Positions 1 through 64,000 of a DNA stretch of 64,000 bases are shown in pieces. Source of the stretch: Desulfuromonadales bacterium (GTDB lineage Bacteria > Desulfobacterota > Desulfuromonadia > Geobacterales > Pseudopelobacteraceae); contig JAENWA010000043.1 of NCBI GenBank assembly GCA_016650295.1, forward strand, positions 1-64,000, written 5' to 3'. The notes under the pieces were generated by a model that was not told where the DNA came from, made no database searches, and saw only the letters and a list, made by a program, of their open reading frames with translations. The position numbers and the translations under genes were made by a program. Every line of letters starts with the position of its first letter. Positions within the stretch are counted from its first letter, which is position 1.

Positions 1-8
1 ATGCCAGT

Positions 9-174
9 CAGGAGCCTGTCGGACTTAGGAGAAATCTACTGCAAATCCGCCTGAACGGTCCATATTTCACCGCTTTCTTGGTCAATAGGACGACTATTGA
101 CCTGCAAAATCGGCAAAATTTGTCCTCGCCCGGTCGAATTTTCGTTACGATTTCCTAAGTCCGACAGACTCCTA
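9..174. repeat. Palindromic MITE/REP-like element
   Basis: Arms of about 22 bases at 9-30 and 153-174 are inverted copies of each other with one or two differences. The centre holds a perfect 9-bp hairpin (80-88 with 94-102, loop 89-93). There is no coding capacity apart from spurious short frames. The structure fits a non-autonomous miniature element or REP unit; its family is not identified. Confidence 0.7.
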
Positions 175-216
175 GGGACATTTCCAAACATACCCCACAA
201 AAATAAAAAAGCGTTC

Positions 217-230
217 TTGACTTTGATCAA
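217..230 (+). promoter_or_regulatory. FNR/DNR-type box upstream of the nar operon
   Basis: The bases read TTGAC-TTTG-ATCAA, nine of ten matches to the FNR/DNR consensus TTGAT-N4-ATCAA. It is the only such site seen between the upstream repeat and the first gene at 394. Anaerobic or nitric-oxide-linked activation of the operon is inferred. The transcription start is not defined; a TATACT at 336-341 could be a -10 but is too far away for classical class II activation. Confidence 0.6.
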
Positions 231-393
231 AGAATTAAATTTTGACAGGAGTATTGATTGTCACACGATTTTGTGGGCTTTTCCTGGATGGGCTTATTAA
301 TTCGGGCTTTCATCAGCGCGATGCTGTTTCGCGTGTATACTATAAATCATCTGAAACAGCGTTTATTATCAGGTCGCAGGAGGGGAATACCGT

Positions 394-1185
394 ATGGCAC
401 ATTCAAGCAGGTTTCTGAGTTGTTTCTTCGTGATGCTGGTTCTGATGACAAGCAGCTTGCCTGTCCGGGCGGATCAGGGCAAGGATCTGTTCGACAAACA
501 GTGCGCCGGTTGCCATAGCATCGGTGGCGGAGACGGCGGTGGCCCCGACCTGAAGGGGGTTGCCGAAAAACGACCGGCCGACTGGCTGGTGCGGGTCATT
601 GTCGAACCGGACAAGTTGAGCGCGGCCAAAGACCCTGTCCAGGCTGAACTGGTAAAAAAATATGGCTTCGAGATGCCAAACCTTGGCATAAGCGCTGACG
701 ATGCCAAAAAGATCATCGCCTATCTCGCCGGAACCGGCGGCGCCGCTGCTTCGCCAGGCTCTGCCCCTGTGGCGGGAAAAGCCGAAACAGCCGCGACTAC
801 TGAGCTTGTCGCTCAAGGCAAGGCGTTTTTCACCGGGAGTACACGTCTGTCTAAAGGCGGCGCACCCTGCATTTCCTGTCATCCCTTCACCTATCCGGGT
901 ATTACGGGAGGCAACCTCTCCAATGCTGATCTGAGCGCCTCATACAAAAAAATGGGAGATACCGGGATGCAGGGGGCTCTCAAGGCCCTCAAGTTCCCGA
1001 CCATGAAGAAAATCTATGCCGAGCGGCCGTTAACCGATGACGAGATAGCGGCGCTGATGGCGTTTTTCAAGGATACACCTGCGCAGAAGGGGGGCGGCTG
1101 TCCAGTGCCGTTTCCTCTGATGGGCGGAAGTCTGTTTGTGCTGTTACTTCTGGGATTGACTATCTACAAGAGGAGGATCAGATAA
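394..1185 (+). CDS. Membrane-anchored dihaem c-type cytochrome of the nar operon
   Basis: This 263-residue protein has a Sec signal peptide (about residues 1-26), two haem-binding motifs (CAGCH at 37-41 and CISCH at 159-163) in two cytochrome c modules, and a C-terminal membrane segment (about 240-258) followed by a basic KRRIR tail. It should sit on the periplasmic face of the membrane. A GFEMP segment near residue 94 may supply the axial methionine of the first haem. The AGGAGGGG stretch before ATG 394 sets the start. Its stop overlaps the narG start in TAATG, so the two are translationally coupled. An electron-transfer role with the nitrate reductase, comparable to NarC-type cytochromes, is inferred from position and not shown by the sequence. 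Confidence 0.85.
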   Translation: MAHSSRFLSCFFVMLVLMTSSLPVRADQGKDLFDKQCAGCHSIGGGDGGGPDLKGVAEKRPADWLVRVIVEPDKLSAAKDPVQAELVKKYGFEMPNLGISADDAKKIIAYLAGTGGAAASPGSAPVAGKAETAATTELVAQGKAFFTGSTRLSKGGAPCISCHPFTYPGITGGNLSNADLSASYKKMGDTGMQGALKALKFPTMKKIYAERPLTDDEIAALMAFFKDTPAQKGGGCPVPFPLMGGSLFVLLLLGLTIYKRRIR

Positions 1186-4100
1186 TGTCGAACGAGCGGA
1201 TCAAGGATGACCATAGTCCCTGCGACCGGGGGTGGGAAGAGTTCTACCGGAACCGGTGGCAGTACGACAAGGTGGTCCGCAGCACCCATGGTGTTAACTG
1301 CACCGGCGGCTGCAGCTGGATGGTGCATGTCAAGGACGGCATTGTCGGCTGGGAGCTGCAGGCCAACGATTATCCCCAGTTCAACGGCGACCTCCCCAAC
1401 CACGAGCCGCGCGGTTGTCCCCGCGGGATCAGCTTTTCCTGGTACCTCTACAGCCCGTTAAGGGTCAAACATCCCTATATGCGGGGAGTTCTGATCGATC
1501 TCTGGCGTCAGGCCCGCGCTGTTCATGACGATCCGGTTACGGCCTGGAAGAGCATCGTCGAGAACCCCGAGTCGCGCGAGAACTATGTCAGAAAGCGCGG
1601 CATGGGGGGATTCAGACGCTCTTCCTGGAACGAGGCGACCGAGCTGATCGCCGCTTGCTCCCTGTACACTGCCAAGAAACATGGCCCGGACCGGGTGATC
1701 GGTTTTTCTCCCATCCCGGCCATGTCGATGATCAGCTATGCGGCCGGCACCCGCTTCCTGCAACTGCTTGGCGGCGTTGCCATGAGTTTCTACGACTGGT
1801 ACTGCGACCTGCCGCCGGCATCTCCCCAGGTTTGGGGCGAGCAGACCGACGTCAACGAGTCGGCCGACTGGTATAACGCCTCCTACATCGTCCTGTGCGG
1901 TTCCAACGTCCCCATGACCCGTACCCCGGATGCCCACTTTATGACCGAGGCCCGCTACCGCGGCACCAAGGTGGTGGTCATGTCGCCCGATTACAGCATG
2001 GCCAGCAAGTTTGCCGATGCCTGGCTGCCGGTGGAACAGGGGCAAGACGGCGCCTTCTGGATGGCGGTCAACCATGTCATCCTGACCGAGTTCTACGCCA
2101 ACCGCCAGGTGCCCTTCTTTGACGAATATGTGCGCAAGTACACCGACCTCCCTTTCCTGGTCAAACTGACTGAGAAGGACGGCGCATTACGGCAGGGAGA
2201 ATTTTTGCGTGCCGCCGAACTTGAGCGGGGCGAGGGTATTGAAAATTCCGACTGGACCCTGTGTGTCGGCGACAGTGCCGGGGATGTCCGTTTTCCCCAT
2301 GGCAGCGTCGGTTCACGCTGGAGCAAGCAGGAGGGCAACTGGAACCTGGATATGCTGGACATGGTGGACGGCGCGGATATCGACTGCAGCCTGAGCTTCA
2401 TCGGCCAGGAGACCCGCACGGTCCGTTTCTCCTTCGAGGCGGACGGCGACGTGCTGCGGGATGTCCCGGTCCGGTGCGTTATGACGAAAGATGGAGAGGT
2501 GACGGTTGCTACGGTTTTCGACCTCATGATGGCCCAGTTCGGTGTTGCGCGCGGCCTGGGCGGCGACTATCCGGCAGACTACCGGGATGACAAGCCCTTT
2601 ACCCCCGCCTGGCAGGAAAAATATACCGGCATAGCCGCCGAAACCCTGATTACTATCGCCCGCGAATGGGCCGTAAACGGCGAGCAGAGCACCGGCCGCA
2701 ACATGATCATCATCGGCGCCGGTGTCAACCACTGGTACCACAACGACCTGATCTACCGGGCCGCTATCACCGCCCTGATCCTGACCGGCAGCGTCGGCCG
2801 GAACGGCGCCGGCCTGGCCCACTATGTCGGCCAGGAAAAGGTAGTGCCGCTGGCCCCCTGGACCTCCATCGCCATGGCCCAGGACTGGACCAAGGCGTCC
2901 CGGCTGCAAAATACCCCCAGCTTCTGGTATATGCATTCGGACCAGTGGCGCTATGATCGCAATTTCGTCGATTACTTCAAGCCGGAGACCGGCGAGAATA
3001 TGCCGATGCACACTGCCGACTTCAACGCCAAGGCGGTCCGGCTCGGCTGGCTCCCCTTCTCCCCACATTTCAACGAGAGCCCGGTCCGCCTGATGGAGCA
3101 AGCCCAGGCCGCAGGGGCCATCACCGATGATGAGGTCCGCGCCTGGCTGATCGCCCGTTTGAAGAGCGGCGAGACCCGCTTCGCCATCGAGGACCCGGAC
3201 GGTGAAGGGAACTCCCCCAAGGTCTGGTTCATCTGGCGCGGCAATGCCATCTCCTCCAGCGCCAAGGGGCACGAATTTTTCCTCAAGCATGTCATCGGCG
3301 CTCCCAACAGCAGCTTTACCGCCAAAGAGGCCGCCAAGGGGCAGGTCAAGGACATCGTCTGGCACGAAAAGGCCCCCACCGGCAAGATGGACCTGGTGGT
3401 GGACCTCAACTTCCGCATGGACACCTCGACCCTCTACTCGGACATCGTCCTGCCGGCGGCTACCTGGTACGAAAAATCGGACCTGAACACCACCGACATG
3501 CACTCCTTTGTCAACTGCATGGATGCCGCCGTTGATCCGGCCTGGGAATCCAAATCCGACTGGGACATCTTCGCCGGGATCGCCAAAAAGGTCAGCGAGC
3601 TTGCGCCGAAGCACTTCCCGGTACCGTTCAAGGACATCATTGCCGCGCCTCTGCAGCACGACACGCCGGGTGAAATCTCCCAGCGCAGTGTCAAGGACTG
3701 GAAACTGGGCGAGTGCGAGGCGATTCCGGGCAAGACCATGCCGAATCTCCCGATCGTCGAGCGCGACTACGTCAATCTCTACAACCGCTTCATGTCGCTC
3801 GGGCCTCACATCGGGCATCTGCATGCCCATGGGGTCAGCTGGGAGGCGGACGACGTCCACGAACAGCTCCTCAAGACCATGCCGACCCGCACCTGGGGAG
3901 ACAAAACCTTCATCGATATGGAGGATGTACGCAACGTCGCCGACGTGATCATGGCCCTGGCCCCGGAGACCAACGGCGAACTGGCCCATCGCGCCTACCA
4001 GACCCTTGAAAAACGGGTCGGCAAACCGCTGGCCCAGATCTCGGCCGGTGACCGCAACTTCCGCATCACCTGGGAAGAGGTTACCCAGAAACCGCGCCGC

Positions 4101-4760
4101 CACCTCAGTTCACCGGTCTGGAGCGGGCTGGTCAACGAGAACCGTCCCTACGCGCCGTTCACCCTGAACGTGGAACACGGCGTACCATGGCGGACCCTCT
4201 CCGGCCGACAGTCGCTGTATCTCGACCATCCCTATTACGGCGAGTTCAACGAGGGACTGCCGACCTTCAAGGAGAAGCTCAATCCGGCCATTTTGGACGA
4301 GACCGAGGGGGAAACCGGACTGATCCTGAACTTCCTGACCCCGCACGGCAAGTGGAGTATCCACTCCACCTACAGCGACAACCTGAGGATGCTGACCCTC
4401 TCACGTGGCGGCCCGGTCGTCTGGCTCAACCACGAAGATGCGGCCAGTGCCGGGATCGAGGACAACGAGGAGATCGAGGTCTTTAACGCCAACGGCGTGG
4501 TCACCAGCCGGGCCGTGGTTTCGTCACGCATTCCACGCGGGGCGGCGGTCATGTACCATGCGCCGGAGCGCACCCTCAATGTCAAAAAGTCCCGCAAAAG
4601 CGGCAAGCACGGCGGCGTACACAACAGCCTCTCCCGCATCCGCCTGAAACCGACCCTGATGCTGGGCGGTTACGCACAATTCAGTTATTACTTCAACTAC
4701 TGGGGGCCGACCGGCGTAAACCGTGACAGCTACGTGGTAGTCAGAAAGTTGAGGGGGTGA
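1185..4760 (+). CDS. narG: Respiratory nitrate reductase alpha subunit
   Basis: NarG is the molybdenum bis-MGD catalytic subunit that reduces nitrate to nitrite. At 1191 residues it is slightly shorter than the E. coli protein. The FS0 [4Fe-4S] ligands are visible as His35, Cys39, Cys43 (HGVNCTGGCSW) and Cys78, which is the His-plus-three-Cys pattern specific to NarG. The molybdenum-ligand aspartate is in WYCDLPPASP (Asp208). There is no N-terminal signal or twin-arginine leader of normal length, so the usual cytoplasm-facing orientation is expected. It starts at ATG 1185, overlapping the cytochrome stop by one base, and narH follows after four bases. Confidence 0.97.
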   Translation: MSNERIKDDHSPCDRGWEEFYRNRWQYDKVVRSTHGVNCTGGCSWMVHVKDGIVGWELQANDYPQFNGDLPNHEPRGCPRGISFSWYLYSPLRVKHPYMRGVLIDLWRQARAVHDDPVTAWKSIVENPESRENYVRKRGMGGFRRSSWNEATELIAACSLYTAKKHGPDRVIGFSPIPAMSMISYAAGTRFLQLLGGVAMSFYDWYCDLPPASPQVWGEQTDVNESADWYNASYIVLCGSNVPMTRTPDAHFMTEARYRGTKVVVMSPDYSMASKFADAWLPVEQGQDGAFWMAVNHVILTEFYANRQVPFFDEYVRKYTDLPFLVKLTEKDGALRQGEFLRAAELERGEGIENSDWTLCVGDSAGDVRFPHGSVGSRWSKQEGNWNLDMLDMVDGADIDCSLSFIGQETRTVRFSFEADGDVLRDVPVRCVMTKDGEVTVATVFDLMMAQFGVARGLGGDYPADYRDDKPFTPAWQEKYTGIAAETLITIAREWAVNGEQSTGRNMIIIGAGVNHWYHNDLIYRAAITALILTGSVGRNGAGLAHYVGQEKVVPLAPWTSIAMAQDWTKASRLQNTPSFWYMHSDQWRYDRNFVDYFKPETGENMPMHTADFNAKAVRLGWLPFSPHFNESPVRLMEQAQAAGAITDDEVRAWLIARLKSGETRFAIEDPDGEGNSPKVWFIWRGNAISSSAKGHEFFLKHVIGAPNSSFTAKEAAKGQVKDIVWHEKAPTGKMDLVVDLNFRMDTSTLYSDIVLPAATWYEKSDLNTTDMHSFVNCMDAAVDPAWESKSDWDIFAGIAKKVSELAPKHFPVPFKDIIAAPLQHDTPGEISQRSVKDWKLGECEAIPGKTMPNLPIVERDYVNLYNRFMSLGPHIGHLHAHGVSWEADDVHEQLLKTMPTRTWGDKTFIDMEDVRNVADVIMALAPETNGELAHRAYQTLEKRVGKPLAQISAGDRNFRITWEEVTQKPRRHLSSPVWSGLVNENRPYAPFTLNVEHGVPWRTLSGRQSLYLDHPYYGEFNEGLPTFKEKLNPAILDETEGETGLILNFLTPHGKWSIHSTYSDNLRMLTLSRGGPVVWLNHEDAASAGIEDNEEIEVFNANGVVTSRAVVSSRIPRGAAVMYHAPERTLNVKKSRKSGKHGGVHNSLSRIRLKPTLMLGGYAQFSYYFNYWGPTGVNRDSYVVVRKLRG

Positions 4761-4764
4761 GGCA

Positions 4765-6212
<1,448 letters not shown>

Positions 6213-6216
<4 letters not shown>

Positions 6217-6758
6217 CCATTGCCGCCAGCTACGATGCCCTGGCCCGGATGCTCGACTATCCGGAGGACAAGGAACGGCTGCAGACCGATTATGCCCTTG
6301 TCAGCGCCTTTTTGAACAAGCAGCGACTGGACAGTTCCATCGCCTCTTTTGTCGATTTCGCCAACGCCTCATCCCTGGCCACGCTTCAGGAGGAGTACGT
6401 GGCCACCTTCGACTTCAATCCGGCCACCGCCCCCTATCTGGGCCACCACCTCTTCGGCGACAACCAGAAGAAGGGGGGCTACATGATCATGCTGAAACAG
6501 GAATTCGAGCGCCGTGGATATACCCCGTCCGGCACGGAACTGCCCGATCATCTGTCCGTGGTGCTGGGATTCCTGGCCCATCTGGCGCGGGAGGAAGAAC
6601 ACGGGGCACGGCAGCCGTTCATCGCCGAATGCGTGCTGCCGGGGGTGGAACGGATGCAAACCGCCTTTGCCGCCCGTCAGGACTCCCACTGGAACGTCCT
6701 GGTTGAAACCGCCCGAATGCTCTGCGCTGAAGATTGTAAGGAGGTGCACTCATGTTAA
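6213..6758 (+). CDS. narJ: Nitrate reductase assembly chaperone
   Basis: NarJ is a TorD-family chaperone that helps insert the molybdenum cofactor into NarG before the complex is membrane attached; it is not part of the mature enzyme. This copy has 181 residues, shorter than the E. coli protein of about 236. It is a helical, charged protein with LPDHLSVVLGFLAHL, the segment most typical of NarJ. It overlaps narH by ATGA and narI by seven bases, consistent with tight co-translation. The assignment rests on that segment and on gene order. Confidence 0.93.
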
Positions 6759-7432
6759 ACAGCTTTATCTTCGTCGTGATGCCCTACGCCGCCCTGGCGT
6801 TACTGATATTTGTGACACCTTACCGCTTCTGCTCCGACCGTCTGACCTGGTCGGCCTATTCCACCCAGTTTCTGGAGCGCGAGGTCCTCTTCTGGGGGAT
6901 CAACCCGTGGCACTACGGCATTCTGCCGGTGCTGGCGGCTCATTTCCTGGGTGTCATCGCCCCCGCCCCGATCAAGGCGTTTCTTGGAAATCAGAACAAC
7001 CTGATCGTCTTCGAAAGCATCGGCCTGGCCCTGGGGCTCTTCGCACTGTTCGGCTGCCTGCTGCTGCTGTTGCGCCGCGTCAACACGCCGATGCTCAAGC
7101 GGGTAACATTCGCCGCCGACTGGGTGCTGCTTTACCTGCTGGCCGCCCAGGCCTTGAGCGGCGTCTACATCTCGACCTTCATGCGCTGGGGTTCCCAGTG
7201 GTACCTGCACACGGCGGTCCCGTACCTCTGGTCGCTCATCACCCTCAATCCGCAGATCGAGTACGTGACCGATTTCCCACTGGTCTTCAAGCTGCACGCG
7301 GCCGGCGCCTTCCTGATTGTGGCGCTGTTGCCGTTCACCAAGCTGGTCCATCTGCTGTATGTCCCGTTTGCATTTCTGAAAGATCCGCCGATCCTGTATC
7401 GCTGGCGGTCGAAGGGTGCAGGCAGGGATTGA
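6752..7432 (+). CDS. narI: Respiratory nitrate reductase gamma subunit (cytochrome b)
   Basis: NarI anchors NarGH to the membrane, holds two b haems and oxidises quinol. The 226 residues match the usual length and contain five hydrophobic helices. Haem ligands fit the known spacing: His54 and His64 (WHYGILPVLAAH), ten apart, and a second pair eighteen apart in KLHAAG and LVHLLY near the C-terminus. It is the last gene of the overlapping narGHJI block; about 75 bases separate it from narK. Confidence 0.96.
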   Translation: MLNSFIFVVMPYAALALLIFVTPYRFCSDRLTWSAYSTQFLEREVLFWGINPWHYGILPVLAAHFLGVIAPAPIKAFLGNQNNLIVFESIGLALGLFALFGCLLLLLRRVNTPMLKRVTFAADWVLLYLLAAQALSGVYISTFMRWGSQWYLHTAVPYLWSLITLNPQIEYVTDFPLVFKLHAAGAFLIVALLPFTKLVHLLYVPFAFLKDPPILYRWRSKGAGRD

Positions 7433-7448
7433 TAATGTGAAGCTTTTT

Positions 7449-7474
7449 GACCAGTCAGACTGGTCAGACCGGTC
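7449..7474. promoter_or_regulatory. Small palindromes in the narI-narK gap
   Basis: GACCAGT and ACTGGTC pair around a CAG loop (7449-7465), followed directly by the palindrome GACCGGTC (7467-7474). There is no T-run, so this is not a terminator. It could be a protein-binding site or an mRNA hairpin that sets narK expression; nothing more can be said. Confidence 0.3.
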
Positions 7475-7507
7475 AGAGTGACGCTCTATCCAAAGAGGAG
7501 TTTGCCG

Positions 7508-9025
7508 ATGCTGGAAGTCGCCACGCTGAAATCACACAAGATCCTCTTTCTCAACACCCTGGCCTTCACGGTCTGCTTCGGCGCCTGGATGTTCAACGGC
7601 GTGCTGGTGACGTTTCTGGTTGACAACCAGGTCTTCAACTGGGGCCCGGTGCAGGTCGGCTGGTTGTTGGGGATTCCGGTCCTGACCGGTTCGCTGTTCC
7701 GTCTCCCCGCCGGCATGCTGACCGACAAATTCGGCGGCAAGCCGGTGTTCGGAGCGTTGCTCTTTCTCTGCGCCATCCCGATGTACCTGCTGTCAAGGGC
7801 CGACAGTTTTAACTCGTTTGCCCTGTGCAGTTTCGGTTTCGGTCTGGCGGGGGTCAGCTTTTCCATCGGCATCGCCTTCACCTCGGTCTGGTATCCCCGC
7901 GAACGGCAGGGCACGGCCCTGGGTGTCTTCGGCGCCGGAAACGCCGGGGCGGCCCTGACGACACTGTTTGCCCCGACCATGCTCAACAGGTTGACCAACA
8001 ACGGCGCGAATATCGAGGGGTGGCGGCAGCTTCCGGTCTATTACGCCCTGATCCTGGTGGCCATGGGCGTGATCTTCCTGCTCTTCAGCGAGAACCGGAA
8101 ACCGGCCAGCTCCGGCAAATCCTTCTCGCAGATGCTGACGCCGCTCAAGCATGTCCGCGTCTGGCGCTTCGGCCTGTATTACTTTCTGGTATTCGGCTGT
8201 TTTGTGGCCTTTTCCCAGTGGCTGGTGCCCTATTTCGTCAATGTCTATTACCTGCCGCTGGTCACTGCCGGACTGTTTGCCTCCATGTTCAGCCTCCCCT
8301 CGGGGGTCATTCGCGCCTTGGGCGGCTGGATGTCGGACAGGTTCGGCGGACGTCAGATCATGTACTGGGTGCTGGGCGCCTCGACCATCATCAGCCTGAT
8401 GGTGTTGGTGCCGAGGATGGAGATTCAATCGCCCGGGCGGGGGGTCATGGCCAAACGCGCCGGTGTGGTACAGGCCGTAACGGCCGGATCAGTCGTGGTA
8501 AAGGAGCTGAAGAGCAGCTCCGCTGTACTGGGGGATCAGTCCTATCCATTCAAGGCCAAGCCGGAGGTTCTGGAGAAATTCGACGACCGGATGCTGATAC
8601 TGCCCGGCAAGCAGACCTGGCAGGAGCCGGTGGTCACGCCCGGACAGACGGTCAAGAAAAAAGAGCTGCTGGCCAGGGGGGTGACGCGGATCTTCTTTCA
8701 GGCCAACGTCTGGATTTTCGCGGTGCTGGTCCTGGTGCTCGGAAGTATCTGGGGGATCGGCAAGGCGGCGGTCTACAAGCTTATTCCGGACTATTTTCCG
8801 GAGGAGGTCGGCGTGGTTGGCGGGATGGTGGGGGTCATCGGCGGTCTGGGCGGTTTTGTCTGCCCCATCGTATTCGGTTATCTCCTGGAATGGACCGGAC
8901 TCTGGAGCAGTTGCTGGATGTTCATGTTCGCCCTGTCGGTCGCCTGCCTGGTTTCACTGCATTATGTCGTGCAGAAGATGATGAAGGAAAAACATCCCAA
9001 AGACATGCGGGTGTTTGAGGGGTGA
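7508..9025 (+). CDS. narK: NarK-family nitrate/nitrite transporter with a large periplasmic loop
   Basis: This is a major-facilitator protein of 505 residues from ATG 7508, which is preceded by AAAGAGGAG; an upstream GTG at 7478 lacks such a site. The MFS loop motifs GMLTDKFGGK and GGWMSDRFGG and the FGAGNAG segment are typical of NarK. It should move nitrate in or exchange it for nitrite. Between predicted helices 9 and 10 lies an unusual insertion of about 90 residues (roughly 304-396) ending in VVTPGQTVKKKELLA, which resembles a lipoyl/HlyD-type hairpin. By topology this loop is periplasmic. It is followed by a second narK, a paired arrangement known in several nitrate reducers. Confidence 0.9.
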   Translation: MLEVATLKSHKILFLNTLAFTVCFGAWMFNGVLVTFLVDNQVFNWGPVQVGWLLGIPVLTGSLFRLPAGMLTDKFGGKPVFGALLFLCAIPMYLLSRADSFNSFALCSFGFGLAGVSFSIGIAFTSVWYPRERQGTALGVFGAGNAGAALTTLFAPTMLNRLTNNGANIEGWRQLPVYYALILVAMGVIFLLFSENRKPASSGKSFSQMLTPLKHVRVWRFGLYYFLVFGCFVAFSQWLVPYFVNVYYLPLVTAGLFASMFSLPSGVIRALGGWMSDRFGGRQIMYWVLGASTIISLMVLVPRMEIQSPGRGVMAKRAGVVQAVTAGSVVVKELKSSSAVLGDQSYPFKAKPEVLEKFDDRMLILPGKQTWQEPVVTPGQTVKKKELLARGVTRIFFQANVWIFAVLVLVLGSIWGIGKAAVYKLIPDYFPEEVGVVGGMVGVIGGLGGFVCPIVFGYLLEWTGLWSSCWMFMFALSVACLVSLHYVVQKMMKEKHPKDMRVFEG

Positions 9026-9249
9026 GTTTGCACCCGAATCCGCGACGCCATCCAGGCTGCTCTCGCTTTGAATGCCTTCGTCTCGGCTATTCGGAAGGTG
9101 GCTACACTTTGGGCGGAGGTTTTCCGGCATAACCGGATTGTGGCCGCAGCGGCGGCGATTGACTTCGGCATTACGCTCGATTCGCCTTACAGGCATCACG
9201 GATTCAGGTAAGAGAAAATTTCGATGGAATTGGTATAAAGGAGACGACG
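9026..9249. other. Gap between the two narK genes
   Basis: There is no convincing gene, terminator or promoter in these 224 bases. An AAAGGAG ribosome site close to 9240 serves the next gene. Confidence 0.5.
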
Positions 9250-10623
9250 ATGGCACGAGTACTGACTACATGGAATCCGGAAGACAAGGAGTTTTGGGAA
9301 AAGGAGGGCAAGGCAATTGCCAACCGCAACCTGTGGATCTCCATTCCGGCCCTGCTGCTGGCGTTTGCGGTCTGGATGGTCTGGTCGATGGTGGTGGTTA
9401 AGCTGCCCATGATCGGTTTCAAATTCGACACCAACCAGCTCTTCTGGCTGGCGGCGGTGCCGGCGCTCTCCGGTGCCACGTTGCGCATCTTCTACTCGTT
9501 CATGGTGCCGATTTTCGGCGGCCGCCGCTGGACGGCCATCTCCACCGCCTCACTGCTGATCCCCGCCATCGGGATAGGTTTTGCCGTGCGGGACCACACC
9601 ACCAGTTATTCGGTCCTGTTCATCCTGGCGCTCTTGTGCGGTTTCGGCGGCGGCAACTTTTCCTCCAGCATGGCCAATATCAGCTTTTTCTTCCCCAAGG
9701 CCCAGAAGGGGACCGCTCTCGGCCTGAATGCCGGTCTCGGCAATCTGGGGGTGTCGGTGATGCAGTTTCTGGTTCCCCTGGCCATCTCGGCCGGCATGCT
9801 GGGGGCGGTCTGCGGCGATTCTCAGTCCTGTACCGTCAATGGCGTAACCAAACAGTTGTGGCTGCAGAACGCCGGCTTCGTCTGGGTACCCTTCATTATT
9901 GCCGCGACAATCGCGGCCTGGTTCGGCATGAACGATATCGCCAGCGCCAAGGCCTCTTTCAGAGAGCAGGCGGTGATCTTCAAACGCAAGCACAACTGGC
10001 TGATGTGCTGGCTGTATCTGGGCACCTTCGGTTCGTTCATCGGTTTTTCGGCCGGTTTTGCCCTGCTCACCAAGAAGCTCTTCCCGGAGATCGATCCGAC
10101 CCAGTACGCCTTCCTCGGGCCGCTGGTCGGCGCCATTGCCCGTCCTATCGGAGGCTGGGTCTCCGATAAGCTGGGCGGTGCGCGGGTCACCTTCTGGACC
10201 TTTGCGGCCATGGTGCTGGCGGTGTTGGGCGTCATGTCCTTTATCCCGCACAACGGCCAGGGGGGCAGCTTCTTCGGCTTCCTGATCATGTTCTTGATCC
10301 TGTTTACCCTGACCGGCGTCGGCAATGCCTCGACCTTCCGCATGATACCGATCATCTACATTACGGAACACCAGCGCGCCGCGGCAGGGCGTGACGAAGC
10401 CCGCATCAACATGGATGCCGCCAAGGAGGCCGCCGCGGCGCTGGGCTTTGCCGGTGCACTGGGCGCCTACGGAGGGTTCTTCATCCCCAAAAGCTTCGGC
10501 ACCTCCATCGCCATGACCGGCGGTCCCGATGCGGCGCTGTACGGTTTTATTGCTTTTTACGCCAGTTGCATCGTCATGACCTGGTGGTTCTACTCACGCA
10601 AAAACGCAGAGATGCCCTGCTGA
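9250..10623 (+). CDS. narK: Second NarK-family nitrate/nitrite transporter
   Basis: This 457-residue MFS protein has twelve predicted helices and the nitrate-signature segment GLNAGLGNLGVSV; the second-half motif is GGWVSDKLGG. A soluble stretch of about 40 residues (CGDSQSCTVNGVTKQ) sits between helices in the middle and is probably periplasmic. It lacks the long loop of the preceding paralogue, so the two are not recent duplicates and may differ in mechanism (proton symport versus nitrate/nitrite antiport), which cannot be decided here. The start ATG 9250 follows AAAGGAG. It is likely cotranscribed with the c7 gene downstream. Confidence 0.93.
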   Translation: MARVLTTWNPEDKEFWEKEGKAIANRNLWISIPALLLAFAVWMVWSMVVVKLPMIGFKFDTNQLFWLAAVPALSGATLRIFYSFMVPIFGGRRWTAISTASLLIPAIGIGFAVRDHTTSYSVLFILALLCGFGGGNFSSSMANISFFFPKAQKGTALGLNAGLGNLGVSVMQFLVPLAISAGMLGAVCGDSQSCTVNGVTKQLWLQNAGFVWVPFIIAATIAAWFGMNDIASAKASFREQAVIFKRKHNWLMCWLYLGTFGSFIGFSAGFALLTKKLFPEIDPTQYAFLGPLVGAIARPIGGWVSDKLGGARVTFWTFAAMVLAVLGVMSFIPHNGQGGSFFGFLIMFLILFTLTGVGNASTFRMIPIIYITEHQRAAAGRDEARINMDAAKEAAAALGFAGALGAYGGFFIPKSFGTSIAMTGGPDAALYGFIAFYASCIVMTWWFYSRKNAEMPC

Positions 10624-10680
10624 TTCCCGTAGATGCAGGCAATTGTCACAAACCATACCCAGGAAAAGGAGATTAAAAAC

Positions 10681-10962
10681 ATGAAAAAAATCGTTGTCGC
10701 TCTGTTAACCATCATTTTATCCGCAGGAACTGTCAGTGCCGCTGACGTGATAGAGTTGCCGGCGTCCCAGGGCAAGGTCAGTTTTCCGCACAAAAAACAC
10801 CAGCAGATGCTGAAGGATTGCAAGAAGTGTCACGAAAAAGGTCCCGGCAAGATCAAGGAACTGGGTAAAGAGTGGGCGCACAAGACTTGCACAGGCTGCC
10901 ATAGTGAAGGTTTTAACGGCAAGAAAGGCCCCACCGCCTGCAAGGACTGTCACAAAAAATAA
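10681..10962 (+). CDS. Periplasmic triheme cytochrome c7 (PpcA family)
   Basis: The 93-residue precursor has a signal peptide ending in VSA-A (residue 20) and a mature domain of about 73 residues with three haem motifs, CKKCH, CTGCH and CKDCH. It also has the FPHKKHQ and lysine-rich pattern of the PpcA family, small periplasmic electron carriers of Geobacter. The start is ATG 10681, preceded by AAAAGGAG; a longer reading from 10633 has no ribosome site and would spoil the signal peptide. Its position at the end of the nar gene set suggests it feeds or drains electrons during nitrate respiration, as proposed for the nar-linked c7 of G. metallireducens; this is inference. Confidence 0.92.
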   Translation: MKKIVVALLTIILSAGTVSAADVIELPASQGKVSFPHKKHQQMLKDCKKCHEKGPGKIKELGKEWAHKTCTGCHSEGFNGKKGPTACKDCHKK

Positions 10963-10982
10963 CACCCATTGCTGAAACCGGA

Positions 10983-11023
10983 CATGAACGCCTCGCGGTT
11001 TGCCGTGGGGCGTTCATGGTTTT
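10983..11023 (+). terminator. Probable intrinsic terminator after the c7 gene
   Basis: CATGAACGCC and GGGCGTTCATG form an inverted repeat with a GC-rich loop, followed by a short GGTTTTACT. The T-run is weak, but the position (20 bases after the stop and before a new FNR-controlled promoter) supports a transcription end. Confidence 0.55.
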
Positions 11024-11081
11024 ACTAACCAACCTCTTTACGCGCATCAGCAGCGTTCTCTCCGAAAATGAAATCAGTTTG

Positions 11082-11095
11082 TTGATCCACATCAA
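11082..11095 (+). promoter_or_regulatory. Perfect FNR-type box
   Basis: The site reads TTGAT-CCAC-ATCAA, an exact match to the FNR consensus half-sites. A TACACT at 11113-11118 could serve as the -10 element, placing the site around -36 to -41, which is the activating class II position. It would control the leader ORF and the CGCSG protein downstream. Confidence 0.75.
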
Positions 11096-11152
11096 ATACT
11101 TTCGTCACTTATTACACTAAGCTGGAGTCATAACAGACCGAGGAGGTGTTCG

Positions 11153-11227
11153 ATGGATTTCAACAATGGACTTGGTGACAAAGCGATACAGGAACTCAAC
11201 GGGCTTTTAACGAAAAAAGGAGAATAA
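11153..11227 (+). CDS. 24-residue leader or small protein
   Basis: An open frame of 24 codons (MDFNNGLGDKAIQELNGLL, then TKKGE) begins at ATG 11153 behind a strong GAGGAGGT site and ends at TAA 11225-11227. Its last codons contain the AAAAAAGGAGA ribosome site of the next gene, which starts three bases later. The spacing and the quality of the ribosome site argue that it is translated, either as a coupling leader or as a real small protein. It has no cysteine and no hydrophobic segment. No family is recognised. Confidence 0.55.
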   Translation: MDFNNGLGDKAIQELNGLLTKKGE

Positions 11228-11230
11228 ATC

Positions 11231-11686
11231 ATGGCAAATCCGGGATGCGGATGTTCGGGCAGCATGGCAAGGGTAATCGAAAGACCGGTAACAGAAGAGA
11301 CAGGCAACGTTAAGGCCGTCTCTGAACTCAGGCAGTGGCCGGTGCAGCTCCACCTGGTTCCGCCAACTGCTCCGTACTTCAAGGATGCGGAAATTCTGGT
11401 CTGTGCAGACTGTGTGGCTTTCGCCATGGGGAGTATGCATCAGGATCTGCTGAAGGGCAAGGCGCTGGCAATTGCCTGCCCGAAGTTGGATGATACGGGC
11501 ACGTATGTGGATAAACTGGCCACGATCTTTTCGACAAATGATACCCCCCGTGTCACCGTGGCAATCATGGAGGTGCCCTGCTGCCGTGGACTGGACGTGA
11601 TGGTCAAGGAAGCGATTCAGAAAAGCGGTAAAGATATTCCTCTGGAGACAGTGATTGTCGGCATCGACGGCACCAGGAAAAATTGA
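11231..11686 (+). CDS. Cysteine-rich CGCSG protein, probable metal or Fe-S binding
   Basis: The 151-residue soluble protein begins MANPGCGCSGSM and continues with a domain holding WPVQLHLVPPTAPYF, VCADCVAFA, IACPKLDD and MEVPCCRGL. The same domain is known, from memory, as the C-terminal half of small ferredoxin-like proteins of anaerobes with a CPGS-type cysteine cluster, often near hybrid cluster protein genes. Here the ferredoxin domain itself is absent and only the CGCSG N-terminus remains. Candidate ligands are Cys6, Cys8, the CADC pair, the cysteine of IACPK and the CC pair. The upstream FNR box suggests a role in anaerobic nitrogen-oxide metabolism or stress. No enzymatic function is assigned. 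Confidence 0.7.
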   Translation: MANPGCGCSGSMARVIERPVTEETGNVKAVSELRQWPVQLHLVPPTAPYFKDAEILVCADCVAFAMGSMHQDLLKGKALAIACPKLDDTGTYVDKLATIFSTNDTPRVTVAIMEVPCCRGLDVMVKEAIQKSGKDIPLETVIVGIDGTRKN

Positions 11687-11758
11687 TCAAACGGGCAGTG
11701 CCGAGATACTGATTGAATACTGTCAATTGACAGCACATCACTCGTAAAGGGTATTTAT

Positions 11759-12103
11759 ATGATTATTCTTGCATTGATCCTGAAACCGATCGCCTGGTTT
11801 GTCGCCTTCAGATTCGGCAGCAGAGGCGACATGAACGTCATGATGCTGTGGGCGGCTGTGATTACTATTGTCCTGACGCTTGTGGATAAAGTGAGCGTTG
11901 CCAGCAATCTGGCAGCGCCGGCAATCCTTCTGACCCTGGTTCTCTATGTGTTGATGTCATTTACATTGATCCCCCTGGCCTGGAAGGTGAAGAAGACTGC
12001 ATTCTCCGTGGTGCTCAACCTGGTGGGCATCCTCGGTGCTTTTGCCGGCGTAAATTTTGCCATGGACTTCTTCCGGGGATTACTGCCGTCAATGAACCGA
12101 TAA
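11759..12103 (+). CDS. Small integral membrane protein, four predicted helices
   Basis: The protein has 114 residues and is almost entirely hydrophobic, with helices at roughly residues 3-18, 28-44, 52-70 and 80-105 and short charged turns such as RFGSRGD and KVKKT. The ATG at 11759 lies 72 bases after the CGCSG gene, behind AAAGGG, so it may belong to the same transcript. No family is recognised. Its end abuts a broken toxin gene. Confidence 0.65.
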   Translation: MIILALILKPIAWFVAFRFGSRGDMNVMMLWAAVITIVLTLVDKVSVASNLAAPAILLTLVLYVLMSFTLIPLAWKVKKTAFSVVLNLVGILGAFAGVNFAMDFFRGLLPSMNR

Positions 12104-12111
12104 GCAACTCA

Positions 12112-12356
12112 CAGGAGGAACTGGGCAAATATCAGGCCCGCGCGGTCCTCAAGGCGATTGAAACCCGCATCCGCGATGGTGAGCCGGAAAAACCGGCAAA
12201 CCGCTTGCAGGAGAACTGGCTGGCTGCCGCCGTATCCGCGCCGGGGATGTGCGAATTGTTTACCGTGTTCATGCCGAGATTATCGAGGTTCTGAGCGTGG
12301 CGGTCAGCCCACGCCGCAACGATGAAGTGTACCGGACGGCTCGCAAGCGGGTGTGA
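12112..12356 (+). pseudogene. RelE/ParE-family toxin remnant, frameshifted and 5' truncated
   Basis: Frame 1 from about 12112 reads EELGKYQARAVLKAIETRIR and continues to LQEN. After about 12216 the RelE-like sequence continues in another frame as LAGCRRIRAGDVRIVYRV, on to a TGA at 12354-12356. Restoring one C near 12216 joins the halves into a toxin body ending in a VYRTARKRV tail. The N-terminal strand and start codon are also missing, and no antitoxin gene lies upstream. It is read as a dead toxin-antitoxin remnant; a sequencing error could mimic the shift but not the lost 5' end. Confidence 0.75.
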
Positions 12357-12640
12357 CGTGGGATTCGGTGCGATACCATCGACACCCGGCCAATGCTCTC
12401 TATAGTTTGAAATTGTAGAATTGTGAAGCGGGCGATAGATGCCTGTGTAGTTTTTGTAAAATGTGTAGATCGAATACTTCAAGTCCCCTCAAAAATAGTA
12501 TTTCAAAACTCCAAGCTGTGAACATGGAACCCCATTACCACCAGCATACACCCGCCGTCAGCAGTAACATAAATCCCCCACGCTCGGCTGAGTGTCCTGT
12601 TTCCTGATTTCTCCCCTTAATTTTTTCCCGTTATTTGAAT
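12357..12640. other. Non-coding stretch upstream of the ATPase unit
   Basis: No gene, RNA or clear repeat is seen in these 284 bases. Composition becomes AT-rich toward the promoter at 12643. Confidence 0.4.
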
Positions 12641-12642
12641 CC

Positions 12643-12671
12643 TTGACATTTATTTTTTCGCCGTTTATTAT
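12643..12671 (+). promoter_or_regulatory. Strong sigma70-type promoter of the ATPase pair
   Basis: A consensus TTGACA (12643-12648) is separated by exactly 17 bases from TATTAT (12666-12671). Transcription would start near 12678, inside the tandem palindromes that follow. Confidence 0.75.
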
Positions 12672-12673
12672 GC

Positions 12674-12702
12674 CAACAGAATTGTTGCCAACAATATTGT
12701 TG
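12674..12702. promoter_or_regulatory. Tandem perfect palindromes, probable operator
   Basis: Two 14-base palindromes, CAACAGAATTGTTG (12674-12687) and CAACAATATTGTTG (12689-12702), sit directly after the -10 element with centres 15 bases apart. CAACA and TGTTG half-sites are perfect in both. Their position over the transcription start suggests repression by a dimeric regulator that is not encoded in the window. Confidence 0.7.
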
Positions 12703-12724
12703 TAACTCTGTCGAGGAGGACATT

Positions 12725-13975
12725 ATGCAGAAAACACTGGTTCAGGCTCATGGCAATTGGGTAAAAGGAGATCGCTTTTGGGATAGGGAGAGCGATACCG
12801 CGCTGATGATAGAGAAGCTTGATGAAGGTGCGCATATCCTTCTGGTCGCCCAGCGACGGATGGGCAAAACAAGTCTTATGAAAGAAGTTGAGCGGCTGGT
12901 GAGTGGCCGCTATACCTGCCTGTTCGTAGACCTGCAAAAAGCTGTCGAGTCCGAGGACGCAATCGTTGAAATAAGTAAAGCACTTAAACCTTATACAACT
13001 CTTTGGGGCAAGACCAAGGGACTGTTTGCAAATGCACTGTCCATGCTTGCAGGAAGCATTGAGGAACTGAGCCTGGGAGAAATCGGCATCAAATTGCGGG
13101 CCGGGCTCACTTCCGGAAATTGGAGCGAAAAAGGTGATGCACTCTTTTCGATACTTGCCGGATCGGAACAGCCGGTTTTGCTTTTGATAGACGAAGTTCC
13201 ACTCATGGTTAACCGTATGCTGAAGGGCGATGAATTCAAGATTACTCCCGAGCGTAAAGCAAAAGTGGATGAGTTCATGTCCTGGCTGCGGAAAAACAGC
13301 CTTGAACATCAGGGGGAAATAAGAATTGTCCTGTCTGGCAGCATCGGCTTTGAGCCGATACTCCGCCAGGCAGGACTCAGCGCGACAATCAATAACTTTC
13401 AACCCTTTGATTTGAAGCCATGGGACAACGAAGCCGCTATCGGCTGCCTTCAGGCGCTTGCCGCGGAATATGGCATTCAGTTCAAAGACAACGTGGAAGC
13501 TGTAATGGTCAAGAGACTGGGATGCTGCATTCCCCACCATGTCCAGATGTTCTTCTCGCATGTCTACGACAGGTGTAAGCGAAGAGGCCGGATGGAGTTT
13601 TATCCGGATGAAGTAAACGACATCTACGAAAGCGAAATGCTCGGTATCCGGGGCCATTCAGAGCTCACTCATTACGAAGACAGGCTGAAGCTCGTCCTTG
13701 GACCTGAGCTTTTCACTCTGGCCCTGGAAATACTGACTGAGACCGCTGTGACCGGATGTTTGACGCGACAAGCCCTTACTGCACTTCAAAAGGGTTACGA
13801 ATTCGAGGATAGAAGCGTTCTGTCGGCCTCTGAGGAGATCCTGCGTGTACTCGAACATGATGGCTATATTAAAGCAGGCCGGGACGGGTATGTTTTTGAG
13901 TCGTACCTTCTGCAGGACTGGTGGCGAAAAAGGTACGGATACTTTCATGTCCCTGTCCTTGAGCGAGGTATGTAG
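12725..13975 (+). CDS. P-loop ATPase, first gene of an accessory two-gene unit
   Basis: The 416-residue protein is a STAND/AAA-like NTPase. Its Walker A is RRMGKTS (residues 44-50), its Walker B is VLLLIDEVP (151-159), and a sensor-like IVLSGSIGFEPIL follows. The C-terminal third resembles a winged-helix region (CLTRQALTALQ, then ILRVLEHDGYIKAGRDGYVF), the layout of archaeal-type ATPases where the wing follows the NTPase core. No transmembrane segment is present. TCGAGGAGG before ATG 12725 gives a good start. The stop is two bases from the next ATPase gene. The substrate is unknown; paired ATPases under an operator in an island suggest a defence or stress role, which is inference. Confidence 0.8.
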   Translation: MQKTLVQAHGNWVKGDRFWDRESDTALMIEKLDEGAHILLVAQRRMGKTSLMKEVERLVSGRYTCLFVDLQKAVESEDAIVEISKALKPYTTLWGKTKGLFANALSMLAGSIEELSLGEIGIKLRAGLTSGNWSEKGDALFSILAGSEQPVLLLIDEVPLMVNRMLKGDEFKITPERKAKVDEFMSWLRKNSLEHQGEIRIVLSGSIGFEPILRQAGLSATINNFQPFDLKPWDNEAAIGCLQALAAEYGIQFKDNVEAVMVKRLGCCIPHHVQMFFSHVYDRCKRRGRMEFYPDEVNDIYESEMLGIRGHSELTHYEDRLKLVLGPELFTLALEILTETAVTGCLTRQALTALQKGYEFEDRSVLSASEEILRVLEHDGYIKAGRDGYVFESYLLQDWWRKRYGYFHVPVLERGM

Positions 13976-13977
13976 CC

Positions 13978-16542
13978 ATGACAAAACGACGCATGAAATA
14001 CAACCCCTCTTTCCTGTCAGAGGCGGAACTTATAGAAAGCTTTGTGGTTCGTCATGCAGACTTGGAACTGATTGTCGGTATAATTGGCGAAAACGTGACG
14101 GACTCGAACCAACACGTGCTGGTGATCGGACCGCGCGGAAGCGGCAAAACGACCCTTGTGCATCGAATAGCCGCCGAGATTGAACAGAACCAGGAATTGC
14201 GCGGCCGTTGGTATCCTTTGATCTTCTCGGAAGAAAGCTATGAAGTGGTTTCGGCAGGTGAGTTCTGGCTTGAGGCGTTGTTTCACCTCTCCGAGCAGGC
14301 AGATGATGAGAAGTGGAAACGCACGTATGTTGAGTTAAAGAATGAATCCGATGATCAAAGGCTTGCAGACCGTGCGCTTGCACAGCTTCTGGACTTTGCC
14401 GACAGTCAGGGCAAGAGAGTCCTGATGATTGTCGAGAATCTTAATATGCTGTTTGCTGACCTGACTAGTGTGGATGAAGCGTGGAAAATCAGGCACACCC
14501 TGATCAATGAGCCGAGGTTGATGCTGCTGGCTACAGCGACAAACAGGTTCGAACATATTGAAAATACTTCGCAAGCAATGTTCGAGATGTTCAAGATGCA
14601 GGAACTCAAACCCCTTGAAGATGATGAATGTAACCAGATTTGGGAGCATATCACGGGGCAGAAGCTGCTGGGTGAACGGATCAAACCTGTCAGGATATTG
14701 ACCGGAGGCAACCCCCGCCTACTTACCATTATCGCCAATTTCAGTGCCCATCGCTCATTCCGGAAACTCCTGGATGACCTGGTGGATCTGATTGACGATC
14801 ACACGGAGTATTTCAAGAGCCATCTGGATAACCTGCCGGCAATTGAAAGAAAGGTATACCTGGCGCTGGCCGGATTATGGGACGCCTCAACCGCCCGTGA
14901 AATAGCACAAGCCGCCAGATTGGACGTCAATAAGACCAGTTCTCTTCTGGGAAGGCTTATTAATCGGGGCGCTGTCGTTGTCGAGGATCATGGAAAAAAG
15001 ACCAAATGGTATGTGGTGGCGGAGCGGATGTATAACATCTACTACCTTATGCGAAGGCGTGGCAAACCCGCCGACAGGGTCAAGGCAACGGTGAAGTTTC
15101 TGGTCAGCATGTATGACCCCGAATCCGCGGCGCGGCTGATCTCCGAGGAGGCATGCGGATTTTCTCCGGAGCTTCGACGTGATCATTGTCTTGCTTATGA
15201 GGCGGCGCTCGAAGAAGTTACGGACTTACAGCTTCGTGAACGAATCATTGCCTCCACCCCGAAAGAATTTCTTGAGTCGCCATATCTGAATAGCTCATTA
15301 AAAACAACAGCTGTTTGCAATGAGCACCCCACAACAAAGGAAGATAATAATGAATATGAGGTGACAGCTTTTGTTGCAGCAATAAGCCTACTTATTCAAG
15401 GTATTGAGTGCTACATGAAAGGCCACTATGAGCAATCCATAAGTTTATTCGATAAAGTGATTGAACAATTCAGTAGTTCAACAGAAAACAGACTATTATC
15501 TAAAGTCGCATTTGCTATGGTTGGTAAGGGCGAAGCTCTGCGACAACTCAACCGCCATGAGGAGGAAATTGCTACCTACGATGATGTTGTGGGGCGTTTT
15601 GCAGACTTACGGGAGGCACCGATACGCGAGCAAGTGGCAACAGCTTTGTATCATAAAGGTATAACCCTTAGCAGCTTGAATCGCTCCAAAGAAGCAATAC
15701 CTGTTTATGACAAGGTGGTTGCATGTTTTGCCGATGCACATGAAACGAATATTTGCGAGATAGTGGCAATGGCTTTGGTTAACAAGGCCATAATCCTTAG
15801 TGAATATAATTGCACTGAAGAGGCAATTGCTGGTTTCAATGAGGTGGTTGATCGTTTTGCCGGTATGCACGAACTTCATGAAAAAGTCGCGCGTGCACTT
15901 TCAAACAAAGGCACTTTGCTCGATAAGCTCAACAGATACGAAGAAGCTGAACAAAGTTTTCGAATGGCAATTGAATTTGCGCCTAACTCCATTTGGAATG
16001 CAATTAGCTTGATGGAGTTATTGCTGAAGATGCCGGAAAGACTAGATGACGCCCTGCAGACAGCGGAAGAAATTATCGGCAAAAAAACGGAGGACTTTGA
16101 GTTGCTGAACAGCGTTGCGTGGGCTTTCTACAAAAACAGCGAACCTGTCCTGCTGCCAAAAGCAGAACAGTGGGCAACAAAGGCAGTTTCGCTTTCGCCT
16201 GCCGATTCAAATAAGCACCACACATTAGCCTGTATATTGAGCGCACTCGGCAAAGGGAACGAAGCTTTGGGGCCAGCCAGAAAATATCTTCAGGATACAT
16301 CGTTAGTTGAAAAAACCATCGAAGATGCCATCGAGCTTTTTGTGGAGCTTGCGGCATCCGGGTATGCGAAAGAAGCACTCGGGATACTCGTGAATTCTGA
16401 AGCAGAAAAACATCTCGAACCTATTGTTGTCGGGTTGAAACTCTACACCGGCGAGGATGTAAAGACCGCTCCGGAAATTAAGGAAGTTGCGAAAGATGTT
16501 GTTAAACGGATTGAGGAACGGATCAAATTGCGAGGTAAATAA
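13978..16542 (+). CDS. ATPase with winged-helix-like region and TPR-like repeats
   Basis: This 854-residue protein has an N-terminal NTPase domain with Walker A GPRGSGKTT (residues 51-59), a degenerate Walker B (VLMIVENLN, no DE pair) and a sensor-like LMLLATATNRFEHI. A winged-helix-like stretch around residues 295-345 (STAREIAQAARLDVNKTSSL) follows. From about residue 455 there are helical TPR-like repeats of roughly 43-45 residues with the recurrent pattern NKG-LN-EEAI-VV-RFAD. It is coupled to the preceding ATPase (two-base gap) and followed by a strong terminator. The repeat half is richer in A and T than the surrounding core genes. The arrangement recalls signal-sensing STAND proteins, with TPRs as the sensor; no effector domain is visible. 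Function unknown. Confidence 0.78.
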   Translation: MTKRRMKYNPSFLSEAELIESFVVRHADLELIVGIIGENVTDSNQHVLVIGPRGSGKTTLVHRIAAEIEQNQELRGRWYPLIFSEESYEVVSAGEFWLEALFHLSEQADDEKWKRTYVELKNESDDQRLADRALAQLLDFADSQGKRVLMIVENLNMLFADLTSVDEAWKIRHTLINEPRLMLLATATNRFEHIENTSQAMFEMFKMQELKPLEDDECNQIWEHITGQKLLGERIKPVRILTGGNPRLLTIIANFSAHRSFRKLLDDLVDLIDDHTEYFKSHLDNLPAIERKVYLALAGLWDASTAREIAQAARLDVNKTSSLLGRLINRGAVVVEDHGKKTKWYVVAERMYNIYYLMRRRGKPADRVKATVKFLVSMYDPESAARLISEEACGFSPELRRDHCLAYEAALEEVTDLQLRERIIASTPKEFLESPYLNSSLKTTAVCNEHPTTKEDNNEYEVTAFVAAISLLIQGIECYMKGHYEQSISLFDKVIEQFSSSTENRLLSKVAFAMVGKGEALRQLNRHEEEIATYDDVVGRFADLREAPIREQVATALYHKGITLSSLNRSKEAIPVYDKVVACFADAHETNICEIVAMALVNKAIILSEYNCTEEAIAGFNEVVDRFAGMHELHEKVARALSNKGTLLDKLNRYEEAEQSFRMAIEFAPNSIWNAISLMELLLKMPERLDDALQTAEEIIGKKTEDFELLNSVAWAFYKNSEPVLLPKAEQWATKAVSLSPADSNKHHTLACILSALGKGNEALGPARKYLQDTSLVEKTIEDAIELFVELAASGYAKEALGILVNSEAEKHLEPIVVGLKLYTGEDVKTAPEIKEVAKDVVKRIEERIKLRGK

Positions 16543-16585
16543 CTTGAAGATCAGTGCAATGCAGAGAGTATAAAATGACTGAGTT

Positions 16586-16620
16586 AAGCCCGCCGGAGCT
16601 TATTTCCGGCGGGCTTTCAC
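16586..16620 (+). terminator. Intrinsic terminator of the ATPase pair
   Basis: An eleven-base GC-rich stem (AGCCCGCCGGA with TCCGGCGGGCT) and an eight-base loop are followed by TTCAC. The stem is perfect, although the T-run is short. Confidence 0.75.
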
Positions 16621-16650
16621 GTGTGATTCACCTGCTTCCCAACATCCCGC

Positions 16651-16679
16651 TGGACATTTTTTCCCTGCCTCTGATAAAG
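16651..16679 (+). promoter_or_regulatory. Possible smc promoter
   Basis: TGGACA (16651-16656), then 17 bases, then ATAAAG (16674-16679). The match is weak in the -10. If real, transcription would begin within a few bases of the smc ATG at 16691, which has no ribosome site. Confidence 0.3.
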
Positions 16680-16690
16680 TACGCAATTCC

Positions 16691-19600
16691 ATGAAAATCA
16701 AACGACTCGAAATATCAGGCTTCAAATCCTTTGCCGACAAGGTGGTTCTGGACTTTCAGCAGGGGGTGACCGGCGTGGTCGGCCCCAACGGCTGTGGCAA
16801 GTCCAACATCGTGGATGCCATCCGTTGGTGCATGGGGGAGCAGTCCGCCAAGCATCTGCGCGGCAAATCCATGGAGGATGTCATCTTTGCCGGCAGCGAG
16901 AACCGCCGGCCGCTGGGCGTGGCCGAGGTGTCGCTGGTGTTTTCCACCGAAGACGGCCGTGCGCCGGCCAAATACCTGGACTACGCCGAGATCCAGATGA
17001 CCCGCCGGTTGTACCGCGATGGCGACAGTGATTACCTGATCAACAAGACCCCCTGCCGCCTGCTGGATATCACCGAGCTGTTCATGGATACCGGGGTCGG
17101 TACGCGGGCCTATTCGATCATCGAGCAGGGCAAGATCGGCCAGATCCTTCATTCGCGCCCCGAGGAGCGGCGCTTCCTGATCGAGGAGGCGGCCGGCGTC
17201 ACCAAGTTCAAGTCACGCAAGCAGCTGGCGCTGAAGAAGATTGAATCCACCCGCCAGAACCTGACCCGCCTGGCGGATGTGCTGGGCGAGATCCGCCGCC
17301 AGCTTTCCGCTTTGCAGCGTCAGGCCAAAAAAGCCGAAAAATTCCGCGAGTACCGCGATGAACTGCGCGAAATCGAGCTGCTTTTCACGGCCCGGGAATT
17401 CCGCGAGGCACAGGCGCAGCGCAGCCGTGCCCAGCAGGAACTGACCGCGCTCAATGATCGTATCCGTCAGGTGTTCGCTGATTCAGCCCTGTCGGAAGCC
17501 CGGGTAGAGCAGACCCGTCTGGCCCTTCTGGAGGCGGAAAAACTGCTGACGACCTCCCAGGAAGAGATCTATCGCATCAGGAGCGAGTTCAGTACCGCCG
17601 AGAGCGGGCTGGAGTTTCAGCGCAAGGAACTGTCCGGCCTGGAGGGACGTCTGACCCGGTTGGAATCCGAGGCCAGCGAGTTGGAGCAGCGCCTGAAAGA
17701 GTGCGCCGGGCAGCGGGAACTGCTGGCGCTGCGGCGTGACACCTCGGCGGTGGAATCGGCTGAAAGGGCCGATGAGCTGCTGAAGGCCGAGAGCGACCTG
17801 GCCGGGCAGCAGTCGGCCGAAGATGAACTGCAGCGGCTGCTGGAGGGACGGCGCAAGGAGCTGTTTGATGCCCTGTCGGAGTCGGCCCAGTTCAGGAGTC
17901 GTCAGGAGAATGCCCGAAAACGCCTGAGCGGTGTGACTGAGCGTTTGGAGCGTCACGGCCGGGAGGGGATTCAGCTGGCGGAGCGCCTGGAGCTGGTCCG
18001 GCAGCGGAGTTCGGCGCTGGACCAGGAGCTTTCCGCCGTACAGATCGAACAGGAAACCTGTCAGGTCGAGCTGGCAGGTCTGCGCAGACGCGAGGAAGAG
18101 CTGAAAAAACTCCTGCCGGAACGGGAGAAAATCTGGCAGACGCGGCGGGACGAGTTGAACCGGAACTCCTCGCGACTGCACTCGCTGAAAGAACTGGAAG
18201 CCCAGTTTGCCGGATATGGCCAGGGTGTGCAAAGCCTGATGAAGTCCGCGGAACTCCGTTCCGGGTTTAGCGGGCTGCTGGCGGATGCCGTTGAAACCGC
18301 GCCGGAGCTGGAAGCGGCCGTGGAGGCGGCCCTGGCCGACCGCCTGCAGTGCATCGTCTGCGCCGGGGATGCCGAGGCCGTGCGATCTCTTGCCTTTCTC
18401 AAGGAACAGAGCGCCGGACGGGCGGGTCTTGCCCTGCCGCGGGAATCTGAACCGCTGCCGCTTCCGGCGGTGGCGGGAGCAGCGGCACTGGCGTCTCTGG
18501 TAACGCTTTCCGGCCCGTGCAGCGGTCTGATCAGGCAGATTCTGAACCCGGTCATGCTGGTGGACGACATAGGCATGGCCATAGAGCTGGCCCGTTCACA
18601 TCCGGCGCTGTCGTTTGTGACCCGCGGCGGCGACATGGCGGCCCAGGGAGGCATCGTCACCGGCGGCTCCTCCGACCAGGTCCAAAAGGGTATCATCCAT
18701 AAAAAACGTGAAATCAAGGATCTGGAAGAGCAGCTGACAGCCCTGGAGCAGGAGGTGACCGGCCTCGGGAAGGAGCGCGACGACCTGCGCCGCCAGACCC
18801 AAGAGACCGCCGAGGGGCTGAAGAGCGTCGGGGCGCGGCTGCACCAGAGTGAGCTCAAGCTGGCCGGGCTGCGCAAAGATCGCCAACAGGCTGTTGATGA
18901 GGCTGTCCGCGTTGAAGAGCGATTGGACGTTCAAGTGCTGGAAGCTGCCAACCTTACCGAGGAGAAAGAGACCCTGGAAGCGGAGCTGAAGCTGGCTGCA
19001 GAGCAGCTGGCGGTTACCGGCGGTGTTTCACAGGAGCTGGAACAGGAGGTGTCCCGGCTCAAGACGGAACTGGACACCAGCCGAACCCGCCTGGCGGCCG
19101 ACCGGGAACGGGTCACCCTGATCCGGGTGCAGGTGGCCACCCTGCGGGAACAGCATGAAGCGCATCTGCGGGGAATCGCCGACCTGGAGCGCCAGAATCA
19201 GGACCTGGCCCGGCGCATGACCACCGACCGTGCCGATACGGAAAAGGGGAGTACTGAACGGCTCCAGCTGCAACAGGCCATCGGTTCCGGAAGCGAACGC
19301 CTGGAGGGGCTGCTGCACCGGCAGGTGGCGGCTGAAGCACGCCTGACGGAAGTCCGGGCTGCCTATGAAACCGCCGGCAGCGCTCTGGCGGCCGCCGAGA
19401 CCCGGGCCCGGCAGCTGCGCGAGGATAATAGTGCTGTGCGCCAGTCCCAGGCCGAGCTTAACCTGCGTTTTTCCACCCTGAGCATGCAGGCTGAACATCT
19501 GGAACAGGGGCTGCTGGAAAAAAGCCGCATCAGCATGGCCGAAGCGCTGGCCAGGCTCGAATCTGTCGAATTCGACGACTCCTCCCGCCGAGCCCGTCAG

Positions 19601-20221
19601 GCTGAGCTGCAGCGTCTGCTGGACGAGATGGGCGAAGTCAACCTGATGGCCATTGAGGAATATGCCGGCATGGAGGAGCGTTTTACGTTTCTGTCGGCCC
19701 AGAAGGAAGACCTGGAAGAATCGCTGCGCAGCCTCCAGCAGGCCATCCAGCGCATCAACCGCACCACCCGCCAGCGCTTCCAGGAGACCTACGACCTGGT
19801 CAACGCCAAATTTCAGGAGGTCTTCCCCCGGCTGTTCTGCGGCGGACGGGCCGAATTGCGGCTGACCAATGAAGAGGACCTGCTGGAAACCGGCATCGAC
19901 ATCATTGTCCAGCCGCCCGGCAAAAAGCTGCAAAACGTGACCCTGCTCTCCGGCGGCGAAAAGGCGCTGACCGCCGTGGCGCTGATCTTTTCGATCTTCC
20001 TGATCAAGCCGACCCCCTTCTGCCTGCTGGACGAGGTGGATGCCCCGCTGGACGACGCCAACATCGGCCGTTTCAACGAGATGGTCAGGGAGATGAGCGC
20101 GGTCTCCCAGTTTATTATCATCACCCATAACAAGGCCACCATGCAGGTGGCCGATACGCTCTACGGCATCACCATGGAAGAGCCGGGCGCGTCGAAGGTT
20201 GTGTCGGTGAGACTGCACTAA
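16691..20221 (+). CDS. smc: Chromosome segregation ATPase SMC
   Basis: SMC forms the condensin core that compacts and segregates the chromosome. The 1176 residues show the full layout: head-N with Walker A GPNGCGKSNIVDAIRW near residue 32, a long coiled coil, a hinge about 510-670 (GLLADAVETAPEL to AAQGGIVTGGSSD), a returning coiled coil, and head-C with signature LLSGGEKALTAVAL and Walker B FCLLDEVDAPLDD. The start is fixed by the conserved N-terminus MKIKRLEISGFKSFADKV. No Shine-Dalgarno is visible before it. A roadblock protein and ftsY follow; scpA and scpB are not in the window. Confidence 0.97.
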   Translation: MKIKRLEISGFKSFADKVVLDFQQGVTGVVGPNGCGKSNIVDAIRWCMGEQSAKHLRGKSMEDVIFAGSENRRPLGVAEVSLVFSTEDGRAPAKYLDYAEIQMTRRLYRDGDSDYLINKTPCRLLDITELFMDTGVGTRAYSIIEQGKIGQILHSRPEERRFLIEEAAGVTKFKSRKQLALKKIESTRQNLTRLADVLGEIRRQLSALQRQAKKAEKFREYRDELREIELLFTAREFREAQAQRSRAQQELTALNDRIRQVFADSALSEARVEQTRLALLEAEKLLTTSQEEIYRIRSEFSTAESGLEFQRKELSGLEGRLTRLESEASELEQRLKECAGQRELLALRRDTSAVESAERADELLKAESDLAGQQSAEDELQRLLEGRRKELFDALSESAQFRSRQENARKRLSGVTERLERHGREGIQLAERLELVRQRSSALDQELSAVQIEQETCQVELAGLRRREEELKKLLPEREKIWQTRRDELNRNSSRLHSLKELEAQFAGYGQGVQSLMKSAELRSGFSGLLADAVETAPELEAAVEAALADRLQCIVCAGDAEAVRSLAFLKEQSAGRAGLALPRESEPLPLPAVAGAAALASLVTLSGPCSGLIRQILNPVMLVDDIGMAIELARSHPALSFVTRGGDMAAQGGIVTGGSSDQVQKGIIHKKREIKDLEEQLTALEQEVTGLGKERDDLRRQTQETAEGLKSVGARLHQSELKLAGLRKDRQQAVDEAVRVEERLDVQVLEAANLTEEKETLEAELKLAAEQLAVTGGVSQELEQEVSRLKTELDTSRTRLAADRERVTLIRVQVATLREQHEAHLRGIADLERQNQDLARRMTTDRADTEKGSTERLQLQQAIGSGSERLEGLLHRQVAAEARLTEVRAAYETAGSALAAAETRARQLREDNSAVRQSQAELNLRFSTLSMQAEHLEQGLLEKSRISMAEALARLESVEFDDSSRRARQAELQRLLDEMGEVNLMAIEEYAGMEERFTFLSAQKEDLEESLRSLQQAIQRINRTTRQRFQETYDLVNAKFQEVFPRLFCGGRAELRLTNEEDLLETGIDIIVQPPGKKLQNVTLLSGGEKALTAVALIFSIFLIKPTPFCLLDEVDAPLDDANIGRFNEMVREMSAVSQFIIITHNKATMQVADTLYGITMEEPGASKVVSVRLH

Positions 20222-20305
20222 GAACAAGCTGGTCATTGGCCGGGGAAAGGGAGAGTGTCCATAGCCACTCCCTGCGGCCCATTGCCTGCCAACTCTGGAG
20301 GACAC

Positions 20306-20662
20306 ATGCCATTCAAAAACATTCTTAAAGCACTGGTAGACCGCATACCGGGTTCCATCGGGGCCATCCTGGTGGACTGGGAGGGGGAAGCTGTCCAGGA
20401 ATATTGTCACTGTGACCCCTACGATATGCGTTTTGTCGCCGCTCACGAGGGGATTATTCTGGCCCGCCTCAAGGAGCTTCACAGCAGCGGACCGGTCGGG
20501 CAGGTCAACGATGTAATCATTACCGCCAGTGACTGCCATCTGATAATCGGCTGCATAGATGATGACTATTCCCTGGTGATGCACGTCGACCGGTCCTGTC
20601 CGGCCAGTCTGGCGCTGCATCACTTTCGTAATGCGGTGTTAGAGTTGAAGAAGGAGATATGA
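20306..20662 (+). CDS. Roadblock/LC7-domain protein
   Basis: The 118-residue protein has the roadblock/LC7 fold pattern of MglB-like proteins: a helix, then GSIGAILVDWEGEAV, a long helix, and VIITASDCHLIIGCIDDDYSLVMHV. In bacteria such proteins act as regulators of small GTPases, MglB being the known case. Here it lies between smc and ftsY, the latter an SRP GTPase, with no MglA visible. Start ATG 20306 follows CTGGAGGAC; a longer reading from 20255 has no such site. The end overlaps the region of the ftsY start. Confidence 0.8.
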   Translation: MPFKNILKALVDRIPGSIGAILVDWEGEAVQEYCHCDPYDMRFVAAHEGIILARLKELHSSGPVGQVNDVIITASDCHLIIGCIDDDYSLVMHVDRSCPASLALHHFRNAVLELKKEI

Positions 20663-21726
20663 TGGAAGAGGGTAAGAAAGGCTTTTTCCGTGGATTGATG
20701 GACAAGATCGGCGGAGTCACGCAGCAGGTTGATGAAACCGTTGAGGAAGCCGGGTTGCCGCTTCAACAGCCGGCCTTCTCTCCTGCTGTCCAGGAAAAAC
20801 CGAAGGGAGAACTGGGATTCTTCGAGCGTCTCAAGCTGGGACTGAAGAAGACCAAGGATGGCCTGGTTGGCAGGATTGACACCCTGGTGCTCGGAAAGAA
20901 GGAGATTGATGCCGATACCCTGGAGGAGCTGGAAGAAATCCTGATCACTTCTGATATCGGTGTCAAGACCACCGTGGAGCTGATCCGCACCCTGGAACAG
21001 CGTCTGGGCCGCAATGAACTGAAAGACGGCGAAGCGCTGCGGTCGGCACTCAAGGACGAGATTCTGACCCGACTGGAAGCCCACCACAGCACACTTGACA
21101 TTGCCGGCTACCATCCTTTTGTGCTGCTGGTAATCGGTGTCAACGGCGTCGGCAAGACCACCACCATCGGCAAACTGGCTTCCCGCTTCTCGGCTTCCGG
21201 CAAGAAAGTACTGCTGGCTGCCGCCGACACCTTCCGTGCCGCGGCTGCCGAACAGCTTGAGGCCTGGGGCGAACGTTCCGGGGTGGATGTTATCCGTCAC
21301 AAGGAGGGCGCCGACCCGTCGGCGGTCGTTTTCGATGCCTGCAAAGCGGCGATTGCCCGCCAGGTGGATATCCTGATCGTGGATACGGCCGGGCGCCTGC
21401 ATACCAAGGTTAACCTGATGGAAGAGATGAAGAAGATCCGCCGCGTTATCGATCGTGAAATCCCGGGCGCGCCTCACGAAACGCTGCTGGTACTGGATGC
21501 CGCCACCGGCCAGAATGCCGTCTCCCAGGCCCGGCTTTTCAAGGATGCCGCCGGCGTGACCGGAATCGCCCTGACCAAGCTGGACGGAACCGCCAAAGGC
21601 GGCATCGTTGTGGCAGTCAGCCATGAATTCGCCCTGCCGGTGCGCTACATCGGTGTCGGCGAGTCAATTGACGACCTGCGGGACTTCAGCCCGCGGGAGT
21701 TTACGGATGCCCTCTTCCAGGCCTGA
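20662..21726 (+). CDS. ftsY: Signal recognition particle receptor FtsY
   Basis: FtsY is the GTPase that docks SRP-ribosome complexes at the membrane. The protein of 354 residues has a short acidic/amphipathic N-terminus, an N domain with four helices, and a G domain with [53 protein letters not shown] and the closing [12 protein letters not shown]. Two ATG codons lie in a row (20659 and 20662). The second has better spacing from AAGGAG and avoids overlap, but the first would give an ATGA overlap with the roadblock gene. Confidence 0.96.
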
Positions 21727-21788
21727 CAACAGCGCCACACGAAAGCGTCAGCCGGGTGATGAACCGTGCGATTTCGCGCAATTAGGAC

Positions 21789-21817
21789 TTGACTTCTCGG
21801 CTGTGTCTGAATATAGT
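21789..21817 (+). promoter_or_regulatory. Sigma70-type promoter for the zapB-like/zapA unit
   Basis: TTGACT (21789-21794), 17 bases, TATAGT (21812-21817). The AAAGGA ribosome site and ATG 21845 follow within 30 bases. Confidence 0.6.
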
Positions 21818-21844
21818 ATTGTCCCCCGAAAGGAAATGGAAATC

Positions 21845-22021
21845 ATGAATAATGAGCTTTTTGAAACACTTGAAAACAAGGTTACTGACCTTCTTGGAAA
21901 ATATGCGGCGCTTAAGGATGAAAATGCCAGCCTGACGGAAGAGAATCAGCGGTTTCTGGCTGAGCGGGAAGGTCTCAAAACACGTGTCGATGCCATACTC
22001 GACAAGCTGGAAGGGATCTGA
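21845..22021 (+). CDS. Short coiled-coil protein, ZapB-like
   Basis: A 58-residue protein that is almost entirely one predicted coiled coil (LFETLENKVTDLLGKYAAL, then LKDENASLTEENQRFLAE). This is the size and heptad pattern of ZapB, and it sits directly upstream of zapA. A role in placing the Z ring is inferred. The ATG at 21845 has AAAGGA at a suitable distance; ATG 21836 is too close to it. The assignment to ZapB is by size, coiled coil and neighbour only. Confidence 0.7.
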   Translation: MNNELFETLENKVTDLLGKYAALKDENASLTEENQRFLAEREGLKTRVDAILDKLEGI

Positions 22022-22026
22022 CACCG

Positions 22027-22305
22027 TTGAAAAAGGCCCACACTGTCAGGGTTTTGGGACGGGAAATCTCCGTCAGAAGTTCAGCCTCGGCTGAGAAGGT
22101 TCAGGCGGTCGAGGACTTTGTAAATGGCAGAATTCAGGAGATCGGCAGCGCCCTTAAAAGCGGCGATGCCCAACTGGTGCTGACCCTGGCACTGCTTAAT
22201 ACCGTTGAAGAGATGCTTGAGCTTCGATCGGCACGGGAAACCGACACAGCCCTCGACAACAGGCTGCTCGGCATACTCGAAAAGCTTGAAGTCGCCGACG
22301 TATAG
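22027..22305 (+). CDS. zapA: Cell division protein ZapA
   Basis: ZapA bundles FtsZ filaments. The 92 residues fit the family: an N-terminal HTVRVLGREISVRSSASAE strand region, then VEDFVNGRIQEI, and a C-terminal coiled coil (LALLNTVEEMLELRSARE). The start is a TTG codon at 22027, read with GAAGGGA upstream and five bases after the previous stop. Together with the 58-codon gene it forms a small division operon ahead of the candidate 6S RNA. Confidence 0.9.
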   Translation: MKKAHTVRVLGREISVRSSASAEKVQAVEDFVNGRIQEIGSALKSGDAQLVLTLALLNTVEEMLELRSARETDTALDNRLLGILEKLEVADV

Positions 22306-22337
22306 TTTTTTACATCGATGTGGAATTGGAATTACAC

Positions 22338-22551
22338 GGTCTCTTCAGGGAGACTTGATCATATATTCGCAGAAGCATTAATCGGTCCCGACAGATATGA
22401 CAGCACAGCAGCCCCGACTGCCGTAATCTGAAAACCGCAGAATATATCCATCACGGAAAGGAAGGAATAGCTCACGCACGGGGGGGCAGATAACCGTCCT
22501 CATAACAGCTACATACGAGCCATTCCCCACCGCCACCCTCCCTGAATGACC
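22338..22551 (+). ncRNA. ssrS: Candidate 6S RNA
   Basis: The spacer between zapA and the 5-formyl-THF cyclo-ligase gene is the classical 6S RNA position in many proteobacteria. Here GGTC..TTCAGGGAG (22338-22352) can pair with CTCCCTGAA.GACC (22538-22551), closing a 214-nucleotide structure of the right size. Inside, ATATATTC pairs with GAATATAT (about 22361-22368 with 22440-22447), and GGAATAGCTC pairs with GAGCCATTCC with one mismatch. The sequence itself was not matched to a known 6S RNA, and these internal pairings suggest two arms where 6S normally forms one rod. Confidence 0.45.
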
Positions 22552-22604
22552 ATCCCGGATATCTCTCCGGGCATCACCCCATTGTCGCGCCCAGGTAATT
22601 TAGT

Positions 22605-22725
22605 ACCAATTTCAAATCAAGGATGAAATCAAGGCGGCGAGGATTGAGGCGACGAAAGCGTACAATAACGTACGTTGAGGAGCCGAAGACGAGCCAACGC
22701 CGATAGCGCCTTGATTTGGAATTGG
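22605..22725. repeat. Inverted-repeat element upstream of fcl
   Basis: CCAATTTCAAATCAAGG (22606-22622) and CCTTGATTTGGAATTGG (22709-22725) are inverted arms with one mismatch in 17. The core is GC-rich and contains a CGTAC..GTACG palindrome near 22659. The 121-base element ends only twelve bases before the fcl start codon, so it probably supplies or separates its promoter region. Confidence 0.65.
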
Positions 22726-22737
22726 ATAAGGGACAGC

Positions 22738-23304
22738 ATGCCCAAACGATCACTCCGCCAGCAGATCCTTGCCAGGCGCAGGGCTCTCAGTCACGACCAA
22801 TGGCTCGCGTCCAGCCGTCTGGCTGAGCAGAGGCTTCTTTCCCTTGAGGAGTTCGCACGGGCAGACTGTATCGCCCTGTATGCGCCGGCCCACAACGAGA
22901 CCGACACCAACGGCATCCTTGAGGCAGCCTTCCTGGCCGGCAAGAGAGTTCTGTATCCGGCTGTGTGCGGTGAACGGATGGTCTTCCGGCAGGTGGAAGG
23001 TTTGAAAAGTCTGGCTGAAGGGAGCTTTGGCATACTGGAACCCTGCCCGACCGGCATCGACCACCACGCCGACGAACCCGACCTGATCGTCGTTCCGGGC
23101 GTAGCCTTTGATCTTGGAGGACATCGCATCGGCTACGGTAAAGGTTATTACGACAGGTTCCTGCAGCATCCGGGGCGAAATGCCCACCTGGTCGGGCTCT
23201 GCCACGACTTCCAGCTGATAGACGGGGCCATCCCCGCCGAGGAACATGATATCCGCATGGAGGTTGTCGTTACCGACCAGCGTGTTGTGCATGTAGAGCG
23301 CTGA
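22738..23304 (+). CDS. 5-formyltetrahydrofolate cyclo-ligase
   Basis: This enzyme converts 5-formyl-THF to 5,10-methenyl-THF with ATP, recycling folate. The 188 residues match the family, with LYAPAHNETDTNGILEAAF, the FGILEP segment, LIVVPGVAFDLGGHRIG and the ATP/folate-site GYGKGYYDRFL. The start at ATG 22738 gives the normal MPKRSLRQQILARR N-terminus. The frame is open further upstream to 22675, but that part encodes the repeat element and is not family-like. Only a weak GATAAGGGA lies before the ATG. Confidence 0.93.
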   Translation: MPKRSLRQQILARRRALSHDQWLASSRLAEQRLLSLEEFARADCIALYAPAHNETDTNGILEAAFLAGKRVLYPAVCGERMVFRQVEGLKSLAEGSFGILEPCPTGIDHHADEPDLIVVPGVAFDLGGHRIGYGKGYYDRFLQHPGRNAHLVGLCHDFQLIDGAIPAEEHDIRMEVVVTDQRVVHVER

Positions 23305-23365
23305 CATAAGGAAGTAACCGGCGTCACACTTTTGGCCCGGATTTATATAGAGGAGGTTACAGTAT

Positions 23366-24928
23366 ATGGAAATAATCGGAATTGTTGTTGCACTGCTGGT
23401 GGTCGCCGCCGGCGCCTTTTTCGCAGGCAACAGACTGAACAGGAAAGATTCGGGTTCCATCGTTCGTCAGGCCGAAGAACTGGCCGCCAAGATGATCGAA
23501 GACGGCCGGCGCGAGGCCGACACCATCACCAAGGAGGCCGAACTCAAGGCCAAGGACGCCGCCCTTGAGGCTAAGGCCGGCCATGAGCGAGAGATGACGG
23601 AGAAGAAGAAGGATCTTCTGAGTCTCGAAAAACGCCTGCAGCAGAAAGAAGAAAATCTGGACAAGAAGGTGGCCCTTTTTGAGCAGAAAGAGCTGGATAT
23701 CCTCAAGAAGGAGCAGACCGTTTCCACCAGGGAGCAGGCTCTTGCCCTGCGCGAGGAGGAGCTGAAAAAGGCTGCCGACGTACAAATGGCAAAGTTGGAA
23801 ACCATCTCCGGCATGTCGGCCGCGGAAGCCAAAAAAGAGCTGATGCATGCCATGGAAGACGAGGCCAAGCATGACGCGGCCAAGATCATCAGGCAGATCG
23901 AAGAGGAAGCCAGGGAAACCGCCGACAAAAAAGCCAAAGAGATCATGGCCCTGGCCATTCAGCGCTACGCCGGCGAGTATGTGGCCGAGCGCACCGTCTC
24001 AGTAGTGCCGCTGCCGTCCGATGAAATGAAGGGCAGAATCATCGGTCGCGAAGGGCGCAACATCCGTGCCCTGGAAGCAGCCACCGGAATCGATCTGATT
24101 ATCGACGACACCCCCGAAGCGGTCATACTGTCCGGCTTCAACCCGGTGCGCCGCGAAGTGGCCCGCCTGTCGCTGGAAAAACTGATCAGTGACGGACGGA
24201 TACATCCCGGACGTATCGAAGAGGTTGTGGCCAAGGCCACCGAAGAGGTCGAACTTTCCATCAAGGAAGCCGGCGAACAGGCCGCCTTCGACCTGGGCGT
24301 ACACGGCATTCACCCCGAGGTGCTCAAGCTGATCGGCCGCCTCAAGTACCGCACCTCCTACACCCAGAACGTGTACCAGCACTCGCTGGAAGTTGCCTTC
24401 CTGTGCGGCATCATGGCCGCCGAGCTGGGCATCAATGTCAAGCAGGCCAAGCGGGCCGGACTGCTGCATGACCTGGGAAAAGCCGTCGATCACGAGGTCG
24501 AGGGTTCCCATGCCGTGATAGGCGCCGAATTGGCGCGCAAATACGGTGAATCACCCAAGATCGTGCATGCCATCATGGCCCACCATGAAGACGAGAAGCC
24601 GACCACCGTGCTGGCGATTCTGGTTCAGGCGGCAGATGCCCTTTCCGGCGCCCGTCCCGGAGCACGGCGCGAGATGATGGAAACCTACGTCAAGCGCCTG
24701 GAAGACCTGGAGCGCATCGCCACCTCCTTCAACGGCGTGACCAACTCCTTCGCCATCCAGGCCGGTCGCGAGATCCGCGTGATGGTCTCCAGCGATCAGG
24801 TCACCGATGAGACGGCCGTGATTATGGCCCGCGACATCGCCAAGAAGATCGAGGCCGAGATGACCTACCCCGGTCAGATCAAGGTTAATGTTATACGCGA
24901 GACACGGGCAGTTGAGTTTGCACGATAG
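23366..24928 (+). CDS. rny: Ribonuclease Y
   Basis: RNase Y is a membrane-bound endonuclease that starts mRNA decay. The 520-residue protein has an N-terminal membrane helix (residues about 3-20), a long charged coiled coil (30-190), a KH domain (about 205-270, with [15 protein letters not shown]) and an HD domain (about 330-430, with [10 protein letters not shown] and the metal-site [12 protein letters not shown]). AGAGGAGG precedes ATG 23366. RNase J is also present later in the window (56828), so both decay enzymes coexist. Often followed by ymdB, as here. Confidence 0.96.
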
Positions 24929-24950
24929 TTGAATAAACAACCCCCCTCAA

Positions 24951-24976
24951 TCCCCCCTTATCAGGGGGGAAGCTTT
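24951..24976 (+). terminator. Hairpin after rny, terminator and repeat
   Basis: TCCCCCC and GGGGGGA form a perfect short stem (24951-24970) followed by AGCTTTT. The surrounding bases to about 25030 (CCTCCCCTGAC .. GGGAGGTTTGGAGG) form a second, looser inverted repeat. They belong to the same C/G-run palindrome type found inside the acyltransferase gene near 44267 and at 47520-47610. Confidence 0.55.
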
Positions 24977-25054
24977 TAAGCCTCCCCTGACAAGTACCCT
25001 CTGGGGCATAAAGGGAGGTTTGGAGGTGTTTAGATTTTGATGTTGAAAGGCGTT

Positions 25055-25840
25055 ATGCCCGTAAAAATACTTTTCATAGGTGACATCATCGGCAAACCGG
25101 GTCGCCAGGCGCTTTCCAGGGAACTGGATCGCCTGGTGGACCGGCACTCGGTCGATCTGGTCATCGCCAACGGCGAAAATGCTGCCGGCGGCTTCGGCCT
25201 GACACTGGAAACCGCCAAAGAGCTGTTTGACATGGGAGTGCATTGCATCACCAGCGGCAACCACATCTGGGACAAGAAGGAACAGGTCCCGCTGGTGCTG
25301 GCCGACCCGCGTATTGTACGTCCGGCCAATTACCCGGAAGGTGTACCGGGAGCGGGTAGCGCCCTCTTCACCACCCCCGGCGGCGTCAGGATTGCCGTGC
25401 TCAACCTGGAGGGGCGGGTTTTTATGAAATACCTGGAATGCCCCTTCCGCTACGCGGACCGCGAGATAGAACGTCTGAAAAAGGAAACCCCGATCGTCTT
25501 CGTTGACTTTCACGCTGAAGCCTCCTCGGAGAAAGTCGCACTGGGGTGGTATCTGGATGGCCGCGCCAGCGCCGTAATCGGTACCCACACCCATGTCCAA
25601 ACCGCCGATGAGCGCATCCTGACCCAGGGTACCGCCTATATGACCGATGCCGGCATGACCGGCAGTTTCGATTCGGTGATCGGCATCGACAAGGATAACG
25701 CCATCCGCAAGTTCTTGACCCAACTGCCGGTCAAGTTCGAGATCCCCAAGAAGGATATGCGGGTTAACGGTGTGGTGATCGGGGTGGACGAGAACACAGG
25801 CAAGGCGCTCAGCATCGAACGTATAACTGTGAGTTGTTGA
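25055..25840 (+). CDS. ymdB: YmdB-type metallophosphoesterase
   Basis: This 261-residue protein belongs to the calcineurin-like TIGR00282/YmdB family, shown in Bacillus to hydrolyse cyclic nucleotides and found beside rny. Metal-binding motifs are visible: FIGDIIGKPGR, VIANGENAAGG, TSGNHIWDKKE, and the C-terminal VIGTHTHVQTADER with GTAYMTDAGMTG. ATG 25055 follows GAAAGG and gives the family N-terminus MPVKILFIGD; starts at 25037 and 25040 lack a ribosome site. Confidence 0.93.
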   Translation: MPVKILFIGDIIGKPGRQALSRELDRLVDRHSVDLVIANGENAAGGFGLTLETAKELFDMGVHCITSGNHIWDKKEQVPLVLADPRIVRPANYPEGVPGAGSALFTTPGGVRIAVLNLEGRVFMKYLECPFRYADREIERLKKETPIVFVDFHAEASSEKVALGWYLDGRASAVIGTHTHVQTADERILTQGTAYMTDAGMTGSFDSVIGIDKDNAIRKFLTQLPVKFEIPKKDMRVNGVVIGVDENTGKALSIERITVSC

Positions 25841-25864
25841 AAAATTGAGGTGTGAGGTAGTTTT

Positions 25865-27076
25865 ATGTCCGTAGCAGAACAGATGGCCGTCATCAAGCGC
25901 GGCGCCGTTGAGATCCTGGTTGAAAAGGAACTGGAAGAGAAGCTGGAGAAGTCGCTCAAAAGCGGCGTTCCGCTGAAGATCAAGGCCGGTTTCGACCCGA
26001 CCGCTCCAGACCTGCACCTGGGGCACACCGTGCTGATCCAGAAATTGCACCAGTTCCAGCAACTGGGACACGAGGTCAACTTCCTGATCGGCGACTTCAC
26101 CGGCATGATCGGCGACCCGACCGGTAAGTCCGAGACCCGCAAGGTGCTGACCCGCGAGGATGTCCTACGCAATGCCGAGACCTACAAGGAACAGGTCTTC
26201 AAGATCCTTGATCCGCAAAAAACCAAGGTCGTCTTCAACTCCGACTGGCTGAACGAGCTGGGATCAGGCGGCATGATCGCCCTGGCCTCCAAGAGCACCG
26301 TGGCCCGCATGCTGGAGCGGGACGACTTTCACAAGCGATTCTCCACCCAGCAGCCGATCAGTATCCATGAGTTCCTCTATCCGCTGGTCCAGGGCTACGA
26401 TTCAGTAGCGCTCAAGTCCGACGTGGAATTGGGGGGCACCGACCAGAAGTTCAACCTGCTGATGGGCCGCGAGCTGCAGCGCGAGTGGGGCCAGTCGCCC
26501 CAGTGCGTCCTGACCATGCCGCTGCTGGAAGGGCTGGACGGTGTCAACAAGATGTCCAAGTCGCTGGGCAACTATATCGGCGTCAATGACCCGGCCGACG
26601 AGATCTTCGGCAAGATCATGTCGATCTCCGACGAACTGATGATCCGCTACTACGAACTGCTCTCCGACCTGCCGCTGAGCGAACTGGACAAACTCAAGGT
26701 CGGCCTGAAGGACCGCTCCCTGCACCCCATGGCGGCCAAGAAGGCCCTGGGACGCGAGATCGTCTCCCGCTTCCACGGTGCCGGTTCCGGCGAAACCGCT
26801 GAAGAGAATTTCGTCAAGCGCTTCAAGGAGAACGAGATCCCGGACGAGATGCCCCAGGTCAGCTACACTCTGGCCGACGGCAGTGTACTGCTGGCCAAGG
26901 CCATGACCGAGGCCGGTCTGACCAAGTCCAACGGCGAGGGACGCCGCTCCATCGACGGCGGCGGGGTCAAGCTGAACGGCGAGAAGGTCTCGGATACCAA
27001 TCTGGAGCTGACCACCGCCGGTGAGTACATCGTCCAGATCGGACGACGCCGGTTTGCGATGATTGTGGTTTCGTAA
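25865..27076 (+). CDS. tyrS: Tyrosyl-tRNA synthetase
   Basis: The enzyme charges tRNA-Tyr. The 403-residue class I synthetase shows the HIGH-type motif HLGH in [14 protein letters not shown], the KMSKS loop ([12 protein letters not shown]) and a C-terminal S4 RNA-binding domain ([19 protein letters not shown]). The true KMSKS and HLGH motifs, as against KFGKT, place it with the TyrZ-like subgroup. It starts at ATG 25865 after TGAGGTAG and ends before a strong terminator. No T-box leader is seen upstream, and the distance from ymdB is only 24 bases. Confidence 0.96.
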
Positions 27077-27098
27077 CGTAGAATTTATAGCTGAACGT

Positions 27099-27136
27099 AA
27101 AGCGGGACCGGCATTATTGCCGGTCCCGCTTTGTTT
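27099..27136 (+). terminator. Strong intrinsic terminator after tyrS
   Basis: A thirteen-base stem, AAGCGGGACCGGC with GCCGGTCCCGCTT, with an ATTATT loop, is followed by TGTTTTC. It closes the rny-ymdB-tyrS block. Confidence 0.9.
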
Positions 27137-27246
27137 TCAGACATTTCCGTTTTGGTAGTCACAGTGCTCTCGATCCCGGAGGTGGCTGTTCGTCTCATGT
27201 GGTAGATAAGAAGACATGGCTACGGTTATAGGCAGCAATGCAGTCA

Positions 27247-27579
27247 CTATCTGACAATCAATAGCATCGGTTTGGGTACCTTGGGTTCCTCTTCATCAGC
27301 GGGTGGAGGCGTCCCTGTAATTTTGTAGGACGTGCAATCCGTGGTAATTTCTTCTGTACAGGCGCGGCTCGCCTCTTGAGCAAAAGAGCCTGACTTGTTC
27401 TTGGCATTTCCTGCTTGAGATGGCTTTGATGTTTCCTTGGCACGAGAGTTACCTTTTACAGTATCCCCAGGTTTACCAAAAGCCCGTAACGCCTCTGGTG
27501 TGGACCACTCTTCAGCAGCAGCGTTATTGCACATAAACAGCACAACCAGACCATATAAGACAAAAACTTGAGGTTTCAT
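27247..27579 (-). CDS. Small secreted protein of unknown function
   Basis: A 110-residue protein with a signal peptide of about 22 residues (LYGLVVLFMCNNAAA), then a low-complexity, lysine/serine-rich middle and a C-terminal part rich in proline and glutamate (TPPPADEEEPKVPKP). Two cysteines (CTEEITTDC) could form a disulfide. GGAGAG stands seven bases before the ATG at 27579. No family is recognised. It is monocistronic, convergent with tyrS, and ends after its own short tail before the tyrS terminator. Confidence 0.6.
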   Translation of the reverse strand: MKPQVFVLYGLVVLFMCNNAAAEEWSTPEALRAFGKPGDTVKGNSRAKETSKPSQAGNAKNKSGSFAQEASRACTEEITTDCTSYKITGTPPPADEEEPKVPKPMLLIVR

Positions 27580-27751
27580 AATCTCTCCATAAATGTATCG
27601 TAATTACCTCAGCTGGAAAAAAGGAGACAGGCTGGTTTTTAATTTTGCATGTCACTATAGCAGCTTGTTCCCTATTTAATCCACTTCTCCGGCAAGCAAT
27701 GGCCGCCACAGAAACCGGTCAAGGGGGATGCGGCCGCCGGTGATTGAAAAT

Positions 27752-29158
27752 TCAAGGCGTGTCCCTATCTGCACTACTGTTTGGCCTCGGCCCTTTTGAT
27801 CCATGCGGCTTTAGCCGCCGGCGTCTCTTTCTCTTTCGCTGCGGCGCCTTGGTTTCATTGGTGAGTTCGCACGGCAACGACACTGGCGTCTGCTGCTGTG
27901 CCTGAGCCACCCACCAGTCGAGCTGTTTGGCGACGTCCTTTTTGTCGCCGCGGGTGATCCGGCAGTATTCGATGATGTCATTGAAATCATGATGGGCGAT
28001 GAACGATTCCGGTCGGCGGCCGGGGATCTTGTTCAGGCGCGTCTGCTGGCTGATGATGTTGCGGAGCGCAATCCCGACGCGGTTCATGATCATAACGATC
28101 GGGCAGGTTTCGCCCATGAACTCCGCAACCGCAGCATCAACGCTCTGCAGCCAGGGCGCACCCTGTCGGCGGAAGTGCTCGGCCTTCTCATCTATGTACT
28201 CGCCGAAGAGCAGTGCCAGGAGGAGCGGAGGAGAGATCTTGTACCCCTGCTGGATGCGGTCATCGACATAGTTGAGCATGTGCCCGAAGCGGGTGTGGGG
28301 GAAACCTTCGCTTTCGGCGTCGAGCCAATTCGAGAAATTCGGAAAAAGCGCCGCAAAGAGCCCGGTCTGGCGGAGGAGATCATAGCACTTGGCCGCCTCT
28401 CCCGAGAGCAGGATTTTGAGCATCTCCTCATAGAGACGGGCCGGCGCGGACCTGACAATAATGTCGGCGGCGCCGACCAGTGCCGTGCGGGTATTTTCTT
28501 CGATGGTGAAGCCGAGCAGTGCGGCAAACCGCACCGCCCGCAGCATCCGTACCGGGTCTTCCTGAAAGCGGACGTCGGGAACCCCGATGGTGCGGATGAT
28601 GCCGGCATTGAGATCGGCCAGGCCGCCGGTATAGTCAATGATCGAGAAATCGGCGATATTGTAGGAAAGCGAGTTGACGGTAAAGTCGCGGCGCTGGGCA
28701 TCCTCAGCAGGTGTGCCGTAGACGTTGTCCCGCAGGATCATACCGTCATCGTCCTTCAGCATGCGCGGGGGCCGCTGGCGGTGTTCCGCCCCGTGCGCCT
28801 CTTTCGGATCGGTCTCCGGCTCCTCCGAAGCCAGGGACCGAAAGGTCGCCACCTCGATGATCTCATCCTGGTAGTGGAGGTGCGCGAGACGAAAGCGCCG
28901 CCCGATCAGACGACAGTTGCGGAACATCCGCTTCACCTCGTTAGGGGTCGCGTTGGTTACCACGTCGAAATCCTTCGGCTCGCGTCCGAGCAGGAGGTCG
29001 CGCACACAGCCGCCGACGAGATAACCGATATAACCGTTGTCTTTCAGCCGGTAGAGGATGCGCAGGGAGTTCGGACTCATGAGCTTGCGGGAGATCCCGT
29101 GCTCCTGCCGGGCGATGATCACCGAACCGCTCTTTTCGTGGCTTTTTGACTTTTTCAT
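27752..29158 (-). CDS. pcnB: Poly(A) polymerase / tRNA nucleotidyltransferase family protein (PcnB type)
   Basis: PcnB adds A tails to RNA 3' ends for decay. The protein of 468 residues from ATG 29158 has the class II nucleotidyltransferase core (YLVGGCVRDLLLGREPKDFD, with the GGxVRD and DxD elements) and the RRDFTVNSL and RFQEDPVRMLRAVRFAA blocks of the family. A very basic C-terminal tail (APQRKRKRRRRLKP) follows, typical of PcnB and not of CCA-adding enzymes. A longer frame starts at GTG 29209 but without a ribosome site. It is divergent from the lipoprotein locus. Confidence 0.88.
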   Translation of the reverse strand: MKKSKSHEKSGSVIIARQEHGISRKLMSPNSLRILYRLKDNGYIGYLVGGCVRDLLLGREPKDFDVVTNATPNEVKRMFRNCRLIGRRFRLAHLHYQDEIIEVATFRSLASEEPETDPKEAHGAEHRQRPPRMLKDDDGMILRDNVYGTPAEDAQRRDFTVNSLSYNIADFSIIDYTGGLADLNAGIIRTIGVPDVRFQEDPVRMLRAVRFAALLGFTIEENTRTALVGAADIIVRSAPARLYEEMLKILLSGEAAKCYDLLRQTGLFAALFPNFSNWLDAESEGFPHTRFGHMLNYVDDRIQQGYKISPPLLLALLFGEYIDEKAEHFRRQGAPWLQSVDAAVAEFMGETCPIVMIMNRVGIALRNIISQQTRLNKIPGRRPESFIAHHDFNDIIEYCRITRGDKKDVAKQLDWWVAQAQQQTPVSLPCELTNETKAPQRKRKRRRRLKPHGSKGPRPNSSADRDTP

Positions 29159-29251
29159 GTTGTTACAGCACTCCCTGTCCGAAGTTCCGGGCCATCCACT
29201 TATTGCCACGTTATTCTTTTAGCACATTCCTCGCGCCGCTTGCCAGTCCCA

Positions 29252-29290
29252 GCCATAAAATTTCGGATTAGCAATACTAAATTTCATGGC
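29252..29290. repeat. AT-rich inverted repeat upstream of pcnB
   Basis: GCCATAAAATTT and AAATTTCATGGC are twelve-base inverted arms with one mismatch. They lie in the 404-base gap between the divergent pcnB and lipoprotein starts, which otherwise is AT-rich and shows no gene. It may be an operator or a hairpin of the shared regulatory region. Confidence 0.35.
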
Positions 29291-29562
29291 TATTAGTGTA
29301 CCTAGAATACCTTCCTTTTATGTATTTTACCCTTTCATGTATTTTTGATTATCATAGAATAATGTAGTTCTGCTGGTTGCTTATGGAAGATCATCAGATA
29401 TAATATTGAAAGTTCATTTCAGAACATAGCAAAGTTTGTTTCCATGCCCGCTCATGACGATGATTATCAGGGCAAAGTCATCGAGGTAGAGACATTCAAT
29501 TGCCATGAAGGGAAAGGAGAATCACCATGATCGGCGATAACATTACAGCAAGGGGGAATGCC

Positions 29563-30081
29563 ATGAAATTGAGAATCTTGTTTGGTCTTGTTCTATCAGT
29601 TGCGCTGCTGGCGATGTTCGGCTGCGGCGGTGGCGGTGGCGGTGGCGGTGGTGGTGGTGCACTTGCGCCGGTCGTGACGGCAGTTGTGAAAGTTGCAACT
29701 ACGGGCACCGGCGCCACCCCGGTCGGCGGGGCCTTAGCCCTGCTGAATTACTCGGCGAGCAAATATTCGATTCCGCCGAACAACCCTCAACCTGACGGGA
29801 CCAATTCCAAGGTAGTCGCTTCCGGAAGCCTCGGCCTGACCGCGGGTACGATCGTTGCCGGGACTTTGCTCAGCGCCGGCCGAGTCAATCTGATCATGGT
29901 CAACGCCACGGGGGCTGCGGGGGGTGAGTTTGCCACGATCACCTTCACCCTCCTCCCCGGTAAGACCCCTGTACCGGCAGCCGATTTCGTCATTGCCCCG
30001 GTTCCGGCTCCCGTAGTGACCGATACGCTGGGCGCCACAATCGCCGGCACCGTTGCCGTCAGCTCGGCAACTATCCAATAA
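29563..30081 (+). CDS. Lipoprotein with cohesin-like module (paralogue 1)
   Basis: The 172-residue product begins with a lipoprotein signal, MKLRILFGLVLSVALLAMFGC, with the lipid cysteine at residue 21. A glycine run of about 11 residues coded by GGCGGT repeats follows. The rest is a beta-rich domain with AGGEFATITFTLLPG, similar to the closing part of cohesin modules. Start ATG 29563 is chosen because the two paralogues downstream start the same way; an upstream ATG 29527 has a better ribosome site (AAAGGAG) but would extend the signal peptide by 12 residues. No InlB-like repeat is present here. A surface anchor for a partner protein is inferred. Confidence 0.65.
   Translation: MKLRILFGLVLSVALLAMFGCGGGGGGGGGGGALAPVVTAVVKVATTGTGATPVGGALALLNYSASKYSIPPNNPQPDGTNSKVVASGSLGLTAGTIVAGTLLSAGRVNLIMVNATGAAGGEFATITFTLLPGKTPVPAADFVIAPVPAPVVTDTLGATIAGTVAVSSATIQ
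29620..29658 (+). repeat. GGCGGT microsatellite in lipoprotein 1
   Basis: A run of GGCGGT/GGTGGT units directly after the lipid cysteine codes for about 11 glycines. Slippage would change linker length by whole codons. Confidence 0.7.
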
Positions 30082-30121
30082 ATCCACGCCGTAGAAACAG
30101 AGATAATCGAGGAGGAGAGCA

Positions 30122-30877
30122 ATGAAATTTAGAATCTTGTTTGGTCTTATAGTATCTGTTGCGCTGCTGGCCATGTTCGGCTGCGGCGGCGACGGTGGTG
30201 GCGGGACGCCGACGAGTCCGACGGCGACGGGGCCGACGGCGACGACGGTAGTCGCAAGCGCGGGCCCCGGCGGGACCATTTCTCCGCCAGGCACCAGTAC
30301 GGTCCTCACGACCTTCAGCGTGTCCTATACCATCACGCCGAATCCCGGCTATACCGTGTCGGATGTGGTGATTGACGGTTTCTCGTTCGGGGCGATTACC
30401 TCGTTTGAATTCCTCGGCGGAGGCCACACGATCCACGCGACCTTCACCAATCGTCCGAAGACGGCAATCGTCAAGCTGTTGAACCTGAATCCGCCCACCC
30501 TGGACCCCATAATCTACGGGATCGAGGCTACCCTGCTCTACACGCAAAACCCGAACCTGGGGCTGTCGAATGCGCCGGGATTTATTACTGCGGTCGCATC
30601 CGGGAACGGCGTTGTCACTGGCACGATCTTTACCGCGGATACGGCCACCACCTTCGGTCAGATACCCATCACTCTGAGCAGTACCTCGGGAATCCGCGCC
30701 GGCGAGTTTGCCACGGTCACCTTCAAACTCATGTCATCAGTCGCCGGACCTATCGCCAGCAACAACGTTCCGTCGTCGGCCGACTTCAACATTGCGTCGG
30801 GCTTCGCCGTGACCGGTTTTGACACACTCATCATCCCGGGCATCTTTCCCTTCGTCGGTTCGGTAATCATCAAATAG
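30122..30877 (+). CDS. Lipoprotein with InlB-like repeat and cohesin-like module (paralogue 2)
   Basis: The 251-residue product has the same signal as the first paralogue, with lipid Cys21. Its first domain (about 40-115) has ITPNPGYTVSDVVIDGFSFG and HTIHATFT, the pattern of the divergent InlB B-repeat. A beta-rich C-terminal module (about 115-250) follows, with SGIRAGEFATVTFKLM, matching its neighbours. A GAGGAG ribosome site precedes ATG 30122. Paralogy with 29563 and 30935 is clear from the near-identical first 70 bases. It is probably part of one transcript with them and the dihaem protein. Confidence 0.68.
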   Translation: MKFRILFGLIVSVALLAMFGCGGDGGGGTPTSPTATGPTATTVVASAGPGGTISPPGTSTVLTTFSVSYTITPNPGYTVSDVVIDGFSFGAITSFEFLGGGHTIHATFTNRPKTAIVKLLNLNPPTLDPIIYGIEATLLYTQNPNLGLSNAPGFITAVASGNGVVTGTIFTADTATTFGQIPITLSSTSGIRAGEFATVTFKLMSSVAGPIASNNVPSSADFNIASGFAVTGFDTLIIPGIFPFVGSVIIK

Positions 30878-30934
30878 GAGCGCCTTCAGGCGCAATCCGC
30901 CGCCGGAGGAGCATAGAAAACCAGGAGGAAAGCC

Positions 30935-31708
30935 ATGAAATTTAGAAGCTTGTTTGGTCTTATACTATCATTCGCGCTGCTGGCCATGTTCGGCTGCAGC
31001 GGCGGCGATGGCAATGGCAATGGCAATGGCAGTGTTGCCGTTGCGCCGCAATTCACCATCACCGCCAGCGCGGGCGCAGGCGGAAGCATCAGTCCTTCAG
31101 GGGCCGTTCTCGTTACCCAGGGCTCGAGTCAGACCTTCACCATTGCGCCTGACGTCGGTTCAGCCGTGTCGAATGTGCTGGTTGACGGCGTGTCGCAGGG
31201 GGCCATCACAACCTATACCTTCACCAACGTGACGGCCAACCACACGATAGCTGCGGTTTTCACGGCAGGGCAGCCGACAACGGCAACCGTGACGCTGGCA
31301 ACCACGGGAACACTTCTTCCCGGCAGCTCGATCGGCACGATCGTCGCCGTGATGAACTATCCGCTGAACAAAATACTGAATGTCGCCGGCGTGCCGGTCC
31401 AGCAGGATGGGGTGACTCCGGTGACCGTGACGCCAACCGACCCGACTGGCACCTTCCCGCTCATCATTCCGGGCACCACCTTTAACCCGGACTTTACCCA
31501 ATCCGGCGTGGTCGCCCTGAATCCCCTGTTCCTTCCAACCGGGATCGGCACCGGCGCCTTCGCAACCATTGAATTCACCATCACCCCCGGCACATTCCCA
31601 ACCGCGGCCGATTTCACCACGGCCACCGGTTTCCACGCGCTCGACCTGAACGGTATCCCGATACTCGGTGACAGCAGTTTCGTCCTTGGCCCGGTGATCA
31701 TCCAATAG
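30935..31708 (+). CDS. Lipoprotein with InlB-like repeat and cohesin-like module (paralogue 3)
   Basis: The 257-residue product begins with the signal MKFRSLFGLILSFALLAMFG followed by lipid Cys21, then a short Gly/Asn linker. An InlB-like repeat (TASAGAGGSISPSGAV, VSNVLVDGVSQGAITTYTF, HTIAAVF) follows. The C-terminal beta-rich module ends with GIGTGAFATIEFTITPG and ADFTTATGFHALDLNG. AGGAGG precedes ATG 30935. It sits 81 bases before the dockerin-bearing dihaem protein. Cohesin assignment is by pattern only and needs a structure-level search. Confidence 0.68.
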   Translation: MKFRSLFGLILSFALLAMFGCSGGDGNGNGNGSVAVAPQFTITASAGAGGSISPSGAVLVTQGSSQTFTIAPDVGSAVSNVLVDGVSQGAITTYTFTNVTANHTIAAVFTAGQPTTATVTLATTGTLLPGSSIGTIVAVMNYPLNKILNVAGVPVQQDGVTPVTVTPTDPTGTFPLIIPGTTFNPDFTQSGVVALNPLFLPTGIGTGAFATIEFTITPGTFPTAADFTTATGFHALDLNGIPILGDSSFVLGPVIIQ

Positions 31709-31789
31709 GACGCCGCCCTGGGGAAGAGCGAAACGTTATTCGCAAAAACCTGCCAATTACCTGCCAGTTAAGTAATGAGGAGATTTGTT

Positions 31790-34700
31790 ATGAAAATAAG
31801 AACGTTAAAGAAGGCTAAATTACTGATCAAGAAGGTCCTGGCAACGACCCTCTGTCTCACCATGATATTGCCGGTCATGCCCGCCATGGCCGCGCCGGGG
31901 GGGGTAATCACAACCCCGGCGCTGCCGCCCGGGTTCCTGTTCGAGCCCGAGAGCGCCATCGGTTCCCTGAAGGACGAGGCTCAATGGAACGAGGTCGAGC
32001 AGCTCCTCGACAATCCGTACGCCGTGGTGCTCGACCCGGCTACCCCCGGCAACGACCAGGGCTTCCCCTCGTACCGGACCGATCCGAACGCGGGGTTCCA
32101 GCGCCGCCGCTCCTTCCTCCCGGCCGGCTGCACGTATGACGCTTCTACGGGTCTTCCCTTGTGTAACGACGCCCTGCTCACCCAATTTCTGGTCCATCCG
32201 CTCAACTACAATCCGACCACCGGCATAGAGATGCGGGTGATCAACAGTGGCTTCCCCGGCGCCACCTGGGGCGTGCCGTCGGAACTCGCCCTCTGCACTG
32301 CTCCGGGTGTTCCGGTTGGCTGTCCGACCCCGCTCCCCGCTGGTGTGGCTACATTTGCCTGGCAATACACGAACATGTTTATCTCTGCGGGCGCGGACCG
32401 CGTCGAGCCCGGTTCAACGCCGATCGACTACAACGCGCCGATAGCTTCGGGCGCCGATCCGGCGACCTTTATCGTCACGACCGAAGTCAACCCTCCCGAG
32501 GGGTCGTTCATCTACGGCGCCGATCCGGGTGAGCCCAATTATCTCGGTTTCGGCTCGGCCGACGCCAGCCAGTACTCGACGGCGGCCATTCCCGGCGCGA
32601 CAGCGCCCGTCTTTGACGCCAACGGCGTCCTCTTGGCAGCAGCCGGAAGTACCGCCGGTCTGCTCCTCTCCGACCCGGAACGGGGGACTATCCTGGCGCG
32701 CGATTTCGCGACCCAGGCCGGCGGGCTGAAGAAGCCGTCCATCGGCAGGCCCCAGGGAGTCGGAACGTCGTATCCCGTGCTCAACGTCGACTCCAACAAC
32801 ATGGCGGCGGCCAATGAAAACGACTTCATCGCCGGCAACAGTTTTGCGGCCAAGCAGGCGGCCAGGCATGCGGCGGAAACACTCGGCAAGGCCCTCTTCT
32901 GGGACCAGCAGGTCGGCAGCGACGGCGTCCAGGCCTGCGGCTCGTGCCACGTAACCGCCGGCGTCGACCCGCGGACCAAGAACCAGCTCAACCCGGACCA
33001 CCTGGGGGGGGATTTCACCTTCCAGCTTCATGGCCCCAATGCAAATCAGGAGGTTACCGCCGCCGACTTCCCCCTCCACAAGCTGGCCAACCCGCTGATC
33101 CCCGGCGAACCGATGCTGAACCCCGGCAACGTGAATAGCGACGTGAATGACGTCGTCTCCTCCATGGGGGTGATATTCGGCATCTTCGGGGACATCCCGG
33201 CTCCCGGACCAGCGGCGTTCCTGCCGGCCGCCGGCGGCGACGGCGTAGCGGCATTGAAACCGGACCTGCGCAGCCCGAACGCGGCCGACAACATCGACCC
33301 GATCCCCGGCTTCCGGGGACTCAGAAGGGTCGAGCCGCGCAACACCCCGACCATGCACGCGGCGGCCTTCAACTTCGACAACTTCTGGGACGGCCGCGCC
33401 CGCCACGACTTCAACGGCGGCAGCGTCTTCGGCGCCTCCGACCCGCAGACCCACGTCTTTATGAACAACGGCACCACGGCCGGCGCCCTGACGCCGACCC
33501 GCCAGATCATCCGCTTCTCCAGCCTCGCTTCCCTGGCGACCGGCCCGGCCCTCAGCAACTTCGAGATGTCCTTCAACGGCCGCAGCTGGCAGAAGATCGG
33601 CAAGAAGCTGCTCCAGGCCGGGGTGACGCCGCTGGCCAACCAGCTGGTCGACATTACCGACAGTGAGCTCGGCCCCTTCTCCAACCAGGGGGGTTCGGCC
33701 TGCGGCGCCCTGACAGCCGATGAGTATTCCGGCAGCTTCAACGGCTCGAACACCGCAGTCGGCAAGCCGGGCCTCTGCATCAGTTACCCGGCCCTGATCA
33801 AGCGCGCCTTCTATCCGCAGCTCTGGGCAAACACGGGCCAGCACCTGAACGGCGCCCCGGCGGGCTGCTCGGGAGCGGTGAACGGCCTGGTCTTCAATAA
33901 TGTGCTGAACGCCAACACGAACGGCGGGCTGACCCCCTCCGACTGCGACCCGTTCGACGGCTACAAGCTGACGCTCGCCGCCGGTCCGGTCGTTGCGGCC
34001 GACACCAACCAGTTCACCCAGATGGAAGCCAACATGTCCCTCTTCTTCGGGCTGTCGGTGCAGCTCTGGGTGCAGGTCCTGGTGCCGGACGATACCCCGC
34101 TCGACCGTTTCTTCGACCAGAATCCCGATGCGACCTCCGCCCTGGGAGAGTCGGGAGAACCGTTGCTCGTGCAGGACCGACTCAACTGCACCACCCCCGG
34201 TGTACGTAACGGTCCGACTCTGGGAAATCCGACAGGGGAATGCTTTACCCCGGTCGCTCCTTTCCTGCGCGATGCATCACTTTTTGCCCGGATCAACCCC
34301 TTTAACGAGGGGGGCACTGCAACGGCCATCCCCGTCACCAGCAGCCCCTCCCGCAGTGCGGGGGCTCCCGATCCCTTGCTCGGTTTCGACCTCTTCCAGG
34401 GGACCAACCTCTCTCTCAAGAACCCCAACTTCAGGTCCGCCCGCTGCGGCGGCTGCCATCTCGGGCCGTTCCTGACCGACCATAACATAAGCAGGACCCA
34501 TGCGCAGACGCTCGGCGACTTTGTCGCGGAGTTTCTCACCCCCGGCGTTGAATTGCAAAACGAGCCTCTCGGCAGAGACCGGCTCATCTCCGGCTTCCTG
34601 CTCGAATCCGAACTGAACGAGGTCGGCCAGGACGCCATCGAGCGTTTCATCGTCAACCAGAACCTGATACCCGACCCGGTATCCGGCCTGGCCTTCCCCG

Positions 34701-36010
34701 AATCGGCCTTCCTCGACAACGGCATGTACAATATCGGCATTCGCCCCAGTCCCGAGGATACGGGCCGGGGGGGGAACGACCCGTTCGGCTGGCCCCTCTC
34801 CCTGGCCACCCTGGCGTTCAAGAACCTCGGCGGGCCTAATTTCACGCCCGGCCGGCCGCTCCCCAATTTCGATCCGGACCTCGGCATCGGCGGCGGGCTG
34901 TTCGAGCCGGATGCGCAGGACCAGCAGCTCAACCCCGGTCTCGAAGGTGAGCCCGCCAACCCCCTGTTGCCCCCTTACCTGGCCCCCTGGGTCAATAACA
35001 TCAACGTCGGCAACACTCACCCGGAGATGGACGAGCTGTTCGGCGGGGTAAATACCCTCACCCAGAGCCCGATCATGGAAGGCTACATCGACACGGTCGG
35101 TCCGTTCGACCCGGCCGGCACCGTCAACGAGGCGATGAACATGGCTTCCGGTCCGCTCATGGGAACCTGGCCCACCGTCAACCGGGTCGGCAAGAACGGC
35201 AGCTTCAAGGCCCCGCAGCTCCGCAACGTGGAGCTGACCGGTCCCTATTTCCACAACGGCGGCATGCTGACGCTCCGCCAGGTAGTCGATTTCTACGCCC
35301 GCGGCGGTGATTTCCCCGCGACCAACGGCGGCGCAGTCGAGTGCGACGGCGTCCATACGGCGGCCCATCCGTTCGCGCCGGGGAAATGTTATGACGTCAA
35401 CACCTCGCACCGCGACATGATGATTCTTAACCTCAGGGAAGAAGTCCAGTCCCTGGGCCGTCTCGACCCGGTCGGCAGCGGTAATCCCGCCGTCGCTCCC
35501 TACCCGGACGGCTTCACCCTGGAGCAGGCGCTGAACGCCCTGGTGGACTTCCTCATCTCCCTCACCGATGAGCGTGTGGCGCATCAGCAGGCCCCGTTCG
35601 ACCGGCCCCAGATTATCCTCCCGATCGACGGCACGGCCCCCGACAATACTCTGGGCCGGGCAGCCATGCTGGCGGACAACAGGTACAAAGACTTCCCGGC
35701 AATCGGCGCCGCGGGCGTCCCCGAGCGGACGCCGGCTTTCCTCGGGATCTCGAACCAGCGGACGATCGACGGCACACTGAGTCAGTTCAGCTCCGTCACC
35801 AATCCGAACGGCGACATCAACAACGACGGCGTCGTCAATATCGCCGATGCCCTGCTCGCCCTGCGGATAGCGGTAGGACTTGTCCCTCAACCGACCGGCA
35901 CCGCGCTGTTCCTCGGCGACGTGGCGCCACAGGGCGCGCCTAACGGCAGTATCGACCTCGCCGATGCCCTGGTGATCCTGAGAAAAATTGTCGGGGCCAC
36001 CAGGTTCTGA
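31790..36010 (+). CDS. Exported dihaem peroxidase-like protein with C-terminal dockerin-like domain
   Basis: The 1406-residue product has a long signal peptide ending in PAMA-A near residue 34. It carries two haem motifs, CGSCH (in ETLGKALFWDQQ .. CGSCH) and CGGCH (in RCGGCHLGPFLTD), together with GPYFHNGGMLTLRQVVDFYA. This is the pattern of the MauG/cytochrome c peroxidase family, but the protein is three to four times longer than usual, with large insertions. The last 70 residues hold GDINNDGVVNIADALLALRI and GDVAPQ .. IDLADALVILRKIVG, a duplicated calcium-loop motif as in type I dockerins. ATG 31790 follows GAGGAG. It probably is cotranscribed with the three lipoproteins and closes with a strong terminator. 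The substrate is unknown. Confidence 0.82.
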   Translation: MKIRTLKKAKLLIKKVLATTLCLTMILPVMPAMAAPGGVITTPALPPGFLFEPESAIGSLKDEAQWNEVEQLLDNPYAVVLDPATPGNDQGFPSYRTDPNAGFQRRRSFLPAGCTYDASTGLPLCNDALLTQFLVHPLNYNPTTGIEMRVINSGFPGATWGVPSELALCTAPGVPVGCPTPLPAGVATFAWQYTNMFISAGADRVEPGSTPIDYNAPIASGADPATFIVTTEVNPPEGSFIYGADPGEPNYLGFGSADASQYSTAAIPGATAPVFDANGVLLAAAGSTAGLLLSDPERGTILARDFATQAGGLKKPSIGRPQGVGTSYPVLNVDSNNMAAANENDFIAGNSFAAKQAARHAAETLGKALFWDQQVGSDGVQACGSCHVTAGVDPRTKNQLNPDHLGGDFTFQLHGPNANQEVTAADFPLHKLANPLIPGEPMLNPGNVNSDVNDVVSSMGVIFGIFGDIPAPGPAAFLPAAGGDGVAALKPDLRSPNAADNIDPIPGFRGLRRVEPRNTPTMHAAAFNFDNFWDGRARHDFNGGSVFGASDPQTHVFMNNGTTAGALTPTRQIIRFSSLASLATGPALSNFEMSFNGRSWQKIGKKLLQAGVTPLANQLVDITDSELGPFSNQGGSACGALTADEYSGSFNGSNTAVGKPGLCISYPALIKRAFYPQLWANTGQHLNGAPAGCSGAVNGLVFNNVLNANTNGGLTPSDCDPFDGYKLTLAAGPVVAADTNQFTQMEANMSLFFGLSVQLWVQVLVPDDTPLDRFFDQNPDATSALGESGEPLLVQDRLNCTTPGVRNGPTLGNPTGECFTPVAPFLRDASLFARINPFNEGGTATAIPVTSSPSRSAGAPDPLLGFDLFQGTNLSLKNPNFRSARCGGCHLGPFLTDHNISRTHAQTLGDFVAEFLTPGVELQNEPLGRDRLISGFLLESELNEVGQDAIERFIVNQNLIPDPVSGLAFPESAFLDNGMYNIGIRPSPEDTGRGGNDPFGWPLSLATLAFKNLGGPNFTPGRPLPNFDPDLGIGGGLFEPDAQDQQLNPGLEGEPANPLLPPYLAPWVNNINVGNTHPEMDELFGGVNTLTQSPIMEGYIDTVGPFDPAGTVNEAMNMASGPLMGTWPTVNRVGKNGSFKAPQLRNVELTGPYFHNGGMLTLRQVVDFYARGGDFPATNGGAVECDGVHTAAHPFAPGKCYDVNTSHRDMMILNLREEVQSLGRLDPVGSGNPAVAPYPDGFTLEQALNALVDFLISLTDERVAHQQAPFDRPQIILPIDGTAPDNTLGRAAMLADNRYKDFPAIGAAGVPERTPAFLGISNQRTIDGTLSQFSSVTNPNGDINNDGVVNIADALLALRIAVGLVPQPTGTALFLGDVAPQGAPNGSIDLADALVILRKIVGATRF

Positions 36011-36026
36011 TCGAGACTGCACAACC

Positions 36027-36063
36027 GGGAGCCGGGTAGAAGGATACCCGGCTCCCTTTCTTC
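36027..36063 (+). terminator. Strong intrinsic terminator after the dihaem gene
   Basis: GGGAGCCGGGTA pairs perfectly with TACCCGGCTCCC around a six-base loop and is followed by TTTCTTC. Confidence 0.88.
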
Positions 36064-36089
36064 AAACTTCGCACAAGAGAGTCCAGCCC

Positions 36090-36878
36090 ATGGAATTCGA
36101 AGTACAATACGATCGCAACGATTATTGTGTGTCCAAGCCGATCCGGATACTCATTCCAATCGTTCTTTTCTTTCTGTTCCCCTGCGCATGTACCCAGGAA
36201 AATCAGATCACGCGGGGAGATGCCGAGTCTTACAACAACCAGGGAAATGCCTATAGCGAAAAGGGTCAGCCTGATCAGGCAATCGCTGCTTTCAACAAGG
36301 CCCTGGAGATCGACCCAAAGCATGCCGGGGTTTACCACAACCGGGGGGTTGTGTATGGGAGAAAAGGCCAGTATAATAAAGCGATCGCTGATTTCAATAA
36401 GGCGATTGAGATTAACCCCAAGGATGCGGAGGCTTACTATAACCGGGGAGTTGTCTATGCAGTAAACCACCGTGACGATCAGGCGATCGCTGATTATTCC
36501 AAGGCACTCGAGATCAACCCGAGGTATGCCGCAAGCTACCACAACCGAGGAGTTGCCTACGGGAGAATAGGCCAATATGATAATGCGATCGCTGATTTTA
36601 CCAAATCCGCAGAGATCAACCCAGGGTATGCCGGGGCCTACTACAGCCGGGGAAACGCGTATGGTAACAGAGGCAGATATGATCAGGCGATCGCGGATTA
36701 TACCAAGGCGCTCCAGGTTAACCCAAATTATGCGGCAGCCTATTACAGCCGGGCGAGAGTCTATTATCTCAGGAAAGAATATGACAAATCCATGGAGGAC
36801 GTCACTAAGGCACAAGCTTTAGGCTACAAAATTCCCGCTGATTTTCTTGACAATCTTCGTAAGGCTTCAGGAAAATAA
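36090..36878 (+). CDS. TPR lipoprotein
   Basis: The 262-residue product has an N-terminal hydrophobic segment ending at FLFPCAC, a probable lipobox, but it is preceded by an unusually long polar stretch of about 18 residues. After that come six tandem tetratricopeptide repeats of 34 residues, each with the pattern AxYxNRGxxYxxxGQYDxAIADxxKALEINP. The repeats are so regular that they likely arose by recent internal duplication. AAGAGAG precedes ATG 36090. TPRs bind proteins, so a scaffold role at the membrane is inferred. Whether it belongs with the dihaem locus is uncertain because a terminator separates them. Confidence 0.8.
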   Translation: MEFEVQYDRNDYCVSKPIRILIPIVLFFLFPCACTQENQITRGDAESYNNQGNAYSEKGQPDQAIAAFNKALEIDPKHAGVYHNRGVVYGRKGQYNKAIADFNKAIEINPKDAEAYYNRGVVYAVNHRDDQAIADYSKALEINPRYAASYHNRGVAYGRIGQYDNAIADFTKSAEINPGYAGAYYSRGNAYGNRGRYDQAIADYTKALQVNPNYAAAYYSRARVYYLRKEYDKSMEDVTKAQALGYKIPADFLDNLRKASGK

Positions 36879-36903
36879 AATTGGAGTTAAAGGGACAGTA
36901 TAC

Positions 36904-37572
36904 TTAACTCCTGTTCCCCTTCCCCAGCTTCTTACTCCCCGGCGGCAGAAAACTTTCGCCGGTAACGACGCTTTTTCCGGTTTTGTCTTCAAGATCCAGC
37001 CGCGCCTTGCGGGTAATGCTACCGCCTGTCTTACCTGCTGCCTTGTTTTCCTGCACACCGGTGGCGTTCATCGTCTCGGCTATCTGACGGGTGGAAAGCT
37101 CCGCCAGTGCGGTAAAAATCAGCTCCGCCTCGCTCATATGATCTCGCAGGTTCTGGTTTTTCAAACCTTTGAGCGACTTGTGCTCCTTCACCTTCAGTCC
37201 GGGCCATTCCCGGTGAATGATATCGGTCAGAATGGCAAACTCTGACTCTTTCCTGATCTCGTGTTCTTTCCAGTAGTCAGTCAGCTTGTTGCGGTTTTCC
37301 TGCCCAGTCATCCGCTGTTGTATCCACTTTTCACTTCTGCCGTGCTGCTGCCAATATTCCCTGGCCCGGTCTAGAGAGCGTGCCGGATCAGCCATGTCCT
37401 GCATTCGATCGTATCCGACCCTGGCCAGCCAGAGCTTGATCGGCTCGGCCTTGGGGCTCGGCACCGACTGGATCAGGCGCAACAGCACCTCGGGACTGGC
37501 AACATCAGTAAGATATTTTTTCCCGTCCGCAGCTTCCAGTTTCAGTCGGTTACATTTTGTACCGCAACGCAA
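36904..37572 (-). pseudogene. BRO-family phage antirepressor, N-terminus lost
   Basis: The reading frame gives NRLKLEAADGKKYLTDVASP, IQSVPSPKAEPIKLWLARVG and SEAELIFTALAELSTRQIAE, ending in TGESFLPPGSKK. This is the BRO-N tail and C-terminal domain of prophage antirepressors. The first 40-60 residues of the BRO-N domain are missing. The frame breaks into unrelated sequence (MRCGTKC) near 37555, directly against the end of the glutaredoxin gene. It is therefore a remnant of a phage or mobile gene. Confidence 0.7.
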
Positions 37573-37581
37573 CCGGCCCGG

Positions 37582-38088
37582 CTATTTGCTGTTGTTCAGA
37601 TAATATTCCAGATTCTCCGCGGAGAAGCCGGACATCTTGTTTGAACCGATGATGATCAGGGGCACGCCGCGACCGCCCAGTTCCTTGTGCCGCTGCCTGG
37701 CGGAACTGTCCTTCTCGATGTCGTACGCCACGAAGGGGATGCCCCTGCTCTTCATGTAGTTTAGAGCCTGCTTGCAGTAGCCGCACCAATCGGTGACATA
37801 TATCTCCACCGTATCGGTGAAGCGCTGATTTTGGGGGGGTGTGGATTGTGGAGCCGCATCGGCGGTTTTCCTGGTGCTGCGTGTATCGGATGCCGACTGA
37901 ACGGGTGGTGCAGGGTCGAAGTCGCTGTCGTTGTAAATCTTCACCTTCCTGCTCTTTTTGGATGCGGGAGGAGGGGTGTCCTTGAAGATTGTCACACCGT
38001 TGTCGTCCACCCATTGGTACATCTCGGCCCCGGCTAGTGAAAAGGAAAGTAGCAGGGAGATGATTACGAGTACTGATTTTCTGGACAT
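37582..38088 (-). CDS. Exported DUF4124-glutaredoxin protein
   Basis: The 168-residue product has a signal peptide of about 21 residues, then a DUF4124 segment (MYQWVDDNGVTIFKDTPPP), a linker rich in Ser/Thr/Pro, and a glutaredoxin domain. The glutaredoxin active site is TDWCGYCKQALNYM, with GRGVPLIIIG as the cis-proline region. In the periplasm it could act on disulfides or glutathione adducts. AGGAGGAA precedes the ATG. The combination DUF4124 plus glutaredoxin is known in proteobacteria. Its 3' end abuts the BRO remnant. Confidence 0.82.
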   Translation of the reverse strand: MSRKSVLVIISLLLSFSLAGAEMYQWVDDNGVTIFKDTPPPASKKSRKVKIYNDSDFDPAPPVQSASDTRSTRKTADAAPQSTPPQNQRFTDTVEIYVTDWCGYCKQALNYMKSRGIPFVAYDIEKDSSARQRHKELGGRGVPLIIIGSNKMSGFSAENLEYYLNNSK

Positions 38089-38139
38089 TGTTCCTCCTGG
38101 GTGGAAACGATAGCGTTGTGTGGTTTTTGTTGTGGACCT

Positions 38140-38180
38140 TAAAAAAGCATTTACCGCAGAGTACGCAGAGGAACGCGGAG
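38140..38180 (+). repeat. Short CGCAGAG/CGCGGAG-type repeat
   Basis: The bases ACCGCAGAGTACGCAGAGG, then AACGCGGAGGAAA, have the form of a dispersed intergenic repeat type seen in many proteobacteria. The rest of the 514-base gap 38089-38602 holds no recognisable gene except the copy of the hairpin repeat at 38481. Confidence 0.4.
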
Positions 38181-38480
38181 GAAAATCAACCGGTTATGGT
38201 TACAGAGCATTTCACCATTTTGTAGAAGAGTGGTTCTTCAATAACGAATTGATTTCTTTGCGAACCTCGCATAGAAGCGCCTACTTCTGGCTGCGTCCTC
38301 TGCGGTGCAACTGCCGTTTATAGGGTGGCGTTCATAGGCGTTGCAACCTTGTTACACTACCTGCGAGCCCTATTCAACGACTAAGTTGGGATGACCAGAA
38401 ACTGTGCTTTAATATAAATCGAACCTGAATATATATCTAGTTTGCTTTAAGTTATAAATAGATCAATTAGTAAGTAAGAA

Positions 38481-38549
38481 GTTATTTTCTGCGTTTTTCA
38501 GGCAGAAAATGACTTCGTTAACGCACTTATCCTGTTTATCAGGGCTAGG
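38481..38549. repeat. 70-base hairpin repeat, copy 1
   Basis: About 50 of 69 positions match the stretch at 55101-55170: ATTTTCTGCG, a GGCAGAAAATGA-type return arm, TTCGT.AACGC, and TATCCTGTTTATCA.GGGCT. TTTTCTGC and GCAGAAAA form a hairpin here. Copy 2 lies directly after glnE and ends eleven bases before the selenoprotein gene. Confidence 0.6.
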
Positions 38550-38602
38550 ATCTGTTAGAAGGGAAGGTACTAAAGCAATAATGCAGGTTTATCCCCCGCA
38601 AC

Positions 38603-39448
38603 CTATTTACCCTTTGTATTCTTCACATACAGCGCCTTACCGCTCCCGCGCTCTTCGATAACAAAATGATCAGGATAAGCCTTGATCAGTTCACTGAGTT
38701 TCTTGAAATTATACAAGCGAGGATCAAAGTCGGGACGAAGTTTGCTTATATTGTTGCCAACCGGACCGAGATTCGTCCAGCCGCTTTCATCGGAGATGTC
38801 ATCGATCACCTTTGCGATCACATCCAGCGGCACCACGGCTTTTATGGGGGCCGGAACTTCCTGCGGTTTTCCTTCGGCTGTGACAGCGGTCGCGGGGAGC
38901 TTGCCGCTACTCTTTGCTTTTGGTTTTTTCGGGGTGGAGACGGGCTCGATGGCTGGAAGAGCCTGGGTGCGGAGAATCTCCGTGTAAATGAACTTGTCAC
39001 AGGCGGAGACGAAGGGCGCCGGAGTTTTTCTTTCACCAAAGCCATACACCGTCAACCCTTCTTCTCTCAGGCGTGACGCCAGACGGGTGAAGTCGCTGTC
39101 GCTCGATACCAGGCAAAAACCATCGAAACGCCGGGTATAGAGCAGATCCATGGCATCGATAATCAGTGAGCTGTCGGTGGCGTTTTTCCCCTTGGTGTAG
39201 GCAAATTGCTGAACCGGATTGATGGAGTAGTTGAGCAGCACCTTTTTCCAGCTAACCAGCTGCGGGGCGGTCCAATCGCCGTAGATGCGCTTGACACTGG
39301 CCACGCCGAATTTGGCGATTTCTTCAAACAGCCCTTCAACAATGGATGCCTGAGCGTTATCGGCATCAATCAGAACCGCAAGGCGCTTTTGAGTCTCTTC
39401 CGACTCCAAACGTTGGGCATAGCGTGGGTTAGAAGTTTTGTTGTCCAT
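38603..39448 (-). CDS. NYN/PIN-like nuclease with LOTUS (OST-HTH) domain
   Basis: The 281-residue product has an N-terminal NYN (LabA-like) domain of about 150 residues with metal-site aspartates in LAVLIDADNAQ, KNATDSSLIIDAMDLL and CLVSSDSDFTRLA, which is the PIN-fold pattern of RNA nucleases. After an alanine/proline/lysine-rich linker comes a C-terminal OST-HTH/LOTUS domain (about 205-278, LGPVGNNISKLRPDFDPRLY). The pair is typical of bacterial RNA-processing enzymes of unknown target. GGATG-type ribosome site AAAGGATG precedes ATG 39448. It is located between remnants of mobile genes, so it may itself be accessory. Confidence 0.85.
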   Translation of the reverse strand: MDNKTSNPRYAQRLESEETQKRLAVLIDADNAQASIVEGLFEEIAKFGVASVKRIYGDWTAPQLVSWKKVLLNYSINPVQQFAYTKGKNATDSSLIIDAMDLLYTRRFDGFCLVSSDSDFTRLASRLREEGLTVYGFGERKTPAPFVSACDKFIYTEILRTQALPAIEPVSTPKKPKAKSSGKLPATAVTAEGKPQEVPAPIKAVVPLDVIAKVIDDISDESGWTNLGPVGNNISKLRPDFDPRLYNFKKLSELIKAYPDHFVIEERGSGKALYVKNTKGK

Positions 39449-39451
39449 GGT

Positions 39452-39709
39452 TCATCCTTTGAAAAGAGATTTTGATGCCTTAAAAGCCCCAGACTTTGGA
39501 AATGATGGATTTCGAGTCACTGCGTCCTGTTCAATGCCGCACACCGTGCCGTTATCGGCAACTCCCAGCAGCAACGTACCACCCTGACGATTTAAAAAGG
39601 CGCAGATGGTCTCATAGACGTCACGGTTCAGTTTATCGCGAGACTGCTTGAATTCAAGCGTCACTCCTTCTTCCTGTCGGAGCAGTTGTTCGAGATGCTG
39701 GGGAGTCAT
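39452..39709 (-). pseudogene. AlbA_2/Schlafen-type ATP-binding protein, C-terminus lost
   Basis: The 85-codon frame has HLEQLLRQEEGVTLEFKQSR, ICAFLNRQGGTLLLGVADNG and GIEQDAV, the start of AlbA_2 (Schlafen AAA_4) proteins, which normally run to 400 residues or more. The frame ends after a short unrelated tail at the start region of the NYN gene, so it is a truncated fragment. The frame stays open upstream of ATG 39709 for some codons without a recognisable domain. Confidence 0.65.
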
Positions 39710-39843
39710 GGTTTGGCCTTTGATGTTGATTTCGTAATTATCCTTAACGGCTGTGAGCACACCGGCGGCGGTTTTTTTATCGACCGGTGCTGCGCTCAGT
39801 TGGCATGTTCATTATCAAGTTGTTTAAGGCACTAATATTCGGT

Positions 39844-39870
39844 AAAGTGTATTACAACGTATAACACTTT
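39844..39870. promoter_or_regulatory. Palindromic operator of the toxin-antitoxin pair
   Basis: AAAGTGTATTAC and GTATAACACTTT form a 27-base imperfect palindrome ending one base before the AGGGGG ribosome site of the antitoxin. A TATAAC at 39860 may be the -10, so binding would block transcription. Autoregulation by the RHH antitoxin is the usual mode. Confidence 0.6.
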
Positions 39871-39882
39871 AGGGGGCATTCC

Positions 39883-40128
39883 ATGCTTGCAGTACGACTA
39901 GACCAAAAAACAGAAACGCGTCTTGATCAACTCGCAAAAGAAACCCATCGCACCAAGTCCTACTTCGTCAAACGGGCCATTACCAGCTTTCTTGACGAAA
40001 TGGAAGACAAACTGATTGCAGTTGCTCGCCTTGAACAAGAAAACCCCACCTTTCTGACGAGTGACGAACTCTGGCGCGACCTTGGATGGGACAAGCCGGC
40101 TGAAAAATCCAAGAAGCAGAGTAAATGA
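39883..40128 (+). CDS. Ribbon-helix-helix antitoxin (RelB/CopG type)
   Basis: The 81-residue protein starts with the RHH DNA-binding motif (MLAVRLDQKTETRLDQLAKE, then THRTKSYFVKRAITSFL), followed by an acidic stretch that would wrap the toxin (ELWRDLGWDKPAEKS). It overlaps the toxin start by four bases (ATGA). It should neutralise the toxin and, with it, bind the palindrome upstream. Confidence 0.88.
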   Translation: MLAVRLDQKTETRLDQLAKETHRTKSYFVKRAITSFLDEMEDKLIAVARLEQENPTFLTSDELWRDLGWDKPAEKSKKQSK

Positions 40129-40397
40129 TGCCAGTTTATGCCGTACTCTGGGAAAAGGGTACCAAGCACGATTTTAAGAGTCTCGGGCGCAAAGCTGCCG
40201 AACATATCCGGGAAATAGTCGAGACAAAACTTGTGCATGACCCCCGTCAGGGTAAACAGCTTCAAGGTGACTTCAAACCTCCTCTCTGGAGCTATCGAAT
40301 TGGGGTTTATCGCATTATCTACACCTTCACAGACTCTGAACTGGTCATATGGGTTGTGAGGGTTGGACACCGTAAGGAAGTTTACCGAAAACTTTGA
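40128..40397 (+). CDS. RelE/ParE-family toxin
   Basis: The 89-residue product has the RelE-fold pattern: AVLWEKGTKHDFKSLGRKAA, then DPRQGKQLQGDFKPPLWSYR, IGVYRIIYTF and VVRVGHRKEVYRKL. The Arg-x-x-Tyr-Arg and terminal Tyr of RelE endoribonucleases are present. Two ATG codons (40125 and 40128) are possible. Unlike the broken copy at 12112, all segments are present and the frame is whole. The MITE at 40409 follows its stop. Confidence 0.88.
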   Translation: MPVYAVLWEKGTKHDFKSLGRKAAEHIREIVETKLVHDPRQGKQLQGDFKPPLWSYRIGVYRIIYTFTDSELVIWVVRVGHRKEVYRKL

Positions 40398-40408
40398 TTC
40401 AGCAGGCT

Positions 40409-40505
40409 AAGCTTGTAGGTTGGGGTGAACAGCCTTTCCGTGAACCCCAACGGTGCAATGTTGGGGTTCACGATGAACCTGTTTACCCCAACCTGCGAGC
40501 TGGCC
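40409..40505. repeat. TTGGGG-type MITE, copy 1
   Basis: A palindromic element of about 95 bases, with outer arms TAGGTTGGGGT/ACCCCAACCT and inner arms GAACCCCAAC/GTTGGGGTTC. Its reverse complement matches 59539-59634 with only a few differences. A third, partial copy (CCCCCCAACCTACGAGCTG, 40621-40639) lies inside the 3' end of the next gene. Confidence 0.8.
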
Positions 40506-40583
40506 CCTGGATGTCCCTTTCGAGGGTTCCTATTTACAATGTTTGTTTTACTATTACAGTATGGCTTACTACGGTGTATGCGA

Positions 40584-42230
40584 TTAAACGCGTTGCAATT
40601 TCTTCCTTCCAAAGCCTAATCCCCCCAACCTACGAGCTGCGCTTGCCGTCACCTCTATAAGTTCCCCCATCATCCTTCGGCAATCATCCTCCGTTACAGC
40701 TCCCATCAGGCAGATCTGCACAATGTTCCTTTCGATCAGATAGCTGCTTCGAAAACTCAAGAGATAGCCCCGTTTCTCCAGTTCTTCGCCCAGCCATAGC
40801 GACGACAGCGCAGGAGATAATGCAAGGCTTAGCACAGCGGGAGAAGCATCCCCTTCGGTGGCCATGATGCAGAACCCGGATTCCTCCAGCCAACTGCGCA
40901 ACCAGGAATAACGGAGGCGTATCGTTTCATACCTTGTCGAAGCTTCGCAACCGATCAACGCCTGATGCAGTGCGGCCACCAGGTTGGAGGATTGAGTGAA
41001 CGGCACCCCCTGTTTCTCACGGTAATACCCCAAATCGAGATAGCGCGGCAGACGGCGGTCAGGAACGACATCATGATTGTAAAAAACCAGGGCGATCCCC
41101 GGAAATGAGGCCAGCCCCTTGCCGCTGACGCTGCTGGCCAGGTAGACGCCGCTCAAATCAACCGGCATCGTGCCGAGCGAGCTGGTGCAGTCCATGCTGA
41201 GCCGCACACCATGACGCCGGCAGATCACTGCCAACCCCTCCAGGTCGTTAAGCACCCCGCTGGAGGTCTCGCAGTGAGTAGACCAGAGCCAGGTAATATC
41301 CGGGCGCTTCGCCAGCAGCGATTCCAACTCTGCAATGTCGTAGCGGCTTCCCCACGGGGCGCGCAGCACATCGTACAACAACCCCTGACGTTCGGCGTGG
41401 TCGATCAGCCGTTCGCCGAATTCACCATTGGAGAGCATGAGGCCAGGCCCCTCAAGCAGTCTGAGGTGTGCAGCGACCGCCTCGTTGCCCAGGGTGCCGC
41501 TCCCCAGCAGCAATTCGACCCCCGCAGCGCCGGTCAGGTCGCAGAGCAGCCCTTTAACCTCCGACACCATCGCCAGGAACCGGTCCGAGCGGTGTGAGAC
41601 GGGGGATGCCCTGAAGGCCTCCTGTACCTTGGGATCAATCTCCACCGGACCAGGCAGAAAGCTGATCGATGGGCCGATGAGTGCGGGCCTGGGTGCGCCC
41701 AACCGCTTGAAAAGCTCCAGCACCGATAGTAACGTCAGGTACATGGGCTGATACCTGGCCTGTTCCGTCCCTACCAGTTGGCCAAAGGAGACGAATCCCA
41801 TGCTGGAATAGAGTCGTTGCTGTCGCAGGGTGCCGGAGGCCACCGCCAGGGTATAGCCCCGCAGCAGGCACTCATCGGCCACAAACCTGAGTAGATCGGC
41901 AAAGATCCTCGAATGGCGGAATTCCGGTTCCAGTGCCAGCAGACGGATTTCGCAGACTGATGCGCCGGCCGGAAGGAACGAATCGAGATCCCTGATCTTC
42001 TCATCCAGTGAAAATGGCCGATTGGCTCGCACGGCCATCATTCCCGTCAGTCGTCGCTCCTTCAGGCAGATGAAATAGGTGTTTTCGTCATGGAACTTGT
42101 CCACCAGCCGTTGTTCAGCGTTGGAAGCGTGTTGGGGAATCTCCTCGACAAAGGTTCGGTAGTTGAGGCCATGGATCTGCTCGAATTCCCACGCTTCAGA
42201 GGCGATCTTGTAGATCAGGTTATGCGGCAT
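40584..42230 (-). CDS. GNAT acetyltransferase - class V aminotransferase fusion
   Basis: The 548-residue protein joins an N-terminal GNAT-like domain (about 1-175, with EIRLLALEPEFRHSRIFADL and SMGFVSFGQ) to an aminotransferase class V domain (about 185-530) of the alanine-glyoxylate/serine type. The latter shows PGPVEIDPKV, GSGTLGNEAVAAHL, WSTHCETSSGVLND, DCTSSLGTMP and the PLP lysine in SSVSGKGLASFPG. The last dozen residues (LGGLGFGRKKLQRV) are coded by a fragment of the TTGGGG repeat. It sits five bases from plsY on the same strand, so a role in making an amino-containing head group or acyl donor is a guess. The substrate is unknown. Confidence 0.8.
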   Translation of the reverse strand: MPHNLIYKIASEAWEFEQIHGLNYRTFVEEIPQHASNAEQRLVDKFHDENTYFICLKERRLTGMMAVRANRPFSLDEKIRDLDSFLPAGASVCEIRLLALEPEFRHSRIFADLLRFVADECLLRGYTLAVASGTLRQQRLYSSMGFVSFGQLVGTEQARYQPMYLTLLSVLELFKRLGAPRPALIGPSISFLPGPVEIDPKVQEAFRASPVSHRSDRFLAMVSEVKGLLCDLTGAAGVELLLGSGTLGNEAVAAHLRLLEGPGLMLSNGEFGERLIDHAERQGLLYDVLRAPWGSRYDIAELESLLAKRPDITWLWSTHCETSSGVLNDLEGLAVICRRHGVRLSMDCTSSLGTMPVDLSGVYLASSVSGKGLASFPGIALVFYNHDVVPDRRLPRYLDLGYYREKQGVPFTQSSNLVAALHQALIGCEASTRYETIRLRYSWLRSWLEESGFCIMATEGDASPAVLSLALSPALSSLWLGEELEKRGYLLSFRSSYLIERNIVQICLMGAVTEDDCRRMMGELIEVTASAARRLGGLGFGRKKLQRV

Positions 42231-42232
42231 GG

Positions 42233-42841
42233 CTATTCCTTGGGGGCGTCTGTATCACTGCGGAAAAAATCGTTGCGGATATTGGAACGGTGGGCGTAGA
42301 GGACCAGGAGCACCAGCAGGAAGTAGACCCCGGACTCATGCGACCACCAGGGCTGGCCGTTGCAGATGCGCTGGAACGCCATGATTACGGGGGTGCAGGC
42401 CAGGGCGAGCAGGCCGGCCTTGGTCGTACGGCGCACCACCAGCAGGATCAGCACACTGAGCAAAAACCCGGTTAACAACAGGGACGGCGAGAGAATCAAC
42501 AATCCTCCAGCCAGGGTAGCAAAGCCTTTTCCGCCCCGGAAATCGAGTTGCGCCGGGAAGATGTGGCCGGTCGTGACGGCCAGCAGCACACAATAGAGCT
42601 GCCACGGTTCCAACGCCAGATAACGTCCCAGCCAGACCGCCGCCATCCCTTTGCCGGCATCACCGATCAGGGTGATGACAAAACCCTTGGCGCCCAAGAG
42701 CCGCCCCACGTTGCGGCTGCCACTGCCGCCGCTGGCCAGGGTGCGGATATCCTGCCCCGTCAGCATCCGTACCAGATAGTAGCCGGTATTGAAGCAGCCC
42801 AACAGGTAGGCGATGGTTATGGCAAGTGTTGCATGGATCAT
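42233..42841 (-). CDS. plsY: Glycerol-3-phosphate acyltransferase PlsY
   Basis: The 202-residue protein is a PlsY-type acyltransferase, which acylates glycerol-3-phosphate from acyl phosphate. Family motifs are visible: AYLLGCFNTGYYLVR, SGGSGSRNVGRLLGAKGF, GDAGKGMAAVWLG, TTGHIFPAQLDFRGGKGFAT and a C-terminal YAHRSNIRN. It has several hydrophobic helices. The ATG 42841 has a GGGGGGGT site just upstream. It lies seven bases after the stop of the large acyltransferase gene and just before the GNAT fusion, forming a lipid operon. Confidence 0.88.
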   Translation of the reverse strand: MIHATLAITIAYLLGCFNTGYYLVRMLTGQDIRTLASGGSGSRNVGRLLGAKGFVITLIGDAGKGMAAVWLGRYLALEPWQLYCVLLAVTTGHIFPAQLDFRGGKGFATLAGGLLILSPSLLLTGFLLSVLILLVVRRTTKAGLLALACTPVIMAFQRICNGQPWWSHESGVYFLLVLLVLYAHRSNIRNDFFRSDTDAPKE

Positions 42842-42848
42842 TATAACG

Positions 42849-45800
42849 TTACCCCCCCAGCGCCACCAACGCAATCTCCCTGATCCCCTTAAGATCCAGC
42901 TTGCCGGTCCCCAGGATCGGCAGACACTCCACCTCCAGATAACAATCCCGCCTCGGCTTCCAGAGGTTGGGGAGACTGCTCTCGGCCATGTGGCGCTGGA
43001 GGGTTTCGGCGTTGGCCGCTTCCCTGGCGTACAGCACCACCAGCCGTTCCCCCTTCTTCTCGTCCGGCACGGCCGTGACCGCCACCACGCCGGTCTGTCC
43101 CAGGCGGTTGTGCAGCTCATCCTCCACCACACCATGCGGCACCATCTCGCCGCCGATCTTGCTGAAACGGCTCAAACGGTCGGTGATGCGGATGAAACCG
43201 TCCTCGTCCATCACGCCGATGTCGCCGGTGATGTACCAGCCGTCCTTGACCGCCTCGGCGGTCTTGTCGCTCCGCCCCAGATAACCCAGCATGACGTTGG
43301 GGCCGCGCACCAGCAGCAGCCCGGCCGCGCCCGGCTTGAGCAGGGCTCCGCTGTCCGGATCAACCACCCGGATGGCCACGCCCGGGATCGGGTGCCCGAC
43401 ACTCCCTTCCTTGGAACCGTGCTGATGGACACCGCCGATCTCCACGTCCGGCAGAGAGAGGGTGATGACCGGTGACAGTTCGGTGGCGCCGTAGCCTTCC
43501 ATGGGGCGCACGCCGAATTTCTCCTGGAAGGCGTCGGCTACCCTGCTCTTCAGCTTTTCGGCCCCGGTGACCACCAGCCGCAGGGTAACGAAATCCTCTT
43601 TCTTGGCCCGTCTCAGGTAGGCCAGCAGGAAGGTGGGGGTGGCCAGCAGGATTGTGGATTTGTGCTCGCGCACCACCTGGGCGATCTTCTCGCCATCCAT
43701 GGGGTTGGGGTGGTAGGCGGCCGAGAAGCCGGACACCAGCGGGAACCAGAGCGTACCGGTGAAGCCCAGGGAGTGGAAGAAGGGCAGGGCCGAGCAGACG
43801 TTGTCGTTCAGGTTCACCCGGAAGACCATGCGCAGCGCCTCTACATTGGACATGATGTTGTGATGGGTCAGCATGACCCCCTTGGGTTCGCCGGTGCTGC
43901 CGGAGGAGAATATGATGGTGGCCACGCTGTCGGCCGAGAAAAGCTCCCGGCCGCACAGCAGGCGGGCCGGCAGCAGGCGGGCCTTGAGCATGGCCAGCAG
44001 CCTGTCCGTGCCACTGATGGCGGGGAGGATCTCCTCCAGCAGGACCATCCCCTCCAGTCGCGGCAGGCCGGGGACCTTCTCCAGGAAGGCCTGAGAGGTG
44101 ACGATGGTGGTGATGCCGCACTGCTGCACGGCCGAGTGGATACCTGCCTCGCTGGCGGTGTAGTTCAGGTTGACCGGGATCTTCCCCATCAGCATCAGGG
44201 CCAGATTGGTCAGCACCCCGCCCACCGAGGGGGGCAGGAGGATGCCGACGTGGCCCATCTGATTGTGCTCCCCACTTTGCAAAGGGGGGCTGGGGGGGAT
44301 TTGCTTTTCCAGCTTCCCGGCCAACGCCACGGCCCCGGCCAGGGTGCGGCCGTAGGTGAGCGACTTACCGGAGGTGTCGGCGATGGCCTGGCGGCCCCAG
44401 TTCTGGCGGGCGGCCTGGATAAAGTACTGCTCCAGCGGGCGGCGGCGTTCCTTGCGCGAATCGAAGTAGTCGCAGGAGAGCTCCATCACCGCCTGGCGCA
44501 CCTGCATGGCCGTACTGCTGGCCGGCATGGGGGTGCCGAACAGGATCGTGACCGGGTAGGGGGAGAAAGCCGGCAGGCGCGACAGCAGCCGGCCGTGGGC
44601 ATAGGAGAGGATGCTGCCCCAGGCACCGCCGATGTAGACCGGGATGACCGGGTAGCCGCTGTCCTTGACGATGCGCTCGAAACCGCCCCGGAACTCGCGC
44701 AGCATGCCGTTTCTCGTCAGAGCCCCTTCGGCGAAGATGCAGACCATGTAACCGTCATCCATGGCCTGGCGGGCAGCCTTGATGAACTCCAGCAGCCCCT
44801 TCTTGCCATCCTCCGACGAGACCGGGATGACCCCCAGCAGCCGGAACAGGGCGTTGAGCAGCGGGGTGTTGTAGATGCGGCGTTCCATCACAAAGCGGAT
44901 GCGGCGCTGGTTGGTGGCGGTCAGCAGCAGGGCGTCAACCCAGGTGACGTGGTTGGGGATCAGCAGGGCCGGTCCCTCGACCGGCAGGTTGTTGGCGCCG
45001 ATGATCCGCAGCCGGTAAAAAACCCGCATGGTCACCAGGGCGATGAAGCGCAGCAGGAAGTCGGGCAGCACCCAGAAGGAGATCAGGGTAAAGACCAGGG
45101 TGATGGCGCCGACGGTGCTGAAGCCCTGGGCGGCCCGCAGCCCCATCGGGCCGCTGAAGAGCCAGGTCAGGCCGGATGCCGCCAGGATGGCGACCCAGTT
45201 GACGAAGCTGGCGGCGGCCAGCACCTCGCCGCGCTGTTCCGGCTTTGCCCGGAACTGGATGAAGGTCTGCAACGGCAGGCTGAAGAGACCGGCCGAGACG
45301 CCCAGCAGGATCAGGATCACGACGCAGGCGGCCGGCGAGGCCGGCACCGCATGCAGCAACGCCAGGGAGATGGTCAGTCCGATGGCGCCGATCGGGACGA
45401 TGCCGAACTCCACGTCCCGGCCGGAGAGTTTGGCCGCCAGCAGGGAACCGATGCCGATCCCCAGGGCCGCCGCCAGGAACAGGTAGCCGCTGTGCGCCTC
45501 GGCCAACCCCATCTCCTGCATGCCGTAGCCGATCAGGTTGAGCTGGACATAGGCCCCCACGAACATGAAATAGGCCTGGCCGATGACCGCCAGCATCAGG
45601 TTGCGGTCGTGCCGGATGGAGAGGATCGTGCGCAGGATCTCGGCCGGAAAGATGGCCACCCGCCGACCGGCGTCGGCCCGCGGGGTGGCCTCCATGCCGG
45701 AGGCGGCCCACAGACCGGCCAGGGCCACGACCAGGCAGAACAGCCCGGCCAGCCAGTAGCGCCCCTGCGAGGCCTGGGTCAGGGCCGAGGCCAGGGTGGT

Positions 45801-46274
45801 GCCGAGGATGATGGCCAGATAGGTGAAGGATTCGATCAGGCCGTTGGCGCGGGAGAGCTGCTCGCGGCCGGCCAGTTCCGGGATCACGCCGTACTTGGCC
45901 GGGGCGAAGAAGGCGCTGTGGGTGGCCATCAGGAAGATGACCGCATACAGGCCGTTGTGCCACCCCATGGCAAAGGCGCCGACGGCCAGCAGGGTCACCA
46001 GCACCTCCACCATCTTGACCGCCACGATCACCCGCGACTTGCGCAGCCGGTCCGCCAGGCAGCCGGCCGGGGCCGAGAAGAGCAGGAAGGGGAGCACGAA
46101 GGCCGCCCCCACCTTGGCTGTGATGACCCCGGCCTGTTCGGCCCCCTGCACGCCGATCAGGCAGAAGATGATCAGCAGCTTGAGGATGTTGTCGTTCATG
46201 GCGCCCAGGAACTGGGCCGCATTCAGGCGGCTGAAGGAGCGGGGGAGTGTGTTGGTGGTTTCGGTGGTGGTCAT
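42849..46274 (-). CDS. aas: LplT-PlsC-acyl-ACP synthetase fusion (Aas type)
   Basis: This 1141-residue protein combines three modules: an LplT-like MFS lysophospholipid carrier (about 1-405, starting SRLNAAQFLGAMNDNI), a PlsC acyltransferase (about 425-610, NHVTWVD at 441-447 and AEGALTRNG) and an AMP-binding acyl-ACP synthetase (about 630-1135, IIFSSGSTGEPKGVMLTHH). In E. coli, LplT and Aas are separate proteins; the whole re-acylates lysophosphatidylethanolamine at the membrane. The peptide IPPSPPLQSGEHN (about residues 659-671) is coded by an intergenic-type palindrome and appears inserted in frame. AAGAGGT precedes the ATG. It is the first gene of the plsY/GNAT operon. Confidence 0.93.
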   Translation of the reverse strand: MTTTETTNTLPRSFSRLNAAQFLGAMNDNILKLLIIFCLIGVQGAEQAGVITAKVGAAFVLPFLLFSAPAGCLADRLRKSRVIVAVKMVEVLVTLLAVGAFAMGWHNGLYAVIFLMATHSAFFAPAKYGVIPELAGREQLSRANGLIESFTYLAIILGTTLASALTQASQGRYWLAGLFCLVVALAGLWAASGMEATPRADAGRRVAIFPAEILRTILSIRHDRNLMLAVIGQAYFMFVGAYVQLNLIGYGMQEMGLAEAHSGYLFLAAALGIGIGSLLAAKLSGRDVEFGIVPIGAIGLTISLALLHAVPASPAACVVILILLGVSAGLFSLPLQTFIQFRAKPEQRGEVLAAASFVNWVAILAASGLTWLFSGPMGLRAAQGFSTVGAITLVFTLISFWVLPDFLLRFIALVTMRVFYRLRIIGANNLPVEGPALLIPNHVTWVDALLLTATNQRRIRFVMERRIYNTPLLNALFRLLGVIPVSSEDGKKGLLEFIKAARQAMDDGYMVCIFAEGALTRNGMLREFRGGFERIVKDSGYPVIPVYIGGAWGSILSYAHGRLLSRLPAFSPYPVTILFGTPMPASSTAMQVRQAVMELSCDYFDSRKERRRPLEQYFIQAARQNWGRQAIADTSGKSLTYGRTLAGAVALAGKLEKQIPPSPPLQSGEHNQMGHVGILLPPSVGGVLTNLALMLMGKIPVNLNYTASEAGIHSAVQQCGITTIVTSQAFLEKVPGLPRLEGMVLLEEILPAISGTDRLLAMLKARLLPARLLCGRELFSADSVATIIFSSGSTGEPKGVMLTHHNIMSNVEALRMVFRVNLNDNVCSALPFFHSLGFTGTLWFPLVSGFSAAYHPNPMDGEKIAQVVREHKSTILLATPTFLLAYLRRAKKEDFVTLRLVVTGAEKLKSRVADAFQEKFGVRPMEGYGATELSPVITLSLPDVEIGGVHQHGSKEGSVGHPIPGVAIRVVDPDSGALLKPGAAGLLLVRGPNVMLGYLGRSDKTAEAVKDGWYITGDIGVMDEDGFIRITDRLSRFSKIGGEMVPHGVVEDELHNRLGQTGVVAVTAVPDEKKGERLVVLYAREAANAETLQRHMAESSLPNLWKPRRDCYLEVECLPILGTGKLDLKGIREIALVALGG
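44267..44304. repeat. Palindromic C/G-run element inside the aas gene
   Basis: CCCCACTTTGCAAAGGGGGG and flanks form a C/G-rich palindrome. The same type of sequence occurs between genes at 24951-25030 and 47520-47610. Here it is read in frame and adds about 13 residues at a domain junction. Confidence 0.7.
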
Positions 46275-46325
46275 AATATACCTCTTAAACGTAACTATGT
46301 TTCGACGTGGATTTTACAATTAAAC

Positions 46326-46388
46326 AAGCAAACCTGAACTGTAATAGAACGCGGATGACGCGGATTGAGCGGATCTACGCAGATTTTA
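46326..46388. repeat. 62-base direct repeat, copy 1
   Basis: The stretch AACCTGAACTGTAATAGAAC, then GCGGATGACGCGGATTGAGC and GGATCTACGCAGATTTTA, matches 49300-49362 with about five differences. The two copies bracket the amidohydrolase and sigma54-activator genes. The upstream region of the aas gene lies within or beside it. Confidence 0.8.
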
Positions 46389-46409
46389 GAAACAAATTCA
46401 TTTAATAAT

Positions 46410-47423
46410 TTATCCGTGAAAATCCTTCAGGCCCTGCGGCACATTGAGCAGCCTGGCGCTTTTGGCAAACATCTCCTCCGTCATACCCAGAGCCCTTTTC
46501 AGCTCCACATCCTGGTCCCAGGGGTTACTGACAGCCGTCAGGGCGATGACCTTTTTCAACGGAATCCGGTAGGCATGGAAGAGGGGCGAGGTGATGCCGC
46601 TGGCGATGATCGGCATGTCGCTGCCGTACAGCAGCCGGTCATGCAGATGGGTGTGACGCAGAACCTGCGACAGGTGCCCGAGCCGGTTGGCCTGGGTCAG
46701 GGCCGAGATATCCGAGTACAGAGTGGGAAACTCGGCAAACAGCGGCAGCAGCCGTTCCAGGTTGCGCTGCCCCTGGTTGCGGCCGTTGCTGGCGCAGTGG
46801 GCGGCAATCACGGTCACCCCCATCTCCAGCGGGCGGCGCAGACGCTGCGGGTCGGCCAGGGAGTTGTCGGCGCGGGTGAAGGATTCCTCGTTGCCGGTGT
46901 GAGTTAAGAGCGGCAGCCGCAGCTCTTGCATGCGGCGATAGAACGGCTCCAGCCGCCGGTCATCCGGGTCGATACCCTGGATGGAGGGGAGCCACTTCAG
47001 CAGAACAGCCCCCTCGGCAGCGGCCCGTTCGAGACGTTCCAGCGCATCGCGGCGATGGGGATTGATGCTGGCGCCGAAGAGCAGGTTCGGCAGCCGGCGG
47101 CATTCGCGGGCCAGGAATTCGTTGGGGATATGGATCTCGGTGCGGGAATGGTCCAGGTTGCCCTGATTGTCCAGTACGCCGTCCATGGCCAGCACCACGG
47201 CGGCCGAGACGTGCCGGGATTGTTCCAGCCGTTGCGACAGGCGCTCCAGCACCAGGGTGTCGCCCTGCCGGTTCAGTTCCGCATCGGAGACGCCGAAGGC
47301 TTTGAGAAAGAAACGGTAGCGGATATTGCGCCGCAGGGCCGGTGACACGAAACAGCCGCTTCCCCCGGAGCCGATGCCGGCGGTGTGACAGTGGATGTCG
47401 ATGATCGGAAATGCGTTACTCAT
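46410..47423 (-). CDS. Amidohydrolase-family TIM-barrel protein
   Basis: The 337-residue product resembles amidohydrolase 2-type hydrolases/decarboxylases. It has the metal-binding IIDIHCHTAG near the N-terminus, LPLLTHTGNE and VIAAHCASNG in the middle, and DRLLYGSDMPI near the C-terminus, which together give the usual His, His, His, Asp set. ATG 47423 has GGGAGA at seven bases; the frame goes up to 47468 without a site. The substrate cannot be told. It is divergent from the sigma54 activator downstream, with a MITE in the gap. Confidence 0.82.
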   Translation of the reverse strand: MSNAFPIIDIHCHTAGIGSGGSGCFVSPALRRNIRYRFFLKAFGVSDAELNRQGDTLVLERLSQRLEQSRHVSAAVVLAMDGVLDNQGNLDHSRTEIHIPNEFLARECRRLPNLLFGASINPHRRDALERLERAAAEGAVLLKWLPSIQGIDPDDRRLEPFYRRMQELRLPLLTHTGNEESFTRADNSLADPQRLRRPLEMGVTVIAAHCASNGRNQGQRNLERLLPLFAEFPTLYSDISALTQANRLGHLSQVLRHTHLHDRLLYGSDMPIIASGITSPLFHAYRIPLKKVIALTAVSNPWDQDVELKRALGMTEEMFAKSARLLNVPQGLKDFHG

Positions 47424-47495
47424 GCTGTTGTCTCCCGGCCGCCGGAAAGATATATCAGATGTCAACAATCCCGGCGATGAAATTCTGTGACGCTC

Positions 47496-47656
47496 TAATT
47501 CTACTTTGTCAGATTACAATCTACCCCACCCCCACCCTAACCCTCCCCCTGAAGGGGAGGGGATTTTGACTACATTCCTCCCCCTTCAAGGGGGAGGTTA
47601 GGAGGGGGATGGGGTTAAAATGCAGCAGGTTATCAGAATGTGACAAAGTAGAATTA
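47496..47656. repeat. MITE with perfect 16-base terminal inverted repeats
   Basis: TAATTCTACTTTGTCA (47496-47511) and its exact complement (47641-47656) flank a large C/G-rich nested palindrome (CCCTCCCCCTGAAGGGGAGG and CCTCCCCCTTCAAGGGGGAGG). It fills most of the gap between the divergent amidohydrolase and activator genes. No coding capacity. Confidence 0.8.
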
Positions 47657-47798
47657 CCCTTTTACAGGGAACGTGCCAAGCCGGAATGTTTTACGCAACC
47701 GGATGAAATACATGAAGATTGTCGTTGGCATGCTCTTGGGGTGGCAATTTGCGGCGGAGTTGTTGACACTGGATGAGTATCTCATGTACATTCCATGC

Positions 47799-49298
47799 AT
47801 GGCAAAGAATCTGAGTTTGACCCCCGTTGAGCGGGATTTTTTCAAGACGGTCGCCCAGGCCGCCTTTACCAACCCCTTCAGTCAGACCCGCATCGAGCTG
47901 GACCGCAGCATTGCCGGGACAGATGCGGACATGTCGTGGGATGAGCTGGTGGAGCTGGCCACGGCCCGCATCGATGAGCGTCTGGCACAGCTCAGAAAGA
48001 CCGGCCGCGACGATCTGACGCGCTACGGCGCGGAAGACCGGGACCTGCTGCGGACGGCCTTTCTGTTCGATATCTATCACCGCTACCGGCAGCTGTTCGA
48101 CGAATTCATCCTCAAACAGCAGGCCGCCGGGGATACGCCGGTCCCGCTTCGTTTTGCCCGAGAGCTGCTTTCCAAAATCTCCGCCCTCGGTATGAACGAG
48201 ACCGAAAGCCAGCGCTACCTGGGTATCTTTTACCAGATCCGGCGCGCCTTTTACTTCATCGAGACCGCTCTGACCGGCCTCTCTCCCTCCATGAACGCCC
48301 TGCGCCTGCAACTCTGGAACAACATCTTCACCTGCAATATCAACTGGTATGAGCGCCACCTCTGGAACCGCATGGAAGATTTCTCGACCCTGCTGCTGGG
48401 GGAAACCGGCACCGGCAAGGGTGCGGCGGCCGCCGCCATCGGCCGCTCCGGTTTCATCCCCTTTAATGATCGCAAGGGCTGTTTTACTGAGAGCTTTACC
48501 CGCAACTTCATTGCCATCAACCTGTCCCAGTACCCGGAATCGCTGCTGGAATCGGAACTGTTCGGCCACAAAAAAGGCGCCTTTACCGGCGCCATCGAAA
48601 ATCACGAGGGGATCTTCAGCCGCTGCACCCCCCACGGCTCGATCTTCCTGGACGAGATCGGCGACGTCTCGATCCCGGTGCAGATCAAGCTCTTGCAGGT
48701 GTTGCAGGAACGGACCTTTGCGCCGGTCGGGAGCCACGAGCGGCTGCGTTTCCACGGCCGGGTGATCGCCGCCACCAACCGGTCGCTGGAGGATCTGCGC
48801 CGCACGGGACAGTTCCGCGACGACTTCTACTACCGGCTCTGTTCGGACATCATCACCGTGCCCCCCTTGCGCCAACGCATCCAGGAAGAGCCGCGCGAGC
48901 TGGAGGCCCTGATCGGCAGTATCCTCCAGCGGATGATCGGCGAGGCCGCCGTTCCGTATGCCCGGCTGGTCAGGGAGGCTGTTGCCCGTGATACCGGCAC
49001 GAATTACCCCTGGGGCGGCAATGTGCGCGAACTGGAGCAGGCCGTGCGGCGCATCATCATCACCCGCCATTACCGGGGTGACGTCAATAGCGCCCCCGCC
49101 GGACAGCTGGACCGGTTGGCGGCCGGCATCGAGGCCGGAAGCATGGATGCCCAGGCCCTGCTGGCCGATTACTGCGCCCTGCTGTATCGCCGTTTCGGCA
49201 CCTACGAAGAGGTGGCCCGCCGCACCAAACTGGATCGCCGCACGGTCAAGAAGTATGTTTTGATGGTGATTGGTGAAGAGCAGAAAGATGGGGAGTAA
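47799..49298 (+). CDS. Sigma54-dependent transcriptional activator
   Basis: The protein has a unique N-terminal part of about 190 residues without a recognised receiver, GAF or PAS domain, then an AAA+ domain. The AAA+ domain shows Walker A GETGTGKG, the sigma54 contact loop GAFTGA (in KKGAFTGAIENHEG), Walker B SIFLDEIGD and an arginine-finger region FRDDFYYRLC. A C-terminal helix-turn-helix follows (TYEEVARRTKLDRRTVKKYV). The start is unsure: ATG 47799 gives MAKNLSLTP and 499 residues, but the frame is open from 47673 and no ribosome site is clear. An N-terminal domain of this kind may sense a ligand directly. Its target operon is unknown, and no -24/-12 promoter was found nearby. Confidence 0.82.
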   Translation: MAKNLSLTPVERDFFKTVAQAAFTNPFSQTRIELDRSIAGTDADMSWDELVELATARIDERLAQLRKTGRDDLTRYGAEDRDLLRTAFLFDIYHRYRQLFDEFILKQQAAGDTPVPLRFARELLSKISALGMNETESQRYLGIFYQIRRAFYFIETALTGLSPSMNALRLQLWNNIFTCNINWYERHLWNRMEDFSTLLLGETGTGKGAAAAAIGRSGFIPFNDRKGCFTESFTRNFIAINLSQYPESLLESELFGHKKGAFTGAIENHEGIFSRCTPHGSIFLDEIGDVSIPVQIKLLQVLQERTFAPVGSHERLRFHGRVIAATNRSLEDLRRTGQFRDDFYYRLCSDIITVPPLRQRIQEEPRELEALIGSILQRMIGEAAVPYARLVREAVARDTGTNYPWGGNVRELEQAVRRIIITRHYRGDVNSAPAGQLDRLAAGIEAGSMDAQALLADYCALLYRRFGTYEEVARRTKLDRRTVKKYVLMVIGEEQKDGE

Positions 49299-49299
49299 T

Positions 49300-49362
49300 G
49301 AGCAAATCTGAACTGCAATAGAACGCGGATGACGCGGATCGAGCGGATTTACGCAGATTTTA
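49300..49362. repeat. 62-base direct repeat, copy 2
   Basis: Near copy of 46326-46388. An inverted, shortened version (ATCCGCGTAAATCCGCTT .. GATCCGCGTTCC) lies at 49519-49562, so this copy is also one arm of a larger inverted repeat around the element at 49376. Confidence 0.75.
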
Positions 49363-49375
49363 ATTCTTCTATTAT

Positions 49376-49506
49376 GAGGCTCTTGCAAAAAGATTGTCTT
49401 CCCCGAACGCCTCTATCGGGTATCCAGATTTTCAACCACTTAGAATCTGGATTCCCGATCAGAAACGCTTCGGGAATGACAGTTTTAGGACTTTTGCAAG
49501 AATCTC
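49376..49506. repeat. Nested MITE
   Basis: Arms of about 60 bases are imperfect inverted copies: TCTTGCAAAA, TCCCCGAA, TCGGGTATCCAGATT against AATCTGGATTCCCGA, TTCGGGAATGAC, TTTTGCAAGA. It is inserted between the arms of the larger repeat (49318-49360 and 49519-49562). Confidence 0.65.
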
Positions 49507-49586
49507 TTATTTTTTGTTTAATCCGCGTAAATCCGCTTAAATCGGATTTGATCCGCGTTCCATTGCCTTTGGATTTTCCTGTATTC

Positions 49587-49615
49587 CTCGTTCCCACGTA
49601 GCGCGTGGGAACGAG
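49587..49615. repeat. Perfect CTCGTTCCCACG hairpin
   Basis: CTCGTTCCCACG and CGTGGGAACGAG pair perfectly around TAGCG. This GTGGGAACGAG palindrome type is a common dispersed repeat in proteobacteria. It lies between the two convergent units and could also end transcription. Confidence 0.7.
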
Positions 49616-49646
49616 TAGAAATAACAACGACAGCGACAACATCCTT

Positions 49647-50165
49647 TCAGTTCAGCAGCATCCCGACCACTCCCGCACCCAGAATGACGATCATCGGGCT
49701 GATCTTGGTCCATTTGAAGAGCGCAAAACCGATTGCCAGGGTCATGAACTCCTGCAAACCTGACAGCGAGGAGGCGCCCAAGTTCCAGGCCGCGGCCGCC
49801 ACCAGGCCGACCACCGCCGGCAGCAGGCCGTCCAGGGTGCTTTTGATGAGATCGATGTTTTTCAGACGGTGGTAATTACGGCCGATGATCAGCATCAGCA
49901 CGACGCAGGGCAGGAAGATACAGACCGTCGCCACCAGCCCGCCCAGAAATCCGCCGGATCGGAAACCGGTGAAGGTGGCCAGCATGGCCAGCGGCCCGGG
50001 GGTCAGCTGTGACAGGGCCAGGCCGTCCAGAAACTGCCGCTGCGTCAGCCAGCCGTGTTGCTCGACCATGATGTGGTTCAAGAGCGGGATCAGCACATAA
50101 CCGCCCCCCACGAACATCAGGCCGATGCGCAGGTATACCCAGGCCAGAGTCAACAGGGAGGTCAT
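49647..50165 (-). CDS. chrA: Chromate transporter subunit, ChrA C-terminal half
   Basis: The 172-residue hydrophobic protein is one CHR domain, starting LAWVYLRIGLMFVGGGYVLI, with QFLDGLALSQLTPGPLAMLATFTGF, the conserved signature of the CHR family. It overlaps its partner at ATGA (50162-50165), so the two are translated as a coupled pair. Short-chain CHR pairs act together as a chromate/sulfate exporter, as known in Bacillus. Confidence 0.88.
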   Translation of the reverse strand: MTSLLTLAWVYLRIGLMFVGGGYVLIPLLNHIMVEQHGWLTQRQFLDGLALSQLTPGPLAMLATFTGFRSGGFLGGLVATVCIFLPCVVLMLIIGRNYHRLKNIDLIKSTLDGLLPAVVGLVAAAAWNLGASSLSGLQEFMTLAIGFALFKWTKISPMIVILGAGVVGMLLN

Positions 50166-50722
50166 CGGCAGTGCCTCCGGCGGTAGATCGCAACAGCCAG
50201 CGACCAGGCGGCCGCCCCCAGCAGAACCCAGGCGGCGTTCAGTTTGTAAATAACCGTGGCGGCAAAGGCCAGCAGGGCCAGCAGGATGCTGTTGGCCCCC
50301 TTGATCTGCTTGCGTCCCATGTCGATGGCGACTACCATGATCAGGCAGATGACCACCGGATTGGTTCCCTTGAGCGCGGCCTGCAGCTGGGGCAGTTTGT
50401 GATAGGTGAAGTAGAGCCAGGAAAGCAGCGACACCAGCAGAAACGAGGGCGCGATAAATCCGACGGCAGCGGTTAACCCGCCGCGTATGCCGCGCAGGTG
50501 GTGGCCGGTAAAGGTGCAGACGTTCAGGGAGAAGGGTCCCAGGATCTGACCGAAGGCCAGGCCGTGCAGGAACTCCTCCGGCGAGATCCACTGCTTCTCC
50601 CTGACGCAGATCCGCTCAACCAGCGCTACAATGGCCATGCCCCCGCCAAAGCCGGTGATGCCGATCTTGGCAAAGGTCAGGAAAATTTCAGTCAGACCTA
50701 CACGTTGTGTACTTGTTTGCAT
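50162..50722 (-). CDS. chrA: Chromate transporter subunit, ChrA N-terminal half
   Basis: The 186-residue CHR-domain protein begins FLTFAKIGITGFGGGMAIVA with FLHGLAFGQILGPFSLNVCT, the N-half version of the CHR signature. It comes first in the operon and overlaps the second CHR gene. Together they reproduce in two genes what ChrA carries in one chain. No ChrB or chromate-reductase gene is next to it. Confidence 0.88.
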   Translation of the reverse strand: MQTSTQRVGLTEIFLTFAKIGITGFGGGMAIVALVERICVREKQWISPEEFLHGLAFGQILGPFSLNVCTFTGHHLRGIRGGLTAAVGFIAPSFLLVSLLSWLYFTYHKLPQLQAALKGTNPVVICLIMVVAIDMGRKQIKGANSILLALLAFAATVIYKLNAAWVLLGAAAWSLAVAIYRRRHCR

Positions 50723-50802
50723 GCTGCCGTTATACCAGCGTCAATGAGTCGTCGGCAAGGGGAAAAGGGGCTGGTGCCCAAAGGCCGGATGAGTCGAAAT
50801 GA

Positions 50803-50832
50803 TTGCCTGAATCCGGTTGTCCGTGATATAAG
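50803..50832 (+). promoter_or_regulatory. Possible promoter of mtnA-glnE
   Basis: TTGCCT (50803-50808), 18 bases, TATAAG (50827-50832), 60 bases before mtnA. The match to consensus is moderate. Confidence 0.4.
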
Positions 50833-50892
50833 TAGCAGTTACGTATGCCACTTCCCCACAAGGATGGATGAAGCACATCAGAGGAGCCCCAC

Positions 50893-51933
50893 ATGTCTTT
50901 CCGTACCATTGAATGGCGCGACGACGCCGTTATCATGATTGACCAGACCCGCCTGCCGGGTGAAGAGATCTACAACACCTACACCGATTTCAAGGCAGTG
51001 GCCGATGCGATCCGCGGCATGATCATCCGTGGGGCCCCGGCCATCGGTGTAGCCGCAGCCATGGGCATTGCCCTGGGGGCGCGGAACATTATCGCCGATA
51101 CCCATGAGTCTTTCTTCCGCCAGCTGGAGAACGTCTGCGACGTCATGGCCCATACCCGCCCCACGGCAATCAACCTGTTCTGGGGCATCCAGCGCATGAG
51201 ACAGGTCGCCGAGGCCAACCGAGACAAGAAGCTGGAACAGATCCGGGAGATCCTCAAAAAAGAGGCCATCCGCATCGAGGAGGAGGATCTCACTATCTGC
51301 CGCAACATCGGCAAGTGGGGCGCCACCCTGATCCCCGAAGGCGCCACGGTGTTGACCCACTGCAACGCCGGCGGACTGGCCACGGCCGGCTACGGCACCG
51401 CCTTGGGGGTTATCCGGGCCGCCCATGAGGCCGGCAAGAACATCCGGGTCTTTGCCGACGAGACCCGTCCCTGGCTGCAGGGGGCGCGCCTGACCGCCTG
51501 GGAGCTGATGAAAGCGGGGATTCCGACGACCCTGATATCCGACAACATGGCCGGCTTTTTCATGCAGCGGGGCGAGATCACCTGCTGCGTGGTCGGGGCT
51601 GACCGCATCGCCGCCAACGGCGACACGGCCAACAAGATCGGCACCTATTCCGTGGCGGTGCTGGCCAAGGAAAACAACATCCCCTTTTATGTGGCGGCCC
51701 CGGTTTCGACACTCGATCTCACGCTCAGCGACGGCAGCAAAATCCCCATTGAAGAGCGGCCGGCCAGTGAAGTGACACATATCAAGGGGATTGCCATAGC
51801 GCCGGAAGGGGTTTCGGTCCGCAACCCCTCCTTTGACGTGACACCGGCCCGCTACATCAGCGCCATCATTACTGAAAACGGTATCGTCAAGGACGACTTC
51901 CGCACGGAACTGCGCAGGATAGCAGGCGCCTGA
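50893..51933 (+). CDS. mtnA: Methylthioribose-1-phosphate isomerase
   Basis: MtnA converts 5-methylthioribose-1-phosphate to the ribulose form in methionine salvage. The 346 residues carry the family segments [44 protein letters not shown] and [21 protein letters not shown], with the catalytic cysteine and aspartate in the second and fourth. The ATG at 50893 follows GAGGAGCC. It is followed by glnE after one base, a link that is positional and not functional. Confidence 0.95.
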
Positions 51934-51934
51934 C

Positions 51935-54900
51935 ATGCATGTAGAACGTTTTTCCCGGGATTTCAGCCGGATCATGGCCAACGGGGACAGTGCCGTTCGC
52001 GCCGCTGAACTGACCGGGTTTCTCCAATCCCACGGCTATCTTTACGGCACGCGCTCAGCAGACAACATCCTGCTGCTGCAGCCGCTTTTCCCGGTTGAAA
52101 CCCTGCACCGCATAGTCGTCAGCGCGCTTCTGACCCCGGCGCCGGATTTAGCTCTCAACACCTTTGAGCGGCTGGCAACAGTTATCCACCCGGCTGATCT
52201 GACGGAAATCAGCCACCGCAAGAAACGCCTGGCCCAGTTTTTGACGGTCTGCGGTTCGTCCCCCTTCCTGGTCAGCCTGATCTTCAAGACACCCAAGGCG
52301 TTCCACTGGCTGTTTCTGGAAAACGGCGTCGAACTCTGCCGATCAACCGACGCCATGCTGTCCGAACTGCGCAGACAGGCAGAAGGGGTGTCGGATTTCA
52401 CATCGCTGCTCAAGGTACTGCGCTATTTCAAGCGCGACGAGATCCTGCGCATTGCAACCCGCGACCTGAACGGGATGGCACCGCTGGAGGAGGTGACCGC
52501 CGAGCTCTCCAGCCTGGCGGCCGCCTCTCTGCAGGTTGCCCATGATGTCTGCCGCCAATGCCTGGTCAGCGAGCACGGTATCCCGCAGGTGCAGTCCGAA
52601 AACGGTCCGCAACCGACAGAGATGACCGTGATCGGAATGGGCAAGCTGGGCGGCAACGAGCTCAATTTTTCCTCCGATATAGACATCATCTATTTCTACG
52701 AGTCGGATAACGGCAAAACCAGCGGTATCAAGGACAGCTCCGGCGACGCGAAAGGGGTCATCTCCCTGCATGCCTTTTTCAACAAGCTGGGCGAGATGAT
52801 CAGCAAGGCCCTGTCCCTGGCGACCGAGGACGGCTTTGTGTTCCGGGTAGACGTCGGGCTGCGGCCGGAAGGCAAGTCCGGCGATATGGCGGTTTCCCTG
52901 CGTTCGGCCGAGGTCTACTACGAGTCCTGGGGCCAGTCCTGGGAGCGGACAGCCATGCTCAAGGCACGCCCTGTGGCCGGTTCCCTGGAGCTGGGTGAGC
53001 AGCTGCTGAAGATGCTGCAGCCATTCGTGTATCGCAAATACCTCGATTATAACCTGATCGAAGATATGAAACATATGAAGCAGAAGATTGATGCCTCGCT
53101 GACCCGCTCCATGGAGGGTGAGGTCAATCTCAAACTGGGGCGGGGCGGCATCCGTGAAATCGAGTTTTTCATCCAGGCCCTGCAGCTGGTGTATGCCGGC
53201 AAGAACCCGCGGCTGCGCGAGCGGAATTCACTGAAGGCGCTGGAGACACTGCTGGCGGCCCGGCTGATCAACGAAGAAGACCATCTCGGGCTTTCCGACG
53301 CCTATCGTTTTCTGCGCACGGTCGAGCACCGCATCCAGGTGGTGCAGGAGCGCCAGACCCATAACCTGCCCACCAAGGATGATGAGTTTCTGGCTCTTTC
53401 GCGGCGGAGCGGTTTCCTGCGTACCAACGGTCTTGAACGATTCCGTGAAACCCTGGAGGGGCATCGCCGGAACGTCTCGGCCATTTACGGCAACCTGTTT
53501 CACACCCGTGACGAGAAGCTGGAACAGGACGCAAACCCGGAAGTGCTCTTCTTTCTGGATCACAAGGCCGATGTGGACCTGGTCAAGGACATGCTGGCAC
53601 AACGACGCTTCGAAAACGTGGATAGGGCCTATGAAAACCTGCTGTCGCTGAGAAACGGCCCGGTGAAGGCCAATCTGACCGAGCGCAGCCGCCGGCTGCT
53701 GGAAAAGATCTCTCCCCTGCTGCTTCAGGAAATTTTCGAATCTCCCGATCCGGATATGGCGCTGACAAATCTGGAACGCTTCCTGACCATGATCGGCACC
53801 CGCTCTTCCTATTACGCACTGCTGGCCGAGAACCGCGAAACTCTCAAGCTGCTGGTATCACTGTTCGGCATGTCGGAGTTTCTCTCCAAGATTCTGATCA
53901 ATCACCCCGAGTTGCTGGACAGCCTGGTGGCCCGCAGTGATGTTTCGGCTCTGAAACCTAAGGAAACCATGGCCGCTGAACTTGCCGGCCTGCTGGAGCA
54001 GACCGACTATTTCGAGGAACAGCTCGACGTATTGCGGCGCTACCGCAACGAGGAATTCCTGCGCATCGGCCTGAACGACATCCATGGCAGGCTCGGGCAG
54101 AGCGAGATTACCACACAACTGAGCCTGCTGGGTGAAACCTGCCTGCAGGCGGCCTTCCGGCTGGCCACACAGGAGTTGAAGCGTTTCGGCCGCCCGATCT
54201 ACCGCTCAGAGAATCAGGAAAAACAGGCCAGTCTGGCGGTGATCGGCATGGGCAAACTGGGGGGCGGCGACCTCAATTACCACTCCGACCTGGACATAAT
54301 CTTCGTCTATGATCAGCAGGGCCATACGGACGGCGACAAGCAGGTCTCCAACCATGAATATTTCGCCAAACTGGCCCAGAAAGTCATCTCGATCCTGACC
54401 TTGCAGACCCGCGAAGGGTATGCCTACAAGATTGACACCCGTTTGCGCCCCTCGGGCAATGCCGGGCCGCTGGTCACATCGCTGGATTCGTTCCTTGACT
54501 ACCATCGCAAAGAGGCCCAGGTCTGGGAGCGTCAGGCCCTGACCAAGGCCCGGGTGGTGCTGGGCGACGAGCTGCTTGCCAGCCAGCTTCTTGAAGTTAT
54601 CCGCCAGACCGTCTATGGCGCCTCCATTGATGATGACGGCCGCCGGGAGATTCACCGCCTGCGCATGCGCATGGAAAACGAACTGGCCAGGGAAACCGCC
54701 GACAGCTACAACATAAAGACCGGACGGGGCGGTATGGTGGATGTGGAGTTCGCCGTGCAATACCTGCAACTCAGGTATGGCAAGGGTTACCCGGAGCTGC
54801 GCAGCACCAGCACCGTTGTGGCGCTCAAGGAGATCCGCACCCTGGGCCTTCTGAATGAAGGCGATGCCGAGACCATGCTGGCCGGTTACAAGTTCCTGCG

Positions 54901-55099
54901 CAAACTTGAAAACCGCCTGCGGATCATCCATGATTATTCCGTGAACGACCTGAGCGGTCCCAAAAACTATATCAACAAGCTTGCGCGCCGGTTGGGCTAC
55001 GACCCGAAACTGAAGAATCCGGGCGCCAGCCTGATCAGCGACTACGAGGAAACAACCGGCAGGATTCGTGATTGCTACGACAGGATTTTAGCAAGTTAG
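51935..55099 (+). CDS. glnE: Glutamine synthetase adenylyltransferase/deadenylase
   Basis: GlnE adds or removes AMP on glutamine synthetase in response to PII. The 1054-residue protein has the two tandem nucleotidyltransferase domains of the family: VIGMGKLGGNELNFSSDIDI in the N half (deadenylase) and VIGMGKLGGGDLNYHSDLDI in the C half (adenylylase). Each is followed by an LRPxGxxG motif (VGLRPEGKSGDM, TRLRPSGNAGPL) and a GGxVDVEF/GGIREIEF element. It is of usual length. mtnA ends one base upstream, and the hairpin repeat copy 2 begins right after the stop. Confidence 0.95.
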   Translation: MHVERFSRDFSRIMANGDSAVRAAELTGFLQSHGYLYGTRSADNILLLQPLFPVETLHRIVVSALLTPAPDLALNTFERLATVIHPADLTEISHRKKRLAQFLTVCGSSPFLVSLIFKTPKAFHWLFLENGVELCRSTDAMLSELRRQAEGVSDFTSLLKVLRYFKRDEILRIATRDLNGMAPLEEVTAELSSLAAASLQVAHDVCRQCLVSEHGIPQVQSENGPQPTEMTVIGMGKLGGNELNFSSDIDIIYFYESDNGKTSGIKDSSGDAKGVISLHAFFNKLGEMISKALSLATEDGFVFRVDVGLRPEGKSGDMAVSLRSAEVYYESWGQSWERTAMLKARPVAGSLELGEQLLKMLQPFVYRKYLDYNLIEDMKHMKQKIDASLTRSMEGEVNLKLGRGGIREIEFFIQALQLVYAGKNPRLRERNSLKALETLLAARLINEEDHLGLSDAYRFLRTVEHRIQVVQERQTHNLPTKDDEFLALSRRSGFLRTNGLERFRETLEGHRRNVSAIYGNLFHTRDEKLEQDANPEVLFFLDHKADVDLVKDMLAQRRFENVDRAYENLLSLRNGPVKANLTERSRRLLEKISPLLLQEIFESPDPDMALTNLERFLTMIGTRSSYYALLAENRETLKLLVSLFGMSEFLSKILINHPELLDSLVARSDVSALKPKETMAAELAGLLEQTDYFEEQLDVLRRYRNEEFLRIGLNDIHGRLGQSEITTQLSLLGETCLQAAFRLATQELKRFGRPIYRSENQEKQASLAVIGMGKLGGGDLNYHSDLDIIFVYDQQGHTDGDKQVSNHEYFAKLAQKVISILTLQTREGYAYKIDTRLRPSGNAGPLVTSLDSFLDYHRKEAQVWERQALTKARVVLGDELLASQLLEVIRQTVYGASIDDDGRREIHRLRMRMENELARETADSYNIKTGRGGMVDVEFAVQYLQLRYGKGYPELRSTSTVVALKEIRTLGLLNEGDAETMLAGYKFLRKLENRLRIIHDYSVNDLSGPKNYINKLARRLGYDPKLKNPGASLISDYEETTGRIRDCYDRILAS

Positions 55100-55100
55100 A

Positions 55101-55170
55101 AATCATTTTCTGCGGCGTTGGGCAGAGAATGATTTCGTGAACGCGCTATCCTGTTTATCAAGGGCTGGGG
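55101..55170. repeat. 70-base hairpin repeat, copy 2
   Basis: This copy matches 38481-38549 at about 50 positions. It starts directly after the glnE stop and ends eleven bases before the selenoprotein ATG. It could include the transcription end of glnE, and GGGGAGGGG at 55167-55175 would be the ribosome site of the next gene. Confidence 0.6.
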
Positions 55171-55180
55171 AGGGGACGCC

Positions 55181-55450
55181 ATGAACATCCGCAAGAAGAT
55201 TCTCGACTATGAGTACGAAGAGGTGCTGGACACCAAGACCCGTGAACTGATCCGGGTCGGCTGCGCCATTGCCGTGGGGTGTCCGACCTGACTGAAGAAG
55301 CACTTCGCGGTCGCGAAGGAAGCCGGTGCAACCCGGGCGGAACTGCGGGAGGCGATTGCCTACGGCATCATCGCTCCGTCAGGGCGGGCCAAGAATTTTG
55401 CGTTTGCCATGCTGGATGAGGTGGAGGATGGCGAACATACGGATACGTGA
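55181..55450 (+). CDS. AhpD-like selenoprotein with in-frame TGA (CPTU)
   Basis: The frame from ATG 55181 reads a carboxymuconolactone decarboxylase/AhpD-type helix set: RELIRVGCAIAVGCPT, then TGA (55289-55291), then LKKHFAVAKEAGATRAELRE, AIAYGIIAPSGRAKNF, closing at TGA 55448. The TGA falls exactly where family members have the second cysteine of the CxxC redox pair, so codon 37 is probably selenocysteine (C-P-T-U). The total is 89 residues including it. Downstream coding similarity is full and unbroken, which argues against a pseudogene. A SECIS-like hairpin follows. It would need selA-D elsewhere in the genome. Automatic annotation would miss or split this gene. Confidence 0.8.
55303..55318 (+). 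promoter_or_regulatory. Bacterial SECIS-like hairpin
   Basis: CTTCGC and GCGAAG form a six-pair stem with the loop GGTC. The loop begins 18 nucleotides after the TGA codon, the same distance as in the fdhF element of E. coli as I recall it, whose loop also begins GGTC. This is the expected binding site for SelB. Confidence 0.7.
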
Positions 55451-55526
55451 CGGAGCCGTCATCAGATATTCATTTGACTCGTACCGGGAAAAAACGTAAA
55501 TTACAGCGGATTTGTAAGGAGTTTGA

Positions 55527-56231
55527 ATGGTCCGCGCATACCTGTACCTGTCGCTGTTCATCCCCGTAACCGCCCTGTTTGCCGTGAGCGCCAGCATATG
55601 TACCCTGCTTGATGCAAGCGGCAGGTGTTACGCCTTTCATGCCCGTTTGTGGGCGCGATTCGGGCTGGCCCTAAACCATACGCCGGTGGAACTGCGCGGG
55701 GCCGAACATCTGCCGGACGGGCCGTTCATCCTGATGAGCAACCACCAGAGCAGCTTCGATATCCTGGCGCTGCTTGCCAGGGTGCCGCGCAGGACCTACT
55801 GGATCGCCAAGCAGGAGCTCTTCGATATCCCGGTCTTCGGCCCCTCCATGCGGCGCGGCGGCTATATCCCGCTGGATCGCAGCGATGGCCGCAAGGCCTT
55901 GAAAAGCATGGAAAATGCCGCCGCTATCATCCGCCGGGGGAGCAGTGTGGTCATGTTCCCGGAGGGGACCCGCACCCGTGACGGGCAGTTGCTGCCGTTC
56001 AAGCGGGGCGGCTTCATGCTGGCGGTCCGGGCAGGTGTTCCGGTCGTCCCAGCCACCATCAACGGCAGCGGCAGGGTCAACCCCAGTGGTCTGATCAGGC
56101 TGTACAGCGGCAGGATTACCCTGACCCTCCATCCGCAGATCAACATACCGGACGGGATGAAAAAGAGCGCGGCCGAGGAATGGCTTATGAATAACGTGCA
56201 GGGGGCCATCGCCTCCGGCCTGGAGGTTTGA
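55527..56231 (+). CDS. plsC: 1-acyl-glycerol-3-phosphate acyltransferase
   Basis: PlsC acylates lysophosphatidic acid to phosphatidic acid. The 234-residue protein has an N-terminal hydrophobic segment, the acyltransferase motif NHQSSFD (motif I), the KQELFDIPVFGPSMRRGGYIPLDR block (motif II) and FPEGTRTRDG (motif III), ending in a final VVPATINGSG (motif IV). AAGGAG precedes ATG 55527. It is a second PlsC activity beside the fused one at 42849. Two small membrane protein genes and rnj follow without clear breaks. Confidence 0.93.
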   Translation: MVRAYLYLSLFIPVTALFAVSASICTLLDASGRCYAFHARLWARFGLALNHTPVELRGAEHLPDGPFILMSNHQSSFDILALLARVPRRTYWIAKQELFDIPVFGPSMRRGGYIPLDRSDGRKALKSMENAAAIIRRGSSVVMFPEGTRTRDGQLLPFKRGGFMLAVRAGVPVVPATINGSGRVNPSGLIRLYSGRITLTLHPQINIPDGMKKSAAEEWLMNNVQGAIASGLEV

Positions 56232-56233
56232 AC

Positions 56234-56419
56234 ATGTATGCCGGATTGAAGTTCATACCGCTCTTGATTGCAGGCCTGGCGGCCATCGTCTGGGGGCTGC
56301 CGGCTGCCCACCGTCTGAAGCGCCCCTTTGATATAGCAGCGGCACTGGCGGTCCTGGCCGGTGTGATTGCCGCGGCCATGGGTGTGCTGCTGGTGATAAT
56401 TCCAGATTTTTTCAGGTGA
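56234..56419 (+). CDS. Small membrane protein, two helices
   Basis: A 61-residue protein with two predicted transmembrane helices separated by a short basic turn (HRLKRPFD). TGGAGG, in the end of plsC, precedes ATG 56234. Tight spacing to plsC (2 bases) and to the next gene (3 bases) supports translation. No family is recognised. Confidence 0.6.
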   Translation: MYAGLKFIPLLIAGLAAIVWGLPAAHRLKRPFDIAAALAVLAGVIAAAMGVLLVIIPDFFR

Positions 56420-56422
56420 AAC

Positions 56423-56824
56423 ATGACTGAACGCATTACTTCCATAGTTGTTAACGCCGCCGCGATCTCCCTGATCTGCCTGCTGTTGTTCTTTGCCGGT
56501 ACCTGGTGGCGTCTGCATGACCAGTTTGCCCTGGGTGAAGAGGCCTTTCGGCGGGGTGATTTTGCCGCCGCGGTGGCCGGCTACGAATCGGCCATCCACA
56601 TGTACATTCCCTTCAGCCCCACCATAGAAAAGGCCGCCCAACAGCTCTGGACAATCGGCGAAGCCACCGAACGGCAGGGCGACATCGCCCGGGCCCTGAT
56701 CGCCTACCGGGCTCTGCGCAGCTCGTTCTATGCCGATCGCTGGCTGGTGACTCCGGGGCAGGACTGGATCGCCCGCTGTGACACACGGATAGCGGCCCTG
56801 GTGCCGCTCCAGAAAGACAGGTAA
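56423..56824 (+). CDS. Membrane-anchored helical-repeat protein
   Basis: The 133-residue product has one N-terminal transmembrane helix (about 10-27), then a soluble part with TPR-like pairs (EAFRRGDFAAAVAGYESAIH, then ATERQGDIARALIAYRALRS). It has the form of a small scaffold facing the periplasm. ATG 56423 is three bases after the previous stop and it ends three bases before rnj. Function unknown. Confidence 0.6.
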   Translation: MTERITSIVVNAAAISLICLLLFFAGTWWRLHDQFALGEEAFRRGDFAAAVAGYESAIHMYIPFSPTIEKAAQQLWTIGEATERQGDIARALIAYRALRSSFYADRWLVTPGQDWIARCDTRIAALVPLQKDR

Positions 56825-56827
56825 TCC

Positions 56828-58501
56828 ATGGAAGAATCCTTTTCAATTGCAGCACTCCAGATCATCCCCTTCGGCGGTCTGGGCGAGATCGGCATGAACA
56901 TGATGGCCTACCACTGCGGCGAGGATATCATCGTCGTGGACTGCGGGCTGATGTTCCCCGAACCGGACATGCTGGGCATCGACTATGTCATCCCCGATAT
57001 CAGCTGGCTGCGTGAGCGGAGCAGCAGCGTCCGCGCCATCTGCCTGACCCATGGCCACGAAGACCACATCGGCGCCCTGCCGTTCGTTCTGCAGGAGCTG
57101 AATGTGCCGATCTACGGCACGGCCCTGACCCTGGGGTTCGTCAACGAGAAGCTCAAGGAATACAAACTGGACGACCAGGTGGACCTGCGGGTGGTGAAAC
57201 CGCGTGACACCGTGGAACTGGGCTGTTTCAGCGTGGAGTTCCTGCGGGTGGCGCACTCGATCGTGGACGGCTGCGCCCTTGCCATCACGACACCCGAGGG
57301 GGTCGTGATCCATACCGGCGACTTCAAGATCGATCAGACCCCGGTGGACGGCCAGCTGACCGACCTGCCCTCCTTTGCCCGCTACGGCGAACAGGGGGTC
57401 CTGGTGCTTCTGTCCGATTCCACCAACGTGGAACGGGAAGGGTATACGCTTTCTGAAAAATCGGTCGGTGAGGCCTTTGACGAGATCTTTCCGACCTGTG
57501 AAGGACGTATCATCGTGGCGGCCTTCTCCAGCAGCATCCACCGCGTACAGCAGGTGGCCGACGCCGCGGCGCGCTGCGGCCGCAAGATCCTGCTCAACGG
57601 CCGTTCCATGGTGGCCAATGTGCGCATTGCCCGCCAGCTGGGTTACCTGCACATCCCCGACGATCTGTTCATGGACCTGAAAGATCTGCCGCGCATGCCC
57701 CGTGAGAAGGTCTGCATGATCACCACCGGCAGCCAGGGGGAACCGCGCTCGTCACTGATCCGCATCGCCATGGACGACCACAAGCAGATCAAGCTGGAGC
57801 GGGGCGATACGGTGATCCTCTCCTCGCGCGTGATTCCGGGCAACGAGCGCACCATCTCCGAGCTGATCAACCACCTCTACCGGCGCGGGGCCGAGGTCTA
57901 TCACGAAAAGACCTCCGAGGTGCATGTCTCCGGCCACGCCTGCCAGGAGGAGCTCAAGTTGATGCTCAACCTGACCCGCCCACGCTTCTTTATGCCGATC
58001 CACGGCGAATACCGCCATCTGATGGTACATTCCAAGCTGGCCCAAAAAACCGGCGTCCCCGAAGAGCGCTGCATCCTGGCGACCAATGGCGACGTGGTCT
58101 CCTTCTACTCGGATACGGCGGCCATCGTGGAAAAGGTCGAGTCCGGCCGGGTCTTTGTGGACGGCAAGGGGGTCGGCGATGTGGGCAATGTGGTGCTCAG
58201 GGACCGCAAGCACCTTTCCGAAGACGGTATGGTGGTGATCATCATCGGTATGAACAAGACCACCGGCGGGATCATCTATGGACCGGACATCGTGTCGCGC
58301 GGTTTTGTCTTCGAGGACGAGAGCCAGGAGTATCTTGAAACGGCCAGGGGCCTGGTGGTGGAGGCGGTCAACGAGTTGAGCGAAGAGATGCGCTGCGACT
58401 GCGAGGAGGTCAACACTACCGTCCGTCAGGTCCTGCGGCGGTTCTTCAAGAAGAGCATCGAACGGCGCCCGGTGATTCTGCCGGTGATCATGGAGATGTA
58501 G
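56828..58501 (+). CDS. rnj: Ribonuclease J
   Basis: RNase J is a metallo-beta-lactamase/beta-CASP ribonuclease with 5'-exo and endo activity in mRNA decay and rRNA maturation. The 557 residues show the metal-site LTHGHEDHIGALPF, the HTGDFKIDQTP and SDSTNVEREGYT elements, beta-CASP segments (IIVAAFSSSIHRVQQ, MITTGSQGEPRSSL), HVSGHACQEELKLM and MPIHGEYRHL. Start ATG 56828 follows AAAGACAGGTAA. RNase Y is also present in this genome (23366). Confidence 0.96.
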   Translation: MEESFSIAALQIIPFGGLGEIGMNMMAYHCGEDIIVVDCGLMFPEPDMLGIDYVIPDISWLRERSSSVRAICLTHGHEDHIGALPFVLQELNVPIYGTALTLGFVNEKLKEYKLDDQVDLRVVKPRDTVELGCFSVEFLRVAHSIVDGCALAITTPEGVVIHTGDFKIDQTPVDGQLTDLPSFARYGEQGVLVLLSDSTNVEREGYTLSEKSVGEAFDEIFPTCEGRIIVAAFSSSIHRVQQVADAAARCGRKILLNGRSMVANVRIARQLGYLHIPDDLFMDLKDLPRMPREKVCMITTGSQGEPRSSLIRIAMDDHKQIKLERGDTVILSSRVIPGNERTISELINHLYRRGAEVYHEKTSEVHVSGHACQEELKLMLNLTRPRFFMPIHGEYRHLMVHSKLAQKTGVPEERCILATNGDVVSFYSDTAAIVEKVESGRVFVDGKGVGDVGNVVLRDRKHLSEDGMVVIIIGMNKTTGGIIYGPDIVSRGFVFEDESQEYLETARGLVVEAVNELSEEMRCDCEEVNTTVRQVLRRFFKKSIERRPVILPVIMEM

Positions 58502-58528
58502 TGGAGATTTTTTCGCATAAAATCAACG

Positions 58529-58553
58529 AGCGGCAGCGATGCCGCTTTTTTTG
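58529..58553 (+). terminator. Intrinsic terminator after rnj
   Basis: AGCGGC-AGCGAT-GCCGCT is followed by seven T residues and TTGTTTG. A near duplicate lies after the ABM gene (60532). Confidence 0.9.
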
Positions 58554-58595
58554 TTTGTGTGGTCTGTAATCCGGTTGTCATTTTAAGGGTCTGTT

Positions 58596-59456
58596 ATGCG
58601 CTCCTCCCTGACACCAATAACGCTGGCGATGCTGGTGATTCTGCTCTTCCTGCCGGGCTGCTCCATAACACACGCCCTGCGTGTTGAAGACCGCACAATC
58701 GTCGATGTGCCCACCATGATCAATGAGGTCAGCACCGTACCGGTCGTCTTCGTCGGGGAACTCCATGATTCGGACCTGCACCACAAGCTGCAGCTTGAAG
58801 TCCTGAAGGGGCTCAAGGCCAAAGGTAAAACGCTGGCCATCGGCATGGAGATGTTCGAAGGCTCAAGCCAGAAGGCGCTGGATGCCTGGATCGCCGGCAA
58901 GGCCCCAACCGACGCCTTCGTCAAGGTCTACCAATGGAACTGGAGAAATGTTCCCTTTTCGCTGTATGAGGATATCTTCGATTTTGCCCGTGACAACCAG
59001 ATTCCGATTGTCGCGCTGAACGCGCCCCGGGAGATCGTCGTAAAGGTATCACGCCAGGGTCTTTCCTCGCTTAGCGATGACGAAAGGCGTCTGCTGCCCC
59101 CGGGCGCCGATGCTGACGTCAGTGACTCCTATCTGGATTTCATCAGGTCGTCCTACGGGACTCACAGTGGAAACGGCGATCATTTCCGCTATATCTGTGA
59201 GGCGCAGATGCTCAGAAACAGGGTGATGGCGAGTCGTATCCGCGACTATCACCACCAGCACCCGGAGAGCGTCATGGTGGTAATCGCCGGAGGAGGGCAT
59301 GCGCGGGCAAAGGGAGGCATCCCCGAGGAACTCGGTCGCCTGGCCTTCAAGGTTATCCTGCCGCCGGTTCCGGGGCTCACTGCGAAATCGATCCGGTACG
59401 AAGACACGGATTTTCTGATTGATATGCCCTTTCCTCTCATGGATCTTTTCTATTGA
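58596..59456 (+). CDS. ChaN-family haem-binding lipoprotein-like protein
   Basis: The 286-residue product starts with a lipoprotein signal (VILLFLPGC, lipid cysteine near residue 22), followed by a DUF399/ChaN domain. Family segments include VVFVGELHDSDLHH, AIGMEMFEGSSQKAL and MVVIAGGGHARAKGGIP. ChaN proteins bind haem in iron-uptake settings in other bacteria; whether this one does is unknown. AAGGG is the weak ribosome site before ATG 58596. Confidence 0.8.
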   Translation: MRSSLTPITLAMLVILLFLPGCSITHALRVEDRTIVDVPTMINEVSTVPVVFVGELHDSDLHHKLQLEVLKGLKAKGKTLAIGMEMFEGSSQKALDAWIAGKAPTDAFVKVYQWNWRNVPFSLYEDIFDFARDNQIPIVALNAPREIVVKVSRQGLSSLSDDERRLLPPGADADVSDSYLDFIRSSYGTHSGNGDHFRYICEAQMLRNRVMASRIRDYHHQHPESVMVVIAGGGHARAKGGIPEELGRLAFKVILPPVPGLTAKSIRYEDTDFLIDMPFPLMDLFY

Positions 59457-59538
59457 GACTGGAATTCCGGTTTTGAGCAATTGGCTGCGAGTGGGAGAAT
59501 ATCTGCTATTATCATTGGGCGATGATGAAACATCCTGT

Positions 59539-59634
59539 CAGCTCGTAGGTTGGGGTAAACGGGTTCATCGTGAACCCCAACATTGCACCGTTGGGGTTTA
59601 CGGAAAGGCTGTTCACCCCAACCTACAAGCTGGC
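59539..59634. repeat. TTGGGG-type MITE, copy 2 (inverted)
   Basis: Reverse complement of the element at 40409-40505, with only a few differences across about 93 bases. It lies between the ChaN-like and thioesterase genes. Confidence 0.8.
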
Positions 59635-59734
59635 AAACAACCCAAGAAAGATTACCCTTGAAGACGCAGTAAAAATATATAAGACTGTCTATTGATGGAT
59701 TGGGATTTCATGGGGAAAAATCCGGAGGCATTCA

Positions 59735-60166
59735 ATGAAGGCTCAAGCAGAAAAACTGTGTGACTATAAACATTTTCATACGATTACGACGCGCTGGATG
59801 GATAACGATATCTACGGGCACGTAAACAATGTCATTTACTATAGCTGGTTCGATACGGCGGTGAACCAGTTCCTGATAGTAAACGATGCACTTGATATCG
59901 AACAGAGTCCGGTCATCGGCCTGGTCATCGAGACACAATGCAATTATCTTGCGCCGGTCACCTTTCCGGACCGGATTACCATCGGGATACGTGTGGCCAA
60001 GCTTGGAAATTCGAGTGTGCGTTATGAAGTGGGTGTCTTCAGGGAAGACGAAGAGGAGGCCGCAGCGCAGGGGCACTTCGTCCATGTCTATGTCGGCCGC
60101 GAGACCCGCAGACCCGCCCCGATTCCGGATAACATGAGGGCCGTTCTCCAGACCATCCTGGTATAA
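59735..60166 (+). CDS. Acyl-CoA thioesterase, 4HBT hot-dog fold
   Basis: The 143-residue protein starts with the hot-dog thioesterase motif TTRWMDNDIYGHVNNVIYYS, with the catalytic aspartate region DNDIYGHVNN as in YbgC/FadM-type enzymes. The PVIGLVIETQCNYLAPVTFP segment matches the same family. CCGGAGG precedes the ATG at 59735. The acyl substrate cannot be predicted. Confidence 0.88.
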   Translation: MKAQAEKLCDYKHFHTITTRWMDNDIYGHVNNVIYYSWFDTAVNQFLIVNDALDIEQSPVIGLVIETQCNYLAPVTFPDRITIGIRVAKLGNSSVRYEVGVFREDEEEAAAQGHFVHVYVGRETRRPAPIPDNMRAVLQTILV

Positions 60167-60207
60167 CACTCCCCGGTACTTCCGGAGTAATCAGAAAGGA
60201 GGCTTCC

Positions 60208-60498
60208 GTGCCAAACATAACGATAGCAGCAAAGCTCGTGGCAAAGAGGGGTTCCGTTGAAGCCGTCAAAGCTGAACTGCTCAAGCTTGTCCTCCCGACC
60301 AGGAAAGAGAGCGGTTGCATCGAGTATCATCTGCATCAGGACAACAGTGATCCTGCACAGTTTCTCTTCTACGAAACCTGGGAAAGTGCCGCTGCTATTG
60401 AAAAGCACATCAGCAGTGATCACTACCAGGCCTACGTCAAGGCCCTCGACGGGTTGCTGGAAGAGAAGGTTGTCAACAAAATGACCCGGCTCGAATAG
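60208..60498 (+). CDS. ABM-domain protein
   Basis: The 96-residue protein has the antibiotic biosynthesis monooxygenase fold pattern: AAKLVAKRGSVEAVKAELLK, then ESGCIEYHLHQDNSDPAQFL and YETWESAAAIEKHISSDHYQ. This family includes quinol monooxygenases such as YgiN; no cofactor site is visible. The start codon is GTG 60208, behind AAAGGAGG. Confidence 0.82.
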   Translation: MPNITIAAKLVAKRGSVEAVKAELLKLVLPTRKESGCIEYHLHQDNSDPAQFLFYETWESAAAIEKHISSDHYQAYVKALDGLLEEKVVNKMTRLE

Positions 60499-60531
60499 GG
60501 CCAACATGAGAGAAAAGGTTGTTTAGAGTGA

Positions 60532-60562
60532 ACGAGCGGCAGCGATGCCGCTCGTTTTGTTT
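60532..60562 (+). terminator. Intrinsic terminator after the ABM gene
   Basis: ACGAGCGGC-AGCGAT-GCCGCTCGT with TTTTGTTTG. Nearly the same sequence, including the following TTTGTGTGG, is found after rnj at 58529, so the two are a duplicated terminator-type repeat. The rest of the 287-base gap to 60785 holds no gene. Confidence 0.88.
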
Positions 60563-60785
60563 GTGTGGAATTTAATCAGTGATTTTGCTATAAGATTTCA
60601 ACCTGAATCAGAATTTTGATGCATTATTGGTCGTGAATTGTTGTAAATCAGTTGGTTACAAAAGAAATTCTGCCGGCAGAAGTTTCGGGTGCTCAATTCA
60701 TAATTCACCCCTCATAATTGTTTATCGGTTGGGCTTGGGCGGGTGGAGGATGGGTAAACTGTAGATTCATATCAAGGAGGATTCC

Positions 60786-63700
60786 GTGCACCGTTACCTC
60801 TCCCTCTGTCTTACCCTGCTGCTTGTCGCTGCATCCAGCCTGAGTCGGGCACAGGACACTGCCCGCGTCGAATCCTTCTCCCCCCAGGGGACGATCAAGA
60901 ATGTCCGCCAGGTGACGGCCCGTTTCTCCGAGCCGATGACCACCTTCGGCGATCCCCGTAATGAATCCCCCTTTGAGATAGCCTGCCCGGAAAAGGGCTC
61001 CGGTCGCTGGGCCGATGTGAACAACTGGCTCTTTGACTTCGAGCGCGACCTGTCGGCCGGGGTGGCCTGCACCTTCACCCTGCGGGACGGGCTGAAGACA
61101 CTGGCAGGCGCTGACGTTGCCGGTCAGCGGGCCTTCTCCTTCTCCACGGGCGGCCCGGCGATCATTGCCTCGCGGCCAAGCGACGGCCGGACCATCGACG
61201 AGAACCAGATCTTTATCCTGACCCTGGATGGCGAGGCGGACGAGGCCACGGTGCTGGCCAAGGTCCGGTTCAGCATCGAAGGGATCGCCGAGACCCCCGG
61301 CATCAAGGTCGTTACGGGCACGGAGCGGGCGGCCGTGCTCAAGGCCGCCGGATGGGCGGACACAGCCAGGACGCTCACCATCCGCTGCCGCCAGAGCTTT
61401 CCGGCCAAGGCCGTGGTCAAACTGGTCTGGGGGGCGGGCATCAGCTCCCCCAGCGGCATTGCCACTGCTCAGGAGCAGATCTTCACCTACACCGTCCGCG
61501 ACGAGTTCACCATCTCCTTCAGCTGCGACCGGACCAATGCCGACGCCCCCTGCATCCCGATGCTCCCCCTGCGCCTCCGCTTCTCCGCGCCGGTCCCGGC
61601 CAAACTGGCCAAAAAGATCGTCCTGCGATCGGGCAAGAAGGTCTACAAACCGGAACTGGCCGCCGGGGACGATGAAGACGGGCAGGAGACGAAGGAAACC
61701 GGCGGCGATGTACACGGCATCCGCTTCAAGGGGCCCTTCCCCGAGAAAAAAACTTTTGTCATCGATCTGCCGAAAGGGCTGGTTGATGACGCCGGCCGGC
61801 ATCCCGCCAACCGGGCCAGGTTCCCGCTCCCGGTCAGTACGGACGGCTATCCCCCGCTGGCCAAGTTTGCCGCACCCTTCGGCATTGTCGAGCTGAGCAG
61901 CGAATCGGCCATCCCGGTCACCCTGCGCAACCTGGAGCCGAGGGTCAAGGCCCGCCGGCTCAATCCGGACGAACGGAAGCCGGTGGTTGCGGAGAAGCCG
62001 AAGGAGGTGGTGTATGCTGTCATCGACAAGGCCAAGGCAATGGGCGAGAAACTGAGCGCCTGGATCACCGGTTCAAAGAAGAAAGAGACAAAGCTTGAGT
62101 CCATCAAGGGCAGACAGCAACTGCTGCCCCTGGACCGGGAGGAGAAGATCATCCAGTGGCTGCGCACGGTCCGCACGGCCCGGCGCAACAAGCCGATCCT
62201 GGGCAGTGCCGGGGCAGAGGAGTTCGTCATTCCCAAACCAAACGGCGACAAGGCCTTCGAGGTGGTGGGGGTGCCGGTCAAAAAGGCCGGTTTTCATATC
62301 ATCGAGCTGGAAAGCCCGATCCTGGGAGCGGCGCTGCTGGACAAGCCCCGCCCCATGTATGTCTCCACGGCGGCCCTAGTGACGAACATGTCGGCCCATT
62401 TCAAGTGGGGGCGGGAATCGTCGCTGGTCTGGGTGACCAGCCTGGACAAGGGGCTGCCGGTGGGCGGGGCCGAGGTGCATGTGCGTGACTGCCAGGGGAC
62501 GCTGCAGTGGAAGGGGAAGACCGACGCCAACGGTATCGCCCGCATCGGCACGAAGTTTCCCGAAAATCTGCCCTACTGCTCAGACCGGGATGGGGCCGAA
62601 AAGAATGACGATTACTATGCCGACAACGAGCAGCCCATGCTGCAGGGCATGTCACGTGGCCTGTTCGTCTTTGCCCGGAAGCAGAGCGACCTGACCTTTG
62701 TCCATTCCAGCTGGGACCGGGGTATCGAAAGCTGGCGCTACAAGCTCCCCTACAGCGACTTTCGGGAGCAGACCATCGCCCACACCGTCTTCGACCGGAC
62801 CCTGGTCAGGGCCGGGGACACGCTGCACATGAAGCACTTCATCAGGAATCACGTCATGAAAGGGCTGGATCTGCGGGCCGTGGCGGATCTGCCGCAGACG
62901 GCGCTGGTGACCCATCGCGGCAGCGGCCAGCACTACGAATTCCCGCTGGCCTGGAGGGCGGACAACTCGGCCGAGACCACCATGAAGCTGCCGAAGGGGG
63001 CCGAACTGGGCTTCTACGATGTCCAACTGGTGAAAAAGGCCGTGGAAAAACCGGAAAAAACGACCTCCGGCCGCCGCAGGGGCGGGAGTAGGCGGCACAA
63101 CTCCGGCGGCAGCTGGGAGTCCGGTTCTTTCCGGGTGGAGGAGTTCCGCGTGCCGCTCATGAAGGGGACCGTCGAGCCGCCCAAGGAACCGGCGGTGAAT
63201 GCCTCGGCGGTGGATCTGGATCTCTACGTGGCCCACCTGTCCGGCGGCGGCGCGGGCGGGGCGGCCGTCAAGCTGCGGACCCAGACCCGGCCGCGCTCGG
63301 TCAGCTTCGACGATTACGAGGACTTCTCCTTTGCCAATGGCAAGGTTGAGGCGGGAGTGGTCAAGGAAGAGGGACGTGATTACTCCTCCGATGACGAGGG
63401 GGGCGATGCCGGGCAGGAGGCCCAGCCCAAGAAACCGGTCTACAGCAGCCGGGAATTCGTGCTGGACAAGACCGGAGCCTATCGGGCGCATATCGACGAC
63501 CTGCCCCGCAGCGACGCCCCCCAGACCCTGCTGGCCGAGCTGGAATTCCGTGATCCCAACGGTGAGATTCAGACCGTCACCGGCCGTGTGCCGCTCTGGC
63601 CGGCCCGGCTGCTGGTGGGTATCCAGCCGGATTCCTGGTCATCCTCGGCCGAGTCCCTCAAATTCAAGACCGTGGTGCTGGACGTCACCGGAAAACCGGT

Positions 63701-64000
63701 GGCCGGTATTAATGTGCAAGTGGAGCTGTTCAGCCGGCAGCATTTTTCCCACCGCAAACGGCTGGTTGGGGGCTTCTACTCTTATGAGCATGTCACCGAA
63801 ACCAAATCCGTCGGCCCGCTCTGCTCGGGGGTCAGCGATGACAAGGGACTGCTTTTGTGCAGCGCCAAGGCCCCGGTTTCGGGCAACGTCATCCTGCAGG
63901 CCACGGTAACCGATGCGGCGGGCAACTCCTCATCCGCCAACCGGGATGTGTGGGTGGCCGGCCAGGGTGAATGGTGGTTCGAGGCGGGTGACAGCGACCG
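60786..64000 (+). CDS. Alpha-2-macroglobulin-like protein, 5' part
   Basis: A frame open from GTG 60786 to the window end (1071 codons, incomplete). AAGGAGG lies five bases before the start, and a Sec signal peptide of about 20 residues (YLSLCLTLLLVAASSLSRA) follows. The chain contains macroglobulin-type beta domains with VRQVTARFSEPMTTFGDPRN, ARPSDGRTIDENQIFILTLD-type and TNMSAHFKWGRESSLVWVTS-type segments. The last is the MG/A2M_N hallmark of bacterial large alpha-2-macroglobulins, periplasmic or lipoprotein protease traps. The thioester region (CxEQ) would lie beyond the window, so its presence cannot be judged. A Gly/Arg-rich stretch (SGRRRGGSRRHNSGGSW) near residue 765 is a likely loop. 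A PbpC partner is often next to this gene. Confidence 0.85.
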   Translation, partial: MHRYLSLCLTLLLVAASSLSRAQDTARVESFSPQGTIKNVRQVTARFSEPMTTFGDPRNESPFEIACPEKGSGRWADVNNWLFDFERDLSAGVACTFTLRDGLKTLAGADVAGQRAFSFSTGGPAIIASRPSDGRTIDENQIFILTLDGEADEATVLAKVRFSIEGIAETPGIKVVTGTERAAVLKAAGWADTARTLTIRCRQSFPAKAVVKLVWGAGISSPSGIATAQEQIFTYTVRDEFTISFSCDRTNADAPCIPMLPLRLRFSAPVPAKLAKKIVLRSGKKVYKPELAAGDDEDGQETKETGGDVHGIRFKGPFPEKKTFVIDLPKGLVDDAGRHPANRARFPLPVSTDGYPPLAKFAAPFGIVELSSESAIPVTLRNLEPRVKARRLNPDERKPVVAEKPKEVVYAVIDKAKAMGEKLSAWITGSKKKETKLESIKGRQQLLPLDREEKIIQWLRTVRTARRNKPILGSAGAEEFVIPKPNGDKAFEVVGVPVKKAGFHIIELESPILGAALLDKPRPMYVSTAALVTNMSAHFKWGRESSLVWVTSLDKGLPVGGAEVHVRDCQGTLQWKGKTDANGIARIGTKFPENLPYCSDRDGAEKNDDYYADNEQPMLQGMSRGLFVFARKQSDLTFVHSSWDRGIESWRYKLPYSDFREQTIAHTVFDRTLVRAGDTLHMKHFIRNHVMKGLDLRAVADLPQTALVTHRGSGQHYEFPLAWRADNSAETTMKLPKGAELGFYDVQLVKKAVEKPEKTTSGRRRGGSRRHNSGGSWESGSFRVEEFRVPLMKGTVEPPKEPAVNASAVDLDLYVAHLSGGGAGGAAVKLRTQTRPRSVSFDDYEDFSFANGKVEAGVVKEEGRDYSSDDEGGDAGQEAQPKKPVYSSREFVLDKTGAYRAHIDDLPRSDAPQTLLAELEFRDPNGEIQTVTGRVPLWPARLLVGIQPDSWSSSAESLKFKTVVLDVTGKPVAGINVQVELFSRQHFSHRKRLVGGFYSYEHVTETKSVGPLCSGVSDDKGLLLCSAKAPVSGNVILQATVTDAAGNSSSANRDVWVAGQGEWWFEAGDSD

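Follow-up and report, generated by a model that had tools for sequence, protein, structure and literature searches.

Between positions 55181 and 55450 of the window, by which we mean the entire 64,000-nucleotide stretch analyzed here, lies a short forward-strand gene for an 89-residue protein whose frame contains a TGA codon at position 37. The gene is flanked by glnE and by a gene for a PlsC-like acyltransferase, both named from their translations. The features considered below are as follows.

51935-55099: glnE, flanking the selenoprotein gene
55167-55175, + strand: likely ribosome-binding site GGGGAGGGG of the selenoprotein gene, as read from the sequence
55181-55450, + strand: GSU3128-family (seleno)protein gene, 89 residues with selenocysteine (Sec) at 37; ATG start at 55181 and TGA stop codon at 55448-55450, read from the sequence and its translation
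55244-55246, + strand: Glu22 codon, corresponding by spacing to Glu118 of the AhpD proton relay
55280-55282, + strand: Cys34 codon, first redox residue of the CxxU motif
55289-55291, + strand: in-frame TGA, the predicted selenocysteine codon 37
55301-55303, + strand: His41 codon, corresponding by spacing to His137 of AhpD
55303-55318, + strand: upper stem-loop CTTCGC-GGTC-GCGAAG, resembling a bacterial SECIS element
55527-56231: PlsC-like acyltransferase gene, on the other flank

The gene and its family

The window gene encodes a small CMD/AhpD-core protein of the NF041047 family. With Sec entered as cysteine, the translated frame matches this NCBIfam model, 'GSU3128 family (seleno)protein', at 153.3 bits against a cut-off of 110 and covers positions 1-83 of the 84 in the profile. 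Pfam PF02627 (CMD) is found at residues 11-80 with 54.5 bits, for a gathering cut-off of 23. Codon 37 falls at the second redox position of this domain, within the CxxU motif C34-P-T-U37, just where the earlier note had placed an in-frame TGA in an AhpD/carboxymuconolactone decarboxylase domain. An AlphaFold2 model, based on an alignment of 40 sequences with that of the window first, has a mean pLDDT of 93.5 and depicts a small, mostly helical CMD/AhpD core. When this model was compared with the PDB using Foldseek, the best neighbors were CMD/AhpD-like, among them 3bey (TM-score by query about 0.66) and 7y4r (RclX, 0.71), with a best E value of 1.0e-3 and no match counted at E <= 0.001. These nearest solved CMD chains, 3bey (O27018) and 7y4r, share the fold, are also recognized by sequence (E of 1.1e-8 and 3.6e-8, respectively), and differ in having a Cys aligned to the Sec place. 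A second, distant CMD-like frame, without TGA and with a C-Q-P-C motif, is present elsewhere in the same genome (L143, G000:C76:7725-7898).

The family is already known, and the description of its member here as an overlooked selenoprotein in the earlier note was wrong: curated model NF041047 covers the protein, which has been in print since 2006. In that year a 'distant AhpD homolog' was reported as a selenoprotein of both G. sulfurreducens and G. uraniumreducens (accessible part of PMC1794560), and an entry from 2026 reads 'Distant alkylhydroperoxidase (AhpD) homolog, NF041047, CxxU' and gives an example accession (accessible part of PMC13188914). The accessible part of a 2005 paper (PMC1242214) contains a 4-carboxymuconolactone-decarboxylase-like selenoprotein candidate in G. 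sulfurreducens, which we infer to be the same protein as the NF041047 family member. No paper was found under the name 'GSU3128'. The window protein is an ortholog of the Geobacter selenoprotein, from which it shows no difference of importance, and the relatives of its gene bear names such as Geobacter, Geomonas, Pelotalea and similar.

Comparison with AhpD and possible function

In the accessible text of PMC3141380, the relay residues of M. tuberculosis AhpD are given as Glu118, Cys130, Cys133 and His137, and also His132. The window protein has in common with this enzyme the two-helix core and the spacing Glu-(11)-Cys-xx-Cys/Sec-xxx-His, such that E22, C34, U37 and H41 stand in the places of Glu118, Cys130, Cys133 and His137. 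None of the four varies among the 137 distinct close sequences (a set that contains the window's own and counts identical DNA around the TGA once), and Glu22, Cys34 and His41 are each found in five of five more distant TGA-bearing sequences as well. AhpD differs in having its second Cys where the window protein has Sec, and in its chain length of 168-174 residues compared with 89. A further difference concerns the place of AhpD His132, which is occupied by Thr or Asp in 131/137 close family sequences and by His in 0/137; three of the five distant TGA relatives have His there.

We propose a mechanism in which Glu22 and His41 would activate the Sec37 selenolate. Sec37, sitting at the place of the second redox cysteine of AhpD (Cys133 in M. 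tuberculosis), would then reduce a hydroperoxide or a protein disulfide, Cys34 would resolve it as a selenenylsulfide, and some cellular thiol reductant would recycle the selenenylsulfide. By analogy with AhpD, we consider it reasonably probable that the protein acts as a disulfide reductase or thiol peroxidase, Sec being the attacking residue.

Alternatively, the protein may contain Sec and yet not be a peroxidase; it could, for example, act as a redox carrier, take part in As/Se handling, or serve as a disulfide adaptor that lacks peroxidase activity. This notion, which we regard as a serious contender but a somewhat doubtful one, is in keeping with sub-cut-off similarity to the AhpD domains of arsenite methyltransferase and MduS selenoproteins and to an arsenosugar-associated peroxidase-like protein, as well as with the replacement of AhpD His132. 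It also accords with the gene neighborhood, in which no ahpC neighbor or adjoining peroxidase operon was recognized among the flanking ORFs judged by eye. What speaks against it is the invariance of the other four relay residues, together with the statements in PMC3141380 that the conservation of His132 among AhpD proteins is not absolute and that a protein with Tyr in its place is a weak peroxidase. Gene order does not point to a substrate for a peroxidase or for any of these other roles: no conserved gene partner of that kind was found in 27 named loci or, by eye, in ten more. The glnE gene adjoins upstream in 9 of the 27 named loci, the window's acyltransferase-to-RNase J block lies within the flank in two of them (L091 and L099), on the other side and strand, and a weak acyltransferase-like match is present at the edge of one locus (L086).

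Decoding of codon 37

Our comparative evidence is drawn from 184 aligned rows, which comprise the 137 distinct close sequences, the five more distant ones (L059-L063, held outside the 137), and duplicates. Codon 37 is TGA, and never TAA or TAG, in 184/184 rows, and a Cys codon stands there in 0/184. The alignment took in 27 of 38 loci; L100-L110 (11 loci with 32-50% identity) and L064-L072 were excluded as below the family, and in these the aligned codon is Cys in 17/20 and three align poorly, so Cys at the Sec place was seen only in more distant CMD proteins. One fragment that stops short of the TGA (G049) was excluded, while a truncated sequence (L219) and one with an apparently frameshifted tail (L088) were retained in the TGA and hairpin counts. 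The five distant relatives score 66-71 bits, under the family cut-off, and three of them have His before Sec (C-S-H-U or C-A-H-U), nearer to the C-S-H-C motif of AhpD.

The coding sequence had been said to continue to the next stop, and the pattern of substitutions supports this. For 83 of the distinct close sequences, dN/dS has a median of 0.114 in codons 9-36, before the TGA (1593 usable pairs), and of 0.216 in codons 47-80, which follow the hairpin (1626 usable pairs). Furthermore, the frame is conserved past the TGA, and His41 and seven other residues after it are invariant in a 40-row alignment. Judged by these rates, the frame behind the TGA is under purifying selection; the roughly twofold higher dN/dS after the TGA than before it counts against the Sec reading. 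That the TGA is an ordinary stop, leaving a pseudogene or a 36-residue peptide, would agree with the end of the frame under table 11, with the lack of an entry for the gene in a list of ORFs of at least 50 aa, and with two genomes seemingly without Sec machinery (see below), but is highly improbable in view of the uniform TGA, the low dN/dS behind it, and the invariant residues that follow.

The genome from which the window derives (4.07 Mb, 123 contigs, 99.1% complete) holds the full Sec set, as the search for selA, selB, selC and selD suggested by the earlier note revealed. The tRNA-Sec gene (selC) scores 77.9 bits and has the anticodon tca according to ARAGORN, selB lies about 200 bases from it on the same contig, and selA and selD score 615.8 and 363.2 bits, respectively. 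Because selD (L041, G000:C4:18370-19290) itself contains one in-frame TGA, SelD of this organism is probably also a selenoprotein.

A search of 97 relatives, counting the window's own genome as one, matched the protein in 77 at E <= 0.001. The matches are strong (E at most 3.4e-35) in 67 of those 77, with a TGA inside every one, and the weaker matches among the 97 are mostly stop-free frames. A survey of the class found 136 of 277 genomes over the curated cut-off, with a TGA inside each one listed, and a phylum-wide spread of genomes gave 16 of 395 over the same cut-off. The Sec-only rows found here agree with Table 1 of PMC1794560, where the 'distant AhpD homolog' is credited with a single change from Cys to Sec and none in the reverse direction; the prefix '(seleno)' of the NCBIfam title may hint at Cys members beyond the genomes searched. 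No relative was confirmed in IMG/VR, where close relatives alone were sought, and PLSDB contains three distant carboxymuconolactone decarboxylase family proteins with 41-44% identity.

In one genus of relatives, g7, the gene and the machinery do not always coincide. Nine of its 39 genomes have neither a selA match nor a tRNA-Sec over the cut-off, and two of these nine, G038 (locus L029) and G052 (locus L026), contain the gene with its TGA and an intact hairpin. There is no selB over the cut-off in either; G052 has a selD without TGA, and in G038 no selD exceeds the cut-off. Since sel genes lie close together in several g7 genomes by their coordinates, one assembly gap could remove all of them, and the absence in G038 and G052 is perhaps explained in this way, with a recent true loss as another possibility. 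Stray contamination is less likely for L029 because it is syntenic with L037 (80.7% over 1796 bases), and it could still explain L026 because the alignment of that locus to others covers the gene alone. Across g7, the gene is present in 17/30 genomes with Sec machinery compared with 2/9 without, a difference that is not significant (Fisher p 0.13, with G653 and G654 counted as lacking the gene).

Read-through in which Trp, Cys or another standard amino acid, and no Sec, is inserted at the UGA would account for these two genomes. We nevertheless consider it very improbable, given that the window's own genome holds the full Sec set, that Cys, an easy substitution, never occurs at codon 37, and that the SECIS-like stem is conserved. 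In addition, the genes of several family members themselves end in TGA; TGA is therefore still a stop in those members, which counts against ordinary read-through.

The uniform TGA, the hairpin and the Sec genes thus support the Sec incorporation that the earlier note had inferred, and on this comparative evidence insertion of Sec at codon 37 is very likely. The sequence itself was read correctly in the earlier note, and neither of the outcomes named there as refuting its reading, a genome lacking the Sec genes or a frame not conserved after the TGA, was observed. SelB and tRNA-Sec would decode UGA 37 with the stem-loop 11 nt downstream as their guide. As a whole, an NF041047 selenoprotein with Sec at UGA 37 and the mechanism set out above is the best explanation of the locus, with a probability of roughly 0.9.

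A probable SECIS element and its apparent effect on the protein

The hairpin behind the TGA, recognized as SECIS-like in the earlier note, is made up of CTTCGC at 55303-55308, a GGTC loop at 55309-55312, and GCGAAG at 55313-55318, beginning 11 nt behind the TGA and giving a UGA-to-loop distance of 17 nt. It is like the E. coli fdhF SECIS, in which a short upper stem begins about 11 nt after the UGA and the loop contains GGU, although the stem sequence of fdhF is different. In the bacterial SECIS model described in the Fig. 2 legend of PMC13188914, the apical loop has 3-9 nt, the upper stem 4-16 bp, G is needed in the first two loop positions, the UGA-to-loop distance is 16-37 nt, and free energy is at most -7.5 kcal/mol. 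The window hairpin fits the structural part of this model as given in the legend, with its 4-nt loop GGTC, 6-bp stem and 17 nt to the loop. The outcome for free energy depends on the length folded: a 43-nt stretch passes the limit at -10.6 kcal/mol, compared with -7.1 for the bare 16-nt hairpin. Rfam searches gave nothing for 55000-55600 even at E up to 10, and no family reached gathering score anywhere in the window; this weighs neither for nor against the element.

By itself, the window hairpin is unremarkable. Against shuffles, the 43-nt stretch has a folding z of 0.41, with 124 of 200 shuffles folding equally well or better. Resampling of codons for the window peptide produced a Watson-Crick 6-bp stem at the hairpin place in 15,844 of 200,000 trials (about 8%); when a GG loop was required and any of ten offsets accepted, a 6-bp stem arose in 3,639 of 200,000. 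Unlike this single-sequence fold, the conservation of the hairpin exceeds chance across the aligned sequences. A complete six-pair stem stands at the window place in 133 of the 137 distinct close sequences (132 without G-U), the remaining four having a complete stem 3 nt further on, and the first two loop positions are G at the window place in 126/137.

The influence of the stem extends to codon usage and, it seems, to the choice of amino acids. Within the 137 close sequences, F42 is encoded by TTC in 130/130 and F73 in 70/137; A45 by GCG in 133/137 and A50 in 4/137; K46 by AAG in 131/134 and K40 in 68/137; and V44 by GTC in 106/108 and V26 in 67/130. By these comparisons, synonymous codon choice is frozen along the hairpin. 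The stem also shows paired changes, with the outer pair being C-G in 132 sequences, T-A in three and T-G in two, and the second T-A in 133, C-G in three and broken in one; these codon and pair counts represent sequences, some of them closely related, rather than events. The three C-G pairs at the second position belong to L196, L197 and L198, all of one genus, in which F42L together with K46R turns the T-A pair into C-G. The RNA stem thus seems to bend the protein, since the two substitutions jointly keep the base pair.

Genus g2 departs from this pattern. Eleven of its sequences have Leu for Val at position 44, with GG absent from the usual loop place. Seven of the 11 keep the old stem around the loops CCTG, CTTG or TCTG, which have no leading G; these seven of the 137 count against the Sec reading. 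In six of them an alternative, weaker hairpin (-6.5 kcal/mol) fits the loop rule, and in L096 there are very weak alternatives only. No old stem remains in the other four (L052, L125, L132 and L140), where a full set of six pairs, extended to eight in L052, forms 3 nt downstream around the loop GGCA. This shifted stem arises in 0.4% and 0.7% of codon-resampling trials with the two peptides found in the four species, and selB exceeds the cut-off in each of the four genomes. In a tree of the 11 sequences, whose support is weak, the four are not grouped together. The seven species with the old stem and a loop lacking the leading G are possibly an intermediate state. We tentatively suggest, at slightly less than even odds, that this family, in which we found Sec forms alone, records movement of an in-frame SECIS, in which the loop GG has moved one codon downstream in g2 and the stem bends the protein elsewhere. 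No earlier report of such a stem shift was found in the literature on SECIS in Trichlorobacter, which is no proof of novelty.

Because the family has been printed since 2006 and an NCBIfam model exists, the finding changes little by itself. What our analysis adds is comparative evidence for a redox family with the Sec codon in all 184 aligned rows, and for paired changes in an RNA element that extend to the choice of amino acids. The natural variants within the family, in which the loop lacks the leading G or the stem is displaced by one codon, allow recognition by SelB to be tested directly.
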